Source: Isoetes taiwanensis (taxonomy: Eukaryota; Streptophyta; Lycopodiopsida; Isoetales; Isoetaceae). From it: DNA of 64,000 bases. The DNA lies in the NCBI GenBank assembly GCA_021234155.1, contig JAJEKV010000057.1, positions 3,689,821 to 3,753,820 on the forward strand, written 5' to 3'. The position numbers and the translations under genes were made by a program. Shown piece after piece: positions 1 through 64,000 of the stretch (position 1 is its first letter; every line of letters starts with the position of its first letter). Under the pieces are notes generated by a model. It was not told where the DNA came from. It did no database searches and was given only the letters and a program-made list of their open reading frames with translations.

Positions 1-474
1 TAAAGAGAAATTTTAGTTTCTTTAGAATGTTGAAATGGTTATTGAATTTGATGCACTTACGAAATGATGGGTGATAATGTTTGCTTTCACCTTGTCCTTT
101 TAGATTAAGTAGTCAATGGCATGATACTAAGTTTTGGAATGATCTGTATATTTATTGCTTTCAATCCGTTGACTGCATTCACAATGTCCCTCGTTATAAT
201 ATTCACACTCATACTAAAATTTTATCCTAAGCAGCTGTTGGGATTCTTTAGCTTTGCTCGTTATTGGGTCGTTCTTCAATCTTGAGATAAGCAATATTAT
301 TTGCTTGCTGCAGCATAATTATCATAATCAGTCCGAGGAATGCCCAAAGTAGTTGCTAATTTAGTGGAAGACAGTGCCAAAGTCTCAGTGCAGTTCAACA
401 AATGTCAAGATATACAGAATAAATCTAGAATGATGCTATCAATACAAACCCCAGTGCAGGTTTTACTGTCCATA
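1..474. other. AT-rich flank, no gene seen
   Basis: No convincing coding frame is visible. On the minus strand this lies just past the last exon of the coiled-coil gene, so part of it is probably that gene's 3' untranslated region and downstream flank. Confidence 0.4.
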
Positions 475-2232
475 TCATAGAGAAAAACAAAGGATAACTG
501 AGAATTGTATCTTCTGTATGTGCAGGACATTATGGACATCTACAAGACAAAAAATGCTGCACGTATCTAGAAGACAAAATTGCTGCCTATTCATGACATA
601 ATTAAAGCTATTAACAGTATATTTTGCTGAAAGTAGTACAAGTCGAGCTTTGAATCTAGTGAACTGAGCCAAGGTCATGACGTCATCACTGTCACCTGTA
701 TCTGTATCCGAGCCATTTGGACTGACTTGTGCATTAACTTGAGGTAAAACTTCAGGAATTTGAACATCTGCAGCAGCTTGTGTTGTTGTAACTTCTGTAT
801 GGACATGAACATCTGCATTAACTTGAGAAATGGGATCATGTTTTTCCTTGATAAGATCGATAACTTTTGGCAGTGTAGCAGGCAAGTTCAATACATGTGG
901 GATTTGAGAAGTGCCAAATGTGTTTTGAAAAATGCCAAAGGTGCTTTGGATGTCAGAGTTATAGTTTCCGGGAAACCAGAGGTTGTGAATCTGACTGGAG
1001 TTCCAAGATTCTGCCTTGAAGCTAGAAGTCATACCTGGTTTGCAAAGTTAACGGGTAAGAGCATGTTAGGGCCTACATGTTTTGGAAACTACCTGGAAAA
1101 TACTCTGGGTAGTCAAAGATGATGATATATTTGAGTTCTTAACATCTTCTTGGCATCACAAAGTACCTTACAACATGTATGTACTACTATTCTTGAACAT
1201 AACACAATTTCTTTTAGTCAATCTTGAGTTTAGGTACTTTAAAATACAATTATGTACTTGCACAGAAGTACACAGAAAAGTACCTTTTTGGTAATTTTTT
1301 ATGTAGGCCCTAACATGCTTTCACCCTAACATGTTAACTAAGTTACAAGACATATTTAGAAAGGAAATACATTACCTATGCCTGAAGTTCTCTCCATTCC
1401 TGATTGAGTATCTTTGACGGCTTCTTTGACGGATTGAGTTTCTTTAACGGCTTCTTTGAGGGTTTCAGAAATTGCTGGATTTGTGGTTTCTTCTACCTCA
1501 AGTTTCTTGATGTTCTTTCCAGCATTTTCCCCCCCTGCCTTTTATATATTTTGGCTTACTAGGTTTTGATGTAGCAGAAAACAGAAAACGTTTGGGAGTC
1601 CTCTTCCTTCCCAACTTAACAGGCTTAGGTTCTTCGGCTTTCTCTTGTTGCAGACTTTTGGGACAACTCTGACCATTTCCTGCTGGATCTTCATGTGCAT
1701 CTTCATCTGCTGCAAGAGAGGAACATTATTCAAATAGAAATCAAGAACTTAAAAAATACAAACGTGTCAACAACTTACTTGCATTATTATTACCAGCTCG
1801 ACCATCACTATCGAGCATTCAGTAGCACTTACACGTTTCTTTTCAATCTTCTCCAGCAAACCATCTTTGCCAAACGTAAAGCAAGTCGGATTTTAACATT
1901 GATTGCAAGATATAAGTTAGATACTAACCCAAAACAGAAATATGAACTGGAGCCTCCGTATTTGAGCATGCAACACCACTATCTTGCTGCTTCTTCCTCT
2001 TATTTCCTGATACTAGTTAAATTAAAGGAATTATTTTGGCAGGTGCTATCAATGGTATGTGAGAGATAATTTTACCTAACTGTCTTTTGGCAACAACACG
2101 CATTTGAGGACGTCTTCTCACTTCTAATTTATGTGGACTGGTGTATTCAACATCTTCATCATGAAACTCTGCAGAAGCTACTTTACTGACATTGTTAATA
2201 TCTTCATCTTCATTATTAACAATGTCGGGTGC

Positions 2233-2243
2233 AACCAGATAAC
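2233..2243. repeat. LINE target-site duplication, left copy
   Basis: AACCAGATAAC occurs here and again at 10144-10154 directly after the A tail. The first two A bases may belong to the tail, so the duplication is 9 to 11 bp. The duplicated bases lie inside exon 4 of the coiled-coil gene. Confidence 0.85.
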
Positions 2244-2472
2244 GGAGGTTATTGTTGATGGAGTTAATGCCATAAGCAAAAAAAATGTTCAAGCGCCTAT
2301 TTTCTTGGACTTTTTGGACTCTAGTGAATTTTTCTGTTTGCCTCCACTTCTTGCCCGTTTTTTGAAAAATCCGCTCATCTAGCATCCAATTCAATCTAAT
2401 CTCCTTGCTAGCTCTGTAGAGGCTAGCAATCCGTGATTGCTGCTACATGAATCCCTGCAATTTCACTTACAG

Positions 2473-2781
2473 ATGGATACAAAATTCTTTGTCATCCTCC
2501 AAGACAGAGGCAGATTAACTTGTGGTCATCTAAAAGGATCTGCTTCACATCTTTGGCAAGCATTGGTTACACAAAATCTGTTCCCAGAGGAAAATTTCAT
2601 TTCAGAATACACATTTGTGCCTAGCTGTGAAGAATTTGAAGTTGAAATTATAAAATCTTGGTTAGAGGAATGTATTGGGAACAAAAATACAGAAGCCAGT
2701 GCCATTTTTCGAGTAAATTGTGAGTGGACAGACACGAAATTGACAGTGAAATTGTACAATGAAACAGGATTTGAACAATGA
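2473..2781 (+). CDS. Small ORF in LINE 5' region (102 aa, unknown)
   Basis: This is an uninterrupted 102-codon frame starting at the Met of MDTKFFVILQDRG and ending 165 bp before ORF1. An upstream in-frame ATG at 2437 would lengthen it to 114 residues. It is mildly acidic, with two Cys near the middle (SCEE, EECIG), and I recognise no domain. Plant L1 elements normally have two ORFs. This could be a chance frame in the 5' UTR or an extra element-encoded protein. Conservation in sister copies would decide. Confidence 0.35.
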   Translation: MDTKFFVILQDRGRLTCGHLKGSASHLWQALVTQNLFPEENFISEYTFVPSCEEFEVEIIKSWLEECIGNKNTEASAIFRVNCEWTDTKLTVKLYNETGFEQ

Positions 2782-2946
2782 GGATGTTTTCTCTGATCTC
2801 TTAGTGATAGATTTGATTTAGTTTCCCTTGGCATTCCCCTTCCAGTGTCTCCCCTCACCCTTCTTGCCTTCTCATTAATCTTTTTCCCTCCATAATTTTT
2901 TCATTTCCTCTCACGTGTCTCTGCTTTTTCTCCCTGAACCCTTTTC

Positions 2947-5403
2947 ATGGATTTTAAAGGCAATTTCAGCCCTAAATTCCTTGCCTTCCTCCACGAGTTT
3001 GCCCATCTAGGTGACTCTGAGCGCCCGGTTTTGCTTCATCAGTTAAGACTTCTTCAAGAAAATCAAAAAAATTGTCTGCTCTTTGGTAATTTTTCTAATC
3101 TTCTTTCTGACAAGCAGATCATGCATCCTAGAACTCATCATGTTCCAGTTTGGGATAACCTCTCAAAAGATCCTGATCTTCATGGTCGGCTTCCATTTCT
3201 TCATCCCTCTACTCAAATTCCACTGCCATATGGAGTACCAAAACCTGTCAGAGATATTCACAGTGATAATGCTTTGGATGCTGCTCTGCTGGAGGCCCGA
3301 GTTGGTGAAGGGAACAAACAAGCTTTATATCATGGTATTTCTTTAAATATCCCTTCTGTTCATTCCAAGGTGTCAACTCTGAAAGATACAGCTGTTCTTG
3401 TCAAGGTTAATAGATGTGGAATTAATCTTGGTAAATTGTGGACCTTCTGCCAAAACCTTCAAAAAGGTGTTCTTATCAAAGCTATGTAGTGGCTAAACTA
3501 TCCATTCATAATGATTGAATGTGAAACCTCCAGAACAGCAAATTTCCTTCTAAATCGAGGTCATCTGACTTTTGAAAGCTTTCATGTAAGCTTCCTCAAA
3601 TGGAATCCCAAGTTAGTCATATCCTCTTTAGATTCCTTGTGTATAGCCTCTACCACTTTACAGGGGCTTAGTCCAATCTACTGGAATGAGGATTGCTTCA
3701 AATTACTTTTTAACTCTATTGGCACATATATCTCCACTGAATACTCCCCTGAGAGACCTCCTAGAGCCTTCATTCAAATTGATCTCACTAAACCTGTGCC
3801 TACCACATTACCCTTCTCTGATGCTTTTGGACAGAAATCACTCCTATCACTAAGATGGTCAGGTCTACCTCCTCTTTGTCAGAACTGTGATTACAGGCAT
3901 TTGTGGTATGAAAATTGTAAAATATCTTCTACCAAGCAAGCAGATATCATTGAGATTGAAAATCCATCAAAGGAATCAAATGTAGCAACCAAAATGCAAA
4001 ATTCTGCTGAAATGATGTCAAACAAGAGCAACATTCCACAAGTTTTACAAGGGCCAATCTCATTGGAAGATCCAAGTAAAACTAATAATTTTGCTTGGAA
4101 AAGAGTGAATGGATCCCAAAGAAGAATTCAGAAAAATAGACTTGAGAAGGATAAGCAAAATAGTTCACAAGGGCTGCTTATCTCAGAATTGACATCAAAC
4201 AGAATTTCTCAAAAAGGATGGCAACCATATCAAAATAATTCTGGAATCAAAGTCGTCCAAAAATATGGTGAATTCAACCATAAAGGCAAGGCTCCTATGG
4301 ACCAGGCTGCAAGATTAACAGAGGATCTGAATTCCACACTGGATAGAATTATTCAGGATGCTAAAAACCTGAATAATTCTAGAATTTCAAGTCACTTGAA
4401 TCTCAAGCAAAAAAGTAAGGGAGATTCATTACTTAGACAAGGCCATACTTCAATCCACAGAAATATGAACACATTGGTTATAAAAGACAAGAAGACCTCG
4501 ACCTCACTAAGCGATACTTCTGCTCCAAAAACAGTGGTGCCAACATCAATTCCACATTTTGAACTGGACACAAGCTACAATGAGAATGACAATGTTAAAA
4601 AAGCTGAAAAGGAGGATAAGGTTCTCTGCTACAACCATTTCCAGGTACTTGCAGATAATAATACTAATCATGATTCTAGTAATTTACTGAATTCTGAAAA
4701 TCATGACCATTTGATTGATCATCCTGTTCAACCCTCATCCAACTCACCTGCAGACTTTTCTTCCAAATCATCTCCCCTGAATTCCACTATCCAGTTTGAA
4801 CCCCTTATTAATTTGGACATAAATTTGCCTTCTGTGAACCATGGCTGCCAGTCCATTTCTATAGATGTTGAGAAGCAGTTGGCTACCCTTCAAGAAGGTA
4901 TATGGCACATGAATTCAGGTCAATGTTTTACAGCTCAAACTTGAGATCAGGCTGATACAGACCAAATTAAAGAAATTGAGAAAGAAAAGGATGTGGTACT
5001 TGATACACCTGACAGACAATGTTCTCAAAGTGACAAAGCAGACCCTCAAAGCCTCAGCCCTGAGATTGTCTTCAACACTCAAGACATGGAGAAAGATGCC
5101 CAACTTTCCAGGCAAGTCCCTTTTCATAATAGCTCTAAGAAATGTCTGTTTAATAACCCTACAAATAGTATGTTTGAGTTCATCCCAGGTGGTATTTCTG
5201 ACAGTGAAGATGAGATTGATTCTAGTAAGGAGAACTTGGAGAATGCTAAATGGGGAGATGATGAGCTGTTAAGGGATACCTATCTGAACACTAAACCTCC
5301 ATCTAAACCTTTGTCTATTCTAAAGGACTCTAATACTCCTGCTAATAATACAAGAAGTAGAAAACAAAATCAAGTCTCTAAGAGGGCTAAAAAAAAGAAG
5401 TGA
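2947..5403 (+). pseudogene. LINE ORF1 (DUF4283-like, nucleic-acid binding), two in-frame stops
   Basis: One reading frame of 818 codons runs from the ATG at 2947 to the stop at 5401-5403. It is broken by TAG at 3487-3489 and TGA at 4942-4944. The first 300 residues have the layout of plant LINE/DUF4283 ORF1 proteins. At about residues 315-330 there is a knuckle-like motif, CQNCDYRHLWYENC, spaced CX2CX3HX5C and so one residue off the canonical CX2CX4HX4C. A long Ser/Asn/Lys-rich linker follows, and the C-terminus is strongly basic (RSRKQNQVSKRAKKKK). ORF1 proteins coat the element RNA. ORF2 begins 43 bp downstream. Confidence 0.85.
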
Positions 5404-5446
5404 GTGTGGTCTTTCCTTTTCTCTGTTTCTGATTATCTCTTTCTCT

Positions 5447-8400
5447 ATGAGGATAATTAGTTGGAATTTAAGGGGGATTAAGGGGCCCCTAAAGAGAAGG
5501 AGGGCAATTGCTCAACTCAGACAGTATAATGCTGACATTACAATGCTGCAAGAACTGAAGCTCCCCAAATTCGAGGCATCTAATCTGGGTGACTAGATCT
5601 ACCCTGGGGCTTCCTCCATATGGATGGAAGCAAATGGAACTAAAGGTGGAATGTGTATTATCTGGAAAAATCTCCATCATATCTCCTTCTGCAATAGCAT
5701 TTCCAAAATGTAGCAAGCTGTAACTTTCTCATTAAATAACTCAACCTTTGGTGTTATTAATATTTATGCTTCTACTTGCTCTGGCCTGAACTTAGCCCTT
5801 GGATCATTAGCAACTCATCTATAGATTGGATTATGGGAGGGGACTTCAATAATACTCCAGCTTGGGACTTGAAACTGGGGAATAAAATAAATATGTCTTT
5901 AACTGAAAAAAGGAACTGGGATAATTTTATGGCTGACTCCTCCCTAATTCATATTCCATCTTCCACCTCTATATTCACTTGGTCCAATAAGCAGAAAGAT
6001 CAAGATAGAGTCTATTGTGCTTTAGATAGATTTTATATCTCCAATCCAAATTCAGATTTCTGGGATAATTGCTTTGTAACAAGTGATGAAGGTACATCCA
6101 TCTCGGATCACCAACCTCAATTTCTCAGTACCAAGCATCTTCTGAATTCTCCAAGAGATGGTAATATTCCCTTTAAGTTGAATTGCACTCTGCTGCAGAA
6201 TAGCTCATTCCAACAGAAGTTCTCTCAGTTCTATCAATCTATTGAGTCTATGCATCCAAATCATTCCATGAAACACTTCTACCACAAGATTAAAAAATCT
6301 AAGGAATGGATTAAGAGCTGGGCTAAAAACAAGCATATGGCTAAAGTGCAAGAGAAGGAAAATCTAATGAATAAAATGAAGGAGATAAGATCTCTGCTCC
6401 AGATTGATCCTTTGAATTCTAATCTTCATGTTGGTGAGGAGCTCCTTGAGAGGCATCTGAAAAGTATAGAAGAGAGAGAAGCCAAATTCTCTGCCATTAA
6501 ATGCAAGATTAAATATAATAGTGAGCTAGACTATGGCAGCTCAAAATTTTTCTTCAGAGTGGCTAAAAACAGGCTTTTAAAAAACTCTATAAATCAAGTA
6601 AACAATGGCTCTGGCTCTATGCTCACTTCGACCTCTGAGATCAAAAATTTCTTCCATGATAGTTACTCTTCTCTTTTTAAGAAGACTGAGCTTAATGCAA
6701 ATGAGATTTTAGCCAAAGATAAATTTCTGGCAGATTTAAATGCAGTATTGCCAAATTCCATTGATAGCATGGATGTATCCTTTACCTCAATCCCTACTGA
6801 AGATGAGATTTACAAGACTCTGCAGAGTTTCTCTATTAACAAATCTCCTGGCCCTGATGGATTTCCTCCAGAATTTTTCATAAAATTCTGGGAAATTATG
6901 AAATTCGACATTATTGGTCTTGTGCATGGTTTTTGGGCCTCTGGTAACTTGCACTCTTCTATCTCTGCTGGTTTCATTACCTTAGTGCCAAAAGTAGATA
7001 ATCCTACATCTTTTGCTGAATGGAGGCCAATATCTTTAACAAATTCTTCCTATAAACTATATGCTAAAATAATTGCCAGCAGAATTCAGGCTTATTTACA
7101 GAAAAATATCAGTGTCAACCAATCTGCCTTTCTACCCAACAGATTTATTCTAGATAACTACATCAGTGCAATGGAAGGTCTCCACTGGAATAGGATATCA
7201 AATCAGTCTTGCATTCTTCTAAAATTGGACTTCAAGAGAGCATTTGACACTGTTGATTGGGAATTCATTGACTTGGCTTTAAATAAAATGGGTTTCCATC
7301 CTAAACTCATTACTCTTATTCATGGTCTGAATTCCATGTCCAATTCTGCTATTCTAATAAATGGATCTCCCTCCAAATGTTTTCCTTTGGCCAAAGGAGT
7401 AAGGCAAGGCTGCCCTTTAGCTCCATATATCTTCCTCATTGTGGCTGAGATGCTCACGAGATGTGTAGTCAGTATGCAAAATTCTGGATCTTTAATTGGT
7501 CTCAAGCTTCCAAATAACTTAGACATGCTCACTATATCTCAATATGCTGATGATACGTTTGCCTTCCTAGATTCCAATCCTGCCAATGTGAGTAGATTTT
7601 TGGATCTCATTAGAAATTTCTCAGCTGCCTCAGGGGTCCACTTAAACCTTGACAAAAGCAAAATCATTGGTGATGTAGACCATTCTTCCATATGTGGAAT
7701 TTCTGTTCTAAATTGCAATCAAGCCTCGAATCTCTTAGGTATGCCTCTCTCTCTAAATACAAATCTGAGAGGTCTTTGGGATCCTATTCTGCAGAGGATA
7801 AAGAAAAAATTAAATAATTTCAGGAATTGTCTTTCCTTTGCAGGTAGAACAATTATTGCAAATTCAGTACTAGCATCTTCCCATGTGTATTTCTCATCTG
7901 CCCTTGTAGCACCTAAAGCTATTTACTCTGAATTGGAGAAAATTATCAGAAACTTCATCTGGAATGGATCTCACCTAGTTAACTGGAAGTCAATTGCTAG
8001 ACCAAAGACCTTTGGAGGTCTAGGCTGCAAGAATCTCTACCTGCAAGCTTGCTTCCTTGCAGGTAAATACATATGGAGATCAATTAGAGGTGATTGCTCC
8101 CCTGCCTCTCAATTTGTAACTCATTGGTTAAAAGCTTCATATCCTACAGGGCATCCAACTATTAAAAGTTCCCTTCCTGAATCTGCCTTTGTTGAGCTTC
8201 ATCCTGCTCCAAATACCTCCCCCTTAATGAGGAATTTAATTAAGGCCTGGAATCTGATCCATCCTGTGCTTCAGAAAAATGATCTCTCATCTGCCACCAT
8301 GAACACAAGCTTGTTTTGGTCTCCAATTTTTTCGGATCATAACTCTAAAGTAATGCCCATAAAGCATCCAAGGATTTATAGTAAATGGTCTAATATTGGA

Positions 8401-9252
8401 ATATCTACTATCAAAGATCTTTACAAGAATAATAACTCTATTTTATCTTGGACTGCTGTGAAGCTTGCTCTTAAAGGAACTTCCACTGATAAAAATATCT
8501 ACCATCACTTCAAATCTATTTTGGCTAACTTCAATAAGTTTAATGACTACAGCAGATCTATTGGTTGTTCTATAAATGGGAGGTTGATTTATAAGGTCAA
8601 AGATATTTACAATCTGCTAAATGTCAATGATTCTCCAGTAAAGGCTAGTGAGAAGTGGAATTTGAATCAAAATCAGACTTTGGATTTGTTTAAAAATATC
8701 TGGGAATCTTACTGCTCTCCAAAGATTTGTTTTTTTATTTGGTTGATAGCTCACAAAAGCCTCACGAATTTGGTCTCACTCTCCAAAAGATGTACTGTTT
8801 CCACTGTGTGTCACTCTGGTTGTCTCCGGGATGAAACTTTAGAACATATTTTTCTCTGTCCTAAGTTGAGCCCTTTCTGGACTTGGTTTTTTAACAAACT
8901 TGGCAATCATCTCAAGAACAGAAACATCAATACTATCATTGATTTCATTCAACAAGGAGACATTATAGCCAATACTTTGGTCCACACTGCCTTGTGGAAT
9001 ATATGGAAGTCCAGAAATAGAATTCTTTATTCTTCTAAACATATGTCTGTTTTTTGGATTAAAATGCATTTCCAATTTGATGTTGAGGCAATGGCTACAT
9101 GTCATAAGAGGAAACATGGAGACAACTACAACTCCAGCTGGAACTCATTGGGGTTTTCCAGGGGCCAATTTGACTTATTTGTTTCTAAATTAAATGTTGT
9201 GGATTCTAATGCACCATTCTCTGATTCTGACAGAATACATGATGTTCCTTAG
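5447..9252 (+). pseudogene. LINE ORF2: endonuclease-reverse transcriptase, endonuclease broken
   Basis: The frame begins at the ATG at 5447 with the APE-endonuclease start (IISWNLRGI, then LQELK). It has TAG at 5594-5596, TAG at 5711-5713 and a frameshift before 5776. From 5776 it is open for 1158 codons. Visible parts are the endonuclease core MGGDFNN, the reverse transcriptase (SPGPDGFPPEFF, LKLDFKRAFDTVDW, GVRQGCPLAPYIFLIVAE, the catalytic QYADDT) and a C-terminal zf-RVT Cys/His region (CTVSTVCHSGCLRDETLEH). I see no RNase H domain. The enzyme nicks target DNA and copies element RNA in place. Loss of the endonuclease half makes this copy non-autonomous. Confidence 0.93.
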
Positions 9253-9715
9253 AGGGGAAGGTGCTACAAAGTTGGATACTGATATTGATAACTATGAGAT
9301 CACTTTGCATCAGAGTCAGCCAACTAAGAAGAGGAAATTGACCCTGAAAGAATTGTGTGACATGACTGATGAATTCATCCAGGAAGTAGAAAGTTCAAGA
9401 AAAAGGGAAGCTCTTTGGGCAGAGATATTCACGAGAGAATTCATGCAAATGCACATTATGTTTGAGTTCATCTTCAATACGCATTTCAGTATGTCAGAGA
9501 GGCAGTTATCGAAATACAGGGAATTATATTATAGCCATAAGCTTCTCACAGATTTACATGGTACCTTGCTGCTGCTCAAGGGAAAGGAAAGCCTAAGTTC
9601 ACTGCTGTTACAAAATGATTGTGGTAAAAATAGATATTCACATGGCTCCACAACTGATTTTTACAGACATTACAATCAGTGGTTCGATAGAAATCTGGAC
9701 AGTAGCCATAGCTAG
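9194..9715 (+). CDS. Third LINE ORF overlapping ORF2 end (unknown)
   Basis: A 173-codon frame overlaps the end of ORF2 by about 59 bp in the +1 frame. The overlapped N-terminus may be chance, and sensible protein composition begins near 9245. It contains an NLS-like cluster (TKKRKLTLKELC) and a helix-prone charged stretch (EFIQEVESSRKREALWAEI). I recognise no domain. It may be a separate protein or an ORF2 extension reached by frameshifting. A decayed C-terminal extension of ORF2 is the main alternative. Confidence 0.4.
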   Translation: MLWILMHHSLILTEYMMFLRGEGATKLDTDIDNYEITLHQSQPTKKRKLTLKELCDMTDEFIQEVESSRKREALWAEIFTREFMQMHIMFEFIFNTHFSMSERQLSKYRELYYSHKLLTDLHGTLLLLKGKESLSSLLLQNDCGKNRYSHGSTTDFYRHYNQWFDRNLDSSHS

Positions 9716-10143
9716 TCTTTCCTTGGCTTTGGACCTCTGCTTACTCTGCCTTTCATCTTCCTGTCCATTGCAGAAGGTCAATCCCATGATTTTCATGATT
9801 CAGTTAGGGATCATGGATAGTATTTTTGTTTGCTTTTGCAGGAAAAAGAGGATCTCAACTCCATACAACACTTGACTTCAAAGGTTTTCTTCTCCAAATT
9901 TGGATTTGGATATCTCTCTCTTCTATGGGAGCTGACACTACTGATACTCTCTCCACATTTTCGGATATTATGTTTTAAAGTTTCATGGCTACATTGTTCT
10001 CATATTTCTTATTTGATGCTCACTCTAAATGAGTATCCTTTTTCTAACCATAACCCTGCTATATAGCAGCTTGGTTTATGGCTTGTATGGCTTTATCTAA
10101 TTAATGAAAAAATCTACCCTTACTCTCAAAAAAAAAAAAAAAA

Positions 10144-10154
10144 AACCAGATAAC
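10144..10154. repeat. LINE target-site duplication, right copy
   Basis: This is the second copy of AACCAGATAAC, after the A tail. It is followed at once by the remaining six bases of exon 4 and, on the minus strand, a good acceptor (TTTATACAG). Confidence 0.85.
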
Positions 10155-11598
10155 CCAATTCTGTATAAAGATTTTTAGTTACATCTATTTTGCACACGTG
10201 ACATTGCAAGTTCTCTATACACTTATGGAAGAAGAATAGATGAATTTGTGACCACAAGATAATTGGACGTACAAGGAATACAGAAGGTCATGCCACAAAC
10301 CAAACAACCCGAGACTCCATCTGCAAATGGCCAGTTCCCAGCTGTAGGTATTATCAAGGTACTTGTTACAAAGTTTGCTCTCAAATGCTGCAAGTTTGAA
10401 ATTTTAGTTTGCAAGTCTGCCTGTGCTTCAACTTTAATTGTGACCAACGTATTCAGGTGACTAATGGCATCTTCTATTTCCTGCGTATTGTTCGCAGATT
10501 CCTTGTTCTTCAGGAGGGAAAGCAGAGTAAGTCCCAGCAACTTTTCTTCATCTCTAAACTTAGACAGAGCTGCATCCTCTTCGGGACAGATTTCTTCCAA
10601 CGCTTGCAATTTTTCCTTCACTTCCTTGATGTCTTTGCAAATAGATGCAGCTGATGCATCATATCCACGAAGAAGACCTTTTGTTTCGACCAGCTGCATC
10701 TGCTTTTCCTTCAACTGATTTTCTAAAGTCAAAACTTCCTCACTAAACAATTTCAAATCTGCTTCCAAATGGGATATGGAATTGGCAATGTTGGAATAAG
10801 CCATTTGTTCTCTCACAGTCCTTGTCTGGTTATTCCTCATTGAAATTTGCATCGACTTCCATGCAAATCTTGCCCAATTAACTCTGAAATTAACAGGATT
10901 TGCAATTGCCTTCTTTGTATGCTGCCATGCAAATGCCCTAGCAAACTGAGTTCTTGCTTCCTTATTTTTCAAACCATGCTGATAAACCCTTTGAACCAGA
11001 TCATAGTTCCTTTTGAAACTTAGGCCGAATTTGGTGCAGCTTGATCTTATTATCCTTTAGGTTGCAATTCCATACAGATAGAAAATCATTCTGATTACGA
11101 TCATTCCAAGTCAATGTTCATGGATCTCTGCCTTCATTACAAAGACCTCTATACACAGCAAACTCCTCTATTGAAGATGCTATCCGCATTTCCTACAGAT
11201 CGATTAAACGCATGCATGCAATGAGGAAAAAAAAAGGCATAAAAAACACTGGCGCTTACCTTTAAATCGAAAGTTTCTGCTGAAGGAAGTATTCCGCAAC
11301 TTTCTCTGGAATTGTTATGAATCTGCATGTCCATCCCTGCTTTTGAAAAAGAGGCATAGGGATGATTGGAAATCATGAAGGGAGGACGGGATGAGCTCAG
11401 CGGGTCCGACATGCCCGACACGAAAAATGATGACGGCTCGTCATCGTCCTTCTTTTTTTTAACAAAAAAAAATTGGTATATTAGTGCTTCATGGGTGCTT
11501 ATCTAGCGTGAAATTGCCCCCCAACTCCACGCTTAGAACCACTACATGGCAGTTTGTTGGGTCAAATTTGGACAAATCATGGTCAAACATGGTCGACT

Positions 11599-11668
11599 TG
11601 GGTCCATTCGCGCGAAAGGGGCCTGTGTTCGCGACGCAGAGGCCTTCGGCACGACTCGACCGGAGTGG
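11599..11668. repeat. Hairpin module 1 of 3
   Basis: This GC-rich ~70-bp block can fold on itself. The 5' arm GGTCCATTCGCGCGAAAGG pairs with a 3' arm near CCTTCGGCACGACTCGACC, and an inner stem CTGTGT/ACGCAG closes over TCGCG. It is the most diverged of the three copies. Confidence 0.7.
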
Positions 11669-11805
11669 CTTGATTTTGCTAAAAATTGAACATTTCTAAA
11701 GGTTATAAAGCACTAAAATGACATGCAAAAGTGCAGCAAAATGACATGCTAAGCAGTAACTTATTTTATGCTAAAATGACATGCAAAAGTGCAAATTTTT
11801 GTGAT

Positions 11806-11876
11806 TCGGGTCCATTCGCGCGAAAGGGGCCTGCGTTCGCGACGCAGAGGCCTTTGGCGCGAATCGACCGGAGTGG
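11806..11876. repeat. Hairpin module 2 of 3
   Basis: Second copy, with the outer 19-bp arms matching at 17 of 19 positions and a perfect inner stem CTGCGT-TCGCG-ACGCAG. It is separated from its neighbours by about 130 bp of unrelated AT-rich DNA in which the motif AAAATGACATGCAAAAGTGCA recurs. Confidence 0.75.
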
Positions 11877-12005
11877 GCCAATTTTGACTTGCTTTCTTAT
11901 GTTTTTAACTAAAATTAAGTGCTACATTGCATTTCTAGACAAATTTTAAGCATTCTAACATCTTTTAGTACAAAAATTGGGTCAATTATGCCCGAAATCT
12001 GGTGA

Positions 12006-12078
12006 CTCGGGTCTATTCGCGCGAAAGGGGCCTGCGTTCGCGATGCAGAGGCCTTTGGCACGAATCGACCCGAGTGGG
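12006..12078. repeat. Hairpin module 3 of 3
   Basis: Third copy, about 200 bp after module 2. Both stem arms are kept, with a few changes (GATGCAG for GACGCAG, GACCCGAG for GACCGGAG). Confidence 0.75.
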
Positions 12079-12260
12079 TTGCCATTTTTCAACCTTCTAA
12101 GGGGAAATCTTACATAAATTTTACAATTAGGAGCATTCTAACTATAATGGGAAGGAATTCTACAACAATTTTAATTTATATAAGAACATTATTTTATACA
12201 TGCAAGAAATTAATTTATACAAAAAGTACTTTTATATATGTTCGAATTGAGTTACACCTT

Positions 12261-13379
12261 CTAGGGCTTCTCTTTGCGGATCCTTCTCGCCAGGTGGAGG
12301 TCCTTGGGCATCACTGTCATCCAGTTGGCGTGGATTGCGCATAGATTGCCCTTTTCGAAGAGTTGGACAAGCTCCGCTTCCGCTGCCTCCTGCAGAGCTC
12401 GGACCGTTAGGGGTGTAACCCTGTAGTTGATCCGAAAGTCCTGCATTATTTCCCGGAGGAGCCGTTCGAATGGCACCTTCCGGATCTCCCTAAACACACG
12501 GGCGTGCTTTGAGTTTGGCCCGTGGTGGACTTTCTTGGGCGGCTCCGACCGTGGCGGTGGCGGCGGCTTCGGCTGGTTCTTGGGCCTCCCTCCTTTAACG
12601 TACTTTTGTACATTCTGCTTGCAATACCAGTCATTGTACCTCTTCCATCTGCGGAGGTACTCCTGGTATGCCTTCTTGCGCCACTAGAATTCACGATCCT
12701 GCCTGAGCATGAATTCCCGCTCGCCCATCTTCTGCTTCTTTATTACCTTAGGTAGCTTGGCCCACTTAGGGTAAGGTGGGCGGGCGTCGAGGTTTGAAGA
12801 TTCCTCGGCGTCTTGCTCGGGCTCTTCCTCCTCCTGCCGGGCTTCTTCGATGTCCTCTTCCTCCTCCTCCTCGTCGGTAGCTTTCCGACGAGGTTCTTGG
12901 ATATGGACCGTGCCCCTGGCCGGTCGTGGTCCCTTTTGGACCGCTTCTCTCTCCTTTATGCCTCCTCCCTCTCCCTCTTCTTCCTCTGGGCTCTGTCTTT
13001 TGGCCATTCGGCCACTTTCTCCTTGCCCTTCCTCTTCCTGGAGGTGCCTACTTCCTCCTCCTCCTGCTGCTGCTGTTGCTCTTCTTGCTCGTCCTGTTGC
13101 TGCTCTTGCTCCTGCTCATCCCCCTGCTGCTGCTCCTCCTGCTCCGACGGCCAGCTGAGGGTGACAGTCTCGTCCGTCCATTAGGGCTCCGTCGAGGAAC
13201 TCTGCTCCCTCTCTTGGGAGGCGTGGAAGGTGTCGTCTATTGAACTCGACGACTCCTCCTTTCCCCTGGGCTTGAGATGCTCGAGGATCTTCTTCCTTCC
13301 CACCACCTGCTGCTGCTTCCGCCATAGAAGGTGTACGCCTGGGGCTATACTTCCTGGCTGTGCATTTGGTGCGTGCCAT
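12261..13379 (-). pseudogene. Histone H3-like ORF with a large charged insertion
   Basis: One frame of 373 codons starts MARTKCTARKYSPRR, clearly the H3 tail (Lys4 and Lys9 kept, Gln5 to Cys, Ser10 to Tyr). It ends with an H3 histone fold: [46 protein letters not shown] and [10 protein letters not shown]. Between them lie about 250 residues rich in Glu, Gln, Arg and Pro that are absent from H3. About 13 residues of the alphaN/alpha1 region (the YQKSTELLIRKL segment of H3) are missing, so REIRK joins directly to PFERLL. TGA (13118-13116) and TAG (12686-12684) interrupt the frame. A second frame at about 13250-13010 is strikingly Glu/Gln-rich and may be the original one, which would imply two compensating frameshifts. 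It sits 545 bp downstream of the primer-binding site, where gag normally begins. A CENH3-derived origin is possible but not shown. Confidence 0.75.
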
Positions 13380-13923
13380 ATCTTACGATTAAGAAAACTG
13401 ATTAGGTTAAGCTGAAGATCAAAGGAGAGAGGTTTAGGGAAAGATAGGGAGAAATGGGTGGCAAAATGGTATTTAAAACGGAAAGATGCTCTAGGAAATA
13501 TTCTCCTACTATTAATAGCCCTATTAATTAGCCTCCCTTATTAATTACTCCACTATACATATTAATGTATGGTTACTGCTACTTTGAAATTCGAATTTTC
13601 CTAATGGTTTGAAGTGCCAATTATGGATTTGCGCCATTTTTCACCTGGGTCTCGGATTGGGATGATTCTTCGACCATTTTGGGTGAACTTTGATGCTGAT
13701 GAATAGTTTTCACTCCAATTTTACTAGAATATTAATTTGATTCATTCTTTTTCCCACGTCTAACAATTTAGCCTAACTTTACGAACCCGCTACCTAGGAG
13801 AAAAAAATTTTCCCCTTATTTTTGAGGTTCAATGGTGGAATTTTCATCCCACAGCCTATTAGGCCTGTTAGACTACTTAACTAGGGATATGGTCAGTGCT
13901 AGTTCTTGGTCAACCAAGAACAT

Positions 13924-13936
13924 GGCTCTGATACCA
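13924..13936 (-). other. Primer-binding site (initiator tRNA-Met type)
   Basis: The minus strand reads TGGTATCAGAGCC, the usual plant LTR-retrotransposon primer site complementary to the 3' end of initiator tRNA-Met. It lies one base inside the LTR end. Confidence 0.85.
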
Positions 13937-13937
13937 T

Positions 13938-15529
13938 TGTGATGCTCCCTACAAAATATACGGCGCCCGGCCGTACACTCTGTAGGAAATCCCCCATCCG
14001 ATCCTCCGACCGCACGGGCCCTCCATCTATCCCGCACCCCAGGGTATCCCTAGTGCGGAAGGGGACACGAAGGTGTCTTGCGCGCCCTTCCCCTATGGGC
14101 TCCTATAACAGCGGAAGCATAAACATCGTCAGAACTAACAATAACAATACATCATACTACCTCAAAGGGTAGCCCATCCCCATATCCATAGATACAATAG
14201 AGATAAGCACGTGCCGTAAAACATGAGAGCTCCTACCCAAGGCTCAGACTCATGGGGAGGTAGACTGACGGCTAGTGCACAAGATAGAGCAGACCGAGTC
14301 ATAACAATGGCGGGGCTGGCTCGAGATAATGGCTGTCCGCCCCTCCTGTGTATACTTTGCAGATGGGCTAGATTGAGCTCTGGTATGACTCTAGCCTTCC
14401 GGATACATAATTTCATGGTATCACCCATCGAGACTACTCCAGGTTGCATCTCCCCAGTCCGTCGAGGCAGGAAGGGTTCCATCTCCCCTTCTCGGGGTCT
14501 AGAGGTTCTACGGGCAGCTAGAGAATCGTGGCGACACATCCCCAAAACAAGAGGCAGGTCGTCACCTGCAGCTCTTGAGAGGCAGGGCGACACCATTGCC
14601 CCAGGAGGTGTCGGACCCATGCCCGGCCCACTCGAAGTGACCGGCCATAAGCCTATCCCGCTATGGGGTCCCCAGTAGCCGCGCTCAGCAGGGACCCTCC
14701 CTCCGTCTCGCTTCTAGCCCTGTTATGTAGTGCTGAGTCATATCATAGCCCCCGTAGCTCGGTGGATTCCTATGCACAGGCCGCATATAATAGGAACTAA
14801 AGGGTCTAACTAGGAGCATCACTAAGTAATGGCTACTAGGTCTCTACCCCCCTTCCCAACACAAGAGGAGCAAATATGATCAACCAACATCACATATCCA
14901 TCTAACATGATACTAATGAGAATAACATCTAAACCTAATCATACATATCTAACTTACAGTTAGGGTTCATTGATTAGGGTTCAAGATCTAAACTAAGGGT
15001 TCTAGGAAGGCTTTAATATCTCATCTGGAGTCCTAACTTCTAGATGATCTACAAAGAACTCTAATCTAAATACCTGCTCTTGAGGAACTCCCTCCTACTC
15101 CCGGCGTCTCCATGATCTTCAAGGTGGTCGAAGTAGTCCTCGCTCCAAGGTCATGCACACACTCTGGGGGCTGCTGTGCTAGGCTATGCCACAGCAAACG
15201 ACTCTCGAAACGGAGTTTCGAGCGCGAAGAAGGTTCCCAGAGTGTTGGAGCCAAGAAAGAGGCCTAGGGTTAGGGTTTAGGACTATATAGGTTAGGGTTT
15301 ACATGTTATGCCATGTGGCTCCAATGGGGTATGGTCGTGTGGCGGTTGCCCAAAGGATAAGGCCGCATGGAAATTGGCCATATCCTAGGGGTATCTAAGT
15401 TATATGAATAACTTAGACATGCACCCAATGCCACTAATTAAGGATATACAAGGCTATGAAGGTAGACTTGTATAGTGATGGACCCAAAAATATACGTATT
15501 TATGGCATATATTTCCCTGGAACGTCACA
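13938..15529 (-). repeat. LTR of the H3-like element (about 1592 bp)
   Basis: The repeat is bounded by TGTGA and TCACA, giving the short inverted ends typical of LTRs, and the primer-binding site follows. On the minus strand a TATA-like CTATATAG lies about 240 bp from the LTR start, so U3 is short and R-U5 unusually long. Frames inside it show no protein homology. Confidence 0.75.
15264..15300 (-). promoter_or_regulatory. Putative LTR promoter: TATA box between telo-box motifs
   Basis: On the minus strand AAACCCTAAC, CTATATAG and CCTAAACCCTAACCC follow one another. Telo-boxes (AAACCCTA) occur in promoters of plant translation and S-phase genes. That they drive this LTR is inference. Confidence 0.4.
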
Positions 15530-16380
15530 AATATTCCTGTGTTATTCGTTTCCCTGTTCTGTTGTCATTTCCGTGTTCTAAAAATTAAGGACCTGTTGTG
15601 TTTTCTGTGGTCGTGTTTTATAACTATGGCATTAACGCCTCCTCACGCACAACACGTGCCCTCCAAATGCCTTTGCCAATATCACACAAAATCCCATCCT
15701 AGCCATCAATCCAATATATTCCATAATAGATTATCTAAAATTAAAATCAAGGCCCTTATAAAACGTCACTCCCGCTAGCAAGAGTTGCCCCAGGCAACCC
15801 AAAAATTAAAATTGCCAGCGGACGGGAAATAATTTAAATTAATGGAGGAGATTAATCCAGCTCGTCGATCCAAAAAAAATGATCTGATTGGCGGGATTTA
15901 GACTGCGAAATGAAGAACTTGTTCGAGGCAAAATAGGGCGAAGGTCTGTGCAAGCTCAATCGTAGCCAAGCTATGGCGGAGGTATGTGCAAGCCCAATCA
16001 TAGCCGAACTATGGAATCCAGCTACGGCTTTCTAAAGCATTTGCCTTTGCTGCATGCGGAAGCTTAGAATCGAACTGGGTAATAGGTACAATATTCAGAT
16101 TATATTATGTTCTTGTAGAACTGATCACATTCGTATTTTTGCTTCTTACTCTCTTCAATCAGCTTGCAGATCCTTTGATCTATCCAAGAAAACTAGCCAA
16201 AATTTTAAACTAATATTTCCAATACTTTACGAGAGAAGAAATGGCGGTCTAGCTATCATCTCAAAGCTCGGTTCGGAAATGGGCATTGCTAAATTGCATA
16301 TTGAGATAGCACTCTACTCCAACATTCATTTTGCTTCTGTTTTGTGCATTCCTTTACAATCTTATTCATATTTTTGATAT
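15530..16380. other. Intergenic, no gene recognised
   Basis: AT-rich, without a convincing reading frame. Near 15940-16015 two variants of a phrase like GCAAGCYCAATCRTAGCC are repeated about 40 bp apart. Confidence 0.4.
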
Positions 16381-16385
16381 GCAAG

Positions 16386-16460
16386 TTGTGAAGATGGTGG
16401 TCGAAATGCCGACTCCAAAATACGAAAAGAATGTCCAGAAAGCTTTGGAGAGCATGAGAG
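16386..16460 (+). pseudogene. Isolated HMA-like (HIPP-type) exon
   Basis: A pyrimidine-rich acceptor (GATATGCAAG) leads into VKMVVEMPTPKYEKNVQKAL followed by ESMR, ending at AGAG|GTATGT. The pattern matches strand 1 and helix 1 of the heavy-metal-associated domain of plant HIPP proteins, and the exon end sits where many HIPP genes have an intron. The metal-binding CxxC is absent (PTPKY in its place). I find neither a first exon nor the second half of the domain, and an RTE-like LINE tail starts 57 bp downstream. It is probably a gene fragment. The assignment rests on only 25 residues. Confidence 0.35.
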
Positions 16461-16516
16461 GTATGTATATCGGCCACATAGTAATCTTTTTTTAAGGCAA
16501 AATAATCTTTTGTAGA

Positions 16517-16840
16517 ATAGAATAGAATAGAATATGATTTTATCGTCCACGGAGACTTTTCGGGGGAAAAACCTTAGTAGCAATAAGGATGCTGACATAT
16601 TGCACAGTTATATACATAATCACAAGTACAGCTGAGGTTAATGTCGGACAGGGGGGCATAACTGAGTCCGCGTATCCATTACCTCCCAGAGGTACGATCC
16701 CAACAAGCCTACAGAGGCCGTGCTCAGTAGCTCATGCAAGGCCTGATGGGGCACAACTAACCGAGCATACCGAGCCCGGATATGCTCGTACGCCGGACAG
16801 GCCTGAAGGGCGTGACAAGGAATGCTTTAGAAGGCTGCAT
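16517..16840 (-). mobile_element. RTE-like LINE 3' end with ATTCT tail
   Basis: On the minus strand the end of an RT-type LINE protein can be read (CPAYEHIRARYARLV, then LLGSYLWEVMDTR). A short UTR follows, then the terminal motif GTCTCCGTGGACGATAAAA and a tandem ATTCT tail. The same terminal motif occurs at 38.6 kb and 53.0 kb. Confidence 0.7.
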
Positions 16841-18020
16841 TTCACTTATGTCCTCCTCTCCTTTAGCTTCTGTATTGATCGTTTTCCCCTTCCATTCGAA
16901 TCAGATTCGAGAGGGAAAGAACAAAAGGGCCTTTTCTATTATGTTTTAGTTTTAAGGAAGGAACAAATGGGCATTCAGTTTTAGGGAAAGAATGTGTTCT
17001 ATTCTAGCGTCTTTGTTAATGATGATTTTTTTTCATTTGTTGCAGTAGGCAATTTGCTTCATATAAGAATCCCTGTTTAGTTGCTTTGGCCCGTAAACAA
17101 GTGAAGTACATGATTCACGCCCATTGCCTTATTTTGTTGATACAAGGTAAACGATGCCTCAAATATTTTATCCCTTCTATTTAAACTGATACGGATCTGG
17201 TCTGATTACAGAAGATACAAAGAAAGAGTTTGTTGTTTTAAGTTTTGGTAGATACTTTTAATGTTTTGCTTTATTTTTTTGACCTGAATCCATTGCAAAG
17301 TACTGCAGATCTGTGTTGCTTTATTTTTACCTGAATCCATTGCAGAATTTTACCTTAGCAACTGCAGATCTTGTTCAACCTCTTCAAATGGTTTTAAATG
17401 GACGTGAAGTGCTGATATTTTATGCCACTAACATTTTAGCTCACACATTTGATCAGAACATAGAAGACTACAACAATAATGAAAACAAAAAAGACTCCTG
17501 AAGACTCTATGATTGATGCCTTATTTTTTAAGTTTAAGCATTTTATGTAATGCCTAATGGACCCAAAAGGCAATCAAGATATTCAATTACATTTTAGGAA
17601 TAGGAGAAATTTAATCAGGATTTAAAAATAGCTCGAACCAGGATGAGCTATTCTTTAAGTTTTCTATACTTGTTGTTTTTGTCTTAATTCAACACATTGT
17701 TTCTTTAAAACTACAATGGGAAAACATGTCTTATTGTATGAAAAACGTGTGATTGCACTATAACTAATGAAAATAACACATGGACAATTGAAGGAAAACT
17801 ATGCCCAAAAAAGCATGCGTTATTTTTGGGTAAATACCACACCTAAAAATTATGCATTGTTTTTGCTTTTGAGCAAAAAATTACATATGTGTTTTACGCA
17901 TTGTTTTTGTCTAAAAACCATGGTAAAAATCAAACATAAAATTACGATTTATTTTTTTCTAAAAGCCATGCCAAAAAGTACGCGTTGTTTCTAGCATTTT
18001 CGGAATAATACTATGGGTGT
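16841..18020. other. Intergenic, no gene recognised
   Basis: Nothing coding is recognised. Around 17265-17345 a phrase with TGCTTTATTTT and CCTGAATCCATTGCA is duplicated. Between 17780 and 18000 a diverged ~60-bp motif recurs (variants of GCATTGTTTTTG flanked by CCAAAAA). Confidence 0.4.
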
Positions 18021-18023
18021 TCT

Positions 18024-19290
18024 TTAAGTGTTATTTTTTGGCAAAAAAGACAGCAGAAAACTACACATAGAGCCAAATTTGGGGTTATAGTGATTCCTCA
18101 CCATCTCAAAAGCAGGATATCTTAGAAAAGTATGGCTTTTATCTTCAATAACTTGGGCAGCATGCACATAATCTCGCTTCTCGCGGCAATTGCGGCCGCT
18201 CCCATTTATCTGTCTCAATCTGTAGCTTGTGGGACCTGATGCAATAGAAACAAGCTTTTCCTATACAAGGATGCAAGCAAATAAACTTGTGGTCCTGGTG
18301 CCAAAGTGGGATTTATTTGTGCATGATAATGACCAGTTTTAACTTGGGCCAAGGCAACTGCATGCCACCTTTCTTTTGAAAAGAACGACCATCGAGATAT
18401 TGTTGCAAAAGCTCGGGATTAGAACCAACGCAATATGGAGTGTCCTTATTGCATAGACCGGCGGGCAAACTATGTATTACAATGCTCTTTTCAACATTGT
18501 TTCAAACTTGAGAAGGTTCAGTCATGGCAAGCACGAGAAGAGAGTACCTATCATCATCCATATGATGCACCTTCTAATATAGTGGAGATGTCACTTCATG
18601 GCAGAATATTGAAGAGGCCAAAATCATTTCCTGCAAAAGAATAGCATAAAGCACCATAGTTTTGACTCCTAGGTTGTACATAAAACAGGACTTCTATACC
18701 CGTTCCAAGTTCTCCCAAGAGCTAGCACTAATGGTAGGCTCCAACACACTTCAGAACCATACTTTAAAACATGTTCTACCAAAACCCAAAACAAGTGGGC
18801 TTTCCATGACCAATCATGAATCTTTGCGCGAAAATATTTGTTTTGCATTGCATGGACTACTCTGCAGCCAACGATCACACGCTTGGTAGTACACTATTCC
18901 CAAAGTATATTCGTACAAAATTCTACACCAAGATACCTGTAGCTATCTACAACTTCAACTTCGTGATCTCATAGTGCAAAGTTAGAACAATATACTGAGA
19001 CTATTGAACTACCAAGAGCTTGATCTTTTGGAGATTAATGCGCAGGCCTGTGTTCTCACAAAAATTGTGCAGAGCATGTAAATGTTGGTGCATATTAGCA
19101 ACAATATGTTCCATAAGCGAAACATCATCAGCGTACATAAGTTGCCTGATGATATAGTGTGCCAAATGTGGGCCTCACTATGATGATCAAGCCATTCTTC
19201 CAATTTTGGATAATGTTGGAAACTTAGCAAAGACCCTTTCATAGAGCCGATAAACCTTCCAACATTTGTCTGCAAACTCGTCTCCTCGTG
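18024..19290 (-). mobile_element. RTE-like LINE fragment: reverse transcriptase C-terminal half
   Basis: Over several frames the minus strand encodes LMYADDVSLMEH (catalytic YADD), LHALHNFCENTGLRINLQK, the thumb-region YRYLGVEF, AMQNK, HDWSWKAHLFWVLVEHVLKY, and the C-terminal PREKRLCACC, then a stretch reading SHTFLRYPAFEMVRNHYNP. Many stops and frameshifts show an old copy. The endonuclease and the 3' tail are missing. Its C-terminal motif matches the LINE fragment at 51.7-53.1 kb (IEDESHTF). Confidence 0.8.
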
Positions 19291-19510
19291 GAAGCTTTTT
19301 TGCCTCCTTAAGAAGTTTTTAGTGTTCTAACATGTCAATAGACTAGAAATTGTGTAATGAGACGTACATGTAATTGCAGTTCCACAAGCCTGACACCCAA
19401 AGCTGGACAAATGTAACCCTTAAACTACAAGGTATGTTGTATTTTAGATTTAGAATGCATATAAGAGAAGAGTTTCATGATGTAGATCAAGGAAGAAGAA
19501 TTGTGAGTTG

Positions 19511-19754
19511 AAGATAGATAAATAGATAGATAGATAGATAGTAGTTTTAACGTCACGCCACTAGGCAGCATCCAACTGGACATGTGACCACACACCACAC
19601 TTCATTGCTTGGTTGGGCCCTACCCCCAACCACCTTACATTGCGTCTGTTGGGATTTGACCCCCAACAGTACCGAGTGCGATTCTGGGCGGTCTCGAACT
19701 CGAGACCACATTGCTAAGGAACTAGTGTGTTACCACTAGACCAAACGCCCAGAC
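19511..19754 (-). mobile_element. tRNA-derived SINE with short tandem tail
   Basis: The minus strand starts GGGCGTTTGGTCTAGTGG, holding a good RNA polymerase III A box (TGGTCTAGTGG, 19731-19743). A B box, GAGTTCGAGACC, follows within 19690-19707. A ~150-bp unrelated body follows, ending GACGTTAAAACTA and then about eight CTAT/ATCT units. Length, boxes and tail fit a plant SINE. Its last ~16 bases resemble the 3' end of the local RTE-like LINEs. Confidence 0.8.
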
Positions 19755-19759
19755 GAAAA

Positions 19760-20990
19760 TAATATCAAATATAAGATCGATGGTTAGAAAATTATTGAAG
19801 AATGAATGTTTGAATATTTTTTTTGGTGGATCTTAAAAACTTTTTGTCATCCAAAAAGCCAAAAATCTTAGGCATGTGATCATATCAAAAAGGACAAAAA
19901 GAAAAGAAAAACTTTTCAGCGCTAAAGAAAAGACTAAAAATAGTAGTTGTTAGATCGTTAGAATCCAGAATTACCCCAATCTTCTAAAATTAACCCTCTC
20001 CCTAACAAATTTCCCCTTACCAAAGGGGAATCCAAAAAAGTGAAATGAAGGCATGTGCAGCAAAATTAAATTTTGAAATATTTATTTCCTCATGGTCAAT
20101 ATAAATGAGACCACCAACTACTGGCTCTCATGACAGGAGGTAGTGTTTGAGAAAAATCAATGTTCTCTTTTCTTATTTTATGAAATTTGACCATAAAATG
20201 AAGGTCTTTAATATCATTAAAAGTCATGCCAACTCCACTTGCTTTTTGAACATATTTATAAGACCTAGTGACACCATGCACAATCAGTGGCAACTTCCTT
20301 TATGATTCAACCTCAAGTTTGGCATGTAATAACAAGGGCTCTACCTATTGCATGACTTTGCATTCAATTAAGCTAATACAATATTTTATTGTATAAAACA
20401 ATTGAGAAGACTCATACCAAGGAACATTAACCATACTTCACAAGATACTCTACAGAACAAATCTTCTAATTCCTTCTTGTATTTCTTCATGGTTTGCAAT
20501 CTACCAAGTTGCTCCCTTGGACACAACTTCGAACAAACTAAATATGGCCCAGACTTAACAAGAAAAGATGTTTAGCATTCTAATGCCGAGGACCTTAAAA
20601 CTGCAAAAGGAAGTACACTTTACACTTACACCTCCGATTGGGCTAATATGGTTGAATGGCATGTTGATGAACATTGAAGAAGTTGCATGTGAAGTACTTA
20701 ATAGGAAATAAAGAGGGAACATGTATATAGATAGATAAATGGTATTCTAAAAGCAAGTAGGCACACTTCACATTTGGTAAGGAGCAAGTTGTTTTGCGTT
20801 CAAACAGCCAGGTGAACTAGTAGTTTCATCGCGAAACAACATAGCTCTGGCTATTTCTTTACATCAAAAGGCTAGCGATGGCAACATTTTAGCCCGCCAA
20901 ATTTTTTAGGTGACCACTGGCCAAGCGCAGACCAACACAAACATGACATTTATGTTTGGGCTGAAAAAGGTAGGATGTCGCCATCCAATA
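19760..20990. other. Intergenic, no gene recognised
   Basis: AT-rich, with only short chance frames and no domain, tail or terminal repeat that I can identify. Confidence 0.4.
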
Positions 20991-20991
20991 C

Positions 20992-21395
20992 AAACATGAC
21001 GTTATGTGGAACGGGAAGGGGGCCCGGGGGATTCAGTAATGTTTGTAGTACGGGACATCTGCATGCAAGAAAGGGGGTTTTTTTTAACCATTTCAGTTTG
21101 TATACTTACCATTAAGGGGGTTTTTTTGCCACTATTTGGGGTAAAATATCTACTTTAGGGGTTAAATCAGCTTTCAAAGATCAGTATACTAGGGATGTTT
21201 TTTACTACCCTTCGAACGCAGATGTCCATACCCCTTTATTACTAAGTGCATCCCCCGGGGAAGGGGGAGGGCATTCTTGCCAGGGGCTGACCTGCCAGAA
21301 TCCAGGAGCGCCGTTGAGGCGCGACCGGATTCTGCAGGTTAGGGGGCTGGCAAGAATGCCGGACCCCTTCCCGCTCCACAACGTCAAGGCAAGCC
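20992..21395. repeat. Nested palindrome, MITE-like
   Basis: An inner inverted repeat (about 21258-21372) has ~54-bp arms at roughly 80% identity, including GCATTCTTGCCAG and GAATCC, around a five-base centre. An outer pair is weaker: GACGTTATGTGGAACGGGAAGGGG at about 21000 mirrors CCCCTTCCCGCTCCACAACG near 21365-21385. No protein is encoded. A fold-back or decayed DNA element is likely. Confidence 0.5.
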
Positions 21396-21540
21396 GACTG
21401 GATTCTCCCAGTTTTCTGCATGCCAGTTTTCATTCTGGATAAGAATGATTCTTGAATCCGTAGGAATCAATACCCACTTACCTTGACGTTTATGTTTGTG
21501 CCTCGCCTTTGTAGGAATCGAAAATGGCATTCCAGGTGGA

Positions 21541-21759
21541 ATCGCCATGTCTATGTATGCATTTCTTGTGCTGCAGGTCGCATTTTGGGCTGCTCATGCA
21601 GATACACGAATTCTTGAATTTGTATGTGACATGAATAACATCTGTTTGCAGGCTTGTTTTTGCATTCCTTTTCTCTTAGGAATCTGCGTTGTTCAGGTTG
21701 ATTGCCGCTTTAGTGAGATGGGCTGCTTTTCTAAAAATTACGATGCGCTACGCCATTAG
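21541..21759 (+). pseudogene. Possible Gnk2/DUF26-like secreted protein remnant
   Basis: Starting at MSMYAFLVLQVAFWAAHA there is a good signal peptide, then DTRILEFVCDMNN, resembling the mature start of ginkbilobin-2/DUF26 proteins. The frame later reads VVQVDCRFSEMGCF, resembling the domain's closing segment before its last Cys. The middle of the domain is missing, so if the identification holds this is an internally deleted copy. Confidence is low because the match is by motif only. Confidence 0.25.
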
Positions 21760-22370
21760 TAATCCGTGGACGAACCTTATGCCAGAAGCTGACATGGCAT
21801 CCCTTTCTAGTTTACTCTCTTGGGTTGAATTCAACACAAAAAACCATCATAACGAGGAATAAGAAAGAACCTTTCTTTCTGATATATAGGATGGTCTTCA
21901 TCAAGATTTCGTTAACTAGATCTTAAATGCAACAGAGAAAAATATTACTCCTACTTAGTGCTACACTTGCACCATTAGGCCACTGTCACCTGGCTAAAGA
22001 TCATATAATATTTTTTACTTCATTTTTAGATTACGGGGCATTGGTTGATGAACAAGTATACCTCAAACCTGAAGATTTTCTCCTAAGATTTTCTCCTGGC
22101 AAATTGCCTAACTCGTTAGGCACCTTGCTACTATGCTAACATTAACTATCTTTCCTTAGCTAAAATTCTGGTTATTTCATTCAGGGTTTTAGATAGTTTG
22201 CCGAGCTCTTAAAAGATTTTCTTCTTGCAGATTTCAAGTATTCCTTTGTAAAAGAGGCATCTCAAGCCATTGAAAATAAGCAGTATGACTACATTGTGTG
22301 GGAGGTGGAGGCGTGCCATTGGCTTATTATTGGCATTGCATAAGTGGTAAAATGAACCAAGCTCACTGTA
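21760..22370. other. UGT downstream flank with an orphan exon-like stretch
   Basis: After a splice-acceptor-like TTCTTGCAG at about 22230 there is an open stretch reading FKYSFVKEASQAIENKQYDY that ends at TAA near 22340. I do not recognise it. The part next to the UGT stop is shared with the flank of copy B. Confidence 0.3.
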
Positions 22371-22372
22371 AG

Positions 22373-23818
22373 TTAAAGACCTTTTGTTTTGAGATCACGA
22401 ACAAATGTTTCCAAATTCTTGCAAGAAGATCCGGAGTCCGAATATGCTTTCCTTGCTTCAATCTTAAACCTGCTAGCATTCTGTCTCACTTGCAACCCCT
22501 GTTTTTCTTTCATCAATTTCCCAATCAAATTTGTCACTTCATCTTTTTTGACCAGGTCCTGGTCTTTGCTCCTTGTAATTCTAAACCCAACCTTCCAAAC
22601 ATCTGATATGAAGAAACAGTTCATCCCCTGTTCTGCAATAAAAGGCCATCCAAGCATAGGAACTCCACTGTACAAACTCTCCAAGGTTGAATTCCAACCA
22701 CAATGTGTCAGAAATCCAGCCACAGCGGGATGATTTAGCACTTCAAACTGTGGCGCCCATGAAATAACTAATCCATTATCTTTGTTTCGAGCACAAAAAT
22801 CCGACATAAATTCCTCTGTTTTCTCTGCTAAATTTTGCCTCACAACTAACAAAAATGAGCAGCCGCTCTCTTCTAATCCTTTTGCAAGCTCTTGCAGCTG
22901 CTCCGCAGATAATACCGCAGCACTGCCGAAGGAAACGTAAATCACAGAAGAAGGGGGTTTCGAATCCAACCATTTTATGCATGATTTGTCCTCTTTCCAA
23001 AAGGGCTGAACCGCCTGACCGGAGGTCGAAATTAAGGGGCCTATTGCTAGGCCCTTTGGAAAATAGGACACTATATCTCTGTCTAATTCTTCAAAGGAAT
23101 TAAACAGAAGCCAATCTGCCTTTTTAGCCTGTGAAACTCTCTGAACGGCAGAAGAGATGGCTAGCCCATCTCGTTTCCCAATTTGAAAATCCGCTGGAAA
23201 ATCCGAGATTTTGATAGCGGGAAATCCTGGCATCCAAGTGATTTCCTTATCCGCATCATCTGCAAACACAAATATCTGAATAACCCACAGATTTTAAGAC
23301 ACAATTCGCCAAGTAGAAGCAGCCATTTTACCTTGGGTTTTAACAGGAAGAGACCCTTCGTCAATTAGGCGAAGAAGATGGTCATACAAAGCCAAGGACG
23401 CCGGAGAGGCAGTCCAAAATGCGGCAGAGTAAACGCCCAAATCAAGAGCCACATCCGGCGCCCAATCTAAAAATGGGTCAAAAACTATGCAACATGGTCG
23501 ATTGCTGGTTTCAAAAAGGCGATGCAACAGTTCCGACACTGAAATGCGCAAGGATTTTTTATCGGATCTGATAAATGCGAGAACTTGGGGGTCAGAAACT
23601 GGCCCATGAAATGGATCGGCATAGCTTTCAATTTGAAAAGAAGTGCCATATGATTGGAGCAGGCGATCCTTGAAGGATTGATTTACGGCTAAGGTAATTG
23701 AAAATCCATGGCTGAGCAATTTTCGAGCAAGGGAGATCATGGGAGCTAGATGGCCCTGTGTTGGGAAACACAGAAGCAAAAGATTGAACTTTGAACTTTC
23801 ATTGCCAATTCCGGGCAT
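22373..23818 (-). CDS. Family-1 UDP-glycosyltransferase, copy A
   Basis: Two exons (23818-23332 and 23259-22373) around a 72-bp GT-AG intron give 1374 nt and 457 residues, normal for plant UGTs. I chose the Met of MPGIGNESSKFN because copy B has the matching start and the PTQGHLAP segment then falls about 20 residues in. The catalytic His is in TQGH, and its Asp partner probably lies in IVFDPFLDW. The 44-residue PSPG sugar-donor box runs from WAPQFEVLNHPAV through THCGWNS to WPFIAEQ, and the final Gln suggests UDP-glucose. It should transfer a sugar to a small hydrophobic acceptor in the cytosol. The acceptor cannot be told from sequence, and the nearest family (UGT85/87-like) is a guess. No lesion is visible. 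Confidence 0.92.
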
Positions 23819-24135
23819 CTCCAAATGGCAGAAAGTTTGGAGCAGATCCCTCAAAATCACTCCTTTGCATTCTTTTTTAAGTCTGTTTGCTTTGTTCTCC
23901 AATCTGTGACTGCCACGTGGCAAAGTTTTAAAACCTGAATATGACAAAAATTTAGGTTTCTTGACGGCGGCAAACAGCATCTAAGATCAGATTTACCCTC
24001 AATTCTGAAAGTTTACCCGGCATTCTAAACAATTTACCCACCATTCCCATCAGTTTACCCAGCATTCATTTTGAACAAATTTACTGCTCACATAATTCAA
24101 CCTACCTGTTTTCTCGTATACAAGAATGTCCATGT

Positions 24136-24210
24136 AGGGGACATTCCGACGTGGAAGCCACGCGACGCGCGTCAGCGCGGCGGCGTGGCTGACACGCCGG
24201 AATGTCCCCT
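24136..24210. repeat. 75-bp hairpin
   Basis: Arms AGGGGACATTCCG and CGGAATGTCCCCT are perfect inverted copies, with an inner AGCCACGC/GCGTGGCT pair around a GC-rich loop. It lies just outside the next element and may be a separate fold-back. Confidence 0.6.
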
Positions 24211-24260
24211 AAAGGGACATTGTTGCAACGTAAAGTTTAGGTTAGGGTTTATTCTGACAA

Positions 24261-24365
24261 CTCCGACTATGGCGATGGCGCCCTGCTCCGATTTTGGCTC
24301 CGGCGATGGTGCCCTGCTCCGATTTTGGCTCCGGCGATGGCACCCTGTTCCTGCTCCGGCCATGG
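24261..24365. repeat. ~33-bp tandem repeat, about three units
   Basis: Units follow CCTGCTCCGATTTTGGCTCC with GGCGATGG between them. The last unit is degenerate. Confidence 0.7.
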
Positions 24366-24459
24366 CGATTTGTGCAGCGGCTCTTTTGTTCCCTCTGTTC
24401 TTAGTTTCTGTTTTTTCTTTCTAACTCTGTTCTTTCTGTGCAGCAACTCCGGCAATGGC

Positions 24460-24635
24460 TAAGCTTTGCTTTTCTTTTCTTTTCGAAGCTTTTGAAGCTT
24501 TCCTTCTGTGCAGCAACTCTGGCGATGGGTAAGCTTTTCTTTTCTTTTCTTTTCTTTTCGAAGCTTTTTTGAAGCTTTTATTCTTTCAAAGCTTTTCTTT
24601 TCTGAAGTTTTCGAAGCTTTTGAAGATTGCTTTCG
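24460..24635. repeat. AAGCTTTT / TTTTCTTTTC simple-sequence tract
   Basis: Repeated GAAGCTTT and TTTTCTTTTC units alternate over about 175 bp, making a low-complexity region. An open frame through it is not credible as a gene. Confidence 0.6.
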
Positions 24636-25289
24636 TTCTGAAGTCTTCTTTGAAGGAATCTGTAGGTGCTCTGAAGCTTTTTGTTAAGAAATCTGTTGCT
24701 GGTGCTTTGGACCAGAGTTCAATTCCCTGGGCAGTAAATGTTCAATGTTTTGTAAAACTAAAACAAGAAAGCAGAATGCGAGTCAAAATGCAGGTAAAAA
24801 TATTAGAATGCAGGTAAGAATCTGGGAATGCAAGTAAACTTCAGAATGCAGTACATGTAAAAAATTTTAGTATGACGATTAAAAACATAGAATGCAAGCT
24901 AAGAGGAGATTCCGGGAAAGAAAAGATGACACGTGGCGGCAACTCATTGGCGGATTGGCCAGAATGAACCGTAACCAAACTTTACGTTACAAGAAAGGCC
25001 ATTTACTTCCAGCATGTAAGCAACGCCTCCGCGAACCCCAGGTGCAACGTTTATTGCAATTCTAGAGTGTCCACGTATCATGCCACGTAAGCCAAAATAA
25101 TTTGCAGCCGTCGGATTTCATATTTTTCAATCCAACGGTCATGAATATTCTAAAGAATCCAAGTAATTCTTTATCTCCTTTGTCCTTCATGGTTGTGGCC
25201 TTCTACACCCGGCATATATTCAATCTGGCATGCAGCTCTAACATCATCCTTCTCATCCTTATTATTTTTCAACAGGACCCAGGTAAGAA

Positions 25290-25764
25290 CCAATGCTGGG
25301 TTTACGTATTTTGGTGGGTTACAGGTGGGGATTTTGTAATCCCTTATAATGCATATGCAAAAGGGGAGATCATGTCTCGCCAGAGATTCTAGAGAATGGA
25401 TGGCTAATTTTGTTACCATTTCTGCAACAATTAAGAACAGATAAGGTGCCAAGGGGCAACCTTGTCTAACCCCCCTTCTACATTCAAACAATTTAGTAAG
25501 AGTGTCATTTATAATAATTGATGATGAGGCCATGGCATTCATTCTCCATATCTGATCATATATATTGTCCAAGAATCCCATGTGACTCACGGCTTTCTTT
25601 AAAAACTCCCAATTTATAGTATCATATGCTCTTTTGAAGTCTAGCTTCAAAAGCATGCATTTCTGCCCAGATAATTTGTTCCAGTGTAGCTCTTGACTGT
25701 AATTAGATGACAGATATTCAAATAATTCTTTCATCTTAGTCAATACACTAATTGCAAATTGCAA
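25290..25764 (-). mobile_element. L1-type LINE reverse-transcriptase fragment
   Basis: The minus strand is open and reads LLKLDFKRAYDTINWEFLKK, SSSIIINDTLTKLFECRRG and GVRQGCPLAPYLFLIVAEM, matching RT fingers and palm of the LINE at 2.2-10.1 kb in the same order. The copy starts abruptly and stops before the YADD motif. No A tail is present. Confidence 0.85.
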
Positions 25765-27380
25765 TCAATAAATTTTCGCATGATTTATCTCATGCATTTA
25801 GCAATCTCTATGTGAACTCAATACCATTCCGAACAACAAAGATAACACAGATTATGCATCATTTAACTCATGCATTTGCCGTGTCCATAATATGCTGGCA
25901 GGATGGAAACAATGCCTTCAACATGAAGCAAACGTGACCTTTTGAACATAGAAGGTTTCATGGCACATAAAATACAGCCATTGTGGTGGTAAAGCTAGAA
26001 GACATTCTGCTTCTTCAACAAATAATAGATCACTTGCAGGATTAAATCTGTTATGACCATGACTGTGAACAATGAGCACTCCATGAATTATAGAGATTAT
26101 GGACATGAATAAATGCATGACCATAAGCAAATGCGTGTCTTACCTCTATATAGCTCTTCCAAGTGCCTATAAAAGATGTGAACTGGGTGTTGCTTTGATG
26201 CTAGCAAACTATGTAAATGGATTCTACCCTCTAGGGTAAAAAATGACCTTAATACACATGCAAATTATCACAAAAATAGGATAAGTGCATGTTTTACCTC
26301 TCTATTGATCTTCCAAATGATAATGAAATCTGAATTGAGCCATTCTACACCAGCAAAACTGATTCTACCTGCTAGAAAAAAGGCAACCATATAAAAATCT
26401 AAGAAACAGGATGTTCACATACTTCATGCACCACCCATCTCTGTACTATAACAACTGGACAATAGGAGTAGGGGAAAGAAGAAGAAGTGTTGGGGATTTC
26501 CATTCTAGCAACTTGTGTTAATAAAAGCAATGGAATGTGGAGGTGCATGCATTTAATAACAGGAAACAAAGCATTGACAAAAATGCAATAGGCCACATTA
26601 ATAGCAATTTGATGGACTCGTTCTGCAAGTGCATGATAAAAAATGGTAGATGGCCATGTATTTGATCATAATTATATAGAAAATGGCTTATCAGACATGT
26701 GCTACCAAATATAGAGATGAAAGTATATTCTTGGAAAACAAAGTCTGGAGAAAACCTTGGAGAATGAGTTTTGGAGATGAAACTTATATTCAGAACAAAA
26801 TTGTGAAGACAATGTAAGAGCTTATAGAAAAACCTTAGTACAAATATGAGCCAGGCTGAGATTGAATTCATATCATCATGCTTATTAAGTTTGTACTAGT
26901 TAATAGATTGCTTCTCGTCCAATATCTGTAGATTTCATCCTAGATCTATAATTTCATATTGAAACAAATAATGGACATGGATCTAAATCAACAGAGCAGA
27001 AATTAAATAGGCAACCCTAAGTTAATAAGAGACACAGACCTACTGCTTCATTTGCTTGTAATTAAAGATTAGGCTCAAGCAGATTAATCATGTGACAGAG
27101 CTTTGAAGAGCATTGAAGCTTGTCCATATGGAAAAAAAAAAAAAAAAGAAAAGAAAAAAAAGGATTTTAGCTTGAGTGACAGGCGAACCATTACAACTTA
27201 TGAAAATTAATTTGTGTAGAATTGGTTTTCCACACCCGAATGATCAACACCATTGTAATCATCAACTTGAAGAAGATTGCTTTTGAACCTGCAGAAGATT
27301 AAACTTGACATCAAAATGAGAGATTAGAAAGTGGTTATTGCCCACCTATTTGCATACTTTTAAAACAGGGCCTGTTTTCT
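25765..27380. other. Intergenic with a diverged ~130-bp duplication
   Basis: No gene recognised. 26120-26260 and 26275-26395 are related: both contain TTACCTCTMTAT, CTTCCAA, GATTCTACC and a CTAG...AAAAAA end. An impure A run lies at 27129-27160. Confidence 0.4.
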
Positions 27381-27383
27381 AAA

Positions 27384-27600
27384 ATGTCATCGATTCACGT
27401 AGCGGATCGACATTCTTGCACAAAACGAGCATGCATGCATTGCATGCGTCGCATGCATACATCACATGCATTTTTAGGCCGTTCATCAGGGTGGGGGATC
27501 GCTATTTATTGCAGAGTTCTTCATCGACGTTTCATCGGCACTTTCTCATCTCTCAGCAGTATCCATGGCTTCTATTCTTTGATCTCATGCGGAGGAGGGG
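27384..27600 (+). promoter_or_regulatory. Possible seed-type promoter with clustered RY motifs
   Basis: Four CATGCA and one TGCATG core occur within 27430-27470. The TATA-like CTATTTATT follows at about 27502, and an ATG (27565, MASIL then a stop) lies ~60 bp further on. RY motifs are targets of ABI3/FUS3-type B3 factors in seed-storage promoters. No intact gene follows, because a Ty3/gypsy fragment begins at about 27713. Confidence 0.3.
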
Positions 27601-27712
27601 CTTCTTCTTGCATGAGCTACTCTTTCTTGACCTTTCATATCCTTTCTAACCTCTTCTATCTTTGCCCTTTTGTCCGGCATAGGACAATCTTCAACTTTTC
27701 TCCTCAGATCTA

Positions 27713-28975
27713 GTATTTGAAGTTCTCTGGTATCGAGATGTTGTTGGTTTCATGCGAGTCGCAGTGCAAGAATATCGGGATGGCACGATAATCAATGCAC
27801 ATTCGCATTGATCCGTCCTTTTTCTTGACTAGAATGATAGGAGCACCATAAGGGGATTTGCTAGGTCTCACAAACCCTTTGGCTAGCAGCTCATGAACCT
27901 GTTTTTTAACCTCCTCTTGTTCCAATATGGACAATCTATAAGGGCTAGAAACACGGGTTTGGATCCAGGCTCTAAATCAATCTTATATTCTATCTCTCTA
28001 CTAGGGGGAAGACCTTCAGGCAGTTCCTCAGCACTCATATGACAGCACTCAAAAGCAGGATAACATTCATCAATAAATAGAAGAAAACATTGATTGGAAG
28101 ATTTACGTACCAGTTTCTTGACCAGAAGCGACGACACGATCTTGGAAGCTTCTGTGAAAGGACTCCCTTGCAGATAAATCTCACGTCCATCGTGCTTCAG
28201 CGTCACCTGGTGAGTGTTCCAATCTATTGCGGTAGGCTTAACCCGCTGCAACCATGTTATCCCCAACACCACATCATATCGGCCAACATCCAAGAGGTCA
28301 AAATCGAGCTTTTCCTGGTAGTCTTGAATACACAAGGGCCCCCCAACAGTTTTACGATCCTCCATCTGAGAATCGTTCACAAAAGGACCATCTGCCTTGT
28401 ACTTATTAGTCTTTACACAAGGTAGGTGCAGTTCTTCCACCAACTTAGAAGAGCCACAATCCAATAATACCACAACGTTTCGGCCCGTGATTCTGCCCAA
28501 GAATCTAATCACCCGTCCAGCAAACATGTCCATGACGTCCTTGCTTGCAGGCTTATCCAGCGCGCACAGCTCTTCCATGGCAATGGCTGAAACCGTCTTA
28601 GATTCCAATATTTCTTCAGCCTTTTCAGTCACGTTTGCTTTCTTGTTATCAGCTTTCTTGTTCTGTGGCTGAGAGCATTCACAACTAATGTGCCCAGGCT
28701 CCCCACACCTATAGCAGAAAATTCCCTTTTTGGGACCACTGGACTTAGAGTCCGCCTTACGCTTGTTGCACTCTCCACCTGCAGACTTAGACTTAGGCTG
28801 CTCAGACTTTTTCTTCTTGAAAAACCTGTTTTTCTTCTTTGAGAACTTCCGAGACGTCCTCTTAAAGGACTCATTCTCTTCCTCGAGCCAACATTGTTGC
28901 CCTCTCAAAATCCTTGGGCTTCAACCCAATTATCTGCTTCTTGAGAGCAACACTAGATAGACCACCTAGGAAGAA
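27713..28975 (-). mobile_element. Ty3/gypsy gag-pol fragment
   Basis: On the minus strand, in order: a Lys-rich gag tail, a zinc knuckle CYRCGEPGHISCEC (CX2CX4HX4C), a retropepsin-like VVLLDCGSS (Cys in place of the usual Thr or Ser after Asp), and the start of reverse transcriptase ([35 protein letters not shown]). The RT ends before its catalytic motif, and a frameshift lies between protease and RT. No LTR is attached, so it is an internal fragment. Confidence 0.88.
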
Positions 28976-29815
28976 GTCAACCTGCCAAGCCTAGGACAAG
29001 CCTCCAACCCTGTGGATATAACCTCGTATCTTAATACATGAAAGCCACGTATACAGATAACAAGATGACAACATAAGATAATTACACACACATGTATGCC
29101 CGCCAGCTATCAAACAGCCTGCACAAGCTTCCATGTGTTAGTAACATTCATAAGAGTTATCCAGTAGTGTCAACATGAAGCAATGACTGACGGACTGCAA
29201 GAAGACACATATGGAATCCACCACATGCACCATAGTATCTGCTAAGCATACACACCCCACCATATATAGATAGTACCTCGTCTAGAACCCCCGCGCTGGT
29301 GGATCTAATGTCAAGGAGAAACTGCAGGCATCATAAGGACCCAGGCTACCAGACTGTTGGTTCCACCTGCCACTGTCCCATACCAGCGACCGGCTTTACC
29401 TCACAAGTACCTATGACCCTATTCCGACAAGCCATGCTTATCTATAACTATGCCATGCACAAAACTCCCTTGGGTAGCACTTACTGCTAATCCCAGTATC
29501 ACTAAGATACTGTAATCGTGGAGCATAGCTCCACCATGGATAACTTGCCTTCACTGGACTATTGATAGATACATGACATCGTCCCATACCGACATCATCT
29601 ATCTACCGCACCAGCACTCACAAGATAATCCAATAGGGGAAGCACACACTTACCCTTACCGGAGAATAAGTAGAGGCCAATGCTCAGTAGTAGATATGGA
29701 CTAGCACTGCTCTAGCAAGGAGCAGCCCAGAGCATGCTTAAGGCTTCACTTAAGCTGATACTAGAGAGTTAGCAAAGAGAGCATCATAATTTAGAGGGCA
29801 CCCGGATTCATGGTA
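28976..29815. other. Possible LTR remnant, non-coding
   Basis: Moderately GC-rich with no protein homology, abutting the gag end of the gypsy fragment. Its texture resembles LTR sequence but I could not find matching ends. Confidence 0.3.
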
Positions 29816-30398
29816 GCATGATCTGCCATAACTGAACTAGATTTCTCCAACAACAAAGAACTAACCACAATCAAATTTTCCATGTGCTCAATTTCTGGAG
29901 CTTTTGAAACTGCTTGCTCCGCTCCTCTTAATTTAGCATCTCTTCCGGCATATATGGGCTTCAATTAGCCCTGCTTAACAGTTTCTATAGCTTCTTCTGC
30001 CGCTCCACCTGACGATGGCATTGAATCTACCTTCATAGGGAACAAATTAGAATGGGTATTCATTATTCTTTTCCTTGTAAGGAGTACCTTTCCACAACGA
30101 CATCTTTCTCTGCCTTTTCTTCTTGTGGATCCGTCTGATCATTGCTAGGGATTCTATCTTCAAATTGGATGCTTTCTGCTCCATCTTGATGCTCAACAAA
30201 GTCTTCTGGCAATGGTTTACAATTCAGCATCACAATTCCATCCAAACCTTTAGCAGCCGCCAGGTATCCAAAGGGATTCTTTAACCCCATCATTTTTCTT
30301 AGTCCTGTGGGCTTCAACCGTGTACCCATTAAAGCCAGATTTTGCTTGTAATTTTTCAGCAGCCTCTTCAAGGGCAACAGAATTTTCTGCCACTAGCC

Positions 30399-30462
30399 TA
30401 ATCCGGCCTGATGTGGGCATCTGCATTGGCCTAATCTGGTCTGATGTGGGCATCTGCATCTC
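30399..30462. repeat. 32-bp tandem duplication
   Basis: Two near-identical units of CTGATGTGGGCATCTGCAT with a short leader. Confidence 0.75.
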
Positions 30463-30818
30463 TCCTTCATGGCTAACGGGAGCATTAATCTGGGCCCCTT
30501 CCCTCTGGACAACGAAGTCTTCAAGAACTTTGCCTTCTATCTCGGCCCTATAACTTCCTGCTTCAGCAACTAAAACTCTGCTTGGTTCTTCTTGATTTAG
30601 AAAATAATCCTCCAGCCGTGCATTCTTCTGTCTTTATCTGCAGAATCTTGCATTCTTCAAGAAGCTCTTCTTCCTCCCTGATAATTTCATCAAAGAAAGA
30701 GCTCTTCCAAAATTCTTCTCCTTCCATAGTCAAACAATCTAATTCTTCAAATCCCTTACTTCTATCTGATTGCATTGCTTAATGTTTAAGTCTTCTTCCA
30801 AGATCGATTCAGAGCTCA

Positions 30819-30831
30819 GGCTTTGATACCA
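30819..30831 (-). other. Primer-binding site
   Basis: The minus strand reads TGGTATCAAAGCC, one base different from the common initiator-Met site, directly against the LTR end. Confidence 0.75.
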
Positions 30832-31041
30832 TGTTAAGTTCCAGAATGGTGAAGAATAGGTAGATGAGATTGAATAATGTGTATGAGCCAAACGTGGTAT
30901 ACAAAACATATATAGACACACCTTTACACCTAAGGACACGACTCTTCATCTTACTGGGATTGCCACCTCAGCGTGGTCACATGGCTCGCGCCATGTCATC
31001 AATCCTTGATCTATATGATCATCATAACCTATATTCTAACA
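30832..31041 (-). repeat. 210-bp LTR
   Basis: Bounded by TGTTA and TAACA. On the minus strand it contains CTATATATG, a probable TATA box. The short length is typical of small Copia-type or non-autonomous elements. Confidence 0.65.
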
Positions 31042-31114
31042 GTTGAAGGCCCCATTTTTTTATGGAGATCGCGAGTAGAGATTAGATATCATTGTTTGTG
31101 GAGACAACTTTGCT

Positions 31115-31318
31115 GTGAATTTTGAGCCTAACAACAAGGAGAAGATAGACTTTTATATTTTAAAATGCACTAGAACAAAGCATGCTATAGAAAAAGCATA
31201 CAAGAATCCTTGGGGACAAAGAGAATTGAAGTTAGCAACAAACAAAAAATATGAAGTATTAGAAGTTATAATTAACAATAATACCTATGTGAACCACAAA
31301 TTTTTGTCTTCTTTGTAG
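31115..31318 (+). other. Unrecognised 67-codon open stretch
   Basis: Charged frame (EPNNKEKIDFYILKCTRTKH) that stays open upstream to about 31085. It may be an exon or transposon fragment. I cannot assign it. Confidence 0.2.
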
Positions 31319-31396
31319 TCGACCTTATTTTCCTTTTCTTGAATTTTGCAGTCCTTTCAGTTTTGAAGTCACTGTTTGCTGATTTATCGTACAAAA

Positions 31397-31621
31397 TTAT
31401 GTTGTTATTATCTTCATTTTTTTGTTGGTCACTTTGCACACTTTCTTAATTTGAACACTATCAAACACTTCAATTTCTTCTTCATCATCATAGTTAGAAT
31501 CATCTTCATTGACAGTATATTCTTCGAATCCCAATTCCTGCAATATACTATTTGGAACCTCCTGTTTACAATAGGGAACCATGCGATGCATAGTTTTCAG
31601 CATAGCAGAGAAATAAAACAC
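31397..31621 (-). other. Acidic open stretch downstream of the pseudogene
   Basis: 74 codons with an acidic run (NEDDSNYDDEEEIEVFD) about 260 bp past the recognisable coiled-coil homology on the same strand. It could be a later exon of that pseudogene, but I see no match to the first gene. Confidence 0.2.
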
Positions 31622-31879
31622 ATGGTATTTATGTCCACCTTTGCTAATTTTAACATGCAGCTCATAATCTTCATGAAAACAAAGGCCATATCCTGATAGA
31701 CATCACTAGTTAGTAAAGGTAAACAATAAACACCTATACCCCCAGCTCCATTCGAGATTTGGTACTATCACTTTCTTGCGGCATGTATGAAATATGCTTT
31801 GCCTTTGCATGCCACTATGTCATGGCTATTCCACAGGATGTTATTTCATCCTTCAGCTTATTGATTTTAGCACGAATCA

Positions 31880-32490
31880 CCTCTTCCCTTTAGAATCATC
31901 TGTTGAATGGTTGTTTCCAAAAGTTCACACATAACAACTTTTTCATCATTCTTCAGTTTTACAATAGCATTAAGCTCCTCGGGGAAATCACGTTCAAGGT
32001 CTTGTCCTGGCCTTTAGTTTGAACTTGATATTCTCATATATAGCTTTACAAGATATGGCTGTGCCAACAACAACACCTTCTTTTCTCAATAAAGATTCTT
32101 GCTTTGATAAGAGCTTGTCCTCTGCCTCTTTCTTCATTTCCGATAGCTTACTTAAGTGGCATTACTATTCCAGCAACAACTGCTGCTTTCTCTCTTAGAA
32201 ATCTGGCGCTCAGATGTTTGAGAAGCATCTGCAGCAAAACTGGTCTAGTGCACTTTGAACTCTTCACGATTTGCGAAAGCTCATTGGATATTGCTCCAAG
32301 CAACGGTCCGAGCAAATGTGACCCTAACCTAGTTGTTTGTAGGCTTATTTTTCTGATAAGTCCTTTCCAGAAGATCATGCAACAGAGTGGAGACATGGGG
32401 TCGAATAAATTTCAAGTTGACCTTTCCTTTTCTAAGGGACCTCTGCCAAACATCAAGAAAATCACATTTGAAAACATCCTTGACTTCAAT
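31880..32490 (-). pseudogene. Diverged pseudogene of the coiled-coil family at 0.5-11.4 kb
   Basis: Translating the minus strand across frames gives DLLERTYQK, VTFARTVAW and AFANREEFKVH, aligning with DLVQRVYQH, TQFARAFAW and AIANPVNFRVNW of the first gene. Further on, FPEELNAIVKLKNDEKVV aligns with CPEEDAALSKFRDEEKLL. Several in-frame stops and at least two frameshifts show it is dead. It shows that the broken gene belongs to a small family. Confidence 0.65.
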
Positions 32491-32777
32491 TCCTTCGGTT
32501 TCTTCCCGTCATTACACAAACCCTTGTTTACGTGAAATTCATACTCGGTTCTTGCAAAAAGCAATTCATGTACTAACATAACACAAAGTTTTCTTGATGA
32601 AATTGAGAAGCGAAATCGAAAAGCACAAGTTTTTTAAGATAAATTATCTCGCTAGATTTGATCGCCATAGCAGCTTGAGAAATGGCTTGAGGCACTCATT
32701 GCTACATTCTCTGAAGAGGTTGCAGCTAGGAAAGGTAGATTGGACTATACATCTTGCTCTTTGAAAAGATTGTATAA

Positions 32778-32883
32778 GGTAACCTGCGCCACTAGAAGGT
32801 TTCTGGAAGAAACCTGGCGGCGCTGCCGCGAGTGGCGTCGTCGCAAGATTCCTTCCAGAAACCTTCTGGTGGCGCAGGTTACC
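32778..32883. repeat. 106-bp near-perfect hairpin
   Basis: The 32-base arms 32778-32809 and 32852-32883 (ends GGTAACCTGCGCC and GGCGCAGGTTACC) pair along their full length. The only mismatch would be a G-U pair in RNA. The inner ~40 bases add partial pairing. It encodes no protein and is either a fold-back element or a small-RNA precursor candidate. Confidence 0.8.
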
Positions 32884-33063
32884 ATACGTGGCCTTCACGA
32901 CCCACAGATTACCTCGCATCCCTTGTTTTCTGTTTTTTTTAGTATCAGAGCTCGAATGCCATCTGAATCCACTGTTTCTTGTCTTGATTTTTAGGTCGAT
33001 CTTGATTTTTTTGGCGAAGATCGGCTATGGCAGTTGATGTAGGGCTTGCAAGCTTCTGGTTAT

Positions 33064-33163
33064 GGCTCAAGGCATAAAATAGTCCGGCTATAGCATGAAA
33101 CAACTTATAGAATGGCTCAGGGCATAAAATAGTCTGGCTATGGCATGAAACAACTTATAGAAC
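33064..33163. repeat. ~50-bp tandem duplication
   Basis: Two units of GGCATAAAATAGTCYGGCTA with ATGAAACAACTTATAGAA, differing at a few positions. Confidence 0.8.
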
Positions 33164-33632
33164 TTCGGAACAGAGAGATCCGGAATTATGGATGGCAAAG
33201 AACTGCTTCGCGGAACAGAGCTATCTGGGCGAAGCTATGGCAAAGAAGTGAAAATGCAGCCAAGCTATGGTAGAGCCCTTTCAAGATGGACTATTTGACA
33301 ACTCTATTGGCGGCACCACTAAACCGCCGCTAGAAAAAACACCCAAGAATTACTTGAAACTAAAAATAGTTGTAACCTCCAAGTAATCTGTCATGAAGGT
33401 TACTATAATGTGAAATGTAAACATGAATATACCAAGTTACATTGAAGACGTATCACTCTTTATAACCATTAGAAAGTCTCGTCAATATGGACTTCCTCTC
33501 GCAGTGGCAAGTTCTAAACCTCTAAATAAAAATAAATAAAATTTTTACGTTGATAGCCAAGGAGACAGACTTAAAAAGAAATACAAAGGAGTGATTTTGA
33601 GGGATCTGCTCCAAACTTTCTGCCATTTGGAG

Positions 33633-35077
33633 ATGGCCGGAATTGGCAATGAAGGTTCAAAGCTCAATCTTTTGCTTCTGTGTTTCCCAACACAGGGCCA
33701 TCTAGCTCCCATGATCTCCCTTGCTCGAAAATTGCTCAGCCATGGATTTTCAATTACATTAGCCGTAAATCAATCCTTCAAGGATCGCCTGCTCCAATCA
33801 TACGGCACTTCTTTTCAAATTGAAGGCTATGCCGATCCATTTCATGGGCCAGTTTCTGACCCCCAAGTTCTCGCTTTTATCAAATCCGATAAAAAATCCT
33901 TGCGCATTTCAGTGTCGGAACTGTTGCATCGCCTTTTTGAAACCAGCAATCGACCATGTTGCATAGTTTTTGACCCATTTTTAGATTTTGCGCCAGATTT
34001 GGCTCTTGATTTGGGCGTTTACTCTGCCGCATTTTGGACTGCCTCTCCGGCGTCCTTGGCTTTGCACGATTATCTTCTTCGCCTAATTGACGAAGGATCT
34101 CTTCCTGTTAAAACCCAAGGTAAAATGCTGCTTCTACTTGGCGAATTGTCTCTTAAAATTTGTGGGTTATTCAGATATTTGTGTTTGCAGATGATGCGGA
34201 TAAGGAAATCACTTGGATGCCGGGATTTCCCCCTATCAAAATCTCGGATTTTCCAGCGGATTTTCAAACTGGGGAACGAGATGGGCCAACGATTTCTTCT
34301 GCCGCGCAGAGAGTTTCACAGGCTAAAAAGGCAGATTGGCTTCTGTTTAATTCCTTTGAAGAATTAGACAGAGATATAGTGTCCTATTTTCCAAAGGGCC
34401 TAGCAATAGGGCCCTTAATTTCGACCTCCGATCAAGCGGTTCAGCCCTTTTGGAAAGAGGACAAATCATGCATAAAATGGTTGGATTCGAAACCCCCTTC
34501 TTCTGTGATTTACGTTTCCTTCGGCAGTGCTGCGGTATTATCTGTGGAGCAGCTGCAAGAGCTTGCAAAAGGATTAGAAGAGAGCGGCTGCTCATTTTTG
34601 CTAGTTGTGAGGCAAAATTTAGCAGAGAAAACAGAGGAATTTATGTCGGATTTTTGTGCTCGAAACAAAGATAATGGATTAGTTATTTCATGGGCGCCAC
34701 AGTTTGAAGTGCTAAATCATCCCTCTGTGGCTGGATTTCTGACACATTGTGGTTGGAATTCAACCTTGGAGAGTTTGTACAGCGGAGTTCCTATGCTTGG
34801 ATGGCCTTTTATTGCAGAACAGGGGATGAACTGTTTCTTCATATCAGATGTTTGGAAGGTTGGGTTTAGAATTACAAGGAGCAGAGACCAGGACCTGGTC
34901 AAAAAAGATGAAGTGACAAATTTGATTGGGAAGTTGATGAAAGAAGAACAGGGGTTGCAAGTGAGGCAGAATGCCAGCAGGTTTAAGATTGAAGCAAGGA
35001 AAGCATACTCGGACTCCGGATCTTCTTGCAAGAATTTGGAAACGTTTGTTGGTGATCTCAAAACAAAAGTACTATAA
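33633..35077 (+). CDS. Family-1 UDP-glycosyltransferase, copy B
   Basis: Exons 33633-34119 and 34191-35077 with a 71-bp GT-AG intron give 457 residues, the same length as copy A, and about 95% protein identity by eye. The Met of MAGIGNEGSKLN is the start, which puts the catalytic His at residue 23 (PTQGH). The PSPG box spans residues 330-373 exactly (44 residues, WAPQ to AEQ), ending in Gln as in glucosyltransferases. Differences are scattered, for example FAPDLALD for WAPDVALD and PSV for PAV in the PSPG box. The two copies point away from each other, about 9.8 kb apart. The shared 5' flank ends about 70 bp upstream of the start, so their promoters differ beyond that. Confidence 0.93.
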
Positions 35078-35089
35078 CTTATAGTGAGC

Positions 35090-37540
35090 TTGGTCTCAAT
35101 TTCCCCACGTCAGGGCTTGTGGATCACTCCTTCATTTTACCATTTATCCAATGCCAATAATATAAGCATATTATTGACTACCTATAGTCAACTAATAAAC
35201 CTGTGCCCGGCGTTCCCACGCATAGGGCGCACATTTATAAGGTAAGACTACTTCTATTGAATTAATGTGACTCTACAACATTCATGCCTCTCCATGTAAG
35301 AATATGCATCGTGATAGTGAAAATAAACCACTTTTTGCTTACAAATGAAAAAGGGTAAACACCTCAACAAATTACATAGTGGTTGTCCGTATGTATAATG
35401 AGTGATGCACATGGATGTTTAAATGCTTCCAATTTGACTATTTGAAGCAATGCAGTAATAATATGAAGCATAACCCCAAATCAATTGAAACCTGGGAAAG
35501 CAAAATGGGCATGGGTAAAGCAATCTCCCGCAATGGTGATCTTTTGGCTCCGCTCGCCTCCTAACCTGCGCTGCTTGCCTTCTAAACACGACCTTCTAGT
35601 TTCTGTCCTTTCAGCAACCAGCCATAAAGATCAATATTGAAGCAAGGCAAACCAGAGCAACATTGAATAGAATGCAAATTACAAACCAACACAGCTAAAA
35701 ACTTCTGCAAACCACCACGAAATACAACAGGATTTTGATGGATTTGAAAGCGTATCTCCAAAATATCTGTACAATAGAGTTGATACAAGGGGATCCAAGC
35801 TCAGCTATGGCGGAAATATGTGATAAGGAGCCCAAAAAAATATTGTTGTTTGCCTGTAGATCTCATAGCTTGTGTTTGGGTTATTCTCAGCACGACACCC
35901 CAGCCCAGGATCGATTCATAAAATTGCTTCATGGACGCTTTTGCACGAAACTTGCTCCACTAGCATATTTTTTGGGCATGTTTATGATTTTCTCTGCCAG
36001 AAGATAGGGTGATGGCTTCATTCCATAGAGCAGGCAAAGGTGAAGTTTTAGTTCCAAGTTTTTCACGATAGCTTGCATTAGATTTTGACTGGAGATCCTC
36101 GCATTCTTCTGCCATGGTCAGCTTTTTTTTCTTTCTTGCCCCAACTTTTCTACATTTGCAGGCAACAGATGCTTCTTGCATAATGAAGAAATCATGACCA
36201 ATTATGATATATGATGCAGATTCAGGCACAAGGGCTAGAGCAGGGGTTTGATGTTTGATGCTGTGGGTTCAACACTGAATAACTGGCTACGATTCTGAGA
36301 AGGAAGTAAATTAATCCTCACCTTAAATAATTCGAAGCTAATCTATGTTTATCAATGAAGTTGCAGCCTTAGAAGTAGCAGGCTTGCTAACCTTCTACAA
36401 GAAAGTTTAGATTCTAACTTGGAATATACAGTTATGATTTGTCAAAGAAGATCAGATTGATAGAATGTTACAAGAGAGACAATGTAACTTGGTTAACCTT
36501 GACCCAATAAGGGAAAATTTGCATGGGCTTTCACCACATCCATTGTAGGTCTGATATTTACATGTTTGAGGTAAAATCTTAGGCCTTAATTTTGCAATAA
36601 CAACATAGTTTGGTTTGTGATTGTGTTCAATCTTTCCAAGCGTTCTTAGGAATAGATGAATATGTAGAGGGCAATAACAGCTATTTCATGATTAAGCTTG
36701 ATTTCATTGTTCTGATTAAGCTTGATTGCATTGTTCTGATGCAGATCTTTCAAGTGGTGCAACAACTGGTATTTGCCCATGTTGGTTCCTTCAAAACTTA
36801 TTGCAGATTCAAACCATTCTGTATATATTGGCTTGATATTTATTTCTCTCCACAATTTGCTGCACATAAGGATGTTGTATTGATTGCCTTATTCCAATTA
36901 TCGAAAAAACAAAGTGCGAAACCACTCATCAAGGCACTTGATAATATTCCTTTCGCTAAGCTGATAAATCCTTTTGCTCGGTATTGAATGTGTGAATTGC
37001 AAATCTTCCACATCAATTTAAATAAAACTTCTGTTTAACTATGCTTTCTAATAGTCTACACATCCATCTACATTGTTGGTCCATGTTAAAAAGTGTCCTT
37101 TCTCCTTTCCATTTTAAAAACCAAATTCAATTAGTGCTTTTATTTGTGTAATAGCCATAAAATAAGTCCAACGTATCTAAGATGTAAAAATTACATTACA
37201 AACCACCATTAACAAATAAGTCCAACAAAGAAAATCTATAAAAATTACATTACAAACCACCACTAACAAATAAGTCCAACATTTGTAAGAACATAATCTA
37301 TAAAATTACATCGATGCAAACTAGAGGAATTGGATGGTTTTCCACAAAACAATTAGTCCAATAACACTTAGGCTCTGAATTTAATAATATATTCCAAGCA
37401 AAGTTACATCAAGATTACAAAGTTAGTTTACGTCTAGCTCTTCTCTTTCCAACTTATGCCCAGCAACGCTGGGCACCATTAATAGTTATATATAAAATCG
37501 ATCATTAACCAATAGATATAAATATAACCATTTGAAAAAA
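35090..37540. other. Intergenic, no gene recognised
   Basis: The first ~80 bp are shared with the flank of copy A. A 24-bp direct repeat (TGATTAAGCTTGATT core) lies at 36689-36736. Open stretches at 35960-36229 (minus) and 36740-36987 (plus) have fair composition but no recognisable domain. Confidence 0.35.
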
Positions 37541-37547
37541 ACAATTA

Positions 37548-38289
37548 TCATAGAAAACTAGAAGGTGATTCCTCATCCCTTATATCGTTTTCAATATCCT
37601 CCAACTCATCGCCGCCAAGTTCTAGATGCAGTAGATGTTGAGGCACACTTTCCTGTTCAACATTCTTGTCAATGGCATAATCTATAACAACATGATCTGA
37701 TGATTGTATTCGCAAAGGTAACACATCATCCTCAACTGGACCTTGATCATCTTCATATTGAGCACTCTGCATGTCACCCATATCATGTTGTGGAACGTCT
37801 ATCTCATCATCGGTTACTTCATTAGTCTCAAGTGTAGAAGGAGTCATCTGGTTCACTTCATGAAAAGAATCATCATGCAAAATTAATGGATCGATCATAC
37901 GACGAGATGTAGGAGTCACATGAACCACAATCCACCAATCACTATCTCTCTGGTTCTTATGAAAGAAGACCTGTTCAACTTGCCTTGGAAAAATAAAAGG
38001 CTCATCCATGTCTCTCAGGAAATAAGTGGAGTTCACCTCATAAAAACCTGAACGATGTTCCCTCATTGTGAAATTTCTTCCTCGATAAGATGCTTTGAAC
38101 CACTTTGCCTTCAAAACATTCACTTTGAAGGAACGAAAATTAACTTCAATAATGTCTGTTATTTGACCAACATAATTGAGATCACTGTCTATGGGTTGGT
38201 TGTCTCTGGTGGGCTTGACTCTTTTGCTCAAAACATGCTGCAATGCCACAATCATATGTAACCTTACCCTTGTCAATGCTCGCTGCCTC
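37548..38289 (-). pseudogene. CACTA (En/Spm) element fragment: DUF4216 protein end
   Basis: The minus strand is open for 242 codons and reads NYVGQITDIIEVNFRSFKVN, VLKAKWFKASYRGRN, FILF-like DEPFIFPRQVEQVFFHK and SDWWIVVHVTP. That is the DUF4216 domain of CACTA transposase-associated proteins, followed by an acidic tail ending at 37548. The N-terminal part is cut off by a LINE tail. No terminal CACTA repeats were found. Confidence 0.8.
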
Positions 38290-38496
38290 TAGTCCCCTTG
38301 AACAGATCCCGGTCCCTGATGGTGGAATTTGGTTGTGAATTTTGGAAACTTGTTGTAATTTGTCCTTGATGACAGCTCTGTTGTTCGATTTTTTCCTCAT
38401 TTTTTACTATATAGGCTCTGAGCCTTTATCCTATATGTTCTGATTTATGATTAATAAAATCCTTCCTTTTCCTCTCCAAAAAAAAAAAAAAAAAAA
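38290..38496 (+). mobile_element. 5'-truncated LINE 3' end with A tail
   Basis: A short non-coding stretch ends in TTAATAAAATCCTTCC and a run of 19 A (38478-38496). It interrupts the CACTA frame. The left boundary is inferred, and no target-site duplication could be read. Confidence 0.6.
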
Positions 38497-38583
38497 CTAA
38501 CAAAAAGCACACCAGAAGGCTTTAGCAAGGTAAGGCAGTTTCAATTAATCAAATAATATTATTGGCAGTATGACACGTGTAAG

Positions 38584-38690
38584 GAATAGAATAGAATAGA
38601 ATAGTTTTTTTAACGTCCACGGAGACCAATAGGTCATGGGACCCATACAATGGGCTAGTACAATCATTACTACTAATATAACAGCAATTA
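38584..38690 (-). mobile_element. RTE-like LINE 3' terminus with ATTCT tail
   Basis: The minus strand reads TGGGTCCCATGACC, GGTCTCCGTGGACGTTAAAA and then three ATTCT units, matching the 53.0-kb LINE end over about 45 bases. Only the 3' UTR is present. Confidence 0.65.
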
Positions 38691-38759
38691 ATATGCTTCA
38701 ACACAACATTTGATAAAAGCATAGGTGTTGAAGAGTTATTTAGATCATCCAAAGAATCT

Positions 38760-40875
38760 CATTGTAAACATGGGTATGGTGCAAAATATTTAGCTAAAAT
38801 ATTAGGAACCTACAAGAAAAAAATATGGAGGTCTTTTGGACAATCCCTAGGGATGGAGTTCGAGGTTTTAAAATATGCTTTGGTATCTTCAATTTGAACA
38901 GTAGATATCTTGCCTGAATAAGATGAGAAATGGTGAATTGTCATTTGGATTTGGACTAAAATGTAAGTCACTTAGATTGAAATGTTAATCCACCGAAAAT
39001 ATGATACATTAATAATTGATAAAGATAAGAATATATAAATGATTCTCCAAGTCCAAGACACGAAAAGGGGCCAAAAATATAATATTCCTACTCATGGCCA
39101 AAAAATTGGTACTCTCATATAATTATAGGGTCCACATCTTTGACAACTTGTAAAGATTGAGAATATAAGTCCAAGAATATACCTCTAAGGCATGAAAAGT
39201 GCACTAAGAAAAAGTGTTCTAATGCTTGAGTGAAGTCTACCCCTGTTAGGGTAGCTTCTGGTTCGAACCAGCTGGTTTTTATTTAAACTCATAGCATGGT
39301 CTTCAGTTGTATGAAGCAACTCTATATCCTCTTGGTCAATATTTACAATAAATGTTGCAGCATTTGCTTGAGTCTCTTGAAAGCCCACATCTTGACAGAC
39401 ATGATTGGGCAACATTACCCTTCCAGAAGCCCAGTCAGCTAAAGCATAAGCTATCAATAGAAGCTCCATAGATGACAGACGTGAGAGTTGCAAATGCCTT
39501 ATAATTGCTGGCTAAAGGATACAATGTGATGTCAGTTGGAAGAATTATTGTGTTGTGATGTAGCACATCAGAACAAAATTGCAAATGGCACCAACTATCA
39601 AATTTGCCCATTTGGTTGTGCTTGAAGATGTAGCATTCCTGCCACATGATCTTGAAATAATTAAAAGTCCACTCATATTCACCACGTTGTGTATATCCTC
39701 CATTTATTGCCCCTCAGAATACCAGCTCGGGGCCTAGCAACATCTTAAAAAAACCTGTAAAGCGTATTTCTATAACCACAATTATGTAACAGCAACCACA
39801 ATCATGTGGTAGATGCATTAAGACAACACAAGAACTTTGTAACTCAAGAAATGAGCACATCTAAACTGGTTATCAAAATGGACAGGCTAAGCCTGCAAGT
39901 GAGCAGCTCAATGGCAAAGTGGCTTCATGGAGCAACAGCAGCATTATGACAATGATGTGAAGCAACTATCTTCCATGGATGGATATACATTAAAAAACTA
40001 TTTCTCAAGCAAGAGTATCCATTGAAAAGCTTAAGGGAAGCTCTCAAAATAAGTTTAGGTACATATCTTTCAAATTTCAATTGTATATATGTTCTAATTC
40101 TACAACAGAGTACAAACATGGAGGTCACTCCAAGACGAAAGGTCTATTGTTCGAGTAATTACTCTAAATACCAAACACAGGGATATATATATTAAAGGGA
40201 GTGGCAAATAAGTTCATATCCTCCTTTTTTAAATCTCCAACAATTGAGACCACCATATTCACGATGTGTGTACCAGCTAGCAAATATTTGGACATAACTT
40301 GCAAATGCAAGATGCATTTGTCAAGAAAGAGTATCCATTGAAAAGCTTAGGGGAAACTCTAAAAATGTCTAGGCACACATCTTAACAGGGAGGTAGCACA
40401 TCAACATATAAAGTTTTTCACGACTAATCTGATCCAAACAGTGACTGTGACTTGTTTGTCTATTGTGCTTGGATCTTCTCCAAATTAGAAGTTTGGGCGA
40501 AGTGACTTGAGCTCTCTTGGTTGTGAAGATGGTTATGACCCTCAATGTTACACCGACAAGAGGAAAACAACTTTGGTCTTGCTGGCATAGGTTGAGATTG
40601 TTCTAATAAATTTATTGGAATTACCACTGTAGATGAATAAAATGGAGTACTGCCCAATAATTCTTGTACAACATGAGCACTCTCTCCGTTTTGCACCTGT
40701 AGTGAATAATATCATATTTTCAAGCAGCGTTGCAAACATCCTAATAGTTATTCTAGTAGGAAGAAAGGAAATGGATCCAAGACAAAACGCAACTAAATTG
40801 AAACACGCTCTCAACTGAAACCACCGCATGGCAGAAATGAAAGAAAAACACATTCTTTGTCTACAATCAGAAATC
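38760..40875. other. Intergenic, no gene recognised
   Basis: Short frames only. A stretch at 39185-39647 (minus) has somewhat protein-like composition in two frames but no domain I can name. The phrase GAGTATCCATTGAAAAGCTTA recurs at 40015 and 40330, marking a diverged duplication. Confidence 0.35.
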
Positions 40876-40879
40876 AAGC

Positions 40880-41400
40880 AACTAGCTGCACAATAAACTC
40901 CAAAAAACCTTGATTTCATTCATGCTACACCATTTTCGATGGCAAAAATCCCTCAATGGCTTGCCGGATGCAATTCTCGCTTGAAAAATGTAACGAGCCT
41001 CCTTACCCTGCCCCTGTTGGGCATATGCTGTGATCATAGAAGTCAAAGCAGCAATATCATGTTCTTGAATCCTAATAAACAAAGAATGCTTCTCCACATT
41101 TAGAATACATAGTCACAAGTGAAACTCCTACAACAACACAATTCTATCATTTGTACATGTGATATGCGCATGAATATACTTTCCCTTAGCAGGAAAATTT
41201 TAAGACCACAACATGCATCCAATACTGCAATAAAGGTAACCTTATTCGGCTCTGTTTTTTCCTCTTGTGCATCAGTTCAAAGCATTGAGGTTATTCTTAG
41301 CTCTTCCAGCATAAACTGCAATCATAGAAGTCCACGTAATAACAACTTATTCCTCATTCTTATCAAACAATTCCCTAGCATATTCTAGCTGCAACAACCA
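40880..41400 (-). pseudogene. PPR-protein remnant
   Basis: The minus strand gives LEYARELFDKNEE, VVITWTSMIAVYAG and, further on, ALTSMITAYAQQGQGKEARY. These are the hallmark helices of PLS-type pentatricopeptide repeats (organelle RNA-binding proteins). The pieces are in different frames with stops and separated by unrelated sequence, so this is a decayed fragment. Confidence 0.55.
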
Positions 41401-44090
41401 AGCACAACATGGTATTCTACACTTATTAGCCTCGGCCTAATTTGTGCAAACGTTTTCTTTTCTTTTCTTTGCCTCGTAGTAGGAGCCATGGCATGTCTGT
41501 GAACTCACATGAGCAATAAAAGCAACCTCTTATATTTTGTTCTGTTTCTGCGGTGTCGATAGAGTTATAAGAATAAGTAGCTACAGAAACATTCCACCAT
41601 AGGCCATGCATTCCATCTATAACCAATGGTCTGCTTAGTTCATAGAAAAGGATTATAGGAAATGGATTCCAAAACACATGCATATAGCCTGGAATATATA
41701 GCGGAAATTCAAAAATTCAGTTGTATTAATCGCAGTCAATGGAAATCGTAAAGCGCAACTTTAAAATGTCATTCTGCATTGAAAATGTTATTCTGCATGC
41801 TAACATGAGAGTCCGATAATCTATAATGCCAAACTCTAGTAAAAGAGTCGAAGGACTTTCACATGAACTAAAGAAACTAACCCCTTATTCTCTATACTGT
41901 ATACTCTGTCAGGAACACCACTATAAGGAAGCAATCCCTTACCCATTCACATTACAACAGTGCACTAAGTCATTGATGTCCTTTTATAGCATCAAGGCAT
42001 TTCTGTACCTGGATCAGCGAGAAAAACTCATGAACACTAAATGACTTGCTATACTGGTGAGCATCGCATACGTGGAGAACCATTCTTGTGTAGCTCCTTC
42101 TGATGTGCTAGATTCAGTTGCACTACCATTATGTTTGCCAGCTCATAATGGATTGATGGATATATGTGCATCTAATTTTGTTGATGTTTCAATCACCTGC
42201 AAATGAATTACATTAATTGTAACAGTGTCTCAATGGGCCACAGGTGTTCAACATAGTACCATGAATGAAAAAGAAGCTTACCGCAGGTGTGTTTCCAATC
42301 GTAGCTGTGAATGACACAAGCCTGTAAAAATGTCTCAACTTCCACATATCACAAACTAAGCATAGCTCTGATATTCCTACTTAATGGCGAAATGGATACT
42401 GTATATATTTGATCCAACTGTTCTCTTTACATTCTGCCCAAAGTGATCACGAGCTGTATACTCCATCTTTTATCATAATCACGATGCATAATAAAGCGAA
42501 CTATGCTAGTCCACTAAAACTTATCCCCTACAAAGCACCCGACTAAGAGAGACATGTATGGAACAATGCCATGTTGACGTGCCACAAAATCTTCAGTTAA
42601 AATGGCTTTCATGGCTTCCATAAGCGCAGACATAAACTCATCAACGATCTGCAGCAGAGCAGACTAGAAGATATAGTGCCTGAATCTCAGTATAAACTAC
42701 TTTAATCATGAAAGATATGGAAAGGAGAAAATACCGTCTGAGAGTCCGAGATGCTGCCCAAAATTGTTGATATTTTAGAAGCAATTGTTCCAAATCCGAC
42801 ACGTCTTGCAAACGTAATATTAAAGAATACATCAAACTTTTATATCACAAGTTCTTACATGATATGTTTCCAACCTGCGTCAAGAACAAAAATGTTAAGT
42901 ACAGCATTTACACCATTTTGCCTTCAAAAGTCACAACAAAGTACCTTGACTACCTTAATGTCTGACAAAGCTCCGCCATACCTGCATATTGGAATTGCTG
43001 GAAGTTGAAACCTATCAAATGGCATTGCAACTCATCCCTTCACCCTCAGACAGGGAAAAAAATGCCTCAAATTATGGCTGCTCCTGTCACGACAAGTTTC
43101 GGCAGCCCAGCAAAACTATGGCTCTTCAAATACGACTGGCCCACTTGTTTGTTAACAAATTAAGAACTCAGGCATGATTCAACCAAGGAAACACATGCAC
43201 GATCAAGCTACGGCGAGCAGAGCCTAGCATATTGCTATCAAAACTAAAACTTTCTGCCTGTCAAGGAGGCTGTTATACAAAGCCAGCCTTCATTATATGA
43301 TGCCCTCCATTGGGCCCAATAATCAGATAATCCCAGCAAGCTTGATGCCGTTTACAAAAGGAATGGAAGCATGGCATGGCCGTTGAACCAAAAACCCTGA
43401 GGTCGTGAGGACATAGGATAGGAAGATCGTGATGGAGGTAGCCTATGGGAACTAAGGCAAACAAAAGACTAAAAAAATTTCTGGTTGCTTTTGCCTTGGT
43501 CTCTGAAAGATCAGGTAAAATGTAAAATGGCCGAACGAATCTCCTTGCCATGTCAGATTCCGGAGCAAAAGCCAGCCAAAATGCCTTTCACAGCTCCATC
43601 TATGCCTCTTCAAAATCCGTCTGCCAACTTATTATGCCAACTAAAAAACTCCCGATTCAACAACTAAAATCCTAACCTTCATCGATATATATTCCTGTAG
43701 ATGAAAGCTGCTCTACCCAAAAGCAAGAGTTTGTCTACCGCTTGTCCACTCCGCAGAGGGTTTGGCTCTATCTGGAGCAGAGGGAAGCAAGGATAGATGG
43801 TTTTGTTACCTGAGGAAAAGTTTTGAATCCCTAAACAGGTCACAAAGACGGAGGGCACAAAATGAAATCAATAGAACAACCTCGACGCAAGAACGCAAGA
43901 ATAAGTTATTTCCTGACTCTTCCCATCTCCGTGCCTATTTGTGACCGAATTTCTAATTTCCCTTGCCTTAGATTTGTAAAAGCAGAGATCTGATGGTGCA
44001 AAATAAGCCACATCAAAGATTTTGATGAGATGGAAATTACACGTGGATAGGCTAAAATTTGAGGAAAGGCTGTAGGCCCGGTAGGGCTGG
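41401..44090. other. Intergenic, no gene recognised
   Basis: AT-rich, with only short frames and no tails or terminal repeats I could identify. Confidence 0.35.
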
Positions 44091-44094
44091 TGTG

Positions 44095-47000
44095 CTAAAA
44101 AAACAAATTATCCCAAGCATCTGAAGCAGAGACGTGAATTCCGACAGGGATACCAAGCAACTTTGTGGTATTGCCATGTACAAGAATCTTCCATGGATAG
44201 TCCAGAATACATGAAGGCATGGGACTGTCCAATGTCCACAAAGCGGTACACTTTTGCCAACCCACAAGAACTCCTGATGCTAAGGAGAATGTGTCTAACA
44301 ATAGCTTAGCATTATGAAGATTCTAAGCTTCGGAAATTAGGATAAAAAAGGTGTCATCAGCATATTGATTACATACCTCTTGAGAACCATCGTCCATTGG
44401 CAGACCTTGAATGATGCCATCCTGGGTAGCCACCAAGAAAAGTTGAGATAATACTTCTGCCACAATTGTGAAGAGCAAGGGTGCTAAGGGGCAACCTTGT
44501 CGAATTCCTCTACCCACTACAGAAATATCAGATGGCTCACCTTGAAAAACTACAATAGACCTTGTTGACATATGAAGCTTCATGACATTTCTTGTAAATG
44601 ATTCCTCGATTCTCCAGGAAGCCCCAATCAACACCATCATAAGCTTTAGCAAAATCAAGCTTAAGACACACCGCTCCATGACCCTGTAACCAGGCCCAAT
44701 AAATTCCCTCGTATCAGCAGCCACATTATTGAGAATACAACGACGAGGAAGAAAGCCAGATTGTGTTGACGAGGTAGAGTCGGCCAAAATGTCTCAAACT
44801 TTTTCTGCCAATGTCTTAGCAAAGATCTTATACACAGAGGAAAGCAATGTAATAGGTCGCTAGTCAAAAATAGTCTTGGTTTTCTTGCTCTTTGAATCAA
44901 GGAGATAGAATCAGTGTTCAGAATCTTGTCAAGGCACCTAAATCTCTGAAGTTCACAGAAGGCATCATATACATCATCCTCCAACACATCGTAATGCTTT
45001 TGAAAGAATTCAATAGGGAAGCCATCTAGACCAGGGCATTTGTCCCTTTCTAAGAGAGCCATAGCTCCTTTTAAATCCTTCTTTACAATATTGAACTAAG
45101 CAACCTCTTCTCTTTAGAAATAATGCGACGCACCTTAGTCAATACGGCTGATTGCATGTCCTCTTGACAGAGCAATGGCCATCGCACAAAGAATATAGAA
45201 GAGTGATGATGAAGATTCTGCTTAAGATGCACATGATCAGAGATAAGAGAGCCGCCCGACAACACCAAGAAATGTATAGAGGTGGCAAGTTTCCTTCTTC
45301 TTGCAGCGAAAAAAAAAGAATCGGGATCTATTTCCATCCTTGAACCATTACAACCCTGCCTTCACCTTGGCTTCAGTGGCTTTTACAGTTTCTATAGCCT
45401 TGATCTGAGATAGTAACTCATTTTTTCTAACTCCACTAGTAGGGCCACGAGTACGGAGTTGTTCTAATTCCTGGTACAATGCAGTCAAGAGTCCTCTAGC
45501 TTCAGCAGCTCTGACTCTCCCCCATTCTTTTACAAATGATTTCACTGCCGACAATGCTGCAACAATCCCAGACATGCCTCTACGACGTGAGAAGGCCTGA
45601 GACCACACTCGATTACAATCCATCTTGAACTCATCTTCCTCCAAGTACTTGCAATTAACCTTGAAGTAAGTTCGAGTAGGTCTACGACAATTAGCCACAT
45701 CATTGGATAAGAGTTGCGGATTATGATTAGACACGGAGCTATCCAGAAGATTCGAGCGATAAAAATCTACTAGCAAAGCAGTTGCACAACTATTAAAGTA
45801 TCCTCTGTCATGTCTTGCATAAGCTCTGCCAACTCCTGTCCAACCATTACGCCACGTGAAGGACTGATCACCATCAATCTCTAAAAACTGGCAATCGTGT
45901 AAAAGGCGTAAGCATTATTCCCGCTCGAACTCTTGCATCACTTTAGAACCTCGACCGCTTCTATCTCTTTCCAACTCGACCATGTTAAAGTCTCCAACCA
46001 GTAACCATGCAACATTCTGCCCAAGATGAAGAATTTTACTCCTCACAGTTGTCCATAAAGCACCACATTGGAGAGGTCTATTATGAGCATAGACATTTAT
46101 CAATTCCCATAATTCTTGGCCCCTATCTTTCTACTTGATTATTATCCACTGCCCAAACCTATCTGTTTGAGTAAAAGTGACATCCATAGAGGACTTTCAC
46201 GCATTAAGCAAACCAGTCTTAGATGCATCAGCAGCAGACAGTAAGACATTATAGTCATGTCCAAACATATTAGCTACTTTATATACATCACCTCGGCAAT
46301 ATTTATGCTCTTGAAGGCAACAAAAGGTAGTAGAAAACTTAGACAAGTAAAGAGATAACCTACTCCTTTTACTTGGGGAAGAAGCCACTCCCCTCACATT
46401 CCAGGACAAAAGGTTCATGTGCCCTAATTATTATGTTCCACCTCCATACCAATGGAGCCAGCATCAACCATGTCCATCTCGCAAGATTCTAAAGGGAGAT
46501 CAACCCATCTCGTCCTGGAAATTGGCCAGGGGGAGCCTCCTCTCTGTTCCACCCTTTCACTGTTTTGTTTTTCATTTGGTGAGGGAAAGCCTCCTCTGCT
46601 CTACCCCCATTATTTTGTTAGGTACCTGGCAAGGGAAAGCTTCCTCTCTACTCCACCCTTCCATGCAAAGTATCAGACTCATTTGTGACATTAGGGGCAT
46701 GTGACATTAGCAGCTCTTTTCCAATTCACATTTTGCCATCCCTCTTGGGCATTTTTCATGATGCTCCTGAACACTTTCTTGCCGCTCTTGCATCTCCTGG
46801 ATCTTCTGTAATTTGGCCCTAGCATTCTCATCAAAAGTGGGAGTATGCACAGTCTTCTGTGGGGTAGAGGTTCTAGCAACAGATGGAATAGCAATAACAG
46901 AGAGGTATCAGTAATTAGCAGAAGGGACAACAGAAGGTAAAGGGGACACAACAGATGTAGGAGGCACAGAGGAAGAAGGGACCATTGCAGGGCGATCTCT

Positions 47001-48003
47001 CTTAGCACAAAAATTTGCAAATAGAGCAAGTTGAGGAAATAAGTCAGCAAGATGAGGACCATTGAGCAATTGGAAGGAATACTTCAGAAAGATAGGGCCA
47101 CTTCTCACAACCACATAGTCAGGAAGACCACGACTAGAAGGAAGGGAGACATAAATTTTAGCTCCATCAATAATAGAATGAGCCAAATGAGTACCTAGAC
47201 CATTAGCAATGCTGATAAGAAACTCCTGCACCAAGAGACCAGGAGGAAGATTTGGAATAGAAAATCGACATGGCATCTTAAGAGCATGAGCCATACCAGT
47301 ACCAGGTGAGTAAGGCTGATACAAAATATAATCACTCCACATGTCACCAGTTGCTCGACAGTAGCAGCATCATAAAAAACAATCAAGAAGAGCTTACTAT
47401 CCAGCATCTTTAAAGTTTGATAAGGTGGTAGCCCTATTCTCCGAAGATGGCCAGTCAACTAATAACCAAGCTTTCTAGTATCCAAAAATGCTCCAGTATA
47501 TTGACCACCCACACTAAATGACATCAAATTACCAATACATTTTTTATGCAAATCATGATCAATCTTGACCACATTGTACCCAGACGCTTGAAGAGTATTC
47601 TTACACATTTCAGGCCTTCTTATTATATTGAATCATCACATCAATAGCTGTAGCAACACGAACTACAAAAGTAGTTGACGACAAGTCCTTCTTGATCCAC
47701 TCACTAAAATGCTCCTTGCTAGCACTTACTCCAAGAGTTGAAGACCTCTAAGGAAGTGCATGAGGCTGATCTTTATTGGAATTGGCACCAGGTGGTGGTG
47801 AGGCACCGTCCACGGAAGTATTAACGCCATTCAAAGCACTTTGTATTATTCGGTGCATTAGCACAGGGTGCCAGTGCAGGAAAATCACCTTCTTGAAAGA
47901 CACTCTTGCCAAGGGCCAGAGGGTTAACATGCAATGCCAAATTTGGCCCCTGCACCAGCATGGATACAGGAGATTTTGCAGGCAATTTGGAACTTGACGC
48001 CAT
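44095..48003 (-). mobile_element. LINE with ORF1 and ORF2, broken and lacking its 3' end
   Basis: On the minus strand ORF1 starts near 48003 (MASSSKLPAKSPVSML) and runs through several frames with a DUF4283-like core. ORF2 starts at 46418 (MNLLSWNVRGVASS), with LLVGDFNMVELERDRSGRG at 46.0 kb, the RT start PGLDGFPIEFFQKHY, GIRQGCPLAPLLFTIVAEVL, QYADDTFFIL at 44.3 kb and the thumb KLLGIPVGIHVSASDAW. There are numerous frameshifts and stops. It ends within the RT thumb, so zf-RVT and the A tail are missing. LINEs usually lose the 5' end, so a later deletion is likely. Confidence 0.85.
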
Positions 48004-48224
48004 TCCTTTTCAGAGGGGCCGAAACTGTAAGGGCCGAAACGGCTATAAGCTGGATTTTGAAAATTACGGCAACATGCACCATTGGACTTTGAATCAACTT
48101 TTCAAAGAGCCAAAAAACACCTGAATCCGAGGTCGGTAGCTCAAGCTATGAACAAAAATGTCAAGCACCCTCCGGCAGAAACCCTAGGGCGCTCCATCCC
48201 AAACTTCTCCATCATGCCCTTCCC

Positions 48225-48310
48225 AGCGCCTTCCGCCCTCCCAGTGCACAGCGCCCTCCTCACTCTCTCTCTAGCGCCCTCACTCTCTCTCTAGTGCCCT
48301 CACTGCCCTT
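48225..48310. repeat. CTCTCT-rich tandem tract
   Basis: AGCGCCCTCACTCTCTCTCT is repeated about three times with small changes. Confidence 0.6.
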
Positions 48311-48382
48311 GCATGGATCCCCTTTGATTTGCCCCTTTCTGGCTTTCTCTCTCTAGGGTTTACAATCTCTCTCTAGCCCCAA

Positions 48383-48580
48383 AACCTCCAAACCCCCAAA
48401 AGGTGCTCTGACCGCGATTTTGAGTCCCCAAATTGGATTTTGAGCACACGTTTTACAGCCAGAGACCCCTCAAAATTTGGAACCCCCAAAACCCCCAAAA
48501 GGTGCTCTGACCGCAATTTTGAGTCCCCAAATTGGATTCTGTGCACACTTTTTGCAGCCAGAGACCCCTCAAACTTTGGA
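48383..48580. repeat. 98-bp tandem duplication upstream of the LINE
   Basis: Two adjacent units share GGTGCTCTGACCGC, TTTTGAGTCCCCAAATTGG and GCCAGAGACCCCTCAAA. They lie about 380 bp upstream of the start of the minus-strand LINE ORF1, so they could be 5'-UTR monomers of that LINE. Confidence 0.75.
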
Positions 48581-48599
48581 AGTCAGCGCACACAATAAT

Positions 48600-49755
48600 G
48601 TTGAGCTAGGCTCCAACATTTGCCTGACATTGCCATAGCCAAACCAACTGCCTCTTGGCCTTGCCTAGCCTGGCCACAACCCTGACATAGCCTGCCTAGC
48701 CCTGCCAGACCTGACACGCCCCTGCCATAGCCTAAACCTTGCTTGATGTGCCGCACCCCATCCATGGCCACGAAGATGGGCCACTGAAAACCAAACCAAA
48801 GGGCCACGCAAAACGGTCCCGGACGACCATCATGGATAGGGGAGAGTCATCCTCCATGAAGAAGGAGGCTCGGGCTAAGGCTAGCCCGGCCGAAAGGGAT
48901 TGATTGCTCAGACCACACAGGAACTCCTGCCTCGGCAGAGAATTGGAGCCACGTCAAAGCGGCGGGCGGAGGCTAACAAGCGCTGCATTGAGGCTACTTG
49001 CGTCTGCCCGGCCGGCATGGCGTGGAGATGGAGTCCCGGCACCCCATGTGCTCGAAAGGCAACCGGTGGTCGAAAGAACCGCATCACAGCTCGAGACCCG
49101 CTGACAAAGACGTAGAAGATGGCCTTGGCCCGCACACCGAACGGCAACAAAGGCGAGCGGGAGCTCGGGCGACATGCGGCCCGCCCTGGACTCCGTGTTC
49201 ATCACTCGGACATCATGACCGCAGGGAGGGAGCCGGCAATGCACGAGGCGATGGTCACCGGGTCTCCGGCCGGTCGGAGGTTGAGGAAGCCACCACCATG
49301 GCACGGGGGCGCAGCCGCTCTTGCGAGCGGCCGGACCGCGGCCGGGTTCTTGAGCAGTACGATCGAGCAAGCCCGCTCGACGCCCGTGTGCTTGGGCTCA
49401 AGCACACCCTCGCTACTCGGAGCACGGAGCTCCGGGGTTCGCGGCGCAGCCATCCATAGAACAGGGCGGGGGTCTCCCCACCGAGGTTCATAGTCACCGC
49501 TGCGGCCCGGTGTAGGCGGGGAGATGGCCAAGCGGCGGGCAGGGCCCTCGCAAGTATGCTCCCGACTTCCGCCCGTGGGGCCGAGGGCGCTGCTGCGGTC
49601 GCACCCCGCAACCCCCGGTATGCATGGCACACGTGACCCGGGGACCCGGACCACGCGACCGCTGCCTCGCGACTCAACCACCCCACGCCATCCCGGCCAC
49701 CACCACCACCACCCGGCCAAAGCCCCGGCCCTCGCCCACCTTTGACCCAGAGGTG
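48600..49755. other. GC-rich block of unknown origin
   Basis: Base composition jumps to GC-rich and falls back at about 49755, just before the Pumilio pseudogene. Long open frames exist on both strands, but GC-rich DNA gives these by chance and none shows a domain. The RTE-like LINE end at 51.8-52.9 kb is similarly GC-rich, so this may be the 5' part of such an element. Confidence 0.4.
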
Positions 49756-49847
49756 CGAAAACTCCAAGAGCGCTAGACGTTCTTGGAGCGAATGCACATT
49801 ACTAGGTGTAGTTTTATTGATATGACTTTCCTTTTGTTTTATGGTAG

Positions 49848-50965
49848 TTCTTTGAGCATGGAAATTCTCAACAACGAAGGGAGCTTGCAACCCAGGTTGG
49901 TTGGCCGCATGCTTGTTTTGAGCTTACAAATGTATGGTTGCCGTGTAATCTGAGAAGGTAATGTGTCACGTAATGTATATTTCAGAGTTGGTTAATAATC
50001 TCATTATTTACAACAACTGCGTAATCGTCTGTTTTTATAAGAACTAGATTAGCCTATCGGTTGCTTTGCTAGAGCTTATTTATCGAGATCTTATCCACTT
50101 TGTAGGCATTAGAAGTAGTTGATGTCGATCGGCAAAAACGCCAATTGGTTTGAGCTTGATGGACATGTTATGAGATGTGTAAGAGACCGTAATGGGAACC
50201 ATGTCATTCGAAAATGCATTGAATGTGTGCCTCGGGCGAGGATTCGGTTTTATAATATCTGCGTTCTCTATGGCCAAGTTGTTAGCCTTTCCACCCATCC
50301 ATATGGCTGCCGAAAGTGATCGGTATGTGACAATTTAGTCTATTTCTTTCTATCCAAGGACACAGTCTCATATTTTCTGGTTCGAGAGAGTCCCGGAGCA
50401 TTGTACGATGAACAAAAGCGATGCAGGATAATGGAGGAGATTTTGCAAGCTAAATGTTCTCTTGCTCAAGACCAATATGGAAATTATGTTATCCGTGTTG
50501 GAGTAGTTTTATCCTTTGTTGCATTATTGGTAATGTGTTCGGGTCTTCTGTTTCTTGCTCATTGCCAATATTTTACGGCATGTGTTAGAACATGGCAAAC
50601 CTTATGAAAGAAGTGAAATACTTACCAAGCTTGTTTGGACAAATTGTACAAATGAGCCAAAGATAAGTTTGCATCAAATGTTGTAGAGAAATGCCTTGAG
50701 TTTGGAGGGCATACTGAGCGGCAAATCCTTATAAACGAAATGCTAGGCCACACGGAGGAGAATATGCCTTTACAGGTACAACTGTACTTTATCTTACCTC
50801 ATTGCAGTTAACAGTGTGGCATAATGCTAATTCTTTTCATGCAGGCAATGATGAAGGATCAGTTTGCAAACTATGTGGTGCAGAAGGTTTTGGAGACTTG
50901 TGATGACCAACAGCGTGAGATTCTGTTGGGTCGAATAAAAGTCCATCTTTTGATCAGCCAACCAT
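49848..50965 (+). pseudogene. Pumilio (PUF) RNA-binding pseudogene with introns kept
   Basis: Five exon-like pieces match the Pumilio homology domain in order: FFEHGNSQQRRELA (49848-49957); [15 protein letters not shown] then [17 protein letters not shown] and [12 protein letters not shown] (50106-50330); EEILQAKCSLAQDQYGNYVI (about 50400-50490); HVLEHGKPYERSEILTKL, then [15 protein letters not shown] (about 50577-50775); and [15 protein letters not shown], then [16 protein letters not shown] (50845-50960). GT-AG borders remain between the pieces, so it is a DNA duplicate, not a retrocopy. Frameshifts and stops disrupt several repeats, and both the first repeats and the final exon are missing. 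Working PUF proteins bind 3' UTRs through eight repeats. Confidence 0.88.
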
Positions 50966-50999
50966 TGCAGCAATAGAAGCCATGGTCAACCAGGTACTC

Positions 51000-51570
51000 A
51001 TACTATAAATTGGATATGTTAGAGTCTTTTTACTTTAGAAAGAAAGACTTCTGACTAAGATCTTTAAATGTTTCAGAATGATCATTTTGCAGCCAGATAA
51101 AAAGCTTGGATTTTCAGGATGTACGTAGGCGAATATATGTGTTTCCTTGGGATAAGACCATGTCTTATATATTTGCTAAAAGTAATAACTGTCATGTCAG
51201 CCTGGAACTATAACACTATAGCAGATTGTGTGGAAGGCAGTTGCTCTATCATTTACTCTGATTATGAGTATGGTTTCAATATGATGTTCAAAATATAGCA
51301 TGGCATTTAGCTAATAAAACTTGTTGACATCACATCTTGGATTATAAGGCTGAATGTACCATTATAAAATTAGTGCTGATAGTGGAAGTGTTCCACAAAT
51401 GAGATTATAACATGTCAAGACTTCAAACCAGTCTTAATAGATTCTCTTCAGATATACATTCATGAAGAGGCTTAAGTATTCATGGGTATGAATATTACTC
51501 AAGAAATATTGTCTCCAACACCCGTTTTAATAGCAAGAAAAAAAAAATCTCAAATGGGCAATTTATTAAA
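51000..51570. other. Pumilio downstream flank, no gene
   Basis: AT-rich DNA with no recognised coding potential. The missing last Pumilio exon is not found here. Confidence 0.4.
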
Positions 51571-51574
51571 GAAA

Positions 51575-51735
51575 TGACGAAGTAAATGACGAAAACTGTG
51601 ACGTTTTTGTTGACGAAAAACCTGACGAAAAAACTAACAAAAATCCTGACGATTTTTCTGACACAAAAAGTGACGCAGCTGCTGACGAACCTCCTGACGA
51701 TTTTTATGACGCATCCCTGACGATTTCGTCGACGA
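51575..51735. repeat. 12-bp minisatellite with invariant TGACG
   Basis: TGACR-type cores start at 51575, 51587, 51599, 51611, 51623, 51635, 51647, 51659, 51671, 51683, 51695 and 51707, exactly 12 bp apart, then at 51718 and 51729 at 11 bp. The seven bases between cores vary. One core is TAACA and one TGACA. Confidence 0.9.
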
Positions 51736-53060
51736 TTTTTGGTGGTTCTCATCCTCTTCACGCCACCCCACGCCTCCTGCACTCACATATCGGGGACAGC
51801 CTGTGGAGGTCACGCCCACCTACAAGTACCTAGGGGTGGAGTTCCCCTCCTCTGCTCTGTTGGGAGCGCCCATCCGCTTAAGGGTGACAAGAAGCTGGAA
51901 AGCTTTATGCCATGCGAGCAGCGGCCCACCGGCGAGCTCTATGATTGGGGCCATCGGTCACATCTGTTTGGCTACCGGGTCGAAAGCCTGTCCCTTTGTA
52001 TGGGGTCGAGGCTTGGGGCCCGATCGTCTCTTTGGCGACACAGAATGACTTGGAGGCAGTCGCGAAGTCATTTTTGGCACGCACTTGGGGTGAAACCTTC
52101 ATCCCCCCATCGGTTCTGCTGCAGGAAACTGGATTCTTGCCGCCGGGCAGCCCCTTTGATAGACACATCGTCTATTTTCGAAAAGTGGTTAATATGGGTG
52201 ATGCTCGGCTCCGGGCAGGGCTTACGCTATGGCAATGGGCCCGCCCAGCAGGCTTCGGTGCTGTTGGAGGGGTAAGAGAGATCGGTGGTTCGCCCGGATG
52301 AGCGTCGCGAGGAACAGTCGTCGCGGGTGGACCGCGGCCCGATCGTGGCGACCCTACGGGGAGTACACGGGCGCTTGCTTCCTTGCCAAGCTCACGGGAT
52401 CCCGGCTCTAGAGCCAGTCAAAGCGGCCCATTACAAGGAGCACATCAACCCAGCGTTGGTCCAGGGGCCCGCGGCTCTACTGCGTTCCCGGTACCCCCAA
52501 AAAGCGGACTCATTGCCTCGATTTGCCGCGGTGCCCACCATCTCGCATCGAGGCGGACAAGTGGATTGGGGAGCCCGCCCGGGGCGGGCTCTGTCGGTCT
52601 TTGTCAAACGAGTGCCATTGAGGATGAGTCTCACACTTTCGAGTTGCCCGGCATTCATCCGTCCGGGCCGAATCGTTCCCTTAAATGCGGTAGGACTTGC
52701 CCCATACATTTGCTTGATGAACAACACACCGATGCGTGCTTTCACGGGGTCGTTACATTCGGGATGTCTTGGATCTGCGAGCCCACCTTTCCCCGCTTTG
52801 GCTGCCCGCGATCGGGCACTACTGCACTGGTACATGAGTGTATATATCCGTCAGGTTATATTTGTGTGTTTTGCATTTCAGATATTGGAGCGGTTTGTCG
52901 GCCAGTGATTCTTTGCCCGCGGTTTTCCCTCGAAAACCCTTGGTGGGGTTTTTAATCCGGTAGTAATTAAACTTCTTTGCGCTTTTGTATTGGGTCCCAT
53001 AGACCGATTGGTCTCCGTGGACGATAAAAATACCTTCCTTCCTTCCTTCCTCCCTTCCCA
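51736..53060 (+). mobile_element. RTE-like LINE 3' part with CTTCC tail
   Basis: Across three frames the plus strand reads VTPTYKYLGVEF, VPLYGVEAWGPIVS, AKSFLARTWGETF and PPSVLLQETGFLPPGS, then the C-terminal TSAIEDESHTFELPG. This is the RT thumb to C-terminus of an RTE-like LINE. It ends TTGGTCTCCGTGGACGATAA, AAATAC and about five CTTCC units. Frameshifts and stops make it inactive, and it is 5'-truncated immediately after the minisatellite. Confidence 0.82.
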
Positions 53061-55245
53061 TCCTCTCTCTACTCCCTCCATGGCCTTCATGATTTTTTCA
53101 GTCACTATTCTCAACCTCTAGACATAACAAGCAGAAATGGAAAAGAAACACTGTACCTGCAGCCAATCAAGCAAACATTAGCAATATTTTGGTAATGATG
53201 CAAGGGCCAAAAGGTACATTATATGTTTCTTGGCTCATCGCCTTTCACTTTTTTGTACCTTTTATGCCCTTGATCAAGAATAGAAAATTAATAAATTCTG
53301 CAGTAACTTCCTAAGACCATCAGGGTAAATTTTAAGGGCCTAGATATTTTTAAGGGCATATAAATGTTGGCTAAACCTATGAAAAATAAGGCTTCATGCT
53401 CTTTTTTTGGGCAAAATTTGGTAAAATAAGGACCTTCGATTATCTTTCCACTTGGCTAAATGCAAAGTTGAAATGCTTTGGAAATTCTTTTGTTGGCGAA
53501 TTTCCCTTTATTCGTAGCTAAAGTGCACCTACTTAACTAGATTTATCAATTTCACTAGTTAACTACTTGTCTCTAATTACACCTTCATGACGGCTATTCT
53601 AGTTCAATAATCATGAGAAGATGGCAATGGGCTAGGCCACGTTTCTAAAAATTTATTGTGTTGTGTGCTTCAATTTTTATAGAGGTATTTTCAATATTGC
53701 ATTTGAAACATATGCTAGCACTTTACCAATTGCCCTAATTCAAATGTATCTTATTTGTTAGAAGTTTGGACTTATTTGTTACCAAATTGTCTTTAGATTT
53801 GTGTAAATATCAATTTTCCAAAACTTTCCATAACATCCCTAGTAGTTTTATAAAGTCTAAGCAAATTTAGACAATAACATAATGAAGAAAAGAGTCTATG
53901 CAATCTCAATACTTATGATCACCACTCGGCACACACAACATAAAAAACTTGCTTGTAGGTCACCACTCGACACAAAAATTTGATCAATTATGTACAATAA
54001 ACACTATTTAGCCGCACTAGTCAAACATTGTTCTTTGACCCTTCATATAATCTAAATTGGATATACGAGTTGTTCAAGAACAAAAAAAAGAGGAAAAAAA
54101 GAAAAACATGAGTAATTCACCAACTGAATTGTCAACAATGCACAATAACAACTCAATTTAAATCCCTAAAATTAGATCTTGGCATTTAGAATAGCATGGC
54201 CTTATCCATCGTAATTAAAATAACCTTGGCAATCGAAAAACATATGGTGGAATCTTATCCCTAAATTCGAGTTTATCTTTGAGTTTTGTGTTCAGTAGGA
54301 AACGTCACGAATGGATTTTTTATTCAGTAGGAAACTTCACGAAGTTATGCATCAAATTTTTCCGTCTGTACATCTCCAAACAAGTCGGATTTGATCATAT
54401 ATGCAGTTTAGAGTCACCACAATGCATCAATCCAATCATTTCTATTGTTCATGCCTTCTGCCGACTCCTAGATCTGTGTCTATAAAAGCACCTATTCTAT
54501 GTCACTGTTCAATATGTTCAATGACCGTAAATATCTTCATATCGTTATATTTATATGTATTTTCAATATCTCAGACCATGCACTTCATCAACGACGACTT
54601 TCATCAACGGTTTTCTTCCATTCAGGGAAAAATCCGTTTATAGGTTATGGTGCTTTTGTACATGCAATTCTTCTAACTTTAACAAGATCTGCGATCTGTT
54701 TATAGACAAGTCACAGTTAGGTTCATAAACAAATGATTTTAACAAAATATAGTGATAAGAAACCAGATATGTCTGTAGCATATATTCTGGAAGCAAACTA
54801 CAGTAGAGAATTTTGTAAAAGTATTACAACTGTTCAGAATAACTACTTGCTACAGATATTTCAAACCATGTATAATAAGTTGCATACTCGTCCAATGCTT
54901 GCACAAACATATATGTAGCATAGCATAGCTGCAGATAGCACAACATAAGCAGATATTCAAAGTGCCATATGAGTGCTACTACATATGTTGATGCTGCATA
55001 ATGCTACTTCCACAATAATGGAAATCCAATTGTTCATACTGCAAATCTTATAAAAATAGATCTGTCTCCATCAACAGCACAGTCCAACACTTACATCACA
55101 GTTTCCTGCAACTCAATCTACATGACAACAACACATATATTCCTGTGCAGGAAGTTTTTTTGATAAATATATCAGACCAGAGGATTGAAAAAACTGGAAA
55201 GAAAACACGCATTAAATATCCAATTATAATGCTTCAAGAAAAAAT
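53061..55245. other. AT-rich intergenic, nothing recognised
   Basis: No domain, repeat unit or element end was identified. Confidence 0.4.
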
Positions 55246-55249
55246 ACCT

Positions 55250-58200
55250 TCAATCAATGAATTGACCAAGCGCCCATAAATTGTCATCATGACAAGCACT
55301 ATTATCCATCGCATCAGTCGTTGTTGCTGTCTTCAAGCCTTCACCTTCTACATGGGTCTTTGAAACTCCGCCACGCTTACATTCATCCTTCCACAACTCA
55401 AATGCTCGCTCATAAGGAAAAGTATCAATATCAAAATCGTAGCTATATATTCTCAAAGCGGCATCCAAGCTACCATCCAATCTATTTCTTAACTTGTTTT
55501 TTAGAAATGTCAGCGTGCTAAAACATCTCTCATCCTCCACGCTTCCCAGTATCATGCATAAACATAATTCTGCTAGTCTAAAATATTCTGAAAGAGAGAT
55601 CCGTAAAACACTGTTAGAACCTAGCTTCTGCCAAAGACGACTAACTGCTCCAAATTCTAGCGGATCTTCTAGTTTTTGAAATTGCTTGTACATTGTTTCA
55701 CCAAAGAACTTTGACTGCATTTTCAGTTCATCCCAATCCAAAATACCATCAATTCTTTCGTTGTTGCTGCTGCCAAGATTCTTACCACAACAAAAGTACT
55801 TCTTGATAACTGCAAATTTCTCAACAAATCTTTTTGATACAATAGAATCGCCATGTACATTGTTCCAAAATTGGGGAAAAACTATTCCAGTTGCCTCTAG
55901 AACATTGTTTGGCGGAAATCTCGACCTCAACTCATTGACCAATTTACTCGCAACCTAAATACAACTAAAATTAGAAACAAAGTCTTACAAACAATAACTA
56001 CTAAGTTAAAATATGGAGCCTTACTTATTTCAGCCATGTGAAGCTTGACTTTGTCCACAAATATTTGCACATCAAAATTTTTGAAGTCACATTTCCAATA
56101 ATGGCCACCTCTTCCACTACTCTTTCTAACACACCTCCGAATATATTTATCTTTCACATAGATGCAAAGGATACCACTAGGATAATGTTGCAGGAAGCTT
56201 TTTTGTGTTCCAAATGCTACCAATTTATTCCATAGAAGAAATGTATCTTTGTGACGCTCAAAGCAAGACTGACCTGTCAATGCATCATCAAGATACAATT
56301 TTTTTTTTTTTTTTTTTTTTGAAGGAACGGTAGATTTTGTATTCATTCATATGATATAAAGTTACAACACATACATGATTCCATAAGAATCATATTGGAA
56401 GAATTCCAGCACATAAAAAACCCTGAATATCTAGGGGGAACCCAGAAGATCCAGGGAAAAATAAGAAACTACTAACATAAAGTAGAATAAATGGACAAGT
56501 TAAGTACTAGCAATGGAGTCATTCAACATCTTGTTCGGCTTCAACATACTATAGTGGTAAACCATCCTTCTTCTGCTAAAACCAATTACTATAGGAACCT
56601 CTCCATGGTTTCCAACAACTGATCCATTTGTTAGCCCAATCAGAAGCGACTTCTGTTACCCTTAATGGCCACATATAGATTAAGCCCAAGAAAGATTTTC
56701 AGCATCCTTTGCAAACTGGAGGAGTAAAACATGAACCAAAATCTGGAGGAAACAGAAAAAAGGACATGTAGACAAATAATTACCCAACTCTTATGCCTGA
56801 AGACGAACATTCCCATTATAAAGGCAGTGCAATCTCCTAGCTCGCCATAAATCTGAATCCAATGAATACCAACTAGACCATAGCCCAGCCCTAAGAATAT
56901 GATTCGAAAAATGGTGCATTGTTGGAGATGCCTCTAGATCATCATGTTCACTTACAAGTAAGAATTCAGTAGCTATCCATCCACAAACCCTCCATCAGAA
57001 AATGAAACCCAAGGTCTCCCGCCACTTGAATTTCAAGACTTCGGATCTAGTAAACTGATCACAGCTGCTAGGATACATAAAAATCTCCACATATACATAG
57101 AATATATGGATGGAAGCAACAATAAAATTAGAATAGGCTGCCACACTATTCTTAAAGCTGCCACAGGCTTTTAAAGTTCTGATTCTTTATAATGAAATGA
57201 CCTCCTGATCATCCCAGATTCCTTAAATTGATGGAAAAATTAAAAAGACTTCAAACAATCATCTTGAAGCTGGTTAGACTTAGAGGCTGCAATGCAAACA
57301 AAGTAAGGATAGCCTCAAAATCTGTCATCATTACTAAAAGCTCGCTCGCCTTTTGAGAGGTGTTAGCATCTTCATCAAAACTTAATTCTTCTACTGAACC
57401 AACCAATGAAACATACTCTTCACAAAGATGTTTCGCGGGCTTATTAAGCGATATCCAACGTGTAGTAACATCCTTTAGAAGTTTTCTACCATCAGTCAAT
57501 CCCTGTGAAAATGCCCGAAATGCTGCACATCTTTGGGAACTCTTTGAAAAGAACTTATAAGAAGTGCGAACAATCGTCTCTACTTCAGCAACATATGGAG
57601 AATCAGAAATTATTTTATAAGCTAGATTCGTTCTATGACTCATACAATGTATAACATTCGAATAAGGTGCAAATTTACTTTGCAACCTTGCACCCAATCC
57701 AGTTCTGTTACCTTGCATTACAGCAGCACCATCAGCGCCGAAACAAACCAATTTTCTTGCACATTCCATGTGACATAAACCAGCAACAGTTGACAAGTTA
57801 TGAGCATTAACATCAAACAACGTCTCTGCATTAGCACTCAGGGCAAGCTTATAAGTACCTACAAAAGATGACTTCCGTTCAAAGTTTACCACCGTATATA
57901 AATGCATTGCTATTTGGAGCTCTACCTTTAAGGCTTCGTTCATAACATTGGCAAATCCCCATCCAGCAGAATCACTCCAATGATACACAGGACATAAGGG
58001 GATTTTTTGGGCAAGTAAGAAGCAACGCATCTTTGGATAGTCCTTCATAGGCTTACCATTCTTTAGCAAATGAAAAATCGATCTCATCTGAATAACTTAC
58101 CTTCAAAGTTCAATTTATCTTGCCTGGAGAATGATATATGTAATGATGTAACTTTTTTTTTCCTTTTTCTCTTCAAATAACAAATGCTTTCTATACTCTT

Positions 58201-58654
58201 CTAAGAACGGTCTATGTTTATTATCAACAAAATCAATGACCTCTTGCTGTTCACCATTCTCATTCTGACTCATAGACCTTTCCTTGCCATGATGCTTCAT
58301 TATGCTATCATATTTGCATTGAGAACGAACATCCCTTGAACGTGCCCAAGTGCAAACCTTGCATCTCACCCATTCTTCTCCTGCTATAACTGGCTGCTCA
58401 ATATAAGGAAACTCTGTAAGCCATTCTTCTCTAAAAGTACGGCTAATAACATACGTATTCTTCCTTTTCTTTCGTAAAGTAGAAGACGAAACAAATGGTG
58501 CATTGTCATTAACATTAGTTGGAGTCTTCTCCACACAAGTATTTTTATCAACAGTTGTAGGTGTTGCAATGCTGCAATTGGGAGCTACATCCTTAGACTG
58601 ACTGGAATAAAAAAAGATGGTCATTTGTCTAGACATTTGAAGCTGTTGGAGCAT
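55250..58654 (-). pseudogene. hAT-type (DUF4371) transposase, split by a LINE
   Basis: Minus-strand order: a TTF-type zinc finger (58654-58115; TFREEWLTEFPYIE, VRCKVCTWAR, IMKHHGKE), a DUF4371/RNase H-like core (58087-57251; CFGADGAAVMQGNRTGLGAR, IHCMSHRTNLAYKI, LLKDVTTRWISL), a LINE insertion, then the C-terminal part (56297-55250) with the hAT dimerisation helix region (LCMILGSVEDERCFSTLTFL, KNKLRNRLDGSLDAALRIY). There is a frameshift between finger and core and another near 55.93 kb. I did not find terminal inverted repeats. It would have catalysed cut-and-paste transposition. Confidence 0.85.
56298..57250 (-). mobile_element. 5'-truncated LINE inserted in the hAT gene
   Basis: A run of 24 T begins at about 56299, the A tail of a minus-strand LINE. 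Non-hAT sequence follows to about 57250, where the hAT frame resumes. The ~930 bp hold only a decayed ORF2 end and 3' UTR. The target-site duplication is not clear. Confidence 0.75.
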
Positions 58655-58659
58655 AATAG

Positions 58660-59635
58660 CACATATCAGAAAAAAGGAAAAGTATCAGCATAAATGAAGA
58701 ATGACAACGCAATTTTATAATACATCTCACTTACAAGTTGTGTATATATGCTTGCTATTGACAAAGATATAGAGAGATGACCTGCAAAATTATCAGTAGC
58801 AAGATGTAAGGATTTGTAAATCGAGGAAGAAGCCTGTTATTGCTTATGACGTTTAACATTTTAGTGCATTTTATTGAGGTAGAAGAATGAAAAATACCAT
58901 AAAAGAATTACAATTTCGAAATGAATTGGAAGCTGATCATCACGTTACAGAGTTGAAGAAAAAAGTCGTGAACAAATTGATAAAGAAAGAAATGAAATTA
59001 GGATGGAAGAATTGGAGACAATACCTGTTATTGCTTATGCATCGAATCCAATGCAAGCATAGGAGACTCCATAGACAATGAAAAAAAAAATAAGTCGGAA
59101 CTAATGGTGATTCGTAAATCACAGGAGCTCAAGAATTGAGTCGGCATGGCTCCTTGCTGAAGTTAGGGAGAGCTAAGTTGACTTCTGGGGAAGGCGACTC
59201 GGCAGCCCAACAAGCAGTTAACTCTGGCTAATAACCCTAAAACCCAGAAATTCCCCCCTTTCGAATGGCAAATTTTTTTATCTTTTGGAAAAATGGACTA
59301 TATTAACTTTCGCCAAAGATTTTGTGCTAACCCCTAAAAAATCGCCTTTTGGCGAATATTCATCACTCTTTTATATCCTGGGTGCTATGGACGCCAAGCA
59401 TAGTTAGAAACACCACAAAAGTTTCTGTTAGCAGAGCGAACTCCAGTGGTTCACAGCTTAAGGTTGGAGTGTTTGATGAGCGCAAAAAGAAAAAACAAAA
59501 TTTTTGCATTCTAACCATCTCCTTGAATTTTCACCTCCGTCAATCAATAATTATGTCCATCTAATGGTTTAAAATTGTTCCACATGAAGGCTGCTTCTAG
59601 TTGACTTCAACGTAGGCACTCTAAAATTAATTTAA
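58660..59635. other. hAT upstream flank, nothing recognised
   Basis: Probably the 5' end of the hAT element plus intergenic DNA. I could not define terminal inverted repeats or a target-site duplication. Confidence 0.35.
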
Positions 59636-59639
59636 AGTG

Positions 59640-60317
59640 TCAAACTAATGGAGACATTTCATTGGGTAAGGATTTGGTTCAACATTGCTACAAAGCCCTA
59701 ACATCTGCCCCCCCCCTTGCCCCCCTCTGCACATTGGGCGCTGACGGTGCAAGAAGAACAACTCCAACGCATGTGGAGGTGCATCTGGATACTGTGCTTC
59801 TTTGGCAAATTGCTCATCGGTCAATCCGAGTAAACATGAAGGTCTACTCGTTTAAGCCACGTGTAAGTCCACTTTGCCCTGTATGCAAGGTGTCGCCTGA
59901 TACTATTGAGCACTATTTTGGCTTGTGTGAAAATGTGCACACCACATGGGCATGGATTCAAGCTCACTTTTAGTCGCACCTCACCAGTCAATAGATTCTC
60001 CTTGGTTCACTTCTTGGACGATGGCCAAGGCTAAAGAAAGTAGCATTCTATATCACACGAGTGCTGACCTGCTGGGTTATTTGGAAAAGTCGGTATCATT
60101 TAGTATATAAGAATGTCTCCCGTGCCCCGGACGAAGTGATTCGGGAAATTAAAGATAGAATGTATGATTAATATTTGGTTTCCACGTTATCTGATGATGA
60201 CAAGGATGAGATTTTGGGGTCTTATCTCCGTCCCATCTGAATCTTGCTTTGTAACTTCTTTGAGTATTTAATATAAGTTATAAGTAAGTCCTTCCAAAAA
60301 AAAAAAAAAAAAAAACT
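59640..60317 (+). mobile_element. LINE 3' end with zf-RVT and A tail
   Basis: The plus strand reads VLLWQIAHRSIRVNMKVYSF, then LCPVCKVSPDTIEHYFGLC and TTWAWIQ, the zf-RVT region at the end of plant L1 ORF2. A UTR and about 20 A at 60298-60317 follow. It is 5'-truncated near 59640. Confidence 0.82.
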
Positions 60318-60403
60318 ATTTGTGCAAACGTGCGAAAAAAAAAATTAAAATTAACTAAGGATACATTCGCACCTGTGATTAAGTTAAGTTAAATTATGGT
60401 GTA

Positions 60404-60508
60404 GATAACGCCCTGGCCTGAGGGCGTTACTGGAAAAAAATTTGAGGGCCATGTGGCCATGGCCCGAAATTTTTTTTTCATGTAACGCCCGAGGGCCAGG
60501 GCGTTATC
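60404..60508. repeat. 105-bp fold-back hairpin
   Basis: Arms of about 48 bases begin GATAACGCCCTGGCC and end GGCCAGGGCGTTATC. They include matched GGGCGTTAC/GTAACGCCC and long A/T runs, and meet at GGCCATG-TGGCC. Confidence 0.8.
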
Positions 60509-60510
60509 GC

Positions 60511-61020
60511 CCTTAACGCCCTGGTTCGAGGGTTTGCTAAACAGGGGTTCTTCCGCCAAGGCCAAAAGCAGGGACGCCGGAATGGAGTCGTCCTGAAGCA
60601 GGGTCATGAAATGAAGAAGAGTTTTGCGTATGATGCTTTGCGTAATGTCATTTGGATTAACCTTTGCGAGCTTTCGTTTCGCTTTTCTTGCGGTGGTCGC
60701 TTGAAGAAGCCCGGCTCCAACCATGCGTAATGCCGCTTGGATTAATCTTATGGCTAGAAGCAAAGGGTCGAGAATAAACCGTGGCCTAAGCATGGGCTAT
60801 GGTTGGAAGCAGGGGCTCTTCTGGCGAGTCTGGCGAGTCATCTGATACTATCACCAGAATACTCTAGGATATTATAGGCATTCACTGTAATACCCTAGGA
60901 CGTTATGCGAGAGGCAGCAAAAAACTTGGGCCGGTGGAGTGTTATTAACAGGTAACAACACTCTGATGAACGGCTGAGATATGATCTGAGCCTGTAAACA
61001 CGAGAACCAGGGCGTTAAGG
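60511..61020. mobile_element. 510-bp MITE-like element with 20-bp TIRs
   Basis: The left end CCTTAACGCCCTGGTTCGAG mirrors the right end (reverse complement CCTTAACGCCCTGGTTCTCG), about 18 of 20. No transposase is seen. It abuts the 105-bp hairpin, whose arms carry the related TAACGCCCTGG. Confidence 0.7.
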
Positions 61021-61130
61021 ATTTTTAACGAACTTTACATTAGCACTGCTAGTTAAGTTAGCATATACTTTAGTTAAAAATTTCGTTAACTTTTTTAATC
61101 AAAAACTCTAACTAAATTTGTCTTCGCACC

Positions 61131-61192
61131 TTGTTCGGTTAAATTAGCAAAATTAACTAAATTGTTCGGTTAAATTAGCAAAATTAACTAAA
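61131..61192. repeat. 31-bp perfect tandem duplication
   Basis: Two identical copies of TTGTTCGGTTAAATTAGCAA plus eleven more bases, about 220 bp upstream of the TEN1 start codon. Confidence 0.9.
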
Positions 61193-61411
61193 AGATAACT
61201 AATTTAGAAATTAGCACTAAAAGCTAAATCACCCCATAGAGGTCACTTTAAGTTTAGTATATTTTTTTATACCTTTACCTTAACTTAACTTAGACATGTT
61301 TAAAAGTGAAAACTAAACTTCCGTGGGTGCGAGTAGACCTTTCCCTGCGGTAGCCTGGCCCAAAAATTTAGCGGAAATCCCGTTTCATTGTACATTTGAA
61401 CATTGGTGTAA

Positions 61412-63654
61412 ATGTCGAATACGTTGAAGCCGGGGAACATAGTGAAGCTCCAGGAGCTTCAACATCCCTCATCCCCATTTCGGGCTCCCTTCGCACCTCT
61501 CCGTGTCATGGGCAAGTAAGTTACCTTAATCTTGTTTTGCAGTTTACATCGGTATAATTTTCCAATGACATGTACGTTTCGGAAATCTCATATCCACTAA
61601 AATCCTGACATTCATACGGTGCCCAACGCACATCTTCTTGACTTCAGATAATTTGTTCAAAATGATGGCAATGATCCAGTTATTGTTGCTCTCTCAACAG
61701 AAATGCTACTCTTTAGAGAAATAACAAATATATAGGTTCGAAGAATCTTTACAATATTTGTTTGCTAATTGGATAACAAGATGGTTCTTTTACTTCACTC
61801 GTGCAGATTCCTGGTTCTATTAGTTGTATTTCTTTCTTATTTTCTTTAATTTAATGTCCCTTACATGTGCTTCAATTACATAAAGATTGCATTGAAACGT
61901 GTAGGCTGGTAAATTATGATGTGAGCAATGGCATTGCTCTTATTGAGCATGAAGGCTGTCAGCTGCAAATTGATACAAAGTTTTTGCGGGAGATACATTT
62001 TCGTGAAGGTTCACTTTACCAATTTATTGGAGAACTGAAGCTTGGCTCTGAAAGCGAGGTTTAATACATTGTGATTAAGCTTTATTCTATTTCCAGCATG
62101 CAGCAGAGTTCTTGGCTTGTTTGTAGACTTATCTTCTATTTATGCTCATTATCAGACATAACATGCTCATAGAGCAGGTAGAAAAAATAGGCCAAATGAA
62201 TGACATGAAAGCCGTTGCTTCTTCCCATTCTTAATGACCAGTATTTAAATGCACCAGTTAAGAATATATTCAAATGCACATGCTGGCTGGGCAAAAAAAA
62301 GGTAAGCTAAAATGATATGATGTGGTCGCACTTGAGAACATAAAAGATGATGTTATATTTACATACTTTCCCATAACATGTTAAGTGAACATGGATGAAA
62401 GTATTTCTCACAAGAATGGATAAACATGTCATGGATGTGGTCCGTTTTTCATCGAGCAGGAGCAGCAGCAGTAAGAGCCCCAGCAGCAGCTGTAGTTTCC
62501 AAGACTTCCAGAGACTGTGCTCTAGTACTGACACCTTCACATATTGACACCAAACCTGGGGCTAGAGTGGCTCCAAGCTTGATCAACCTGGAGGAAATGT
62601 CGTGTCCAAGCCAATCATGATTAGAAATATCCATTTGGGAATTACCTCAAAGTTACACCACCATTCTGCTAGATGATTTAATCTTAGTTTTGCCATCCTT
62701 GCAAGAGCAGTGGAGGAGCTGCAGATAAGTCTTGGTGATGGGTTTCATCCTCCATGTATCACTGGCATCACTCTGAATGCAGCTTTCTGAACTAGGATCT
62801 CTCGGAACCCTTTGCCCAGCCTTGTGGTGAATTCGCTCTATTGGAAGTAATGTTGCAGTTAGTCATATTCTGATGTCTTTTCAGTATGAAGACGAGTTTC
62901 TAACTAGGCTTTGCAAGTCAGATTATTACCTGAAGTTTTTATCCCTCCAGTCGTACATGGAAAGCAGGTTTATGTAGCTGATATGAATGTATTCAAATGG
63001 AATTTTAACAATTATTTAAAACTTTTCCGTCTCATGTTAATGCCATGGCCACTCTTCATTCGAAGAGTGCCCACTTGTATACCTTTTTTACTCACAGCAG
63101 GGCCCTCCATGTGTGTTTTCTCACAAGCCTAAAGTAAGACTCAAACATTAGTCAATGGTGTGGACCCCTTTTGGAAAATCCTAGTCTGACATAAATGAAG
63201 ATCGACTAAGATTTCTAACATTTTCTAAAATCCATGAATTCCCTCTCGTCGATTTTGTTTAACATTTGTAAATTGACATTTGAGGGACCATATTATCCCA
63301 GAATATAATCTATAAACAAAACGTTTTGTTGTGGCTAAGCAATGTGTGATATGGTGAAAGACCATTAAATCTGTTATTTACTCTATTTTGTAATCTCTAT
63401 CTAAGATCTGTCCCTTTGTATAACCTCTTGCTCCATCCGATGCATAAGCATATTTACAGATTCCATTTTCAGGTATTGTGTCGTTCTGCGCATAAAATGT
63501 TTCTGTAGCGTTTCCCCTAAGCTTGACCTATTGAATGTAGATGGAACTACAAGCAAGAGTTGCTCGTAATGTTGATGGTCTGGACACCAACTTGTATTAC
63601 AAAGCATTGGATCTGAGAAGGCAGTTTCTGAACGACTCTTTTCAAGGTTGGTGA
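61412..63654 (+). CDS. TEN1: TEN1, CST telomere-capping complex subunit
   Basis: Three exons, 61412-61515, 61905-62058 and 63541-63654, with GT-AG introns of 389 and 1482 bp and matching phases, give 372 nt and 123 residues, about the length of plant TEN1. The protein reads SNTLKPGNIVKLQELQHPSS, LRVMGKLVNYDVSNGIALI, LQIDTKFLREIHFREGSLYQ, then FIGELKL and ELQARVARNVDGLDTNLYYK. That is the single small OB fold of TEN1, including the plant-typical ARVARNVDGLD segment. TEN1 binds STN1 in the CTC1-STN1-TEN1 complex, which protects chromosome ends and helps fill in the telomeric C-strand. No lesion is seen. Reading through the second donor would add only Val and stop. AATAAA at 63917 is a plausible poly(A) signal. 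Confidence 0.93.
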
Positions 63655-64000
63655 GACACAACACGTTTCGCATTGCAGCACGTTTCAAAGATTCAGTCAC
63701 TGTTTTGAGCAGATGTATTTAAGGTCTGCATGAATGTGTTACATCGTACATTTTTTTGGAATGCATCAATACAGAAAGTGTCAACGTGCAGACCTCTTGT
63801 TGTAAAGTTAAAACATTGCTTGTACATTGCACAGGTTATGATCAAAATCCGGTTAGCATGCAGTTAAAGCGTCGCTTGTTAAGAGGCTTATAACTATCTT
63901 GCTAGTGTAACAATCTAATAAAAAAGCATTTACGGTTCAAGAACATGGTGGGGTTTTGTCCATAAAATAGAGTTTTAAGTGTTATAATGTCGCTTTAAAT
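63655..64000 (+). other. TEN1 3' flank
   Basis: Non-coding. AATAAA at 63917-63922 could direct polyadenylation about 260 bases after the stop. Confidence 0.5.

Follow-up and report, generated by a model that had tools for sequence, protein, structure and literature searches.

An H3-like gene ahead of gag and pol in chromoviruses of the quillwort Isoetes taiwanensis

The truncated copy in the window

The stretch of Isoetes taiwanensis DNA analysed here (hereafter the window; 64,000 nucleotides of contig JAJEKV010000057.1) carries, on its minus strand, a long terminal repeat (LTR), a primer-binding site and an open reading frame (ORF1) that combines the N-terminal tail of histone H3 with an H3 fold (Table 1). 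The placement of these three features in a preliminary description of the locus is borne out. The LTR opens with TGTGACG and ends in GGAGCATCACA, which is followed, after a single base, by the primer-binding site TGGTATCAGAGC, of the tRNA-iMet type. The ends of the LTR are real: in a genome search with a query of 1,591 bases, in which 40 of the 9,126 first-look candidates were scored, 25 of the 45 other genome matches cover query positions 1 to at least 1584, at 80-87% identity to the window LTR. The ATG of ORF1 lies 558 bp from the LTR. In five of the 20 loci sampled from the genome, the word TGGTATCAGAGC occurs 574-705 bp ahead of the H3 tail.

Table 1. Features of the H3-carrying element in the window
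Feature	Position	Strand	Basis
5' LTR, TGTGACG...CATCACA, 1,592 bp	13938..15529	-	Whole-genome LTR matches
Primer-binding site, TGGTATCAGAGC	13925..13936	-	Adjoins LTR, one base between
Degraded H3-like ORF1 with two stops in frame, frameshift(s) and a gap of 11 residues within the fold	12261..13379	-	Reading frame; comparison with intact relatives
H3 N-terminal tail, MARTKCTARK (H3 residues 1-9 with Q5C)	13350..13379	-	Translation; tail pattern
H3 histone fold	12264..12503	-	PF00125; tblastn to host-type H3 and to relative L030; PDB H3
Spacer, three diverged repeats of ~109 nt, each with the potential for a long hairpin	11564..12081	-	Direct repeats and inverted repeat
Truncation zone	11450..11535	.	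Likeness to full-length relatives stops near 11535

The earlier recognition of the tail and fold of H3 in this frame holds, given that the fold matches the Pfam Histone family (PF00125; E 8.9e-24, 84.5 bits against a cut-off of 26.4) and histone H3 chains in the PDB (E about 2e-23). A chance ORF is ruled out by the Pfam match and by reversed search patterns, which gave no matches. The gene is degraded: stops follow codons 87 and 231, ahead of the end at 12261, 11 residues of the relatives are absent near the start of the fold, and part of the N-terminal half matches intact relatives (L067-L069, compared by eye) in another frame alone. The description of some 250 charged residues between tail and fold needs a qualification, since some of these residues arise from out-of-frame translation.

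ORF2, gag, pol and the 3' LTR are all missing from the window copy, and a repeat search of positions 9000-18000 of the window found no second LTR. Because likeness to the relatives ends near position 11535, the absence of gag and pol is due to truncation; they were rightly reported as absent here, but this is not a type of element that lacks them. The window element is a dead chromovirus copy (a Ty3/gypsy LTR retrotransposon with a chromodomain) that has lost its 3' part. The spacer downstream of ORF1 has a counterpart in two linked loci, L030/L029; RNA folding of its three repeats gave z-scores of -5.65, -4.15 and -1.07, and an Rfam scan of the window yielded nothing at the gathering threshold.

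Full-length relatives and the extent of the family

The relatives display the order LTR, H3-like ORF, ORF2, gag, PR, RT, RH, INT, chromodomain, LTR. At L030/L029, one pair of LTRs like that of the window surrounds both the H3-like ORF and gag-pol; the two LTR matches lie on the same strand with starts 13.4 kb apart and differ at 62 of 1,496 columns, with 22 gaps in addition, the 3' LTR in L029 being cut short (query 1-1472). The downstream domains are seen as RT-RH-INT-chromodomain in L019 and as gag-PR-part of RT-RH-INT-chromodomain in L029. The integrase core is weak in Pfam (rve, E 0.016, under the cut-off). The chromodomain C-terminal to it is above the Pfam cut-off (PF00385, E 1.6e-11, 44.4 bits, cut-off 25.1) and also matches PDB chromodomains, and a chromodomain-like stretch is present in L019 and L020 as well. 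As judged by eye from the HP1 positions, the chromodomain of the element is devoid of two of the three cage aromatics. The paired LTRs, the domain order and the chromodomain identify the H3-carrying elements as chromoviruses of the Ty3/gypsy group. The H3-like ORF had been assigned to the gag position, an assignment that has to be abandoned: gag is a separate ORF downstream of ORF2 (PF03732, E 3.9e-16 in L023), in which a CCHC-like knuckle, CFRCFQLGHRMHNC, can be discerned by eye in L029. ORF2 itself has no Pfam family at the cut-off and no PDB match, and ORF1 has no Pfam family other than Histone at or above the cut-off, its middle region included.

The suspicion that the family is highly repeated proved correct. 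A DNA pattern for the H3 tail has 2,079 exact matches in the genome and one for H3 helix 2 has 1,868, with none for either pattern reversed. Among the 20 sampled loci, an H3 fold lies 3' of the tail in 17, and in 11 the tail is followed on its strand by gag and/or RT. The tail and helix 2 are 980-1,219 bp apart in 17 listed cases, versus 273 bp in two. The 273 bp spacing is that of an ordinary H3 gene. Stops interrupt 42/150 and 61/150 of the scored matches, and in some copies ORF1 is uninterrupted from tail to fold, so that the gene is intact somewhere, as had been asked at the outset. The quillwort genome harbors this group of H3-bearing LTR retrotransposons by the thousands, although many copies are broken. 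There is also a tail-only family (L021, and one tail in L016). A single scan of viral contigs with the L056 protein produced six stretches that fit a pattern, none of which was confirmed as a relative.

The ORF1 protein and its conservation

Intact ORF1 encodes a protein of approximately 370-420 amino acids (392-421 in clade A1) in which H3 residues 1-9 are joined through a charged middle to the H3 fold; unlike canonical H3 (~136 amino acids, with S10, K14, K27 and K36), it continues after residue 9 or 10 with unrelated charged sequence. A Histone fold above the Pfam cut-off is present also in L030, L032, L014, L024, L056 and L062. All ten A1 copies, which were fetched for long open frames, can be read from tail to fold in a single frame. 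The tail sequence ARTKQTARK is exact in seven of these ten, found with a query that excluded the tail, and is in frame and exact in two of five A2 copies; it is changed at T3, R8 or Q5 in two of the ten A1 copies (three counting Q5H in L064), in the window, and in L030 and L066. The position after K9, where H3 has a serine, is occupied by V, P, Y, F or A among the copies inspected, and K9 itself is missing in some groups (MARTKQTARV in L018 and L020). Clade B has lost the tail, as seen in L032, and retains the fold, which makes the fold the constant part of the protein. Among 25 folds, R83, E97, D123 and L126 are present in all, K115, R116, T118 and C110 in 24, and H113 in 23, whereas R63 is gone from 18 of 18 clade A1 folds and R128/R129 from most of them.

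The ratios of nonsynonymous to synonymous change (dN/dS), obtained by simple Nei-Gojobori counting on copies picked for a match to the fold and a long open frame, with synonymous sites near saturation between clades, are low. In the pooled A1 comparison, they are 0.027 for the tail, 0.22 for the middle and 0.054 for the fold, where synonymous sites are saturated; this pool includes the internally frame-shifted L058, without which the tail remains at 0.027 and the middle is at 0.21, the fold value not being computable. Unsaturated A1 pairs give 0.03-0.09 for the fold, and the fold values for A2, the clade of the window copy, and for the tailless clade B are 0.025 and 0.045, the A2 estimate being limited to the fold as the tail is out of frame in three of the five copies. 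We conclude that the tail and the fold of ORF1 are under strong purifying selection. A nested histone pseudogene, raised in the preliminary description as the outcome that would undo its interpretation, is excluded, given this selection and the recurrence of the ORF inside the same LTRs, one pair of which holds both the H3-like ORF and gag-pol; ORF1 is a long-maintained gene.

Possible roles and the known relatives of the system

So what could a retrotransposon gain from its own H3? The interpretation that we favor, at roughly even confidence, is that the first gene of these chromoviruses encodes an element-owned H3 variant that would enter or bind chromatin. The retention of nucleosomal DNA contacts and H3-H3' residues suggests that the fold would pair with host H4; the paired protein could then enter or bind chromatin, where the tail would be presented to host readers or writers of H3K4/K9. 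The likeliest use would be the anchoring of the element's proteins or integration complex on chromatin. Against this interpretation stand the loss of R63 and mostly of R128/R129 in A1, the altered tails, the residue other than serine after K9, the saturated synonymous sites of the pooled fold comparison and the two cage aromatics absent from the chromodomain. A more elaborate version appears rather improbable to us: nucleosomes on the element's DNA or at its target sites would contain ORF1 instead of H3, and the methylatable ARTKQTARK tail would be recognized either by readers of the host or by the chromodomain of the element's integrase, such that the element would write, carry and read its own chromatin address. 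With two cage aromatics lacking, the idea that the chromodomain simply recognizes the K9-methylated tail encoded by the same element is weakened.

Another scenario, which we regard as unlikely but worth serious attention, casts ORF1 as a histone-mimic decoy: its tail, methylatable at K4/K9, would titrate or divert the readers and writers of host silencing and thereby spare the element from repression, and the fold would only stabilize or localize the protein. The tail indeed ends at the K4/K9 epitope, is the most constrained part of the protein and recurs exactly in most A1 copies, and a tail-only family exists; however, such a decoy is hard to reconcile with the tailless clade B and with the groups without K9. 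Quite improbable, in our view, is a structural role within the particle, where a basic histone-like protein would condense element RNA or DNA as a nucleocapsid or core protein, with no part in host chromatin: ORF1 comes first in the element, lies next to gag and encodes a charged protein, which might fit this role, but gag already provides a capsid domain and the CCHC-like knuckle, and mere condensation requires neither an exact H3 tail nor conserved H3-H3' residues. Derivation from, or imitation of, the centromeric histone CENH3, which would target the element to centromeres, is very improbable. The A1 motifs REIRHFQ and RVTLM resemble Arabidopsis CENH3, and the position in the tree is weakly resolved; in alignment with CENH3 and CENP-A sequences, however, loop 1 is of H3 length rather than the longer CENH3/CENP-A length, the tail is that of H3, and in the tree the element folds lie apart from CENH3/CENP-A, deep support being weak (23.5/62 at one node), so that the link to CENH3 considered earlier is not supported. 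Passive capture of a host H3 retrocopy, trapped and amplified as a passenger like the H3 of fungal hAT transposons, is scarcely credible: transposons are known to capture genes and many copies contain stops, but the low dN/dS of tail and fold contradicts it, and clades A1, A2 and B, whose identity to host H3 is 49-88%, have all retained the ORF ahead of ORF2 and gag.

Parasites that encode histone or histone-tail sequences are known among viruses, namely the histones of Marseilleviridae, the bracovirus H4 and the tail of influenza NS1; these are not LTR retrotransposons, whereas the Isoetes ORF1 joins an H3 tail and fold in one protein within such an element. A literature search found no described retroelement carrying H3, in agreement with the preliminary description, but H3 has been described in DNA transposons. 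The nearest prior art is the H3-like gene H3L of fungal hAT DNA transposons in Pyrenophora tritici-repentis, Pseudocercospora fijiensis and relatives, with 26 very similar copies and ESTs in the former and 784 copies, the extra ones inactivated by RIP, in the latter (PMC3538342, PMC6710886). In both systems a transposon carries and multiplies an H3-like gene; the fungal elements are DNA transposons with TIRs, whereas those of Isoetes are LTR retrotransposons in which tail, inserted middle and fold are selected across diverged clades. Pfam detects no hAT domain in 20 ORFs from the window and from L010, L014, L015, L023, L024, L029, L030, L032 and L034, and LTRs and RT are found instead. Lycophyte chromoviruses, including Tcn1- and Galadriel-type elements, have been described, and plant chromoviruses share the gag-PR-RT-RH-INT order with a terminal chromodomain of the type without cage aromatics, but no H3-like ORF and ORF2 before gag are described in the accessible parts of these accounts (PMC2864245, PMC3350952). 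Other plant LTR retrotransposons likewise keep an additional gene within a family, such as the 2-ODD domain of orchid Gypsy elements; in the cases reviewed, the extra ORF is mostly found after pol and ahead of the 3' LTR, and the portions consulted report no histone (PMC9289625, PMC7264820). The repeat library of I. taiwanensis was purged of repeats resembling plant proteins (PMC8566536). This step may have removed the H3 elements, which could explain why they were overlooked.

Some chromoviruses are known to read histone marks through their chromodomain (PMC3350952). The group described here also encodes an H3 variant with the K4/K9 epitope used in host silencing, held by strong selection. 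It provides a natural experiment for asking how transposons interact with chromatin, which residues of the H3 tail matter and how a histone can turn into the tool of a parasite. The conservation of this gene suggests that the mobile element makes its own chromatin protein.

Structure of the H3-carrying element

The LTR, primer site and H3-like ORF reported for the window in the preliminary description are all present. The ORF starts with an ATG at 13379, 558 bp from the LTR, opens with MARTKCTARK, contains two in-frame stops and has at its end, at 12261, an H3 fold that is recognized by Pfam (Histone, PF00125, E 8.9e-24) and matches histone H3 chains in PDB (E ~2e-23). The primer site is one that we take to be of the tRNA-iMet type. 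This copy is dead, given the frame change in the N-terminal half of the ORF, part of which has to be read in a second frame to resemble intact relatives (judged by eye), and the absence of 11 residues near the start of the fold. Its likeness to relatives ends near 11535, and no second LTR was found in window 9000-18000. Separately, the minus strand at 27779-28521 holds protease and RT remnants resembling those of H3-bearing chromoviruses; in that search the rest of the window matched no histone.

The H3-carrying element does not belong to a type without gag and pol: it is a chromovirus with extra genes upstream of gag. On contig C1007, two matches to the window LTR lie on one strand, with starts 13.4 kb apart, and the DNA from one to the other was examined in two pieces, loci L030 and L029. 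It opens with an LTR and a primer site, followed by the H3-like ORF, the hairpin spacer and ORF2; gag comes next, then protease, a partial RT, RNase H, integrase and the chromodomain, and a shortened LTR closes the element. The LTR pair shows 62 differences in 1,496 columns, plus 22 gaps. Pfam identifies Retrotrans_gag in locus L023 (E 3.9e-16), RVP_2 and RVT_1 in L014, RNase H in L010 and SH3_Tf2-1 with Chromo in L029 (Chromo E 1.6e-11); the integrase core is a weak match below the cut-off (E 0.016). Furthermore, one 10-kb stretch, L019, combines the H3 fold, RT, RH, INT and the chromodomain.

In the window, the spacer repeats, which are also matched in L030/L029, stand between the H3 ORF and the expected site of ORF2; their RNA fold z-scores are -5.65, -4.15 and -1.07, the third being unremarkable. 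ORF2 has no Pfam match (L023 and L032 copies) and no PDB match (L023 copy), and its clade A and clade B versions resemble each other (partly by eye).

Coordinates of features in the window and in loci from the same genome
Feature	Location	Strand	Remark
LTR, TGTGACG...CATCACA	window 15529 to 13938	minus	
Primer site TGGTATCAGAGC	window 13925-13936	minus	one base past LTR
Three diverged repeats, ~109 nt each	window 11564-12081		long hairpins possible; between H3 ORF and truncation
ORF2	L023:4890-6446; L032:4124-4753; L034:4230-4805		between H3 ORF and gag
L016 tail	G000:C8:80959-80981	minus	
L021 tail	G000:C20:185463-185485	minus	

Abundance and open frames

The expectation that the H3-carrying retroelement is repeated was right. 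In the assembly searched (1,658,258,908 bases, 1,110 contigs), a degenerate DNA pattern for MARTKQTA matched exactly at 2,079 sites (0 for the reversed control) and at 3,815 with at most two mismatches (control, 32), and a pattern for H3 helix 2 (ALQEAAE) matched at 1,868 (control, 0), all these counts taking in host H3 genes too. When 100 tails and 86 helix 2 motifs from the same contig range, among the matches listed, were compared, 19 pairs lay on one strand less than 2.5 kb apart, with a spacing of 980-1,219 bp in 17 and of 273 bp, that of an ordinary H3 gene, in 2; 81 tails and 67 motifs were without an exact partner.

Twenty loci of 10 kb each were taken from tails among the matches listed. 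The fold profile detected an H3 fold 3' of the tail in 17, weakly in L011, L013, L025 and L026, and found none in L015, L021 and L024; same-strand gag and/or RT follows downstream in 11 of the 20 (RT in 10), and the primer-site word precedes the tail by 574-705 bp in 5. A second repeated tail context, MARTKQTARVPG..., occurs in L016 and L021, with no histone fold found downstream by the fold profile, and is a tail-only group. A decayed group, MARTKQTARIHP..., is seen in L013, L024 (tail at 2995) and L025, those of L013 and L025 being among the weak folds.

With the L014 fold as query, 150 of 9,547 candidates were scored: all match and 108 are stop-free, 44 of these having open frames of 390 aa or more; with the window fold (150 of 9,265 scored), 89 are stop-free, 22 of these having frames of 360 aa or more. 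Ten copies were fetched from the L014-fold list, picked for long open frames and a spread of identity. Tail to fold end is one frame in all ten, L058 being internally frame-shifted, and the tail is exactly MARTKQTARK in seven and differs by one residue in three. The whole tail is in frame in two of five copies of A2, the window's own clade; clade B has a different N-terminus, ARTKQTARK being absent from L032.

Selection and fold residues

By Nei-Gojobori counts over 45 pairs of these ten copies, selected for long open frames, dN/dS is 0.027 for the tail, 0.22 for the charged middle and 0.054 for the fold, with fold dS saturated at 3.2. The fold ratio is 0.03-0.09 in pairs with measurable dS, and the pooled value is not computable once L058 is removed. 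It is 0.025 in A2 (five copies, dS saturated) and 0.045 in clade B; for two clade B pairs whose dS is about 0.55-0.59, the values are 0.011 and 0.030.

Identity to host H3 is 49-58% for A1 folds, 64-65% for A2 and 81-88% for B; a fold tree, with weak deep nodes, does not place the element proteins with CENH3. R83, E97, D123 and L126 are present in all 25 folds, K115, R116, T118 and C110 in 24, and H113 in 23; in A1, R63 is gone in 18 of 18 and R128 and R129 mostly so. The conserved positions are presumably those of DNA-binding and H3-H3' contacts.

Precedents and a possible role in chromatin

H3-like genes are described in fungal hAT DNA transposons (PMC3538342, PMC6710886), a Helentron is described with fragments of histones H4 and H15 (PMC4067079), and extra domains in LTR elements are termed a rare event (PMC9289625; see also PMC7264820). 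Among the matches listed in searches of the open-licence PMC literature, no histone H3 gene was seen in an LTR retrotransposon, and "histone" is absent from the main texts of the two Isoetes genome papers (PMC8566536, PMC10541799). In the former study, repeats resembling plant proteins were taken out of the I. taiwanensis repeat library (PMC8566536); this clearing may have dropped histone-bearing elements, with some left as annotated host genes.

The first gene of this chromovirus encodes a selected protein in which residues 1-9 of H3 are followed by a charged middle and then by an H3 fold. For its mechanism of action, we can only make a proposal. What stays constant across the clades is the fold, including its residues for DNA binding and H3-H3' contact; this speaks for pairing with H4 or association with histone chaperones, and either would anchor the protein on chromatin. 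The tail, where present, stops at the K4/K9 epitope, which argues that it could engage host readers or writers. The H3-like protein may tether the element to chromatin or may disturb host silencing; we lean to tethering because clade B retains the fold with the tail gone. The boldest version, in which the chromodomain of the element reads its own tail, is in its simplest form at odds with an incomplete cage: the tryptophan is kept but the first and third aromatics are absent (by eye, at the HP1 positions). In this the chromodomain resembles those of group II in plant elements (PMC3350952). We infer that the element-borne H3-like protein works in chromatin.
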